A stretch of 36,273 nucleotides of DNA. Origin: Desulfobulbaceae bacterium (GTDB taxonomy: Bacteria > Desulfobacterota > Desulfobulbia > Desulfobulbales > VMSU01). The notes beneath the pieces are model-generated. The model searched no databases, had not been told where the DNA came from, and saw nothing but the letters and a program-made list of their open reading frames with translations. Shown piece after piece: positions 1-36,273 of the stretch; the first letter of the stretch is position 1, and each line of letters begins with the position of its first letter. The stretch spans positions 1-36,273 of the forward strand of contig JADGBM010000021.1 in assembly GCA_015231515.1 (NCBI GenBank), in the 5' to 3' direction. The position numbers and the translations under genes are program-made.

Positions 1-400
1 CGGTGGTCTGAATGGCGATAAAATAGAGTTGATCATTAAGGATTCCGGCGGAAGTCCGGAAAAGGCGATCTCCTTTGCCAAGCAGCTTATCGAAGAAGAA
101 CAAGTGTTTGCAATCTTAGGGCCTTCCGAAGCGGGTATTATGACATCCGTGCGCTATGTCGCTATTGTTGCGGTTGGTGGAATGGCGAGTATCTGGGGAA
201 GCCTGCTGATGGGTTTTGCTCTTAACTTTATGAGCTTACGAGGCATGTTTGGTTCCTATGATGATTTGGTTTTTGGTGCCATCTTAATTGGTATCATGCT
301 TTTTGCACCGGAAGGTATTTTGCGTGTTCATCTCTGGAAAAACCTGCGCTTAATTTTTTCAACAAAAAAACAGTCTGCTGAAAGTAAGGAGGTGCGCTAG
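1..400 (+). pseudogene. LivK-LivM chimeric fragment of a branched-chain amino acid ABC transporter
   Basis: The reading frame is open to the left edge (frame from base 2), so the true start lies outside the window. The first 40 or so residues read like the N-terminal lobe of a LivK periplasmic binding protein, with GGLNGDKIELIIKDSGG and then FAILGPS. From about base 149 the frame continues as the C-terminal end of a LivM inner-membrane permease, with VRYVAIVAVGGMASIWGSLL and later FAPEGILR. The usual operon order is livK-livH-livM-livG-livF, so the join is what an in-frame deletion would leave after removing most of livK, all of livH and most of livM. The product should be inactive in transport. 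The stop codon overlaps the livG GTG by one base, as an intact livM would. An assembly misjoin is the main alternative. Confidence 0.75.
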
Positions 401-1167
401 TGGCATCCCTTCTTGAGGTCAAATCAGTTAACAAGTCATTTGGCGGTTTGCAGGCAGTTAGTGATGTTTCCTTTGCCGTGAATGAAGGAACCATTAAAGC
501 CGTTATCGGGCCGAATGGCGCAGGGAAAACAACGTTATTTAATCTTATCAGCGGCTCATTGCTGGCTGACACTGGTAAGGTGATTTTTAAAGATAAGCAA
601 ATACAGGGACTGCCGCCTTACAAAATAGCAACTCGGGGCATCTCCCGCACATTTCAAAATATCAAAATGTTCGCCGGCATGACGGCCTTGGAAAATGTCA
701 TGGTCGGCAGACATACCCGGAGTAGGGCAGGATTTTGGGCTGGAATGTTAAGTTTGCCGGGGACATGGAGTGAAGAGCGGCATATACGGGAAAAATCATT
801 TGAACTCCTTGAACTGTTGGAAATTGCAGATTTTGCCGACACTGAGGCCACCAGCCTGGCCTTTGGTCAACAACGTGCTGTTGAGCTTGCCAGGGCCCTT
901 GCCTCTGAACCATCTCTTCTACTGCTCGATGAACCGGCCGCAGGCTTGAATATTTACGAAACAGCTGAACTTGCCCGCTTGATTACCAAGATCCGTGATT
1001 ATGGAATAACAATTCTGCTTGTTGAACATGATATGTCTCTTGTCATGGATATTTCAGATGAAATTGTTGTCTTAAGCTTTGGTCAGAAATTAGTAGAGGA
1101 CGTTCCTCAAAAAATTCAGACCAATAAGGAAGTTATCCAGATCTATCTCGGGGATGACGATGCTTAA
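400..1167 (+). CDS. livG: LivG-type branched-chain amino acid ABC transporter ATP-binding protein
   Basis: This 255-residue cytoplasmic ATPase energises a LivHM-type permease. It has a Walker A motif GPNGAGKTT near residue 37, a signature LAFGQQRAVELARAL near residue 155, Walker B LLLLDEPAAGLN, and the H-loop in LLVEHDMSLV. The insert between Walker A and the signature, with SRTFQNIKMF, is typical of LivG. The start is a GTG overlapping the preceding stop (TAGTG), with AAGGAGG at 386-392. It overlaps livF by 14 bases, so the two are translationally coupled. The gene looks intact, although its permease partner upstream is reduced to a chimeric fragment; it may serve another permease or be decaying. 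Confidence 0.93.
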   Translation: MASLLEVKSVNKSFGGLQAVSDVSFAVNEGTIKAVIGPNGAGKTTLFNLISGSLLADTGKVIFKDKQIQGLPPYKIATRGISRTFQNIKMFAGMTALENVMVGRHTRSRAGFWAGMLSLPGTWSEERHIREKSFELLELLEIADFADTEATSLAFGQQRAVELARALASEPSLLLLDEPAAGLNIYETAELARLITKIRDYGITILLVEHDMSLVMDISDEIVVLSFGQKLVEDVPQKIQTNKEVIQIYLGDDDA

Positions 1168-1879
1168 AATTAGAAATCTTGAGTCGGGATACGGCAAGCT
1201 TAAAGTCCTTCGGCGCATTTCAATGCATGTGGCTAAAGGGGAAATTGTTTCCCTTATAGGTGCCAATGGGGCAGGTAAAACAACCTTGCTCCGCACCATA
1301 ACCGGCTTGATTCGGGCAACTGGCGGGGAAATATTTCTTCAGGAAAAGCCAATCGTCAAGGTCAGACCAGAAAAAATTGTGGCGGCAGGTTGCTCTCTGG
1401 TGCCTGAGGGACGGCAGGTTTTTGCTGCAATGACGGTTAAGGAAAATCTAATCTTAGGTGGTTATGTCCAGTACAAGAAAGACAGGCGGCAAGCCATGGC
1501 TGAACTAGACAGGATTTATGAGCTTTTTCCTGTTTTGAAAGACCGAGAATCACAGCTTGCTGGCACCTTGTCAGGAGGTGAGCAGCAGATGCTTGCCATT
1601 GGACGAGCCTTAATGGCAAAACCTGAGTTGATAATGATGGATGAGCCTTCTACCGGCCTTGCTCCGCTTATCGTAAAAAATATTTTTGGGATTATTAAAA
1701 AGATAAAAGAGTCAGGAAATACTGTCCTGCTCATTGAACAGAATGCTAAGGCAGCTCTGGCCGTTGCAGATCGGGGCTATGTGCTGGAAACTGGCAAAAT
1801 TATTGTTCAAGGGCCTGCGCAGGATTTGTTGTTAAATAAAGATGTTCAGCGTGCCTATCTTGGCAGGGATGTTGACTAG
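1154..1879 (+). CDS. livF: LivF-type branched-chain amino acid ABC transporter ATP-binding protein
   Basis: This is the second ATPase of the Liv pair, 241 residues, the usual LivF length. Walker A is GANGAGKTT near residue 36. The LivF hallmark VPEGRQVFAAMTV follows, then signature LSGGEQQMLAIGRAL and Walker B LIMMDEPSTGLAP. The start at 1154 overlaps the end of livG. An ATG two codons in (1160, MLKIRNL) is an equally good start and matches the family N-terminus better. A gap of 105 bases separates it from the CoA ligase, in the same direction. Both ATPases are intact while the membrane and binding-protein genes are collapsed. Confidence 0.93.
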   Translation: MTMLKIRNLESGYGKLKVLRRISMHVAKGEIVSLIGANGAGKTTLLRTITGLIRATGGEIFLQEKPIVKVRPEKIVAAGCSLVPEGRQVFAAMTVKENLILGGYVQYKKDRRQAMAELDRIYELFPVLKDRESQLAGTLSGGEQQMLAIGRALMAKPELIMMDEPSTGLAPLIVKNIFGIIKKIKESGNTVLLIEQNAKAALAVADRGYVLETGKIIVQGPAQDLLLNKDVQRAYLGRDVD

Positions 1880-1984
1880 CTGGAGTCTGATGGTCCCAAG
1901 CATGCTGAGTATGCGGCCTGTTTGTTAGCGTAGAGTAAATAGTTGACAGTTTATAAAAAGTTATAAATTACCGGAGGGAATATC

Positions 1985-3286
1985 ATGTACTGGGAACAAG
2001 AAAGCGAGTGCATGCCTAGAGAGGATCTTGAGCAACTGCAACTGGAGCGGTTACAGGCGACCCTTTTTCGTGTTGCGACCCACGTGCCTTTTTACCGGCA
2101 GAAATTTAAAGAGTTGAATGTCGATCCGGACGGATTTGCCTCTCTTGAAGATCTTCGCAAACTCCCCTTTACCACGAAACAGGATCTGCGCGATAATTAT
2201 CCCTATGGCCTTTTCGCTGTACCACTCAGAGATGTTGTCAGAGTGCACTCTTCTTCTGGTACAACAGGGCAGGCAACGGTTGTTGGCTATACTCAAAATG
2301 ATATTAAGACCTGGGCAAATCTTTGCGGTCGTGTATTGACTGGTGCTGGTGTCAGTCAGGATGATGTTGTCCAGATTGCCTTCGGCTATGGACTTTTTAC
2401 TGGTGGCTTCGGGTTGCATTATGGTGCAGAACGAATAGGTGCCTCTGTTATTCCTATTTCAAGTGGAAACACCAAACGCCAGTTGCAGATCATGCAGGAT
2501 TTTAAAACCACAGCGCTGGTTTGCACTCCAAGTTATGCCTTGTTGCTGGCGGATGCTATGGTGGAGCAGGGTATTGAGGTAAACGCTCTACCCCTGAGAT
2601 ATGGCCTGTTTGGAGGAGAGCCCTGGTCTGAGGCCATGCGTCGAGAGATTCAGGATAAACTGCATGTGATCGCCACAGATAACTATGGCCTGTCCGAAAT
2701 TATGGGTCCTGGGGTTGCTGGCGAATGTCAGGAGTGTAACGGTTTGCACATTAATGAAGATCATTTTCTGGCTGAAATTGTTGACCCTGAAACCTTTGAG
2801 CCAATGCCTCCTGGAGAGGTGGGTGAGCTGGTAATAACAACATTGACCAAAGAGGCATTTCCTGTCATTCGGTATCGAACCCGCGATTTAACCAAATTGA
2901 TGCTGGAGCCTTGTCCATTTGGCAGAACATTGCTGCGAATGCATCGTGTGTTCGGTCGTACCGATGATATGCTGATTATTAAAGGCGTCAATGTCTTTCC
3001 ATCTCAAATTGAATCAGTGTTGTTTGAAGTAGAGGGAACGGAGCCTCATTATCAGATTGTAGTGGAACGTGAAGGGCGTCTCGATAAGACAACGGTTATG
3101 GTAGAGGTTGTTGAGTCGATTTTCTTTGACCAGATGAAAAAGCAGGGCGAGCTTATTGCTACGATAAAAAAACGTTTAGCCACTGAACTTGGTATTGGGG
3201 TTGAGGTTAAACTTGTAGAAGAGAAAAGTCTGGAGCGTTTTGAAGGAAAAGCGAGTCGAGTGATTGATAAACGACGGCTTACTTAG
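1985..3286 (+). CDS. paaK: Phenylacetate-CoA ligase (adenylate-forming enzyme)
   Basis: This 433-residue cytoplasmic enzyme of the PaaK family activates aryl acetates such as phenylacetate to the CoA thioester using ATP. The P-loop-like motif [15 protein letters not shown] lies near residues 89-103. [11 protein letters not shown] and [11 protein letters not shown] follow, then the RYRTRDLT hinge region. The C-terminal AMP-binding domain has [20 protein letters not shown]. The length matches the family. CCGGAGGG precedes the ATG. In anaerobic Desulfobacterota, PaaK next to LivGF usually handles acids made from aromatic amino acids; that substrate is inferred here. A possible weak promoter (TTGACA at 1943, TAAATT at 1964, 15-base spacer) lies just upstream. 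Its 3' end overlaps the convergent next gene by 8 bases. Confidence 0.92.
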
Positions 3287-3650
3287 ATTTGTTGAACTCA
3301 TTGAGTAGTATTTCCTGACCGGCTTTATTGATTTTCCCCATTTTTACGAGGATGTCTCCGAGCCGTGAGCGGTTATTTTTCTGAATTTCTAAAAGCGTTT
3401 CAACGTCTGCTTCGGCAAGGTAGCCAAGCTCGATGGCGATAACCCCAAACAGTTTTTTGTTGTCAACCTGAGTATTTAAAATACTGAAGACCTGCTTTAC
3501 TGTGAGCATTTTCTCTTTTAGGGCTATCTGACCGATTGGGACAATATGTTCTCGCTGCTGATTTAAGGCATCGAGAATTGCATGCTCGTCAACAACTCCC
3601 TTTCTTACAAGAAATTCTCCAAATAAAAGGTCACTTGATATTTTTGTCAT
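3279..3650 (-). CDS. Stand-alone four-repeat MshEN/GspE-N-like protein, possible c-di-GMP receptor
   Basis: The 123-residue protein has no ATPase domain, unlike the GspE, PilB and MshE proteins that carry this N-terminal module. It is built almost entirely from four repeats, each a [x][F/I/L]G, then a hydrophobic pair, then G, then L..L..Q pattern. The conserved glycines fall at residues 11, 40, 69 and 98, an exact 29-residue period. Only the last repeat ([12 protein letters not shown]) keeps the full RLG start of the MshEN c-di-GMP motif; the others have LFG, PIG and LFG. It has no signal peptide or membrane segment. The start ATG is preceded by AAGAGG. It is divergent from a diguanylate cyclase 128 bases away, which suggests but does not prove c-di-GMP binding. 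Confidence 0.75.
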
Positions 3651-3778
3651 TGCGCTTGAGCCTCTTAAGGTTTTGTTTTAATATATTGAGTTTCGTAAAA
3701 TCTAAATTGCAAGTCAAGAATTTTGTAAATTTTTTTTTATCGGTTTACTCTTTTGCTGGCATGTTATAAGGTTTAAGC

Positions 3779-5179
3779 ATGGATAGTAAAAAAAAATACC
3801 AGGCCATAGTAGTTGAAAGTGGTAATGCACTGAGCCAAATTTTTTACGGCTTTTTTGAACTGTTGGGTTTTGGTGCAACCTCATTTCAGTCTACCCAAGA
3901 GGCTGTTGATCACTTTGACCAATACGCACCCCGTCTGATTGTTATCGGATCGTCTGTTCCTGCAGATAAATCGTCTCAATTCATAAAAAACATTAGAGCA
4001 AAAAACGATGGTATGTATGTGACCATTGTCAAGATTGCGCCCCAAGCGTCTCTTGACGGTCTACAATTAATTGTAGACGCTGGTCTTGACTCGTTTTGGG
4101 TTGAAGATAGCGGGCAGGATCATTTTGAGCTTTGGCTTTCTACGCTGGCAAAAGGTTTACTTGAGACTCTTCAGCGAGAAGAAATTGATAAGAAAATTTC
4201 GCACTACAAAGATGAACAGGAAGATTTTAATGACCAGTTGGAGGCTGCTATTACCAGAGCCAATGATATGACCCGCGAGGCGGAGCAGTCCTATATTGAA
4301 ATTAATCAGATTTTTAAAACAATTGCAGGCGGAATTATTGTTGTTGATGTCAACTGCAAACTGCTGCGCTGCAATGATAATTTCCTGGCGATGGTTGATA
4401 AGACGAGGGATCAGGCAATTGGCTCAAAATGTTATGAAACTTTTCGTAATAGTTTATGCCGTTCGACTCAATGCCCATTGAAGGTCATAAAGAAAGGTGA
4501 AAATCGTGTCGAAAATGATATTGATCATAGATTGCCTGACGGCACCACAGTTCATTATCATATTATTTCTACGCCGTTTCGTGGCCCTGTAGGTGAGCTA
4601 ATTGGTGTTGTGGAGCATATCACCGATGTTACTGCCCGTGTGGTGGCAGAGCAGGCACTTAAGGAGAGTGAGAGGCGTTATAAAGAGCTTAGTATAATCG
4701 ATGCCTTAACTCAGCTTTTCAATAAACGTTATTTTAGCGAACATTTAACGAAGGAGATCCAGAGGTCGCAACGGCATGGGCACCCACTTTCTCTTATGCT
4801 CATGGATATTGATAACTTTAAGCACCATAATGATACCTATGGTCATGCCGATGGAGACAGTGTTCTTGAAAAACTAGGTGCAGTTATCCGAGCTTCTGTA
4901 CGAGGCACTGATGTGGCCTGTCGATATGGTGGTGAGGAGTTCACTGTTATTCTTCCTGAAACGTCGGGTGAAAATGCCGTTGTTGTTGCTGAACGGATCA
5001 GGGAGAGTTTTGCAGCAATAGAGTTTAAGCCGACACCTGACGTAGTTGTCCATAAAACTATCAGCATTGGTGTCGCCGAATTTCAGGCGGATGACGATGA
5101 AAGATCATTTCTTGAACGTACCGACCAGAATATGTATAAGGCAAAAAACTCCGGCAAAAACAGATATGTTTATGAATAA
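3779..5179 (+). CDS. Diguanylate cyclase with pseudo-receiver, PAS and GGDEF domains
   Basis: This 466-residue soluble signalling protein should make c-di-GMP from two GTP. Residues 1-125 resemble a response-regulator receiver, but the phosphoacceptor aspartate position at the end of strand 3 (LIVIG, residue 57) is glycine. Residues about 135-175 are a polar, probably coiled-coil linker. Residues about 175-290 form a PAS domain with a cysteine cluster (CYETF, CRSTQCP) that could bind metal or sense redox. The GGDEF domain follows: DALTQLFNKRYF, MDIDNFKHHND, and active site GGEEF at 384-388. An RxxD inhibitory I-site (RGTD, 375-378) lies five residues before it, so product feedback is expected. 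A perfect 20-base palindrome lies inside the gene at 4059-4078. Confidence 0.9.
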   Translation: MDSKKKYQAIVVESGNALSQIFYGFFELLGFGATSFQSTQEAVDHFDQYAPRLIVIGSSVPADKSSQFIKNIRAKNDGMYVTIVKIAPQASLDGLQLIVDAGLDSFWVEDSGQDHFELWLSTLAKGLLETLQREEIDKKISHYKDEQEDFNDQLEAAITRANDMTREAEQSYIEINQIFKTIAGGIIVVDVNCKLLRCNDNFLAMVDKTRDQAIGSKCYETFRNSLCRSTQCPLKVIKKGENRVENDIDHRLPDGTTVHYHIISTPFRGPVGELIGVVEHITDVTARVVAEQALKESERRYKELSIIDALTQLFNKRYFSEHLTKEIQRSQRHGHPLSLMLMDIDNFKHHNDTYGHADGDSVLEKLGAVIRASVRGTDVACRYGGEEFTVILPETSGENAVVVAERIRESFAAIEFKPTPDVVVHKTISIGVAEFQADDDERSFLERTDQNMYKAKNSGKNRYVYE

Positions 5180-5186
5180 TGACAAA

Positions 5187-5275
5187 CTCGCAAAAAGTAA
5201 AAAAAGGTTCAGCGCCACTCAATGAAATCAACTAGTTACAGAGCGAGCCGGGGATGTCGAGCGGCTTTTTGCGAG
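5187..5275. repeat. Intergenic inverted-repeat element with 11-bp perfect arms
   Basis: CTCGCAAAAAG at 5187-5197 is matched by its exact reverse complement at 5265-5275, enclosing 67 bases. The right arm also contains GCCG...CGGC followed by TTTTT (5247-5270), which could act as a weak terminator for the diguanylate cyclase gene. The layout, short arms at the edges of a non-coding spacer, resembles small dispersed intergenic repeats common in Desulfobacterota. No second copy was seen in this window. Confidence 0.55.
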
Positions 5276-5303
5276 ACCATCAATAATGCAAGGTAGTTAG
5301 ACG

Positions 5304-6185
5304 ATGGAACTCTATCAACTACGTACATTTGTAGCAGTAGCCAACGAATCTCTTTCCTCCTCCGAGTCTGAACGCCTTAATGCCTGTCATCCGAGTGTGA
5401 TCTCCCATATCAATGCCCTTGAGAAAGAGCTTGGTGTTGCGCTTTTTTCCCGAAAAGATACTGGTTTGGAAGTTTCCGCAGATGGTATCGTTTTGATGGC
5501 CGAAGCGCAAAATGTGCTTGCTGAAGCTGATTGCTTCATGCGCAAAGCAAGATCGTTGCATGCCGAGGTATCTGGGGCAATTAAACTGGGTATAATTGCT
5601 GAGGCCCAGTTGTTTGCAACCCAAGATTTAGTTGAACATATCAAACTCAGTCACCCGCATCTAGAGATGATTTTTGAGCGTGGTACGTCGGAACAGATTT
5701 TAGGTGAAATCTGTTCCGGAGGTCTAGCTGGTGGCTATGTTGTGGGTCAAAATCTCAGTCCTGAAGAGCTTGTTTTTTTGAAGATTGTACAACAGAAACT
5801 TGTTGTAGTTGGTCCCAGGCAATGGCAGGATGAAGTTGACTTGGCTGACTGGCCCCAACTGGCAGCCTTGCCCTGGATCTGGAGTTCCCATGACAGCCCC
5901 AGGCGGAGTTTGCTTGAAGAGGCGTTTTCAGACAGAGAGCTTATTGCAACGGCCGCCGCCTATGTGGAGGATGAGGATGCGATGAAGGCTCATGTAATTG
6001 CTGGCGCGGGTATGAGCCTTTTGCCTGAAAGTGAAGCCCTGACCGCGGTTGAAGCCGGCGATCTTTGTATTTGGCACAAAGAAGCGTTTTATGTTGATCT
6101 GTTTTTTGCCTATGTAAAGGGTGGAGAGGGAGACCCACTTTTAGAGGCAGTTCTGGACGCCATCAAAGAGGTTAGGGACTTCTGA
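5304..6185 (+). CDS. LysR-family transcriptional regulator
   Basis: This 293-residue regulator is the usual LysR length. The N-terminal winged helix-turn-helix opens MELYQLRTFVAVANE and includes HPSVISHINALEKELGVALFSR. The effector-binding domain follows from about residue 90, starting GAIKLGIIAEAQLF. The ligand is not recognisable. The start is supported by AAGG at 5290-5293. The stop is 12 bases before the AEC permease gene in the same direction, so the two are probably cotranscribed and the regulator may control that permease. The helix-turn-helix has SSSESERLNACHPSVISH, where most LysR proteins have a slightly different turn. A 12-bp perfect hairpin (5689-5718) sits inside the coding region. 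Confidence 0.9.
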   Translation: MELYQLRTFVAVANESLSSSESERLNACHPSVISHINALEKELGVALFSRKDTGLEVSADGIVLMAEAQNVLAEADCFMRKARSLHAEVSGAIKLGIIAEAQLFATQDLVEHIKLSHPHLEMIFERGTSEQILGEICSGGLAGGYVVGQNLSPEELVFLKIVQQKLVVVGPRQWQDEVDLADWPQLAALPWIWSSHDSPRRSLLEEAFSDRELIATAAAYVEDEDAMKAHVIAGAGMSLLPESEALTAVEAGDLCIWHKEAFYVDLFFAYVKGGEGDPLLEAVLDAIKEVRDF

Positions 6186-6197
6186 AACAGAGTTAGA

Positions 6198-7106
6198 ATG
6201 GAAAATTTCGTAATCATAATCTCCTATCTACTGATTGGTATGGCCTTGCGCCATGTCCCGAAATTCCCAAAAGAAACATCCGCCGTTTTTAATCTGTATG
6301 TAATTTATGTCTGTCTGCCAGCGTTAACGTTCTTAAAAATTCCAGAACTCGAGCTTTCCAGCCAACTGTTAGTTCCCGTGCTCATGCCTTGGGGGATGCT
6401 GCTTTTTTCAGCATGTATCATCTGGGCTTTTTCTATTTATCTTAAGTGGGACAAAGGCACAACCGGCGCGCTGATGTTGCTCATACCTATGGGAAACACC
6501 TCATTCCTGGGTATTCCCATGGTTCGAGCCTTCTTTGGTGATGCCGGGGTCTCCTTTGCAGTGCTCTACGATCAATTAGGTTCTTTTCTGGCACTGTCAA
6601 CCTATGGCACTATTGTTCTGGCCTATTATAGTGGAACTGGAAAGGTTTCTGCCCGCGAGATAGCTGTCAGAATCTGTACATTTCCGCCTTTTATTGCACT
6701 GATGCTGGCGCTGGTTTTTAGGTCAGTCGCAATTCCACGACCCGTTTCATTGCTGCTGGAATCTCTGGCCGCGACGCTTGTACCTGTTGTGATGATAGCT
6801 GTGGGCTTTCAGTTACGACTAAAATTAAGTCCTGAGGTGTGGAAACCACTTGGTGTTGGCCTTGGTGTTAAACTTGTGGTTGCTCCGGTGGCAGCTCTGG
6901 GAGTTTGCTACGTACTGGGACTAAACAGTCTGGCCGCCAAGGTTTCTGTTCTGGAGGCTGGAATGCCACCAATGATTTCAGCCGGTGCTGTTGCCATAAT
7001 GGCAGGACTCTCACCATCATTAACTGCTGCGTTAGTCGGCTTTGGGATCGTGTTTTCGTTTGTATCGCTTCCTATTCTGCAAAGTTTACTTGCTGTGCTC
7101 GGCTAA
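6198..7106 (+). CDS. AEC (auxin efflux carrier) family permease
   Basis: This 302-residue inner-membrane protein has about ten hydrophobic segments arranged as two five-helix halves, as in AEC/MdcF-type transporters. Family features are the N-terminal LLIGMALRHVPKFPKETSA, the half-ending MGNTSFLGIPM, and the C-terminal EAGMPPMISAGAVAIMAGL. Bacterial members move carboxylates such as malonate or malate, or other organic anions. The substrate cannot be read from this sequence. It lies 12 bases downstream of the LysR gene, suggesting a regulator-transporter pair. No strong terminator was seen after it. Confidence 0.88.
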   Translation: MENFVIIISYLLIGMALRHVPKFPKETSAVFNLYVIYVCLPALTFLKIPELELSSQLLVPVLMPWGMLLFSACIIWAFSIYLKWDKGTTGALMLLIPMGNTSFLGIPMVRAFFGDAGVSFAVLYDQLGSFLALSTYGTIVLAYYSGTGKVSAREIAVRICTFPPFIALMLALVFRSVAIPRPVSLLLESLAATLVPVVMIAVGFQLRLKLSPEVWKPLGVGLGVKLVVAPVAALGVCYVLGLNSLAAKVSVLEAGMPPMISAGAVAIMAGLSPSLTAALVGFGIVFSFVSLPILQSLLAVLG

Positions 7107-7267
7107 TAGCGCAGTTGTGATTTTGTTGCTCTGGTATCGCCGTACCTGCGTCCATTCAGCTGGAACGGTCAGCTGCCAAAAAAATAAAATAAAAATTCTG
7201 TTTGCAGTAAATGCAAAGCAGTATTAGAAAGATGACAAATTTAATTAAAACCTGTTGGAGAAAAATA

Positions 7268-7582
7268 ATGTCCGAATTTGTAAATGTAACAGTCGTAAAA
7301 GCTGTTAACTCCTACTTCGATGGTAAAGTGACCAGCCGCACGGTCATCTTTGCTGATGGCAGCAAGAAAACCCTGGGGGTGATGCTTCCTGGAGAGTACG
7401 AGTTTAACACCGACTCTAAAGAGATTATGGAGATCATGAGCGGCGAGTTGACAGTACTGATTTCTGATGAGAACGATTGGCAGGAAATCCGGGGCGGTCA
7501 GTCTTTTGAAGTGCCGGCGAAGTCAAAATTTAAGCTCAAAATTAGAACTCTTACCGACTACTGCTGCTCTTTTGTTGCTTAG
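7268..7582 (+). CDS. ppnP: Pyrimidine/purine nucleoside phosphorylase (PpnP/YaiE family)
   Basis: This 104-residue single-domain cupin protein belongs to the PpnP family, which phosphorolyses several nucleosides to base and ribose-1-phosphate for salvage. The pattern is clear: NSYFDGKVTSRTVIFADGSKK early, LGVMLPGEYEF, then EIMSGELTV and a C-terminal GGQSFEVPAKSKFKLK with DYCCSF. The ATG at 7268 is chosen because GGAG lies 7 bases upstream and the family begins here; the frame could extend upstream to 7211 but those residues do not match the family. It is a single gene closed by a strong terminator at 7591. Confidence 0.92.
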   Translation: MSEFVNVTVVKAVNSYFDGKVTSRTVIFADGSKKTLGVMLPGEYEFNTDSKEIMEIMSGELTVLISDENDWQEIRGGQSFEVPAKSKFKLKIRTLTDYCCSFVA

Positions 7583-7590
7583 CAGTTGCA

Positions 7591-7614
7591 TCCCGGTCTG
7601 ACCGGGAGTTTTTT
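7591..7614 (+). terminator. Rho-independent terminator after ppnP
   Basis: A 7-bp GC-rich stem TCCCGGT (7591-7597) pairs with ACCGGGA (7601-7607) around a 3-base CTG loop and is followed by GTTTTTTG. It starts 8 bases after the ppnP stop codon. Confidence 0.9.
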
Positions 7615-7616
7615 GC

Positions 7617-7720
7617 TTAGGAGCCGTCAAAAAACAACATGGCTATTTATGATGCATTTCCTCACGGCCCCTTATGCCGTTCAGGAACTAAAAAAATCCA
7701 AGTTATTTTTGTACGACGGC
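7617..7720 (+). repeat. Dispersed palindromic repeat, copy A
   Basis: This non-coding segment between ppnP and the TPR-methyltransferase holds two pieces that recur in the window. TTAGGAGCC and GCCGTCAAAAAA at its left end recur at 13231-13259. Its right end, AAAAAATCCAAGTTATTTT followed by ACGACGGC (7691-7720), matches the reverse complement of 14632-14660 with few differences. Inner ACGGC/GCCGT (7664-7680) can also form a hairpin. No coding content was recognised. Confidence 0.6.
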
Positions 7721-7754
7721 TAACGTACAATAAAAAGTTTTATGAGTTGAAACG

Positions 7755-9212
7755 ATGGCACCAGATACCGCGGATTTTAACCCCGGGCAGTCTTCTGACA
7801 CCGGGTCGAATTTACTGCTTTCAAAACGAGACACCTTTTTCGAACAGGCATTGAGTCTCCATCAGCAGGGCGATGTTGAGCAGGCTCTGACACTGTATCA
7901 GCAGGTTGTTGATCTTGATCCTGACCACGCTCAGGCCTGTTTTTACAGCGCTCTTTTGCTTTGCGACTCAGGAAACCATGAAGACGCTTTGTCTTTGCTC
8001 GAAAAAGCCCAGGCGCTTTTGCCTGACATCCCTGCTATAGTCTATCAACTTGGTGTATGTCAGTATACCTTAGGAGAAAACAATTTGGCCATTAGATCTT
8101 TCGAAACTGTTCTGGAGACTGAGCAGGATCACTGGCAGGCTGCTTATAATCTGGGGGCGGCATATTTTTCTGACGGTCAAATTTTAAAAGCTATAGAGGC
8201 GTACTCGTTGGCAGCACGTCTTAATCCGGATGATGCTGACATCTATTTCAATCTTGGCTTGGCCCATAAAAATGCCGGAGATCTTGAAAAGGCTCGATCA
8301 GCATATATCCATTCAATGGAAATCATACCAGATGATGCCGATGTTCATTACAATCTTGGCCGGTTGCATAATGACATGGGGCAGAAAGAAGATGCCATTA
8401 CGTCTCTTGAAATTGCCACCGTATTGCGGCCTGATTTTGGTGCGGCACTTACGAATCTCGGCGTACTTTATGTTGATCAGAACGCTACGGATAAGGCCAT
8501 TGCCGTCTATGAAAAGCTGATCGAAATTGATCATCATCCAATTTCTTCCCGACATATTTTAAATGCGCTCACGGGGAAAACCACTGATTCGGCACCCTTA
8601 TCATATGTCAGAGAGTTGTATGATGATTTTGCTGGTCATTTTGATAAGCGTCTGGTTGAAGATCTTCTCTATGATATTCCCCGTCAGTTTGTCGATTTCT
8701 TGAATGAACAGAGGGCGACTCAATATCCGTTCCAGCGCATGCTTGATCTTGGCTGTGGTACAGGTCTGTGCGGTCAGGCCTTCTCTGGAATGGTAAACTC
8801 CATTACAGGTGTGGATTTATCTGAAAAAATGATTGAGAAGGCCCGGTCAAAAGACGTCTATGATGCGCTTATTCAAGATGATATTATCTCATTTGTGGAG
8901 GGTGTTAACGAGCCCTATGATCTCATTGTAGCTGGTGATGTGCTTATTTACCTGGGTGAACTTGAAAGTATTTTTAATCGGTTAGCGAACTGCCTGTCGG
9001 AAAACGGCAGGGTTCTTTTTTCAACCGAGTGTTTTGATGGTAAAGGGTATCGGTTGTGCCAATCTGGTCGCTATGCCCATTCAACTTCATATGTAACTAA
9101 ATTAGCACAGGAAAATGGTTTGCAGGTCCTGGCTGTGAAATCAGTTAATTCGCGGAAAGAACATGGCGCTTGGATTGCTGGCGATATCTATCTTCTCGGA
9201 CATGTGCTATAA
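7755..9212 (+). CDS. TPR-repeat protein with C-terminal class I SAM-dependent methyltransferase
   Basis: This 485-residue cytoplasmic protein has two halves. Residues about 25-280 contain seven or eight tetratricopeptide repeats of 34 residues, such as WQAAYNLGAAYFSDGQILKA and ADIYFNLGLAHKNAGD. After a linker (YDDFAGHFDKRL) comes a Rossmann-fold methyltransferase: motif I MLDLGCGTGLCGQAF near residue 329, the acidic second-strand motif ITGVDLSEKMIEKAR, and YDLIVAGDVLIYLGEL. The TPR half probably selects a protein or complex as substrate, but the substrate is unknown. The ATG at 7755 is the first in frame after the repeat element, with a weak ribosome site. It lies about 50 bases before the multiheme cytochrome gene in the same direction; a functional link is possible but unproven. 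Confidence 0.85.
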   Translation: MAPDTADFNPGQSSDTGSNLLLSKRDTFFEQALSLHQQGDVEQALTLYQQVVDLDPDHAQACFYSALLLCDSGNHEDALSLLEKAQALLPDIPAIVYQLGVCQYTLGENNLAIRSFETVLETEQDHWQAAYNLGAAYFSDGQILKAIEAYSLAARLNPDDADIYFNLGLAHKNAGDLEKARSAYIHSMEIIPDDADVHYNLGRLHNDMGQKEDAITSLEIATVLRPDFGAALTNLGVLYVDQNATDKAIAVYEKLIEIDHHPISSRHILNALTGKTTDSAPLSYVRELYDDFAGHFDKRLVEDLLYDIPRQFVDFLNEQRATQYPFQRMLDLGCGTGLCGQAFSGMVNSITGVDLSEKMIEKARSKDVYDALIQDDIISFVEGVNEPYDLIVAGDVLIYLGELESIFNRLANCLSENGRVLFSTECFDGKGYRLCQSGRYAHSTSYVTKLAQENGLQVLAVKSVNSRKEHGAWIAGDIYLLGHVL

Positions 9213-9261
9213 GTGTGTTCGGATACGTATCGTTCATCCTTTTACATAGGGATCTCACGTG

Positions 9262-12120
9262 ATGACTGCTGAAGCGTACTCAATGAATTTATCAAAATTT
9301 ATAGTCATTGTTTTATCTATGGTTTTTATGGCAGGCGAATCCTATGCAATCGTTACGGACGCGCCACATAATGAATCAAACGTAATTGAGTGCAATACAT
9401 GCCACTCCTACTCCCTATGGTGGGAATTTTCACCGTTGACTCGAGGCAACAGCCAGTTTGATACACAGATTGCGCTTATTTGTGCCACCATGTGTCATAA
9501 CTCAGCTTCTCCGCAAGACCCAAAAGACCACTCGAATACGGTTCTGGGAACACGGCATCGTCCTATTCTTGGCGGGTGGACTCAAACATGTGTTGATTGC
9601 CATGACCCACATTTTCAGGCTCAGCTGGACTGGAGTTCGACGGATGCAAGTGATCTTTTTTTGGCTACGGGTGTTATAAACGCATTTACTGACCTTGGTG
9701 ATGGCACTACTGCTATCGGCTATACGAATCTTACCACAAAATCCGGCTGGGAGATTCCCGGCGACTGGCCCAACAAGACAGGCGCAGGGCGCGGTTTGAT
9801 CGTTGTTGTCAACGATGGGTTGGGTGACCTCACCTATGAGATTAATACCGCTGTTGAAACTATTCCTGGCGATGGTCTAATAAATCTTCAGGGAACAGCG
9901 CCATCATCTGTTAACGGTTTGAGCTTTACGATTATTTATGGGCAGTTTATTCGGTCTCAAATTCGTCGAGCTTCCATTAATTACCCTGTGAAATTTTTTG
10001 AGCCCGGAGTTGCTGTGGGTGGTTTTGCAGATTTTAGTGGCAGCACGTATACTGGTTTATGCCAAGTATGTCATACCCAGACAGCACATTTCCGATTTGA
10101 CGGCAGCAGTTCTGATCCCAATCATACAAACATCAACCTGGTTCCTGGCGACAACTGTCTGAGTTGTCACGCCCATGAGACAGGATTTGCCCACAGCGGG
10201 GATGGCAGCGGCCCTAGCTGCGCGGTCTCAGCCTGTCATGACAGTGGGTCGCACTCAGCCCATCTGGACATCAATATCGACTGCTCTAACTGCCACGACC
10301 TTGGTAATATGTACACTGTGGGAGGGGCCATTCAACTTGATCTTGGCTCAACCACTGTCTGTGTCAGTTGTCATCATGACGGTGCTGGTGATCCGCCGAA
10401 TCAAACTGATTTCAAGGTCCGTTGGCCGAGTGGGCCAGGTTTTCTCTGTGATGGATGTCATGGTAATCCGCCGGCTTATGCTAATGGTACGGTGAAGGGC
10501 GGAACACCAAAGGCCAATAGTCACAGTATTCATCTGGCCAATAACTATGGTTGTCAAGCCTGTCACTATAGTACGACAACAGACGGACTGACAGTTTCCG
10601 GAACCAGCAGTCATGTTAATGGCTCGTTTGATGTCAATCCGTCTCCATCGTTTAGCTTTACCTATGTTTACAATGATAACGGCGGCACGTGCGGCAGCGT
10701 TTCCTGTCATGGAGGCAATGCTGCCACATGGGGGGCAAGTGGACCATTCAGCTGTGATCAATGTCATCTTGGTGACGGTGATAGTAATGATTACAGCTAT
10801 GCCAATGGGACTTTGGGGCGAATTGATACTACCCAGTGGCTCTCCTCCGGTCATGGTGCGCCGTCAAATGCAAACTATTCGGTGTCCAACAATCCTGGAG
10901 CCGCAATGGTATGTGATTATTGTCACACTGGCAGTCATGATGCGCCTGGCAATCCTTTCAGATTAGCCAATATTGCTGGTACTGATGGCATGAATGGAGT
11001 TTGTCTGGTTTGTCACCAAACGGGAGCTCCTGGTTTTGATCCTGACGGTCTTGGTGCTTTGGCAGAAATCAATGCAACTACCTCAGATCCTGTGAATAGT
11101 TTTCACGCCGGTAATCTGCATGACATAACGTTAAATGGTGGTAAATTTTGTTGGGACTGTCATGATCCGCATGGCGACAGTAATATCTTCATGATCCATG
11201 ATTCTGTGACAAAGCAGTCAGATGGGCTGTATGGTATTCCAACCACCATGGTATCAACGGTTTTTACAGATAACGCCACTGGCAGTGCATATTCTCAAGA
11301 AATGGGCCCATTTACTGGAATCTGCAATGTTTGTCACACCATAGCCAATCATTATGGGACTGACTATGGAGATGCTCACCGGCGAACCTATGTGTGTACC
11401 AACTGTCACTTACACGATGGGCTTCCTGTGGGAGAACCTCCGGTTATTAATCCTGCCGCCGCTTTTGAGCCGCAAACTCTTTTTGTTGATTATGGAGGAG
11501 TCCTATTGAGGACAGACGGTTCACCCCCGTATCCACTTATTAACAATAAAGTTACTTTGCGCAATCAAACCAGTGGCTTAATTGAAGACAGTGACAATAC
11601 AGATAGTTTCGGTGTTTGGCACGTAATGGCTCCGGATGATTGTTATATTGTTGAACCTGATCAGGGAGCCCGAGATCAAAGCTATTTTTACCCTGAAACT
11701 CTGGTGGTATGTGGGTCAAACACCGATATACAGTTTACTCCAGATCCGGCTCCTCAAGCCCCGGTCTTAATTGATGAACCTTACCACTCAAATCTCAATG
11801 ATACACCAACGGTAAATGTTCTCCTTGAGTGGAATGCCGTGATTGATCCACCAGCTTCAAATCCAGTCCTGTATTATTATGAGATCGCTACCAATTCTCT
11901 CTTTTCTCCACTGGTAACTTCAGGGTTCACTACTGCCACTAATGTTCAATTTGTCGGTGATGCAGGCCAGACCTATCTGTGGAGAGTTGCTGCTAAAGAG
12001 GATATGTTTCCAGGTCGAACCAGCAGTTTTTCAGTGTACGACGATTTTCTCATATATTCAGTCAGTGGTAGTGGCGATTGTTCACATATGCCTACTAATT
12101 GTGCCGGGCCCGATTTTTAA
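9262..12120 (+). CDS. Secreted multiheme c-type cytochrome with 17 candidate heme sites and C-terminal beta-rich domains
   Basis: The product is about 952 residues. A hydrophobic segment (FIVIVLSMVFMAG) ending in ESYA looks like a Sec signal peptide, so the hemes would be periplasmic or outside the cell. I count 14 CxxCH sites, for example CNTCH, CVDCH, CQVCH and CTNCH. Three unusual sites are present: one CxxxCH (CATMCH) and two CxxxxCH (CAVSACH, CGSVSCH), a pattern of the Geobacter-type C4xCH/C2xCH cytochromes. All lie between residues about 43 and 716. The last 240 residues lack hemes and look like a carboxypeptidase-regulatory-like domain followed by a fibronectin-III-like domain, suited to surface attachment. 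ATG 9262 is preferred because AGGG lies 10 bases upstream; GTG 9259 and ATG 9283 are alternatives. Confidence 0.9.
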   Translation: MTAEAYSMNLSKFIVIVLSMVFMAGESYAIVTDAPHNESNVIECNTCHSYSLWWEFSPLTRGNSQFDTQIALICATMCHNSASPQDPKDHSNTVLGTRHRPILGGWTQTCVDCHDPHFQAQLDWSSTDASDLFLATGVINAFTDLGDGTTAIGYTNLTTKSGWEIPGDWPNKTGAGRGLIVVVNDGLGDLTYEINTAVETIPGDGLINLQGTAPSSVNGLSFTIIYGQFIRSQIRRASINYPVKFFEPGVAVGGFADFSGSTYTGLCQVCHTQTAHFRFDGSSSDPNHTNINLVPGDNCLSCHAHETGFAHSGDGSGPSCAVSACHDSGSHSAHLDINIDCSNCHDLGNMYTVGGAIQLDLGSTTVCVSCHHDGAGDPPNQTDFKVRWPSGPGFLCDGCHGNPPAYANGTVKGGTPKANSHSIHLANNYGCQACHYSTTTDGLTVSGTSSHVNGSFDVNPSPSFSFTYVYNDNGGTCGSVSCHGGNAATWGASGPFSCDQCHLGDGDSNDYSYANGTLGRIDTTQWLSSGHGAPSNANYSVSNNPGAAMVCDYCHTGSHDAPGNPFRLANIAGTDGMNGVCLVCHQTGAPGFDPDGLGALAEINATTSDPVNSFHAGNLHDITLNGGKFCWDCHDPHGDSNIFMIHDSVTKQSDGLYGIPTTMVSTVFTDNATGSAYSQEMGPFTGICNVCHTIANHYGTDYGDAHRRTYVCTNCHLHDGLPVGEPPVINPAAAFEPQTLFVDYGGVLLRTDGSPPYPLINNKVTLRNQTSGLIEDSDNTDSFGVWHVMAPDDCYIVEPDQGARDQSYFYPETLVVCGSNTDIQFTPDPAPQAPVLIDEPYHSNLNDTPTVNVLLEWNAVIDPPASNPVLYYYEIATNSLFSPLVTSGFTTATNVQFVGDAGQTYLWRVAAKEDMFPGRTSSFSVYDDFLIYSVSGSGDCSHMPTNCAGPDF

Positions 12121-12153
12121 GCAGTAAAATTCAAAAAAGTAAAGGAGAGACAT

Positions 12154-12540
12154 ATGAACTGGAAATCGGCTTTGGTCTGTTGTTCCCTATTGTTTATATC
12201 TGCGGCTTGTTCTGGTGACAAATCGTCTGATGCGCCGTCGAGTTCTCCTGCTAAATCGACACCGACGTCTTCTCCCTCACAGAGCGTTGATGCACCCGTG
12301 CAAAAAAATGTGGCGGCAGCTAATGATGGAAGTTGCCTATCGATATTCGAATCGGATTGTATCAGCTGTCATAACGAAAATCGTTCTTGTCAAAAACTTG
12401 GCAAAAAAGACAAGGCGCGCTGGAAACGGACTATTGACCGGATGATGAAGCGTGGTTCTAAGTTAAGTCCAGCTGATCAGGAGACACTGCTTGACTGTTT
12501 GGCCGATGAAAGTGCTGATATTGTCCAAATGTGCAAATAG
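12154..12540 (+). CDS. Small lipoprotein with a single heme-binding CxxCH motif
   Basis: The 128-residue product has a lipoprotein signal peptide (MNWKSALVCCSLLFISAAC) with lipobox ISAAC, so the mature protein should start at Cys19 and be membrane-anchored. A Ser/Thr/Pro-rich flexible linker runs to about residue 50. A small helical domain then carries one CISCH motif, further cysteines (CQKL, CLAD, QMCK) and WKRTIDRMMKRG, similar to mono-heme cytochromes. GC in the linker is not obviously different from neighbours. AAAGGAGAG precedes the ATG. It lies 33 bases after the large multiheme cytochrome and is probably cotranscribed, so it may pass electrons to or from it. Confidence 0.82.
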   Translation: MNWKSALVCCSLLFISAACSGDKSSDAPSSSPAKSTPTSSPSQSVDAPVQKNVAAANDGSCLSIFESDCISCHNENRSCQKLGKKDKARWKRTIDRMMKRGSKLSPADQETLLDCLADESADIVQMCK

Positions 12541-12607
12541 AGATTCATTTCTATATTTTTTACAGCTCGACTGTATCGGTTTTTCACACCAGTAGTGATC
12601 TGATTCT

Positions 12608-13234
12608 ATGATTAATTTCGTAACCATGGGCTTTGTCCTTGGTCTTTCCGCAGGACTGACTCCAGGACCTCTGTTTGCTCTGGTTGTTTCTGAAACACTG
12701 CGTTATGGTCTGCGTGCTGGTGTCATAGCAGCTATGGCGCCTCTTCTTACCGATCTGCCGATTGTTGCCGCTTCCATTTTCTTTCTCAATAGTTATGCCG
12801 ACTCAGATCTGATTCTTGGGCTGGTTTCTCTTTTTGGCGGTGTGTTTGTTTTTTATCTCGGCTTTGAAAATTTTTGTATAAAAAATGATTTGCATATCGC
12901 TGAACCAAATAGCCAAACAACTTTTAGAAAAGCTATACTCGTTAATGCCCTGAGTCCACACCCGTATCTGTTTTGGATTACCGTTGGTGCCCCTGCGGTC
13001 ATCTCGGCTTCTCGGCAAAATTTAATGGTTGCTTCTGTCTTTGTGGGGATTTTTTACGTAATGCTGGTTGGCGCAAAGGTCTTTCTTGCGATTGTTGTTT
13101 CCCGATCCAAAAACTTCATTGTTGGTAAGGTATTTGTCAATAGTATGAGGATGATTGGTCTGTGTCTTTGGGCGCTTGCAATAGTGCTTGTTCGTGACGG
13201 GTTTGTGCTGCTTGGTTGGCTAAACAATGTTTAG
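12608..13234 (+). CDS. LysE/RhtB-family amino acid exporter
   Basis: This 208-residue inner-membrane protein is the usual LysE-family length, with six hydrophobic segments. The family signature is near the N-terminus: GLSAGLTPGPLFALVVSETL, with the characteristic PGP. The central hydrophilic loop (residues about 85-105) precedes ALSPHPYLFWITVGAP, which matches the second conserved stretch. Members export amino acids or small metabolites; the substrate is not evident here. It lies 67 bases after the lipoprotein gene with a weak ribosome site. It ends within a small repeat element. Confidence 0.87.
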   Translation: MINFVTMGFVLGLSAGLTPGPLFALVVSETLRYGLRAGVIAAMAPLLTDLPIVAASIFFLNSYADSDLILGLVSLFGGVFVFYLGFENFCIKNDLHIAEPNSQTTFRKAILVNALSPHPYLFWITVGAPAVISASRQNLMVASVFVGIFYVMLVGAKVFLAIVVSRSKNFIVGKVFVNSMRMIGLCLWALAIVLVRDGFVLLGWLNNV

Positions 13235-13303
13235 GAGCCTTTATGTAGCCGTCAAAAAATATCCTTGAAGATATTGGGTTATGCCTTATTGGTATAACGA
13301 CGG
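13231..13303 (+). repeat. Dispersed palindromic repeat, copy B
   Basis: The segment overlaps the LysE-family stop codon. TTAGGAGCC and GCCGTCAAAAAA match copy A at 7617-7634. CCGTC (13249-13253) pairs with GACGG (13299-13303). Inside is a hairpin GTTATGCC/GGTATAAC (13278-13297, one G-T pair). The rest of the gap to the tpx gene at 13411 shows no gene. Confidence 0.45.
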
Positions 13304-13410
13304 TTTTGTTATTTTGACTTGAGACGGGGTTTAGGCAGAAACTTTTCTGGTATGCGTTTTGATTGTTTTTTGGTTACTTCTGAAATAAATTTGAACAAAG
13401 GAGACAGGTT

Positions 13411-13911
13411 ATGGCAAAAATTACTCTAAAAGGTAGTCCTATTGAAACTATTGGTAATCTCCCTGCTGTAGGGGATACAGCACCTGATTTTGCCTTAGTG
13501 GGAACAGACTTGAAGGCTGTTAGTCTAGCTGCTTTTAAAGGTAAAAGAGTTGTCTTGAATATATTCCCCAGTATTGACACACCAGTCTGCTCGGCCTCAG
13601 TTCGACGTTTTAATAAAGATGTTGGAAGCATGGCAGATACTGTGCTTCTTTCGATTTCGGCTGACCTGCCTTTTGCCCATAAGCGTTTTTGTGAAGTTGA
13701 AGGGCTTGAAAATGTAATCTCTCTTTCCGTCTTTCGTGATCAAAATTTTGGTAAAGATTACGGGGTTCAAATTACTACAGGGCCTATTGCCGGACTGCTT
13801 GCACGGGCAATTGTGATTATCGATGCTGCCGGTATTGTCGCCTACACAGAACAAGTTCCTGAGATAGGGCAGGATCCTGATTTTGATGCGGCCTTGAAAG
13901 CTCTATCGTAG
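13411..13911 (+). CDS. tpx: Thiol peroxidase (Tpx, atypical 2-Cys peroxiredoxin)
   Basis: This 166-residue enzyme reduces hydrogen peroxide and alkyl hydroperoxides using thioredoxin. The peroxidatic cysteine is Cys60 in [15 protein letters not shown]. The resolving cysteine is Cys94 in FAHKRFC, the spacing typical of Tpx. The N-terminal [10 protein letters not shown] and the C-terminal [14 protein letters not shown] are also family features. AAAGGAGACAGG precedes the ATG. It stands after a repeat element and upstream of a ferredoxin, consistent with oxidative-stress protection in an anaerobe. No OxyR or PerR site was recognised. Confidence 0.95.
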
Positions 13912-13918
13912 GGGCTTC

Positions 13919-13987
13919 ATGTCAGTACAAAAGGTGTTTAATGAGTATGCGACAGAATACGATGGGACATATAGTGGTCGTAAATGA
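13919..13987 (+). pseudogene. N-terminal remnant of a SAM-dependent methyltransferase
   Basis: A 22-codon frame starts 8 bases after the tpx stop and reads MSVQKVFNEYATEYDGTYSG. VFNEYATEYD is the typical opening of small class I methyltransferases of the UbiE/type 11 kind. The frame then stops with TGA, and the body of the enzyme is absent before the ferredoxin start at 14010. It is most simply the leftover of a deleted gene. A functional small peptide cannot be excluded, but the match to a known N-terminus makes that less likely. Confidence 0.5.
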
Positions 13988-14009
13988 GGTTTTAAAAAAG
14001 GTCATCTGA

Positions 14010-14207
14010 ATGAGAAAAGTTCCTGTTGTTGATATTGCCTTGTGCACTCTCTGTGAAGGATGTATTGGAGTTTGTCCCTCCGTGTTCAGATATAACTCTG
14101 TGATGGATTATATGGAAGTTGTTGATCTTGACAATTATCCTGAAGATGAAGTTGATGAGGCTATAAGAGACTGTCCTGAAGATTGTATTAGCTGGGAAAA
14201 TGAGTAG
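14010..14207 (+). CDS. [4Fe-4S] ferredoxin
   Basis: This 65-residue soluble electron carrier carries cysteines at 12, 15, 18 and 22 (CTLCEGCIGVCP) and at 55 and 59 (CPEDC). The pattern matches Desulfovibrio-type ferredoxins, in which three cysteines of the first motif plus the later CP cysteine bind one [4Fe-4S] cluster; the extra cysteines may form a disulfide or allow cluster change. The strongly acidic C-terminal half (EDEVDEAIRD) suits docking to basic redox partners. It is preceded by a methyltransferase remnant. Its redox partner is not evident nearby. Confidence 0.92.
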   Translation: MRKVPVVDIALCTLCEGCIGVCPSVFRYNSVMDYMEVVDLDNYPEDEVDEAIRDCPEDCISWENE

Positions 14208-14242
14208 GTGTTTTTTTCTTAATTGTAGCCGTGTCTGTGTGC

Positions 14243-14602
14243 TCATGGTGCCGATGACAGTTCTGAGATATAACGGCGAATTTGATCAAGGTGAGAGTCA
14301 TTCGGATTTTTGAATTCGGCTCCGACAGTCTTAGTGGAAAGAGAGGCAAACCTGGAGTAATTTATGTTTTCCTCGCGAATTAATTTCAGGGAGAAGGCTT
14401 TGATCTTTGTATTTGTTATGCTGCAATAAAAGGTGGCGATTGACTCGCCAGCGATTGACTCGGAACTGTCAATTAATTTGATTCGCATTCCACCCTCACT
14501 GATATCGATAACACGTCCCACTCTGTCCTGATACACTGCAATTACATCTTCCGGAACGATATGCCTTTTATGTTTTCTTTTGTCTACGAACTCATTTTTC
14601 AT
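14243..14602 (-). CDS. PilZ-domain protein, probable c-di-GMP receptor
   Basis: This 119-residue soluble protein consists almost entirely of a PilZ domain. The c-di-GMP contact motifs are present: RKHKRH (RxxxR) near residue 9 and DISEGGMRI (D/NxSxxG) near residue 35. VGAEF near residue 94 closes the beta-barrel. ATG at 14602 is chosen over the upstream TTG because AAGGAT lies about 10 bases before it. It is convergent with the ferredoxin gene. Its target is unknown. A diguanylate cyclase lies 9 kb away in the window. Confidence 0.88.
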   Translation of the reverse strand: MKNEFVDKRKHKRHIVPEDVIAVYQDRVGRVIDISEGGMRIKLIDSSESIAGESIATFYCSITNTKIKAFSLKLIREENINYSRFASLSTKTVGAEFKNPNDSHLDQIRRYISELSSAP

Positions 14603-15026
14603 CAGCAATTGAATCCTTATATCTGAGTTACGCCGTCGTCCGAAAATGACTTGGATTTTTTAGGTTCATGAGCGACGGCTGCGGGCGAGTTTCAATAGTA
14701 GGCTTCTGAAATATTTGCAATATTTATGCCTCTACTAGTAAAACGCAAGGGCGCGATTCAAACAGATCACAAACTCAACAACTTACAACGCACTGTGCCA
14801 GTGGCTAGTATTTTGATGAATTCTCGTCTGGATTACTGTTTTCCGGATAAACTGTACGGAAAGGCGGAAATATGTTTTGGAGTTGGATAGTATGTTGGAT
14901 TGTATTGCCATTATTTCTGGCACTCTGTTAAAGTATGCTCGGGTGAGGGTACGACGAAATTACCCATACGGTCTTTACTTTCTTTACGACAGTTATTTCA
15001 ACCACGTTTGATATTAGGCAATAAAA
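14603..15026. other. Intergenic gap between the PilZ gene and sbcD
   Basis: The first part holds dispersed repeat copy C. A perfect inverted repeat AAATATT-TGC-AATATTT lies at 14709-14725 and could be an operator for the divergent PilZ gene. A 19-codon hydrophobic frame (14872-14931, beginning MFWSWIVCW) preceded by AAGGCGG could encode a tiny membrane peptide, but nothing else supports it. No other gene or RNA was recognised. Confidence 0.4.
14632..14679 (-). repeat. Dispersed palindromic repeat, copy C
   Basis: The ends GCCGTCG (14632-14638) and CGACGGC (14673-14679) are perfect 7-bp inverted repeats. Read on the minus strand, the interior AAAAAATCCAAGTCATTTT matches copy A at 7691-7709 with one difference. 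It is the most regular of the three copies and lies upstream of the PilZ gene. Confidence 0.6.
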
Positions 15027-16274
15027 GTGCGAATACTCCACACGTCCGACTGGCATCTCGGTCAAAATTTTTACACTAAAGACAGGAAGAAGGAGCATGA
15101 GAAGTTTCTTAATTGGCTCTTACACTGTTTGACAGCTAATCAGGTCGATGCACTGATAGTTGCCGGAGACATTTTTGACACGGCAGCGCCACCCAACTAT
15201 GCTTTGGAGCAGTACTATCGTTTCATCAAGGGCTTAGCTAAGACCCCGTGTCGTCAGACCGTAATTGTTGGCGGTAATCATGATTCTGCCTCAAATCTTC
15301 AGGCCCCAAAAGATCTTCTGAAGCTATTTAATGTTCATATCGTTGGCAGTATTTCAAAACAATCGTCTGTAGAAGATATTTTGGTCTTAGATAATGATAA
15401 GGGAGAGCCTGTTGGTGTTGTCTGTGCTGTTCCATTTTTGCGGGAGCGAGATATTCGTAGCGCTGTCCCAGGTGAAACCTATGCCGATAAGAGCCTTGCC
15501 TATCAAAATGGTATTGCCAGTTATTACTGCAACATGCTGACTGAGGCCCTGAAAATCTGTGCCGGCCTGGGTGGGGCAGTAAGGTTGCCAATTATTGCAA
15601 CCGGACATCTGTTCACTGCTGGCAGCGAATTGAGTGACGGAGTTCGTGATATTGCGGTGGGCAGTCTTGATGGTATCTCGACATCTGTTTTTCCTGCTGG
15701 GTATGATTATGTGGCCCTTGGTCATCTGCATAAGCCGCAGCGTGTTGGTGGGCACGATACGATCCGTTACTCGGGGTCGCCCTTGCCTTTAAGTTTTGGT
15801 GAAGCGCGCTTGGCCAAGCAGGTTGTAATTGTCGATTTTGTTGCTGGAAAACCAGCCGAAATCAGGACGGTTGAGGTGCCTGGTTTTCAGGCTATTGAGT
15901 CTGTTAAAGGCGATTGGCCGGTCATTGAAAACTATTTCGACAGCATCAGGAATCGTGAAGACGAGATATGGCTGGAGGTTGTTTTGGAAACAGATGATTG
16001 GGGGGAGCAGGCAAAGGTGCGAATTGATGCCTTAGCCAAGGGGACATCAGCTCAGGTGTTGGTTGTCAAGCGTGCAGGGCGAAACGTATTAGCGCTGCGC
16101 GAGACTGCATCCCGCCCTACGTTGGCAGAATTTCTTCCTGCAGAGGTCTTTGGTGAACTGCTTAAGCTAGCCGAGATTGACGACGAGGTTAAACGTACAG
16201 AGCTGACTTTATGTCATGATGAGTTGCTGGAACGAGCCTGGCAGCGGTGGAGGCTGACCAAGGATGAAGATTAA
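15027..16274 (+). CDS. sbcD: Exonuclease SbcCD subunit D (Mre11-like nuclease)
   Basis: This 415-residue nuclease subunit of SbcCD cleaves hairpins and processes double-strand DNA ends with Mn(II). The metallophosphoesterase motifs are all present: HTSDWHLG at the start, AGDIFD near residue 48, GGNHDS near residue 84, GHLF near residue 194, and ALGHLHKPQ near residue 232. The start is a GTG (MRILHTSDW) as the family begins, with only a weak ribosome site. It overlaps sbcC by 11 bases, so the two are coupled. It matters here because SbcCD destroys long DNA palindromes, and this window carries several perfect hairpin sequences. Confidence 0.95.
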   Translation: MRILHTSDWHLGQNFYTKDRKKEHEKFLNWLLHCLTANQVDALIVAGDIFDTAAPPNYALEQYYRFIKGLAKTPCRQTVIVGGNHDSASNLQAPKDLLKLFNVHIVGSISKQSSVEDILVLDNDKGEPVGVVCAVPFLRERDIRSAVPGETYADKSLAYQNGIASYYCNMLTEALKICAGLGGAVRLPIIATGHLFTAGSELSDGVRDIAVGSLDGISTSVFPAGYDYVALGHLHKPQRVGGHDTIRYSGSPLPLSFGEARLAKQVVIVDFVAGKPAEIRTVEVPGFQAIESVKGDWPVIENYFDSIRNREDEIWLEVVLETDDWGEQAKVRIDALAKGTSAQVLVVKRAGRNVLALRETASRPTLAEFLPAEVFGELLKLAEIDDEVKRTELTLCHDELLERAWQRWRLTKDED

Positions 16275-19200
16275 CAGCCTTCGCTTTGCTAATCTCAACT
16301 CTCTGAAAGGGGATTTTTGTATAGATTTTAATTCTGCCCCGTTAAGTGATGCCGGTATTTTTGCCATAACTGGTCCGACAGGTGCGGGTAAAACAACAGT
16401 CCTTGATGCTGTGGCTATCGCCCTTTACGGGCAGACGCCCAGGTTACATGCTGGGGTTAGTGGAAAGATTATGTCCAGGCAGGCCGGGGAGTGCTTTGCT
16501 GAGGTCGAGTTCTCTGTTGATTCAGGTCTGTTTCGAAGCAGGTGGAGCAGAAAACGTGCCCATGGCAGAGCCAATGGCACAATGCAGAATCCGAAAATGG
16601 AGCTGTCTGAACTGGGAGGCGATGGCGCGCGGATTATAGAAGATCAGATTCGCTCGGTTATTGCCAAAGTTGAAAAACTTACAGGCCTCGATTTTAATCG
16701 GTTCAGTCGTTCGGTTATGTTGGCTCAGGGCAATTTTGCCTCATTTTTGCAGGCTAAGGGTAATGAGCGCGCTGAACTCCTTGAAAAAATGACTGGTACC
16801 GAAATTTATTCACTTATATCAATTGAAGCGTTTGAGCGGACAAAAGCAGAAAAAAATCGACTCGATCAACTTCAATCCCGGCACTCGATTTTGGAGATAA
16901 TGCCAGGGGAGAAGTTTGCACAACTGCTGGAACAAAAAGGCATTATCCTAAAAGACGTTGAAAGCCTTCAGCAAAAAATCGAATTCCTACAGGATAAAAA
17001 ACAGGTTCGTGTTGCCTATGATACCTTACTTTCAACAATAACAGCCTTTCGGGATGAACTTGTCAAGGTAGAGCAGCAGCAAAAAGATAACGCTGAGGTG
17101 TTTTGTCGGCTGGACCGGGCAGAGGTCGCAATGCCCATGCAGGCTGCTTATGCATCGCTAAAAGAGATGAAAAGTCGGCAGCAGGGCGAGATGCTGGCAA
17201 GAGATAAAGTTGTTGAGCGATTAACCGAGTTATCTCGGTTGATCAATCAAACACACGAGGAACAGGAACGACTCAGCAAAAAAAAGGTGGATTTAGCTGA
17301 AATCTGGGCTGTCCGTGAGAGGGAGATTGCAGAGGCCGATAAAATTGACCAGCGCCTCGCTCTTGAAAAAAAACAGGCGCAAAAGATTCGCTCATTGCTT
17401 GCAGACCTCTCTAGGGAAGAGATGCGTCTCAATGATCAAAAAGAAAAAATTGGTAAAGCAGTTGATGCTCAGAAAGATCGAGTTGCAGAGTTACAAGGTT
17501 TTCTCGCCGACAATTCATCGGACTTAACCTTAGGGAATATCCTTACAACCCTTACACAACAAATTGTTGAACTGAAACAACTGCGCTGCAACCTGGTGGA
17601 AAAACAGCAGCGTATTGTCGACCGATACAAGGAGAAGGAGTTGTTTTGTAAAGAGTACGATGCCTGTGCCCAAATGCATGCCGAGGCGCTTGGAGTTCGT
17701 GATCTCCTTAAAAAAGCAGTTGAAACCGATGAGAAGTCCGTTGTTGAAAAATTAGCTGGTCAGACTGTGGAGAAACTTGATGACGAGTTGACGAGTTGGG
17801 AGCTGCGGGCTCAACAGATCAGTGAGGCGATACAGCTTGTCGCAGAGCGCGAACGTCTCAGCGGTGAAGCCCAAAAAGCTCAGGAAAAGCTTATGAGGGT
17901 TGAAGCTGATATCCAAATGAGAAAAAAGGAAATAGCGATAGCTGAGTTAGAAAGGTCTGGTCAGCTGAAAATATTAAGTCAACTTGAAGAGAAGCAGAAA
18001 ATCGAGTTGCTGGTTAAAAAATATGAAGATGATCGGAAGCAGTTGTCTGACGGAGATCCTTGCCCTCTCTGTGGTGCTTTAGATCATCCGTGGGGAGAGT
18101 TTGCCCCTGTTGATGAAGCACTGGATGAAGCGCTGACCCTGCAAAGGTCTAAGGTTGAGACCCTCACCGAACGCCTTGGAAATCTGACAGGCATGGTTTT
18201 TACCCTTGGATCTGCAAAAAACCAAAGTGAAATTGATAACAGCCTAATCACGGTATCAAAAAATAAACAGACCTCTGTGTGTGATCGTTTTGTCGAAAAT
18301 GCAGGGTTGGCAGGCAAAACTAAAGATCAACTTGTAGCTGAACGAAGCAGCGCCAAAGAAAAGTGTGCAGCATTAAGCATGAAAAGAGTCGAGATTCGTG
18401 AAATTGAGGCCCGGATCAGTCTGAAGCTAAAAGAACTGATGGCTGCTGGTCAGACTCTTTCTGAGTTAAACCAAGGGCTTGAAGCCAGGCGTAACGCTGT
18501 CCTGCGTACTGAAATTGATATTGCCCAGCTCCAGGAAAGCCTGCCTGGGTACAGCGAAAAACTTGAGGGCCTGGAGGAAATTCTGGCTCAAAAGATAGTA
18601 AAGCACTCGTTAACACTGCCCCTGGCAGGAGAAGAAGATCGTTTTGTCGAAATGATACAGGCACATTGGCAGGCCTATGATAAAGCCCGTACCGAGTGCT
18701 CTGTTCAAATGCAGGCCCTGGCAGTTCTGGAGGGAGATTGTTGTAATTTGAAAAAGGAAGTAAAGAGAATCTGTGAGCAGAGAACAAAAGAGAAGACTGA
18801 TCTTCAGGCCCTTGAAATCGATCTGGAAGGACTGCTGAAAAAACGATATCGGCTGCTGCCCAAAATCGGGGTTGATGAAGCCAGGAATATGCTTAGCGCT
18901 GAACGGGACGAATTCAATAAACTGCATACTCAATTGGAAAGAAAAATAGGTGAATTGGCTGCCGAGCAAAAATCAAAAAATGAGAGTCTGGTTGCCCTTG
19001 ATACCACAATACAAAAAAACAAGGTGCTGTTTGCTGAAGGTGAGAAGGCGTTAGTCGATCAGGTAAGTAAAACAGCTTTTGAATCAATAGAGAAAATGGC
19101 TGACTGCTTTTTGGAGAATGAAGAGTTTGTCCGGCTAAGAACACTGAGGCAGGGTATCCTTGATGCACATATCGCAGCAAAATCCCGCTTAACTGATGCC

Positions 19201-19905
19201 GAAAAAAGTTTGCTTGAAGTTGAGGGCAAAGCCGTCAAGATATCTCTTGCTGATGTGCTTGAAAACCTTGAAGCCGTTCAGAGGGCACTGTCAATAAAGC
19301 AACAGGAGCTTGGTGCCATCAGTGAAATACTGAAACAGCAGGAAGTTTTGCTCCTGAGCCATAAGAAGCAAGCAGAAGAGATTGGCCAACAACAAAAAGA
19401 GTGTGAACGTTGGCAGGTACTTAATGAGCTTCTTGGTTCAGCCGATGGGAAAAAATACAGAAGATTTGCCCAGGGCCTTACCTTAGAGCATCTGCTCGGT
19501 TTGGCGAACCGGCAGCTTGTGCGATTAAATGACCGCTATCTATTGCAGCGCGGTCAAGATGAACTCGAAATTGAGGTTGTTGATACGTTTCAAGCCGATA
19601 CGGTTCGTTCGACAGAGACATTGTCTGGTGGTGAGGAGTTTCTAGTGAGTTTGGCCTTGGCCTTGGGGCTGGCGAACCTGGCAGGCAGTAAGGCGAGTGT
19701 CGACTCACTATTTTTGGATGAGGGGTTTGGTACTCTTGATACCGAGACCTTGGAAACGGCTATTGCGGCGCTGGCCTCCTTGCACGAAACGGGCAAAACG
19801 ATTGGTGTTATCTCGCATGTGGATGCCTTGAAGGAACGCATTCCTGTGCAGATTCAAATTCAAAAAGGAGCGGGAGGTTTTAGCGTGCTTTCGGTGGTTT
19901 CGTGA
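16264..19905 (+). CDS. sbcC: Exonuclease SbcCD subunit C (Rad50-like ATPase)
   Basis: This 1213-residue SMC-like protein forms the ATPase and tether of SbcCD. Walker A GPTGAGKTTVLDA lies near residue 37. Long coiled coils on either side flank a zinc hook CPLC (Cys600 and Cys603) almost exactly at the centre. The C-terminal half-ATPase carries signature TLSGGEEFLVSLALALGLA near 1120 and Walker B SLFLDEGFGTLD near 1148. Glu/Lys/Gln-rich heptads fill residues about 190-580 and 620-1080. The size is slightly larger than the 1000-1050 residues typical of E. coli SbcC. It starts inside the sbcD 3' end. No frameshift is seen. Confidence 0.95.
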   Translation: MKINSLRFANLNSLKGDFCIDFNSAPLSDAGIFAITGPTGAGKTTVLDAVAIALYGQTPRLHAGVSGKIMSRQAGECFAEVEFSVDSGLFRSRWSRKRAHGRANGTMQNPKMELSELGGDGARIIEDQIRSVIAKVEKLTGLDFNRFSRSVMLAQGNFASFLQAKGNERAELLEKMTGTEIYSLISIEAFERTKAEKNRLDQLQSRHSILEIMPGEKFAQLLEQKGIILKDVESLQQKIEFLQDKKQVRVAYDTLLSTITAFRDELVKVEQQQKDNAEVFCRLDRAEVAMPMQAAYASLKEMKSRQQGEMLARDKVVERLTELSRLINQTHEEQERLSKKKVDLAEIWAVREREIAEADKIDQRLALEKKQAQKIRSLLADLSREEMRLNDQKEKIGKAVDAQKDRVAELQGFLADNSSDLTLGNILTTLTQQIVELKQLRCNLVEKQQRIVDRYKEKELFCKEYDACAQMHAEALGVRDLLKKAVETDEKSVVEKLAGQTVEKLDDELTSWELRAQQISEAIQLVAERERLSGEAQKAQEKLMRVEADIQMRKKEIAIAELERSGQLKILSQLEEKQKIELLVKKYEDDRKQLSDGDPCPLCGALDHPWGEFAPVDEALDEALTLQRSKVETLTERLGNLTGMVFTLGSAKNQSEIDNSLITVSKNKQTSVCDRFVENAGLAGKTKDQLVAERSSAKEKCAALSMKRVEIREIEARISLKLKELMAAGQTLSELNQGLEARRNAVLRTEIDIAQLQESLPGYSEKLEGLEEILAQKIVKHSLTLPLAGEEDRFVEMIQAHWQAYDKARTECSVQMQALAVLEGDCCNLKKEVKRICEQRTKEKTDLQALEIDLEGLLKKRYRLLPKIGVDEARNMLSAERDEFNKLHTQLERKIGELAAEQKSKNESLVALDTTIQKNKVLFAEGEKALVDQVSKTAFESIEKMADCFLENEEFVRLRTLRQGILDAHIAAKSRLTDAEKSLLEVEGKAVKISLADVLENLEAVQRALSIKQQELGAISEILKQQEVLLLSHKKQAEEIGQQQKECERWQVLNELLGSADGKKYRRFAQGLTLEHLLGLANRQLVRLNDRYLLQRGQDELEIEVVDTFQADTVRSTETLSGGEEFLVSLALALGLANLAGSKASVDSLFLDEGFGTLDTETLETAIAALASLHETGKTIGVISHVDALKERIPVQIQIQKGAGGFSVLSVVS

Positions 19906-19955
19906 TATCGTATACTGGAAGTTTGTGATTAAAGTACGTATAAAAAGGAAGAGAT

Positions 19956-20798
19956 ATGGTAGAGATAGGCAAAATAAATACACTTACAATAAAAAGAATT
20001 CTCGACTCTGGCGCTCAGTTGGAGGGCGGAGATTTAGGCGATGTTTTTTTGCCTAAGAAGTATCTTTCCGCTCAGTCCCGGATTGGTGAAGATGTAGAAG
20101 TTTTTGTTTACGAAGATAAAGAGAAACATCTTCACTCAACAACCCAAAAACCGTTTGCGACTGTCGGCGATTTTGCAAAATTACGGGTAGTATCACTTTC
20201 TCCATCTGGCGCTTACCTCGATTGGGGACTGCAAAAGAATCTGCTTGTCCCGAAAAGAGAGCAGTTCAACGAGATGAAGGAAGGTAAATCCTACGTGGTC
20301 TATGTTTTTCTTGATGAGAAAACCAACCGCATTGCGGCATCATCAAAACTTGATAAATTTCTCAGTATGTTGCCGCCCCAATATAACGAGGGCGATGAGG
20401 TCGATATCATTATTTGTGAGAAAAGTGATTTGGGTTTTAAGGCCATTGTCAATAAATCTCACTGGGGCATAGTCTATAAAAATGAAGTATTTCAAGAGTT
20501 GCTTATAGGGCAAAAACTCAAAGGCTATATTAAAAAAGTTCGTGAAGATCACAAGATAGATTTGAGTTTGCACCAACCTGGCTATCAGCAGGTTGGTGAG
20601 ATTGCGCAAACTGTTTTAGATAAACTTAAAGCTTTTGGTGGCAGGATTGCTGTTACTGATAAAAGTCCACCGGAAGATATCTACTCGTTATTCGGGGTAA
20701 GTAAAAAAGTGTTTAAGAAAACGATAGGCGCCCTTTACAAACGACGGCTGATCTCAATTGACGATGAAGGTATTCGACTTGTGAAGAAAAAAGGCTGA
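19956..20798 (+). CDS. cvfB: S1 RNA-binding protein of the CvfB family
   Basis: This 280-residue soluble protein consists of tandem S1-like OB folds and a C-terminal winged helix, as in CvfB/YitL. Visible pieces are GDVFLPKKYL in the first unit, VVSLSPSGAYLDWGLQKNLLVP in the second, and FKAIVNKSHWGIVYKNEVF in the third. The winged-helix end is FGVSKKVFKKTIGALYKRRLI. It probably binds RNA and affects translation or mRNA stability; its exact target is unknown. AAGGAAGAG precedes the ATG. A 10-bp perfect hairpin (20571-20598) lies in the coding region. It is followed about 100 bases later by a terminator. Confidence 0.87.
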   Translation: MVEIGKINTLTIKRILDSGAQLEGGDLGDVFLPKKYLSAQSRIGEDVEVFVYEDKEKHLHSTTQKPFATVGDFAKLRVVSLSPSGAYLDWGLQKNLLVPKREQFNEMKEGKSYVVYVFLDEKTNRIAASSKLDKFLSMLPPQYNEGDEVDIIICEKSDLGFKAIVNKSHWGIVYKNEVFQELLIGQKLKGYIKKVREDHKIDLSLHQPGYQQVGEIAQTVLDKLKAFGGRIAVTDKSPPEDIYSLFGVSKKVFKKTIGALYKRRLISIDDEGIRLVKKKG

Positions 20799-20904
20799 TT
20801 AATTTATTTTGTAAAAAGGCATTTGATCTGTTGCAAATGTTTGCGTTTGTGTTATGGTGTCTTCTTTAGTGCAGTGCCTGTTTGTTTTAAATAATAGAAA
20901 CTTT

Positions 20905-20950
20905 AAGCCGCACAATATTCTCATTAAGAGAAAGTGCGGCTTTTTTTTTA
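20905..20950 (+). terminator. Rho-independent terminator between cvfB and the cold-shock gene
   Basis: A 9-bp stem AAGCCGCAC (20905-20913) pairs with GTGCGGCTT (20934-20942) and is followed by a run of T. A second small stem TTCTC/GAGAA sits in the loop. It lies about 105 bases after the cvfB stop and about 85 before the cold-shock start. Confidence 0.88.
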
Positions 20951-21033
20951 ACAGGTTTTCTGCCGCCAGATATATAATTTGGCGTTTTTTATTAAATGGG
21001 TCGAGAAGGCCCTGTATTTAAGGAGCAGTACAG

Positions 21034-21237
21034 ATGTCAGAAGGAACAGTAAAATGGTTTAACGCGTCAAAGGGATTTGGTTTTATTGAGCAGGATAACG
21101 GTGGCGATGATATTTTCGTTCACTACTCAGCAATAAAATCTGATGGTTACAAATCGCTTGACGAAGGTGCACGTGTTCAGTTCGACGTAGTTGATGGAAA
21201 TAAAGGTCCAGCAGCTGATAACGTTGTCTATATCTAA
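21034..21237 (+). CDS. Cold-shock protein (CspA family RNA chaperone)
   Basis: This 67-residue single cold-shock domain binds single-stranded RNA and DNA. It has RNP1 KGFGFIEQ near residue 16 and RNP2 IFVHYSAI near residue 30, and the family opening [22 protein letters not shown] lies 10 bases before the ATG. It is monocistronic: a terminator precedes it at 20905 and a very strong one follows at 21263. Its own promoter must lie in the 84-base stretch after 20950 or within the upstream hairpin region, and no clear promoter was recognised. Which of several Csp paralogues it is cannot be told. Confidence 0.96.
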
Positions 21238-21262
21238 GTAGTACACGACTATACGACACTTC

Positions 21263-21298
21263 AAAGGGCCGTCCCGCAAGGGACGGCCCTTTTTTTTG
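21263..21298 (+). terminator. Strong Rho-independent terminator after the cold-shock gene
   Basis: A 13-bp perfect stem AAAGGGCCGTCCC (21263-21275) closes on a GCAA tetraloop of the GNRA type, pairs with GGGACGGCCCTTT (21280-21292), and is followed by more T. It starts 26 bases after the stop codon. Confidence 0.97.
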
Positions 21299-21406
21299 CC
21301 TTCTTTGCAGCTGCTATCTAAATTGATACAAGCTTGCTCCGCCACCAATCCTACCTGTAGCTCAAAAAATCTATAGGAGTTAGTCTTCAACTCCGAATCT
21401 ACCATT

Positions 21407-21423
21407 TGCATTGAAGAGGTGCT
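21407..21423 (+). promoter_or_regulatory. Possible NtrC-like enhancer site
   Basis: TGCATT-GAAGA-GGTGCT has the NtrC dyad spacing (six, five, six) and 9 of 12 matches to the enterobacterial half-sites TGCACC/GGTGCA. It lies about 330 bases upstream of the predicted start of transcription, farther than usual. It is suggestive only. Confidence 0.3.
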
Positions 21424-21731
21424 AATTATCCGGATGAACCATATTTTCTTATATGATTTGACTGAGAAGTATATGGTTGATTACGATTTCCTCAAAAATG
21501 TTGACTGTGCTATCTGTCAATATCCCAGAACATATCATCAGTATAGCTGAGTATTATTAGTGCTTAATAGTTCATGGCATAAATATGTTCAAAAATGTAA
21601 GTAAGTCATGTAATAATAATACACATATGTAATATTCGGCCTGTATTGACTGGTGGAGATTTTGTGAGCATATAGTCATTTTATGACATTATATTAGTCT
21701 GTTAGCTATCATTGCATTTTTATTTGTATGT

Positions 21732-21748
21732 TTGGCACGCTCTTTGTA
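21732..21748 (+). promoter_or_regulatory. Sigma-54 (RpoN) promoter of the urtABCDE-ureDABCEFG operon
   Basis: TTGGCACGCTCTTTGTA fits the -24/-12 consensus TTGGCACG-N4-TTGCT well: GG at 21734-21735, ten bases, then GT at 21746-21747 where GC is usual. Transcription should start near 21758, giving a leader of about 120 bases. Sigma-54 control of urea uptake and urease genes fits nitrogen limitation. Confidence 0.75.
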
Positions 21749-21877
21749 TTAATCTATTTTAACTGTCTAGGAAGATTCCATATTTTATTCATCACAATGC
21801 AAAAAATTATTTGAATTTGTGAGAATTGACATGGAACCACAAACATTAATCAAAGTAATTACAAGGAGATTTACCAA

Positions 21878-23152
21878 ATGAAACGAAGACTATTGTCATC
21901 ACTGTGCGCCATCTCAATTCTTGCGCTATCTGTTGCAGCTCAAGCAGCAGACACAATTAAGGTGGGCGTCCTACATTCCCTCTCTGGAACGATGGCTATC
22001 AGCGAAACAACATTAAAAGACACAATGCTGATGCTTATTGATGAGCAGAATAAAAAGGGTGGGCTTTTAGGCAAAAAACTGGAGGCAGTGGTTGTGGACC
22101 CAGCATCTAACTGGCCGCTTTTTGCTGAAAAAGCTAGGGAGCTTATCGAAAAAGATAAAGTTGCATCTGTTTTTGGTTGCTGGACCTCTGTTTCAAGAAA
22201 ATCTGTTCTTCCTGTCTTTGAGGAACTGAACAGCCTGCTTTTCTACCCAGTCCAGTATGAAGGTGAGGAATCTTCAAAGAATGTATTCTACACAGGTGCA
22301 GCGCCTAACCAACAAGCTATACCTGCTGTCGATTATTTAATGAATGACATTAAGGTTAAACGATGGGTACTGGCAGGAACAGACTATGTCTATCCTCGAA
22401 CGACTAATAAAATTTTAGAGGCCTATCTCAAGTCAAAAGGGGTTGCTGAAAAAGATATCATGATTAATTACACCCCATTTGGCCATTCAGATTGGCAGTC
22501 AATTGTTTCTGATATCAAAAAGTTCGGCTCTGCTGGTGTGAAAACGGCTGTTGTGTCAACCATCAATGGTGATGCAAACGTTCCTTTCTATAAAGAGTTG
22601 GCTAATCAAGGTGTTTCAGCTCAAGACATTCCTGTTGTTGCTTTTTCTGTGGGCGAGGAAGAGTTGTCCGGTTTTTCAACGAAACCTCTTGTTGGTCACC
22701 TTGCTGCCTGGAATTACTTCATGAGTGTTGATAATCCAATCAACGATGCATTCATCGAAACCTGGCAGACATTTATCAAGAGTGACAAGCGAGTTACAAA
22801 TGATCCAATGGAAGCCCATTACATTGGGTTTAATATGTGGGTTAAAGCTGTAGAGAAAGCTGGTACTACAGACTCCGATGCCGTGCAGAAAGCAATCATT
22901 GGAATCACCGTTCCGAATCTTTCTGGCGGTTACGCAGCTATGATGCCCAATCATCATATCACGAAACCTGTACTCATTGGTGAAATTCAGGCTGATGGCC
23001 AGTTCGTTACTGTATGGCAGACTGCCGGCACAGTAGTCGGCGATGCATGGTCAGATTATCTCGATGGTTCAAAAGACCTTATTTCTGATTGGCGTGCACC
23101 GCTTTCTTGCGGAAATTTCAATGTAAAATCTGGCTCCTGTTCAGGAAACTAA
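21878..23152 (+). CDS. urtA: UrtA, periplasmic urea-binding protein
   Basis: This 424-residue substrate-binding protein delivers urea to the UrtBCDE importer. A Sec signal peptide (MKRRLLSSLCAISILAL, cleavage after AQA) is followed by DTIKVGVLHSLSGTMAISE, the UrtA/AmiC-type opening. Other UrtA features are VFGCWTSVSRKSVLPVFEE, LLFYPVQYEGEE and VVDPASNWPLFAEKAREL. The ATG is preceded by AAGGAGA. It is the first gene of the operon after the sigma-54 promoter, and a stem-loop separates it from urtB, consistent with higher expression of the binding protein. The length is normal for the family. Confidence 0.96.
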   Translation: MKRRLLSSLCAISILALSVAAQAADTIKVGVLHSLSGTMAISETTLKDTMLMLIDEQNKKGGLLGKKLEAVVVDPASNWPLFAEKARELIEKDKVASVFGCWTSVSRKSVLPVFEELNSLLFYPVQYEGEESSKNVFYTGAAPNQQAIPAVDYLMNDIKVKRWVLAGTDYVYPRTTNKILEAYLKSKGVAEKDIMINYTPFGHSDWQSIVSDIKKFGSAGVKTAVVSTINGDANVPFYKELANQGVSAQDIPVVAFSVGEEELSGFSTKPLVGHLAAWNYFMSVDNPINDAFIETWQTFIKSDKRVTNDPMEAHYIGFNMWVKAVEKAGTTDSDAVQKAIIGITVPNLSGGYAAMMPNHHITKPVLIGEIQADGQFVTVWQTAGTVVGDAWSDYLDGSKDLISDWRAPLSCGNFNVKSGSCSGN

Positions 23153-23165
23153 AAGTATGTGACTG

Positions 23166-23201
23166 GGGCTAAGGAATCAAAAAAGTGTAATTCCTTAGCC
23201 C
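23166..23201 (+). promoter_or_regulatory. Intercistronic stem-loop between urtA and urtB
   Basis: GGGCTAAGGAAT (23166-23177) is perfectly complementary to ATTCCTTAGCCC (23190-23201), a 12-bp stem with a 12-base loop. No U-run follows, so it looks more like an mRNA-stabilising or partial-termination hairpin than a full terminator. It starts 13 bases after the urtA stop. Confidence 0.8.
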
Positions 23202-23256
23202 GGGTCATTTCTTGACAAATCACACCAATTTAACCTTTAAAAGAGCATCAGAGACT

Positions 23257-24891
23257 ATGAAGTTGAGTAGAATATCACACGTGCGTGGCATCTCTTACAT
23301 GGTGCTTTTACTTGTTGCCTCGATCTTTATAACAGATGTCTTGCCATGTTTGGCCGCAGATCAAACTGAATTTGAAAAAGGCCTTGTCCTTTTAACTGAA
23401 AGTGATTTTGCGAAAAAGGAACTGGGCATCGATAAAATCAATACTTTCAATGATCCAGTTAAAACAAAGGAGATCTTTAACGCACTGCTTAAGGACCGGC
23501 TCTTTTATGTAAAAAAAGATAAGACCGTAGTCATTGGCGAGGAAGGGGATAGTTTATACAATATCACCTCTGTTCTGACCGAAGAAAAACTTGCACCGAT
23601 TAACAAAAGAAAGCTTAAAAAAATAAGTCTTAACAACAAGTTACGGCAAACAATAAAATCAAGTATCGCTCAGTTAGATCTGTCTCATCCAGAATCTCAG
23701 GTGCGGCTTGAGGCTGCTAAAAGATTACTTGAAGAGCCAGACCCTTCAACAGTTTCATTATTAACAAATCGATTGTCAGCAGAAAATGATTCCGAGGTGC
23801 GGGAAACATTATTACTAGCACTTGCTATGAGCCAGTTGAAGGATGCTGATTTAGACAAGAGGATAACAGCATTGGACAACTTGAAGGGAAGTCTTAATCC
23901 CGCTGTTCGGTTTGCTGTTGTTGATCTTATAAAGAATGAGGCCGATGAAAAGTTAAAAAAGGATGCGGAGCAGATGTTGAGAGACATTGATTCTCGTATC
24001 TCCTTTTTTGGTTGGGCCGAGACACTATTTTTCGGACTTAGCATGGGATCTGTACTGGTCTTAGCCGCAATCGGCCTCGCTATTACCTTTGGTGTTATCG
24101 GTGTTATCAATATGGCACATGGTGAGCTGATTATGATTGGCGCGTATACAACCTATGTCATTCAACAATTAATGCCTGAATCGATTGGCCTATCGCTCTT
24201 TATTGCTATACCAGCAGCCTTCATGGTCTCTGGCCTTACTGGTATCGTGATCGAAAAAAGTGTGATTCGATTTTTATATGGGCGTCCTCTGGAAACTCTT
24301 CTAGCGACATACGGCCTAAGTCTTATCCTACAGCAAGCTGTACGATCAATATTTTCGCCGCTCAATCGAACCGTAATAACACCTGACTGGATGAGCGGCT
24401 CTTTAGCAATAAACAGTATCTTCTCACTTACAATTAACAGGCTGTCAATTCTTATCTTCTGTGGGCTGGTGTTTGCCGGCCTCTTTATGATTATGAAAAA
24501 AACCTCAATTGGGCTCCAGGTTAGAGCGGTTTCTCAGAATCGAGATATGGCACGAGCAATGGGAGTTCGAGCAGCAAGAGTCGATGCCCTGACTTTTGGG
24601 TTGGGCTCAGGGATTGCTGGGATTGCAGGTGTCGCGCTTAGCCAGCTAACCAATGTTGGCCCCAACCTTGGCCAAGCCTATATCATTGACTCTTTTATGG
24701 TCGTTGTATTTGGTGGTGTTGGCAATTTATGGGGCACAATGCTTGGCGGTTTGTCACTCGGTATCGCTAATAAATTCATAGAACCATGGGCTGGTGCTGT
24801 TCTGGCAAAAATCATTATTCTGGTTTTTATTATTCTGTTTATCCAGAAAAGGCCTCAAGGCTTATTCCCTCAAAAAGGCCGCGTTGCATAA
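23257..24891 (+). CDS. urtB: UrtB, urea ABC transporter permease
   Basis: This is one of the two membrane subunits of the urea importer, about 544 residues from the ATG at 23257. An N-terminal signal-like segment (YMVLLLVASIFITDV) is followed by an extracytoplasmic helical domain of about 200 residues with HEAT-like pairs such as HPESQVRLEAAKRLL. That domain is typical of UrtB and absent from LivH. The permease half follows from GWAETLFFGLSMGSVLVLAAIG, with INMAHGELIMIGAYTTY and the C-terminal VVVFGGVGNLWGTMLGG. ATG 23257 is chosen because the signal-like segment follows it; a TTG at 23212 is in frame but has no support. It ends 11 bases before urtC. Confidence 0.93.
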   Translation: MKLSRISHVRGISYMVLLLVASIFITDVLPCLAADQTEFEKGLVLLTESDFAKKELGIDKINTFNDPVKTKEIFNALLKDRLFYVKKDKTVVIGEEGDSLYNITSVLTEEKLAPINKRKLKKISLNNKLRQTIKSSIAQLDLSHPESQVRLEAAKRLLEEPDPSTVSLLTNRLSAENDSEVRETLLLALAMSQLKDADLDKRITALDNLKGSLNPAVRFAVVDLIKNEADEKLKKDAEQMLRDIDSRISFFGWAETLFFGLSMGSVLVLAAIGLAITFGVIGVINMAHGELIMIGAYTTYVIQQLMPESIGLSLFIAIPAAFMVSGLTGIVIEKSVIRFLYGRPLETLLATYGLSLILQQAVRSIFSPLNRTVITPDWMSGSLAINSIFSLTINRLSILIFCGLVFAGLFMIMKKTSIGLQVRAVSQNRDMARAMGVRAARVDALTFGLGSGIAGIAGVALSQLTNVGPNLGQAYIIDSFMVVVFGGVGNLWGTMLGGLSLGIANKFIEPWAGAVLAKIIILVFIILFIQKRPQGLFPQKGRVA

Positions 24892-24902
24892 GGATTAAAA
24901 AA

Positions 24903-25988
24903 ATGATAGCTCTTTTCATGAATAATAAACGAGCAAGTACGGTTTTCTTGTTGTGTCTTGGGTTGGTCACCATATTGGTTCCTGTATTGAACCTAATGGT
25001 TGGGCCTGAGAATCCCTTGCATATCCCAACATATACCATGTCTATGTTTGGTAAATATTTAACGTATGCACTGCTGGCAGTTGCTGTTGACCTTGTCTGG
25101 GGATATCTCGGTATCCTGAGCTTGGGACATGGGGCTTTTTTTGCTCTAGGTGGCTACGCAATGGGCATGTATCTTATGCGTCAAATTGGCACAAGAGGAG
25201 TCTATGGAAATCCGGTTTTGCCCGATTTTATGGTTTTTTTAAATTGGGAACAGCTACCCTGGTTTTGGCAGGGTTTTCAATGGTTCTGGTTTGCAGTTTT
25301 AATGGCGGTTCTTGCCCCGACATTTTTGTCAATTTTCTTTGGGTGGTTTGCATTTCGTTCAAGAGTTACAGGCGTTTACCTATCGATTATCACCCAGGCC
25401 TTAACCTTTTCGCTGCTTCTGGCGTTCTTTAGAAATGAAATGGGTTTTGGCGGAAACAACGGGCTCACAGACTTTAAAGATATTCTTGGCTTTTCTTTGC
25501 AGTCAGATCTTACACGGGCAAGTTTATTTGTCGCCTCCGGGATTGCTTTGGGCCTGGGATACTTATGCTGTCAATACATCGTTAACTCAAAACTGGGCAG
25601 GGTCTGTACCGCCATTCGCGACTCAGAAAGTCGTGTACAGTTTATAGGGTACAAAATAGAAAACTTTAAACTGTGCATTTTTGCTTTTTCCGCCGCTTTG
25701 GCGGGCATTGCGGGCGCCTTATATGTGCCTCAGGTTGGGATTATCAATCCAACAGAATTTTCACCACTCAACTCTATTGAAATTGTTATTTGGGTTGCAG
25801 TTGGTGGGCGTGCCACGCTTTATGGGCCAGTGGTTGGAGCATTGCTAGTAAATTATGCAAAAAGCTTTTTGACGGCAGCTATGCCTGATGCCTGGCTTTT
25901 TGCCCTTGGAGCAATTTTTGTTATCGTAACTTTGTTTTTGCCCCATGGTGTTACCGGATTATTAAATAAAAGAAAGGCGGCTCAATAA
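24903..25988 (+). CDS. urtC: UrtC, urea ABC transporter permease
   Basis: This second membrane subunit has 361 residues and about ten hydrophobic segments. LVWGYLGILSLGHGAFFALGGY is the LivM/UrtC family signature, and the QLPWFWQGFQWFWFAVLMA loop is typical of UrtC. The C-terminal part has GIAGALYVPQVGIINP and EIVIWVAVGGRATLYGPVVGA, like an intact LivM, in contrast to the truncated LivM at the left edge. ATG 24903 is chosen: AAGGATT precedes it and the in-frame extension upstream to 24786 overlaps urtB. Its stop overlaps the urtD start (TAATG). Confidence 0.94.
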   Translation: MIALFMNNKRASTVFLLCLGLVTILVPVLNLMVGPENPLHIPTYTMSMFGKYLTYALLAVAVDLVWGYLGILSLGHGAFFALGGYAMGMYLMRQIGTRGVYGNPVLPDFMVFLNWEQLPWFWQGFQWFWFAVLMAVLAPTFLSIFFGWFAFRSRVTGVYLSIITQALTFSLLLAFFRNEMGFGGNNGLTDFKDILGFSLQSDLTRASLFVASGIALGLGYLCCQYIVNSKLGRVCTAIRDSESRVQFIGYKIENFKLCIFAFSAALAGIAGALYVPQVGIINPTEFSPLNSIEIVIWVAVGGRATLYGPVVGALLVNYAKSFLTAAMPDAWLFALGAIFVIVTLFLPHGVTGLLNKRKAAQ

Positions 25989-26818
25989 TGAATGCTCTTG
26001 ATAAATTTCGCCAGGCCTTTCGTCGAGACCAAGTCTATGACTTTCTCATCCCTGATATCCCGCCTGATCTTGATGTTACCCACGGTATAATTCTTTATTT
26101 AGAAGATATATCTGTCTCGTTTGACGGATTTAAAGCTATTGATAACTTGAACTTATATATTGGCGATGGTGAATTGCGCTGCATTATTGGTCCAAATGGG
26201 GCGGGTAAAACCACCATGATGGATATCATAACCGGTAAAACCAAACCAGATTGCGGTAAAGCCTGGTTCGGGCAGAGTATCGACCTTCTTAAACTCTCTG
26301 AACCAGAAATTGCTCAAACTGGAATTGGCAGAAAATTTCAGAAACCAACAGTTTTTGAAAACCACACAGTCTGTGAAAATCTTGAACTGGCAATGTCGTG
26401 CAATAAAGGTGTTTTCCCAACTCTTTTTGCCAAGTTATCGGGCGAACAGAGAGATTATATTGCTGAAGTTCTTGAGCTAATTGGTTTAACTGAAATAACA
26501 TACCACCGTGCTGGCTCACTGTCCCATGGGCAGAAACAATGGCTGGAGATTGGCATGCTGCTCATGCAGAAACCCAAACTACTGTTAGTCGACGAGCCTG
26601 TTGCCGGGATGACCCATCAGGAGATGGATCGTACCGCTGAACTCCTTACTTCACTGGCCGGGGATAGATCTGTTGTTGTCGTTGAACATGATATGGACTT
26701 TGTGCGCTCAATTGCCCAAACAGTGACAGTCCTTCATCAGGGGAGTATTTTGGCAGAGGGAAGTATGGATGAAATCCAGAATGACCAACGGGTTATACAG
26801 GTTTACCTGGGAGAATAA
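25988..26818 (+). CDS. urtD: UrtD, urea ABC transporter ATP-binding protein
   Basis: This 276-residue cytoplasmic ATPase has Walker A GPNGAGKTTMMDI near residue 68. GIGRKFQKPTVFENHTVCEN is a UrtD hallmark. Signature LSHGQKQWLEIGMLL and Walker B LLLVDEPVAGMTHQE follow, and the H-loop is VVVVEHDMDFV. The N-terminal 40 residues extend beyond LivG, which is usual for UrtD. The ATG overlaps the urtC stop by one base, so translation is coupled. Confidence 0.95.
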   Translation: MNALDKFRQAFRRDQVYDFLIPDIPPDLDVTHGIILYLEDISVSFDGFKAIDNLNLYIGDGELRCIIGPNGAGKTTMMDIITGKTKPDCGKAWFGQSIDLLKLSEPEIAQTGIGRKFQKPTVFENHTVCENLELAMSCNKGVFPTLFAKLSGEQRDYIAEVLELIGLTEITYHRAGSLSHGQKQWLEIGMLLMQKPKLLLVDEPVAGMTHQEMDRTAELLTSLAGDRSVVVVEHDMDFVRSIAQTVTVLHQGSILAEGSMDEIQNDQRVIQVYLGE

Positions 26819-26819
26819 A

Positions 26820-27515
26820 ATGCTCTATATTGAAAAGCTAAACCAGTTATACGGTGAGAGTCATACCCTCTGGGATTTGGATCTCCATGTTGAAAAGGGG
26901 AAATGCACCTGCCTCATGGGGAGAAATGGAGTAGGTAAGACAACTCTTCTCCAATGCATCATGGGGTTGCTTCCTGTTTCCTCTGGAAAAATCCTTTTTA
27001 ATAGTGACGATTTGGTCAAAAAACCTGCAGAACAGAGGGCAAGGCTCGGTATTGGCTTTGTGCCCCAGGGACGGCAAATATTTCCTTTGTTAACCGTGGA
27101 AGAAAATTTAAAAATTGGTCTCGATACGGGAAAAAGTAAAAGAAAAGCAATCCCTGAAAGAATTTTTGACCTTTTCCCGGTATTGCAGGAAATGCTTGAT
27201 CGACGGGGCGGGGATCTCTCTGGCGGTCAGCAACAACAGTTGGCAATTGGCAGAGCCCTGGTTCTGGAACCGACCCTCTTGATTCTTGATGAACCAACAG
27301 AAGGGATTCAGCCCAATATTGTCAATGAAATTGGCGATATCATCATAAAGCTAAACCGAGAAGAAGGGGTTACCGTTTTGCTCGTTGAGCAAAAACTAAA
27401 ATTTGCGCGAAGAGTTGCCGATAATTTTACGTTGTTGGATAAGGGGCGTGGGGTGGCAAACGGTCCCATTGCCGATTTAAATGAAGAGCTAATAAATCAA
27501 TATTTAAAAGTATGA
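26820..27515 (+). CDS. urtE: UrtE, urea ABC transporter ATP-binding protein
   Basis: This second ATPase has 231 residues. It opens MLYIEKLNQLYGESHTLW, with Walker A GRNGVGKTTLLQC near residue 36. IGFVPQGRQIFPLLTV is the UrtE/LivF switch region. Signature LSGGQQQQLAIGRAL and Walker B LLILDEPTEGIQP follow. ATG 26820 is chosen because the family starts here, one base after the urtD stop; GGGAG precedes it. The stop is 11 bases before the likely ureD start, which directly links transporter and enzyme genes. Confidence 0.95.
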   Translation: MLYIEKLNQLYGESHTLWDLDLHVEKGKCTCLMGRNGVGKTTLLQCIMGLLPVSSGKILFNSDDLVKKPAEQRARLGIGFVPQGRQIFPLLTVEENLKIGLDTGKSKRKAIPERIFDLFPVLQEMLDRRGGDLSGGQQQQLAIGRALVLEPTLLILDEPTEGIQPNIVNEIGDIIIKLNREEGVTVLLVEQKLKFARRVADNFTLLDKGRGVANGPIADLNEELINQYLKV

Positions 27516-27526
27516 GATAGGCCAAA

Positions 27527-28405
27527 TTGACCTCATTACCAAATTGCAGTGAAGAGACTTTGGGCAGTAACTCTTCTGGATGGTTGGCAGGCCTGGAGTT
27601 AGAGTTTTATGTCGCTGAACAAAAAACGGTTTCACGACAGGTACGACACCATGGCCCTCTTCAGACACAGCGTTCTTTTTACCCCGAAGGCGATGATGTG
27701 TGTCATACCTATATTCTCCATCCTCCGGGAGGGGTTGTTGGTGGCGACCAGCTTAAAATAAAAGTGCGTATGCATGAGGGCGCAAATGCTTTAGTGACAA
27801 CGCCTGCCGCTGGTAAGTTTTATAGAAGTGCAGGTTCAAAGTCTTTGGTCAGTCAAAAAATGATAGTTGGGAATAATGCAGTGCTGGAGTGGCTGCCCCA
27901 GGAAAATATTATCTATAATCAGGCAAAGGCCTCTCAGACAACCAATATTGAGTTGGGGAAAAATTCTTGTTTTTTAGGTTGGGAGATATGTTGTTTAGGG
28001 TTAGCTGCTTCAAAAGAACCTTTTGAAGCAGGACTCTTCCACCAGACATTTAATGTCTGGCAAGATGGTGTTCCTCTTTTAGTAGAACGCTCCTGCTTTG
28101 AAACGGACTCGGCAATGCTAAAGGCGGCATGGGGACTGAGGAACTGCTCGGTCGTCGGAACCTTAATCTGTAGTCGGATTCCAAATGATAAAACAAAATC
28201 ACTTCTTAATGAAATTAGATCTGCTGTGGCAGCTGTAACAGAAGATGACCTCTTTAGTGTAACAACCGTCAGTGGCATGATTGTGTGCCGTTACCTTGGT
28301 GACCATGCCTATAAAGCACGGAAATGTTTTGTTGTTGCCTGGAAAATATTACGAGAAAGCGTGCTTGGCCGCTCAGCATGTTTGCCGAGAATTTGGAATA
28401 CATAG
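27527..28405 (+). CDS. ureD: UreD (UreH), urease accessory protein
   Basis: This 292-residue scaffold protein forms the UreDFG complex that loads nickel into urease. Family features are HHGPLQTQRSFYPEGD, YILHPPGGVVGGDQL, TTPAAGKFYRS and LEWLPQENIIYN. The first in-frame ATG lies well inside the conserved region, so the start is probably the TTG at 27527, with GAGATAGG just upstream; another TTG in the first 25 codons is possible. Two adjacent perfect hairpins (28005-28031 and 28042-28060) are embedded in a stretch conserved at protein level (FEAGLFHQTFNVWQDG). It leads the urease genes, as in many ureDABCEFG operons. Confidence 0.93.
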   Translation: MTSLPNCSEETLGSNSSGWLAGLELEFYVAEQKTVSRQVRHHGPLQTQRSFYPEGDDVCHTYILHPPGGVVGGDQLKIKVRMHEGANALVTTPAAGKFYRSAGSKSLVSQKMIVGNNAVLEWLPQENIIYNQAKASQTTNIELGKNSCFLGWEICCLGLAASKEPFEAGLFHQTFNVWQDGVPLLVERSCFETDSAMLKAAWGLRNCSVVGTLICSRIPNDKTKSLLNEIRSAVAAVTEDDLFSVTTVSGMIVCRYLGDHAYKARKCFVVAWKILRESVLGRSACLPRIWNT

Positions 28406-28486
28406 CCAGAACATTCAATAAATTATTTTGGATAGTTTGTTTACAATCAATGACGTTGTCCGAGTCAAAAATTAGAGAGGAATCGT

Positions 28487-28804
28487 ATGGAATTAACTCC
28501 TAGGGAAAAAGATAAGTTACTTCTTTTTACTGCAGGTTTACTTGCAGAACGACGAAAGGCTCGTGGCTTAAAACTCAATTATCCAGAAGCCATTGCCTTT
28601 ATTTCTGCTGCGGTTTTAGAAGGCGCTCGTGACGGAAAAACCGTTGAAGAGTTAATGGATTATGGTGCCACCTTGCTCACCACTGCTGATGTTATGGGTG
28701 GTATTGCAGAGATGGTTACAGAGGTTCAGGTTGAGGCAACATTTCCTGACGGCACCAAACTGGTGACTGTCCATGATCCGATCAAACAAGGAGCGACATC
28801 ATGA
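28487..28804 (+). CDS. ureA: Urease gamma subunit
   Basis: This is the smallest structural subunit of the nickel enzyme urease, 105 residues. It opens [21 protein letters not shown], then [21 protein letters not shown] and a [18 protein letters not shown] block, all diagnostic. AGAGAGGAA precedes the ATG, which is 81 bases after the ureD stop, the largest gap inside the urease block. Its stop overlaps ureB by four bases (ATGA). Separate gamma, beta and alpha genes are the common bacterial arrangement, as opposed to fused forms such as in Helicobacter. Confidence 0.97.
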
Positions 28805-29109
28805 TACCAGGAGAGATGTTTCTTGCGAGCCAAGAGATTGAGCTTAACGCTGATCGCCCTAGCCACCGAATACTTGTTGCCAACACAGGTGATAGGCCTG
28901 TGCAGGTTGGTTCCCATTACCATTTTTATGAGGTGAACAGCGCCCTTGAGTTTGATCGTGATGAGGCGCTTGGGTGTCGATTAAATATTCCGTCTGGTAC
29001 TGCCGTTCGCTTTGAACCAGGACAAAGTCGTGAAGTCGAGCTAATTCGTTTTGCCGGGGATTTAAACATATATGGTTTTAACGGCAAAATAATGGGAGGA
29101 GTCAAATAA
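28801..29109 (+). CDS. ureB: Urease beta subunit
   Basis: The 102-residue beta-barrel subunit of urease packs with UreA and UreC in a trimer of ABC units. It opens [17 protein letters not shown] and has [18 protein letters not shown] and the closing [18 protein letters not shown]. It starts within the ureA stop (ATGA) and its own stop overlaps the ureC ATG by one base (TAATG), so the three structural subunits are tightly coupled and should be made in equal amounts. Confidence 0.97.
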
Positions 29110-30812
29110 TGGCATCTATCGACCGAAAAAGTTATGCCGACATGTATGGCCCGACAACAGGCGATCGTATCAGGCTTGCTGATACCGAACTCATAATCGA
29201 GGTTGAAAAGGATTTTACCGTCTACGGTGAAGAGGTAAAGTTTGGCGGCGGAAAGGTTATCCGTGATGGTATGGGGCAGAGTCAGCTTGGCACCGAGTAT
29301 GCGATGGATACAGTAATAACCAATGCCCTTATCCTGGATCATTGGGGAATTGTAAAAGCTGATGTGGGTCTGAAGCTTGGCCGCATTGCTGGCATCGGTA
29401 AAGCCGGAAACCCTGACACCCAGCCAGGCGTTGATATTATAATCGGACCGGGAACTGAAATTATTGCTGGTGAAGGGTTAATTCTAACCGCTGGTGGCTT
29501 AGACTCTCACATTCATTTTATCTGTCCGCAACTTGCAGAAGAGGCTCTTGCTTCAGGTGTAACCACCATGCTTGGCGGTGGTACAGGACCAGCAGCCGGA
29601 ACAAATGCCACTACCTGCACTCCCGGGCCATGGCATATGGAAAGGATGCTTCAGGCAGCAGATGAACTACCTGTGAATATAGGTTTCTTAGGAAAAGGCA
29701 ATGCCAGCCTACCAGAAGCGCTTGTTGAGCAGGTCCGTGCCGGGGCAATGGGCTTAAAACTTCATGAAGATTGGGGCACAACTCCGGCCGCTATAGATAA
29801 TTGTCTCAGTGTTGCTGAAGAGTATGACATTCAAGTGGCAATCCATACTGACACCTTAAACGAATCCGGGTTTGTCGAAAATACGTTGGCAGCCTTTAAG
29901 GGCAGAACAATTCATGCCTACCACACAGAAGGTGCTGGTGGTGGCCATGCTCCGGACATAATCAAGGCTTGCGGAGATGAAAATGTCCTTCCCTCATCGA
30001 CAAATCCAACCCGACCATACACCCATAATACGGTGGCGGAACATTTAGATATGCTCATGGTTTGCCATCATCTCGATCCTGCTATCCCAGAAGATGTGGC
30101 CTTTGCTGACTCCAGGATTAGGCGCGAAACAATTGCCGCTGAAGATATCCTCCATGATTTAGGGGCATTTAGTATGATTGCGTCTGACTCTCAGGCAATG
30201 GGTCGAGTCGGTGAGGTAATTTGTCGAACCTGGCAAACTGCTCATAAGATGAAGGTGCAGCGTGGGGTTCTCTCAGAAGACAGCTCACGAAATGATAATT
30301 TTCGGGCTAAACGCTATGTGGCAAAATACACAATTAACCCAGCCATTGCCCACGGCATAAGCAATGAAGTCGGGTCTGTTGAAGTCGGTAAACTTGCTGA
30401 TTTAGTCTTATGGAAACCAGCTTTTTTTGGTGCAAAACCCGCCATGATCATTAAGGGTGGGATGATCGTTATGGCTCCAATGGGTGACCCAAATGCATCA
30501 ATTCCAACGCCTCAACCGGTGCATTATCGTTACATGTTTGGGGCATTAGGAAGAGCTAAGCATAAATCTTCGGTCAGTTTTGTCTCAAAGGCTGCGGTCG
30601 AAGCAAAAATTGATAGTGTCTACGGGCTCCAGAAGAAAATTATCGCCTCAGTCAACAACAGGACTATCAAAAAAAGCTCGATGATACACAACCATTATTT
30701 GCCGGTCATTGAAGTTGACTCACAAACCTATGAGGTCCGTGCCGATGGCGAGTTATTGATTTGTGAGCCTGCTACGGTACTTCCTTTAGCCCAACGATAT
30801 TATTTATTTTAA
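29109..30812 (+). CDS. ureC: Urease alpha (catalytic) subunit
   Basis: This 567-residue catalytic subunit is identical in length to Klebsiella UreC and hydrolyses urea to ammonia and carbamate. All nickel-centre residues are in place by alignment: His134 and His136 (SHIHFICPQ), the carbamylated Lys217 ([12 protein letters not shown]), His246 ([12 protein letters not shown]), His272 ([15 protein letters not shown]) and Asp360 ([11 protein letters not shown]). The mobile flap with Cys319 (MVCHHLDP) is also intact. The C-terminus LAQRYYLF matches. It should therefore be an active enzyme if nickel is loaded. Confidence 0.98.
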
Positions 30813-30838
30813 CCCTTGAAGGTGAGTTGGATGCATCC

Positions 30839-31288
30839 ATGATTAAAATACATACGATTCTTGACTCAGGTAAGAAAGATATCGTCCCTGATGGAATAGT
30901 AACTCTTGAATACGCAAAGCGCCAAAAGTGTACCCAAAGAGTCATGCTTGACAGCGGTGACGAAGTTGGACTGATGTTGCCCCGTGGCACTGTGCTTCAC
31001 GATGGTGATATGCTGGAAGCAGACAACGGCTGGATAATTAGGGTATGTGCCGCAAAAGAAGCGCTTTCTGTCGCAACCTGCCAAGACCCTGATCTTTTTG
31101 CAAGGGCCTGCTACCATTTGGGTAATCGTCATGCGCCTGCACAAATTTGCCAAAACATCCTATCGTACCAGCATGATCACGTTCTTGACGATATGCTTAT
31201 TGGCTTAGGGCTCTCAGTTCACCTTGAGTCCGCACCATTTTCACCTGAGAATGGTGCCTATCATAACAATAGCAGCCATAACCATTGA
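30839..31288 (+). CDS. ureE: UreE, urease nickel metallochaperone
   Basis: This 149-residue protein binds Ni(II) and passes it to UreG. It opens MIKIHTILDSG. The central LPRGTVLHDGDMLEADNGW and the nickel-site region YHLGNRHAPAQI are family features. The C-terminus ends with a short histidine-rich tail (HNNSSHNH), shorter than Klebsiella's. The ATG at 30839 is chosen; a TTG at 30827 is possible but sits right against AAGGTGAG. It ends in an overlap with ureF (TGATG). A near-perfect hairpin (31232-31257, 11 pairs with one G-T) lies in the coding region. Confidence 0.93.
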   Translation: MIKIHTILDSGKKDIVPDGIVTLEYAKRQKCTQRVMLDSGDEVGLMLPRGTVLHDGDMLEADNGWIIRVCAAKEALSVATCQDPDLFARACYHLGNRHAPAQICQNILSYQHDHVLDDMLIGLGLSVHLESAPFSPENGAYHNNSSHNH

Positions 31289-31998
31289 TGCCAAAAGCAA
31301 CTATGCCGAACACAACGAACTCTTTTCCCGGGGTGTCTCAACGTCTTCGACTTCTACAGTTAGCTAGTCCATCTCTTCCAGTTGGAGGGTATGCTTATTC
31401 TCGGGGAATGGAGTACGCTGTAGAGACTGGTTGGCTGACATGTGAAAATGATACATCCACCTGGATTTTTGGCCTTCTTGATAATGCTTTTGCTCGGACG
31501 GATATCCCCATATTGAAAAGGATATACAAAGCTTGGCTGGATGATGACATTGACTCAGTACATTATTGGAACAACTATTTATTTGCTATGCGGGAGTCTG
31601 CTGAATTTCAGTTTGAAGAGGCTAATATGGGCAAGGCTCTCGCGCGCCTGTTGGTAAGTCTTGATTTTACTGAAGCACGTGAATGGCAGTTACAAAAAAA
31701 CGCTTCATTTGCTTGTCTTTTTGCTCTCGCCGCTGTGCGTTGGCAGATATCGCTCGAGGATAGCTGTTGCGGTTATGTGTGGGCCTGGCTTGAAAACCAG
31801 GTTGCAGCAGCGATAAAGCTGGTTCCTTTAGGGCAGACGTCTGGCCAAATAATTCTGTCCGGGGCAATTGCCCATGTGGAAAAATCCTTACAGACAGGGC
31901 TTAGCATAAGCGATGATGAAATTGGCTATGCTGCGCCTGCTCTGGCTATGGCGAGTGCCTTCCACGAGACGCAACACACAAGACTTTTCCGATCATAA
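31288..31998 (+). CDS. ureF: UreF, urease accessory protein
   Basis: This all-helical accessory protein has 236 residues and works with UreD and UreG in urease activation. [25 protein letters not shown], split across the first 60 residues, is the family signature (LPVGxFxxSxGLE). [12 protein letters not shown] near residue 185 is also conserved. ATG 31288 overlaps the ureE stop (TGATG), so the two are coupled. It ends 19 bases before ureG. No irregularity was seen. Confidence 0.93.
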
Positions 31999-32017
31999 AA
32001 ATATTGAGGAGTATCAG

Positions 32018-32632
32018 ATGAATAACAGACAACCTTTGCGTCTTGGTATTGGCGGTCCTGTAGGTTCTGGCAAGACGGCACTTATTGAACTTTTATGCCA
32101 CGCCCTGCGAGATACATATCAAATAGCCGTGGTTACTAATGATATTTACACACGAGAAGATGCGGAATTTCTAACCAGAAAGAAAGCGTTGAGCCCTGAT
32201 CGAATCATAGGGGTTGAAACAGGTGGTTGCCCTCATACCGCAATCAGAGAGGATGCATCAATGAACTTGGCGGCAGCCGACGAGCTGAGCCTGCGCTTTC
32301 CTGATCTCGATTTTATCATAGTTGAAAGCGGCGGGGATAATCTTAGTGCTACATTTAGTCCCGAGCTTGCGGATTTAACAATTTATGTGATTGATGTAGC
32401 CGCTGGTGAGAAAATTCCACGAAAAGGCGGACCAGGAATTACTCGATGTGATCTTCTTGTCATCAACAAGATTGACCTTGCCCCCATGGTTGGAGCCTCC
32501 CTTGAAGTAATGGAGCGCGACACAATTACAATGCGAGGTGAGCTACCTTTCGTGTTTACCAATCTTAAGACAAAAAAAGGCCTTGATACTGTAATAGAGT
32601 TTATCGTGCACCAAGGAATGCTTAATGCGTAA
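32018..32632 (+). CDS. ureG: UreG, urease accessory GTPase
   Basis: This 204-residue SIMIBI-class GTPase drives nickel insertion. The P-loop [11 protein letters not shown] lies at residues 12-22. The nickel-binding CPH motif is Cys71-His73 ([13 protein letters not shown]). [18 protein letters not shown] and the guanine-specificity motif NKIDLAP follow. The ATG at 32018 is preceded by TTGAGGAG; the in-frame extension upstream overlaps ureF and does not match the family. It is the last gene of the operon. No strong terminator follows. Confidence 0.96.
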
Positions 32633-32914
32633 GTGAATATATACTCCATGACTGACGGATTAAGCAGTCGAGCGAAGACAGGGCATAATATTTGTGAATA
32701 ATCGGAGATAAATTTCAGGATTGAAACTGATTTTGCTATTTAGTATAAATTGAATTTTGCAAGCATGCTATTGTCACAAAACTAAGTTGGATTATGTAAG
32801 CAATCGAGTATGTCTTCTTGAGAATCGTGGTATTCTGTCCCTGATTGTTTCTTTTACATTCATAGCTTGGGGTGGTCAATTTTCGGTTGTCATCTCTAAA
32901 AAGCTTGTTTTTTT

Positions 32915-32941
32915 ACCACAGAGGGCACAGAGAGCACAGAG
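32915..32941 (+). repeat. Three 9-bp tandem CACAGAG repeats
   Basis: ACCACAGAG, GGCACAGAG and AGCACAGAG lie head to tail. This kind of sequence recurs between genes in many bacterial genomes and may mark the edge of a larger repeat that includes the next element at 32981. Confidence 0.75.
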
Positions 32942-32980
32942 AACAGCGCGTTGCAAGGGTCTTCACCTACGCACTCTCTC

Positions 32981-33079
32981 CGTCACTGCGAGGAGCGAAG
33001 CGACGCGGCAGTCCAGAAACATGGTGCCAAAACCAAGTAACATCTGGATTGCTTCACTCCGTTCGCAAAGACATAGTGG
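32981..33079 (+). repeat. Imperfect palindromic (REP/MITE-like) element
   Basis: The left arm CACTGCGAGGAGCGAAGCGA...GGCAGTCCAG (32984-33016) and the right arm CTGGATTGC...CGTTCGCAAAGACA (33043-33073) are imperfect reverse complements around about 26 bases. The sequence strongly resembles the widespread GTCATTGCGAGGAGCGAAGC repeats of Gram-negative bacteria. Confidence 0.7.
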
Positions 33080-33104
33080 ACCTTTCTGCGATCTTATACC
33101 AGCA

Positions 33105-33205
33105 AAAGTCAAAAGCGGACTTGACCCCTTGTCTTGCTAAAGTCAAAAGTGGACTTGACCCCTTGTCTTGCTGACCCCTTGTCTTGCTTGACCCCTTGTC
33201 TTGTT
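33105..33205 (+). repeat. Tandem 34-bp repeats plus two 17-bp partial copies
   Basis: Two 34-base units (33105-33138 and 33139-33172) beginning AAAGTCAAAAG and ending GACCCCTTGTCTTGCT differ by one base. Two shorter copies of the right half, GACCCCTTGTCTTG plus 2-3 bases, follow at 33173 and 33190. There are no spacers, so it is not a CRISPR array. Confidence 0.9.
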
Positions 33206-33275
33206 GAGGTGTTCTTGCAGACTATTTTCTGGAAAAGGGTACCAACTACAGATCTTCCTGTTGAGCCCGTCTTCT

Positions 33276-33464
33276 TTATCCGTTATCACTTAATTTATCG
33301 ACCACTCCACCTGTCGGGAGATTTTTATCTTCCTGTAGTCCTTTTTTAAAGGAACTAATTCCCTTGCCAAGTCCTGCGCCGAGCTCCGGTAATCTTTTGC
33401 CGCCAAACACCAAAAATGCAATACCCAGGATTACTACTAATTCTGTTGTTCCTAATCCGAACAT
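33276..33464 (-). CDS. tatA: Sec-independent translocase TatA/TatE family protein
   Basis: This 62-residue protein has one N-terminal membrane helix (ELVVILGIAFLVFG), the hinge and amphipathic helix (GGKRLPELGAGLGKGISSFKKG) and a short acidic tail, as in TatA pores. The Glu of TTELVVIL is at the expected place. ATG 33464 is preferred because AAGGTG lies 6 bases upstream; a GTG three codons earlier is possible. It lies about 100 bases downstream of a Tat-exported cytochrome gene on the same strand, which suggests coexpression of pore and cargo. TatB and TatC are not in the window. Confidence 0.92.
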   Translation of the reverse strand: MFGLGTTELVVILGIAFLVFGGKRLPELGAGLGKGISSFKKGLQEDKNLPTGGVVDKLSDNG

Positions 33465-33564
33465 AGTGTTCACCTTAATAAGGAGAAAAATTTATATAGG
33501 GCACAAGGAGGAGTTGCCCCCAAGTGCCCATAACAACGAACTATTATCTTCTTTACATTAAACT

Positions 33565-34353
33565 CTAACCTTTGGGTGGCTCAGGCACATTATCGCCATG
33601 GCATTCAGTGCAGTTGAATTGACCGGTAATTCCGAACTCTTTAGAACAGGAAAAATCAGCCTCAGATACATAGGTACCTTCCTTCCATTCATTAAGCAAC
33701 TCCACCAACTTATAGGCGGTACTTGCTGCAACTCTGGCGCAACGGTCTTTTCTTTCAGGACTCTTAAGCGGTTTGTTGGCGGCCTTCATCCATTTGCCCA
33801 CCGAGATATGACAGAGTGGAGATTCACTCGTAGTGGTTGGTATTTTCGCGCTAATTCTAGGAGCTTTTGGAGTAAAAGTCGGCAGTGCTGCTTCTGAGTA
33901 CCACTGCATCATATCGTTAGCAATTTGATGGCCCGCATGAGCGCCATCTATACGAGGACCAATGATCAGGTTAGCTACGATATTGGCGCCTGCGGCTGAA
34001 CCGCAAATAGTTCCCCAACCCACCTGACCACCCTCCAGAAAGACAAAAGCGTCGGAAGGAAATGAGATATAGGGCTCGCCAATTTCCTCACGCAGTTGAC
34101 TGAAGACACTGTTTATAACAGCTGCGCCACAAAAAACACGATACCATTCGTTGTAACATAGTTCTGCCGTCTTAGCTGGGTCGAGCTTTTTATAAGGCCA
34201 TGGCCAGTTCTCGGTTTTACCGCCTGTAGCCCCGGCTGATTTTATAAAGCCGCCAAACTGGCTCAGCGCTACTCCTGCTGCTATAGCGCCGGTCCCCACT
34301 AAAACTTTTCGTCGTGACATGCTGGTTGTTTCATTTGTTGATGTTTCAGACAT
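33565..34353 (-). CDS. Tat-exported split-Soret cytochrome c-like protein (C_GCAxxG_C_C family)
   Basis: The product is 262 residues. The N-terminus carries a twin-arginine signal (SMSRRKVLVGTGAIAAG, then a hydrophobic stretch ending SAGA), so it is folded, with any cofactor, before export. The mature part has spaced cysteines: FCGAAVINSVF, GTICGSAAGAN, PLCHISVGKW and DRCARVAAS, matching the C_GCAxxG_C_C/split-Soret cytochrome family of sulfate reducers. The C-terminus adds one CxxCH heme motif (FNCTECHGD). AGGAGG precedes the ATG. Heme plus iron-sulfur cofactors are known for split-Soret cytochromes; only one standard heme site is visible here, so cofactor content is inferred. tatA follows it. 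Confidence 0.75.
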   Translation of the reverse strand: MSETSTNETTSMSRRKVLVGTGAIAAGVALSQFGGFIKSAGATGGKTENWPWPYKKLDPAKTAELCYNEWYRVFCGAAVINSVFSQLREEIGEPYISFPSDAFVFLEGGQVGWGTICGSAAGANIVANLIIGPRIDGAHAGHQIANDMMQWYSEAALPTFTPKAPRISAKIPTTTSESPLCHISVGKWMKAANKPLKSPERKDRCARVAASTAYKLVELLNEWKEGTYVSEADFSCSKEFGITGQFNCTECHGDNVPEPPKG

Positions 34354-34452
34354 TTCATCCTCCTTTTGGATATTTAAAAAGAACTAGAATTTCTTATCCT
34401 AGTCCACAACGCTTTGCTGTAGTTCTCTGGAAAATGTTACGTGTCATTTTAG

Positions 34453-34471
34453 AAGTTCATGCCGTGAACTT
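34453..34471. promoter_or_regulatory. Perfect palindrome, candidate operator of the Tat cytochrome-like gene
   Basis: AAGTTCA-TGCCG-TGAACTT is a perfect inverted repeat with 7-base arms and a 5-base spacer. It is centred about 109 bases upstream of the minus-strand start at 34353. The geometry suits a dimeric regulator. No known operator consensus was recognised. Confidence 0.45.
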
Positions 34472-34555
34472 GTCACCGGTCAGTGAAATATTTAAAACAG
34501 GCAGCATCGACAAAATGGCGCTGTAACATGAGAATTAAACGTCGAAAGGTTACCA

Positions 34556-34582
34556 CAATGTGGCAATGTGGCAATGTGGCAA
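34556..34582 (+). repeat. Short tandem repeat, 8-bp unit
   Basis: CAATGTGG is repeated three times head to tail and followed by CAA. With the preceding CCA it also forms a small CCACA-A-TGTGG palindrome. It could vary in copy number by slippage. Confidence 0.9.
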
Positions 34583-34928
34583 ATTGTCGCGTTTACAAAA
34601 TTTTCTTTCTCATTTATCCAGAACCTCCCTCACTGTAGACCTTGATAAAGCCGTTATGCTGTTTGATTATCCCGTAGGTTGCATCTATGCCGATATGCAG
34701 GAATAGGCGGGTTAGATGTTGAAGGCCTATGTGTTGGGGGTCTGAATCAGAACAGCAGAGAAAAGAGGAGAGTTGCCGGGCCGTTTAACTGCAATATATG
34801 GTGGAGCCTCAAAATAGTGAGGGGTGCGGCAAGCGGATCCAAAGCACGGGGAGGCCATTTAAGGGGATCTGCTTCAGCTGTAAAAAAAATGGTGATTTGG
34901 CCCTAATACGTGGAGGTATTTTAGGGGC

Positions 34929-36068
34929 TCAGTACAGATTGAATTTGGCAAGCACGCCGTCTAACCCACCGTTTTTAAGTTGTTTCTTCCATGAAGGTTT
35001 AAGGCCGACAGACTTGAGAAGTTCTTTCTTTCCCAGGTAGATAAAAGCGGTGGAGCCAGTGCATTGCCGTTTAAGGAAATTGCCAAACTCTTCTATGAGG
35101 GCTTCTGCCTCATTTTTTTTCTGAAGCCTGATGCCGTAAGGTGGGTTGCAGACTATAACCGAATCTTTGATGTCGGGTAGTTGTTGAAATGGCTTGGCTG
35201 AAAACTGGATTTTGTTGCCGCCGGGTATGTTTTTTGTGTTGGCCTTTGCAGACCTGATAGCGAGGCTATCTTTATCGTTGCCCCGAATTAAACCTTCCTT
35301 CACTAGCTGATATGAAGCAGTCGCCTCTTTCTTGACACTCTTCCATATTTTTTCATCAAAATCGGGGAGTGCCTCAAATCCGAAACGATCGCGCAGAAAG
35401 TTGGCAGGGATATTCGAGTGCTGCATTAAGGCTTCGCAGAGCAACGTCCCGGAGCCGCACATGGGGTCGATTATCGGCTTTGTGCCATCCCAGCCCGAGA
35501 ATTTGATGATAGTTGCAGCAAGGGTCTCCTGCATGGGAGCCTCAACCGACTCTTCACGATAGCCCCGACGGTGCAGCGATTCACCCGAGGTGTTAATGCT
35601 GATGGTTGCCTTGTTTTTCGAGATGTGAAGATCGAGCCAGAGATCCGGAGTCCGTTTCTCAATACTTGGACGATTGCCGGAGATATTTCTGAAATAGTCA
35701 ACGATAGCGTCTTTCAGGACTTGAGCAGCATACTGGGAGTGTGTAATTTTGCTATTGGCAACAGTTGCTGAGATAACAAAACTTTTGTCCTCATCAAGTA
35801 AAAGTTCCCACGGCTGGTTCAGTGCAGTTTTGTAGAGGTATTTCGTGCTGTGGCAGTCAAAGAGAATAAGGCTGGCGCTGATTCGAGAACAGAGGCGACT
35901 GCAAAGGTTAACACGATAGAGTGTGGCCTTGTCGGCAGAAAAATAGAGGCCACGAAAGGACTCTTTCACGTCTGTTGCGCCAAGCTGACTGAGCTCTATA
36001 GCGGCAATGCGCTCAACGCCTTCAGCCACCTGGGCAAAATATCGATTGTTTTTTTGGTACGAAAACAT
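34929..36068 (-). CDS. THUMP-domain class I SAM-dependent RNA methyltransferase (RlmL/YpsC-like)
   Basis: The 379-residue protein resembles the N-terminal methyltransferase half of RlmL, which methylates a guanine N2 in 23S rRNA. Residues about 50-165 form a ferredoxin-like plus THUMP RNA-binding region, ending LHISKNKATISINTSGESL and HRRGYR. SAM-binding motif I is IDPMCGSGTLLCEAL near 200-214. The catalytic motif IV is CNPPYGIR at 307-314, the NPPY type used for N-methylation of bases. AAGGAATC precedes the ATG. It lacks the second (RlmK) domain of E. coli RlmL, as in most other bacteria. The exact rRNA position is not readable. Confidence 0.9.
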   Translation of the reverse strand: MFSYQKNNRYFAQVAEGVERIAAIELSQLGATDVKESFRGLYFSADKATLYRVNLCSRLCSRISASLILFDCHSTKYLYKTALNQPWELLLDEDKSFVISATVANSKITHSQYAAQVLKDAIVDYFRNISGNRPSIEKRTPDLWLDLHISKNKATISINTSGESLHRRGYREESVEAPMQETLAATIIKFSGWDGTKPIIDPMCGSGTLLCEALMQHSNIPANFLRDRFGFEALPDFDEKIWKSVKKEATASYQLVKEGLIRGNDKDSLAIRSAKANTKNIPGGNKIQFSAKPFQQLPDIKDSVIVCNPPYGIRLQKKNEAEALIEEFGNFLKRQCTGSTAFIYLGKKELLKSVGLKPSWKKQLKNGGLDGVLAKFNLY

Positions 36069-36178
36069 GTAGATTCCTTGGGTATACGTTTCTGACGAAT
36101 AGAGGCGCTAAACTAAACTGTTCGGTGGATGCCGTAAACAAAAAAGGTGCTGTAATGGATTTAGTAAATATTCGGTTT

Positions 36179-36255
36179 GCCCTGAAAGGGCCAGAACATA
36201 CCAGCCCAGGGCAACGTCCTGGGGACTGGAATAGTACAGATAGCCCTGAAAGGGC
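36179..36255. repeat. Palindromic repeat cluster at the right edge
   Basis: CCCTGAAAGGG occurs at 36180-36190 and again at 36244-36254 inside GCCCTGAAAGGGC. Between them, CCCAGG...CCTGGG (36204-36223) forms a hairpin. This resembles intergenic repeats built around GCCCTGAAAGGGC in several bacterial phyla. The gap from 36069 shows no gene before the window ends. Confidence 0.7.
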
Positions 36256-36273
36256 GTGACATCTAAGCTGACC

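Follow-up and report, generated by a model that had tools for sequence, protein, structure and literature searches.

A 17-site multiheme cytochrome of a Desulfobulbaceae bacterium and its expanded family, with a shared N-terminal module and giant members

We find that a Desulfobulbaceae bacterium encodes a real 17-site multiheme protein of a distinct, expanded family. Its members share an N-terminal module of three hemes, an insert of about 150 residues that is predicted to be a β-barrel, and then further hemes. The greater interest lies in this shared module and in the giant members rather than in the single protein with which the analysis began. We consider, with a probability of about 0.6, that this protein is an exported multiheme electron wire outside the cytoplasm, most likely at the cell's outer surface or within the extracellular matrix; that it is loaded with heme, exported and active is inferred. 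The gene lies on the forward strand of the window, by which we mean the whole stretch of 36,273 nucleotides analyzed, from a draft genome (G000; 3.4 Mb, 225 contigs, 95% complete).

The cytochrome gene (9262 to 12120) was delimited by its open reading frame, motif count, and Pfam and NCBIfam matches over cut-off. The frame starts either at a GTG at 9259 (953 amino acids) or at an ATG at 9262 (952 amino acids), the latter preceded by AGGG at a fitting distance; residues are numbered here from the GTG. It holds 14 CX2CH, one CX3CH and two CX4CH motifs, exactly the count given by the first-pass annotation, while 2000 shuffles of the protein averaged 0.19 such motifs and never exceeded 3. Three heme families were matched over cut-off (Cytochrome_C7, PF14522; Cytochrom_c3_2, PF14537; Cytochrom_CIII, PF02085), as was NCBIfam TIGR01904 (GSu_C4xC__C2xCH; 39.2 bits against a cut-off of 27), with its Pfam twin PF09698 falling below (16 against 21.7). 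By motifs and profile matches, the protein is thus a multiheme c-type cytochrome with c7/c3-like domains and predicted heme binding. A promoter scan returned 12 sites, against 11.6 expected.

On the translation, we recognized by eye a probable Sec signal peptide extending to residue 30 (9262 to 9348). Hemes 1 to 3 follow at residues 45 to 115 (9391 to 9603), where the motifs are kept in relatives, and include the CX3CH site CATMCH at residues 75 to 80 (9481 to 9498). After the heme-free insert (9616 to 10059), hemes 4 to 17 form a c7/c3-like heme chain at residues 268 to 717 (10060 to 11409), with CX4CH sites at residues 321 to 327 (CAVSACH; 10219 to 10239) and 478 to 484 (CGSVSCH; 10690 to 10710). 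The 17 sites between residues 45 and 717 amount to one heme per ~40 residues. A tail of 236 residues without heme motifs (718 to 953; 11410 to 12117) closes the protein.

The insert that separates hemes 3 and 4 (about residues 116 to 267), which the first-pass annotation did not mention, holds the one confidently predicted β domain, modeled as a small β-barrel. The core of this domain (about residues 136 to 229) mostly reached a pLDDT of ~80 to 93, with a dip near 170 to 177; outside it, a model of 311 residues was mostly poor. The insert also includes columns that rank among the best conserved in the family. It matched no Pfam family at E ≤ 1, no NCBIfam model matched the window's insert, and phmmer against the PDB gave a best E of 0.87; the families that match 39 aligned modules are heme families, except for one UshA-like NCBIfam match (2.7e-4) in one member. 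Foldseek gave a best E of 0.016 and nothing at or below 0.001, and the fold matches were small β-barrels of many kinds, with VIA Z scores of at most 7.8, the tool's usual background. The insert's likeness to EF-Tu-like and flavin barrels is therefore offered as a lead only. MtrC-type proteins have split β-barrels, and the insert may resemble these in plan. Structure prediction was less informative elsewhere: the full-length model averaged a pLDDT of 38.9, with the heme region poorly modeled and the tail at ~25 to 45. Heme-free β domains had been proposed at the C-terminus; the heme-free part of that proposal holds for residues 718 to 953 and the β domains are unconfirmed, as the tail had no Pfam match at E ≤ 1 and its sole blastp match was a weak one to locus L014 (E 5.8e-4).

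Searches with the whole cytochrome at E ≤ 0.001 found matches in 31 of 58 genomes, its own included. A profile built from the N-terminal modules of 39 sequences (A2) matched nine of the ten genomes of the source organism's taxonomic family at 1e-10, and 12 of 395 genomes in a phylum sample at 1e-15, the weakest of which aligned only from about heme 4 on. There are nine family ORFs in the source genome, some cut at contig ends. We take the 16 A2 matches in genome G002 to represent 13 ORFs, with three of the matches being second stretches. The family is lineage-expanded. Beyond the module its members diverge into short or very long heme chains or β-helix tails; one protein of G002 (contig C35) has a tail with a right-handed β-helix and GEVED domains. 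Family ORFs at loci L068, L072 and L006 have a similar C-terminal stretch ending in PW.

Some members are very large, although their motif counts rest on draft assemblies. In the source genome, a paralogue on contig C17 (L065:8655-15414) has 70 motifs in 2253 residues before the contig end cuts its frame. A stop-closed frame of 4471 residues on contig C22 of G002 (L100:1631-15043) carries the same module and 112 motifs, with another family member after it. On the minus strand of G002 contig C173 (~1 to 25424; L097, L101 and L102), a frame that carries the module and runs off the contig has at least 8474 residues and 264 motifs (252 CX2CH, 10 CX3CH and 2 CX4CH), against a mean of 7.5 and a maximum of 15 in shuffled sequences. 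No 40-mer is repeated in this frame, and the 18-kb stretch examined holds no tandem array. For comparison, a Methanoperedenaceae protein with 113 hemes was termed the highest on record in 2020 (PMC7082337), and the PCC3 protein is given 85 hemes (PMC5566968). Those proteins share long chains with few residues per heme with the relatives described here, which reach 112 motifs in the complete frame and 264 in the unfinished one and bear a module of their own. In the literature that we searched, which was largely open-access, this family is not described and no protein with more than 113 hemes is reported.

Several lines of evidence lead us to favor a wire on the surface side of the cell: a motif count far above chance, conserved heme sites, and heme families over cut-off. 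Among the profile matches are UndA (2e-17) and MtrF (6.8e-17), both cell-surface cytochromes, and also Hmc (7e-17), and the Pfam MtrC/MtrF domains II/IV are matched by 11 of the 39 modules. Furthermore, residues 31 to 760 contain 40 histidines, of which 17 are proximal and 23 are not; there is no CXXCK motif, and the heme sites are densely spaced. All 39 modules have histidines 91, 118 and 289, and histidine 332 is kept in 36 of 36. In alignment A1, histidines 37 and 91 are present in 17 of 17 sequences and histidine 118 in 18 of 18; histidine 289, in 1 of 18, probably owes its low count to gap placement. Histidine content and conservation fit bis-His hemes, short of proof. Last, relatives carry β-helix and GEVED tails, and a paralogue on contig C89 lies ~1.1 kb downstream of, and on the same strand as, a GspD-type secretin and secretion-like genes, with an opposite-strand ORF between. 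Another paralogue, on contig C10 of the source genome (L059:4312-16166; 25 motifs), has several further multiheme genes as neighbors; one of these appears by eye to encode a SPOR-repeat protein with 15 motifs.

On this evidence, the protein would be exported by Sec, as its N-terminus suggests, and cytochrome c synthases resident in the cell would join all 17 hemes to it covalently in the periplasm, at the odd sites as well, as the conservation of the sites suggests. Bis-His ligation, judging from histidine content and conservation, would then give a closely spaced heme chain. The protein might then pass the outer membrane, with type II secretion as a possible route, of which the neighbors of the C89 paralogue give one hint. 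The inserted β-barrel and heme-free tail may keep the chain in contact with partners, matrix or minerals.

Likenesses to known systems are partial. The Shewanella decaheme and undecaheme cytochromes MtrC, MtrF and UndA match parts of the heme region and likewise combine heme and β domains, but the window protein has 17 sites and its β insert stands between hemes 3 and 4. The best PDB match of the N-terminal module profile is a Geobacter cytochrome c7 chain (3ov0, which we take to be GSU1996; E 5.4e-11), from heme 4 on; the Geobacter chain, with 12 hemes, is without the β insert. OmcS, of nanowires, matches part of the heme region with profile A1 (3.9e-6), more weakly than many other cytochromes. 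As described in PMC10553843, OetF, a cytochrome with fibronectin domains from ANME partner bacteria, is similar in joining a cytochrome to surface-type domains, in its proposed extracellular electron transfer and in coming from Desulfobacterota.

Other observations count against a surface wire. We found no surface anchor in the cytochrome, and the tail resembles nothing known; histidine 289 is scarce in A1. A porin partner had been suggested as a check, and none emerged: the MtrB/PioB porin of Mtr-type porin-cytochrome conduits (PF11854) has no match in the 95% complete genome, and no conserved porin or conduit adjoins the cytochrome. Hmc, moreover, matches as strongly as MtrF, and Hmc is periplasmic. 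The protein could accordingly be an HmcA-like periplasmic electron store or carrier chain that is never exported beyond the periplasm, a reading that we regard as unlikely but worth weighing. HmcA, the 16-heme high-molecular-weight cytochrome c, also has many c3-like hemes, and the missing conduit would cause no difficulty. Weak HmcA and DmsE-family matches point the same way, although they stay below cut-off, the NCBIfam HmcA equivalog far below it (21.2 bits against 400). Yet hmc-type membrane genes are absent among the scanned window genes. The β-helix and GEVED tails of relatives, and their frames of thousands of residues, also fit the surface better. We therefore retain the surface-side wire, and with it, as a probability, the proposal of the first-pass annotation that extracytoplasmic electron transfer here ends at the cell surface, on the strength of the c7/c3 domains, the UndA, MtrF and Hmc matches and the β-helix tails.

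The other half of that proposal, in which the cytochrome and an adjacent lipoprotein form one dedicated electron-transfer module, now looks quite improbable. The neighbor (12154 to 12540, forward strand) is a monoheme cytochrome c and probable lipoprotein, with a lipobox (ISAAC) judged by eye and, as had been noted, a single CISCH. Among 22 aligned sequences, the window's included, C61, C69, C72, H73, R77, C79, K85, W90, M97, C115 and C127 are kept in all, and His/Met ligation with two disulfides is the natural reading. The CXXCH and distal Met (M97), in 22 of 22 homologues, mark it as a small cytochrome c of class I-like type; Pfam Cytochrome_CBB3 scored below cut-off and the best PDB match had an E of 0.91. 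The two genes lie 33 nt apart on the same strand, AGGAGA stands ahead of the second start, and no terminator-like site is listed between them, so they may be co-transcribed here. The pairing, however, occurs only in the window: a lipoprotein homologue is missing from the loci of all 26 other family ORFs that have 500 nt or more downstream, and we reject the lipoprotein as a conserved partner. Homologues of the lipoprotein are present in 36 of the 58 genomes, the source genome included, and the loci of its relatives (L040-L058, L077 and L078, mostly with ~1.5 kb of flank) contain no ORF with three or more hemes. A conserved partnership is not supported; the lipoprotein would be a separate small electron carrier that is a neighbor here.

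Upstream, a gene encoding a TPR-methyltransferase was also considered as a conserved neighbor and rejected, because the TPR gene at locus L067 matches it over TPR repeats only; the latter, beside the L067 cytochrome, appears by eye to encode an OGT-type glycosyltransferase. Elsewhere in the window (21878 to 30812), genes for a periplasmic binding protein, for two permeases of the BPD_transp_2 family and for urease alpha suggest a cluster that serves urea transport and contains a urease.

The unusual spacings had raised the question of whether such sites bind heme. CX4CH occurs in Desulfovibrio c3, where it is matured by ordinary machinery. We counted the motifs of blastp-aligned relatives, leaving out the window's own rows but keeping near-identical records and the second stretches that some ORFs have. 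At site 75, 35 of 41 relatives have CX2CH and 6 have CX3CH; at site 478, 28 of 59 have CX4CH and 17 have CX2CH; and at site 321, in a poorly aligned region, 20 of 58 have CX2CH, 3 have CX4CH and 2 have CX5CH. The histidine of site 75 is kept in 39 of 39 modules. What relatives carry at sites 75 and 478 places both on heme sites, contrary to the doubt, which persists at most for site 321. Among 52 deduplicated family ORFs, 22 have CX3CH and 30 have CX4CH, and these frequencies, with the aligned sites, lead us to reject the odd motifs as decayed sites. Special lyases had also been invoked; the genome does encode five Cytochrom_C_asm proteins, none of them tied to the odd motifs. A survey counts CX3CH and CX4CH as heme sites (PMC5566968), and ImcH homologues have a constant CX3CH beside a membrane domain (PMC6295460). 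We thus see only a slim chance that at least one of the three motifs is heme-free and that the cytochrome carries 14 to 16 hemes, despite the prevalence of CX2CH at site 75 and the poor alignment at 321. Irregular spacing at ordinary heme sites is a trait across the whole family.

A multiheme enzyme akin to nitrite reductase or hydroxylamine oxidoreductase, instead of a wire, is very improbable: eight-heme nitrite reductases and HAO-like chains do give profile matches, though weaker ones, and flavin-binding barrels occur among the insert's weak fold matches, but no Pfam or NCBIfam enzyme model scores above its cut-off, the histidines suffice for two ligands per heme, and the absence of CXXCK excludes an enzyme with that motif.

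The conserved module offers a means of recognizing family members, among which there are motif numbers above the 113 hemes of the 2020 record (PMC7082337). We tentatively suggest, as a possibility short of even odds, that the window protein is a small member of an undescribed family in which a conserved N-terminal unit starts either covalent heme wires of about 10 to more than 260 hemes or giant β-helix surface tails, with the β-barrel as a common docking unit, and that one polypeptide may do the job of polymerized nanowires. Should cells really produce covalent heme wires of this length, long-distance electron transport could do without polymerized cytochromes.
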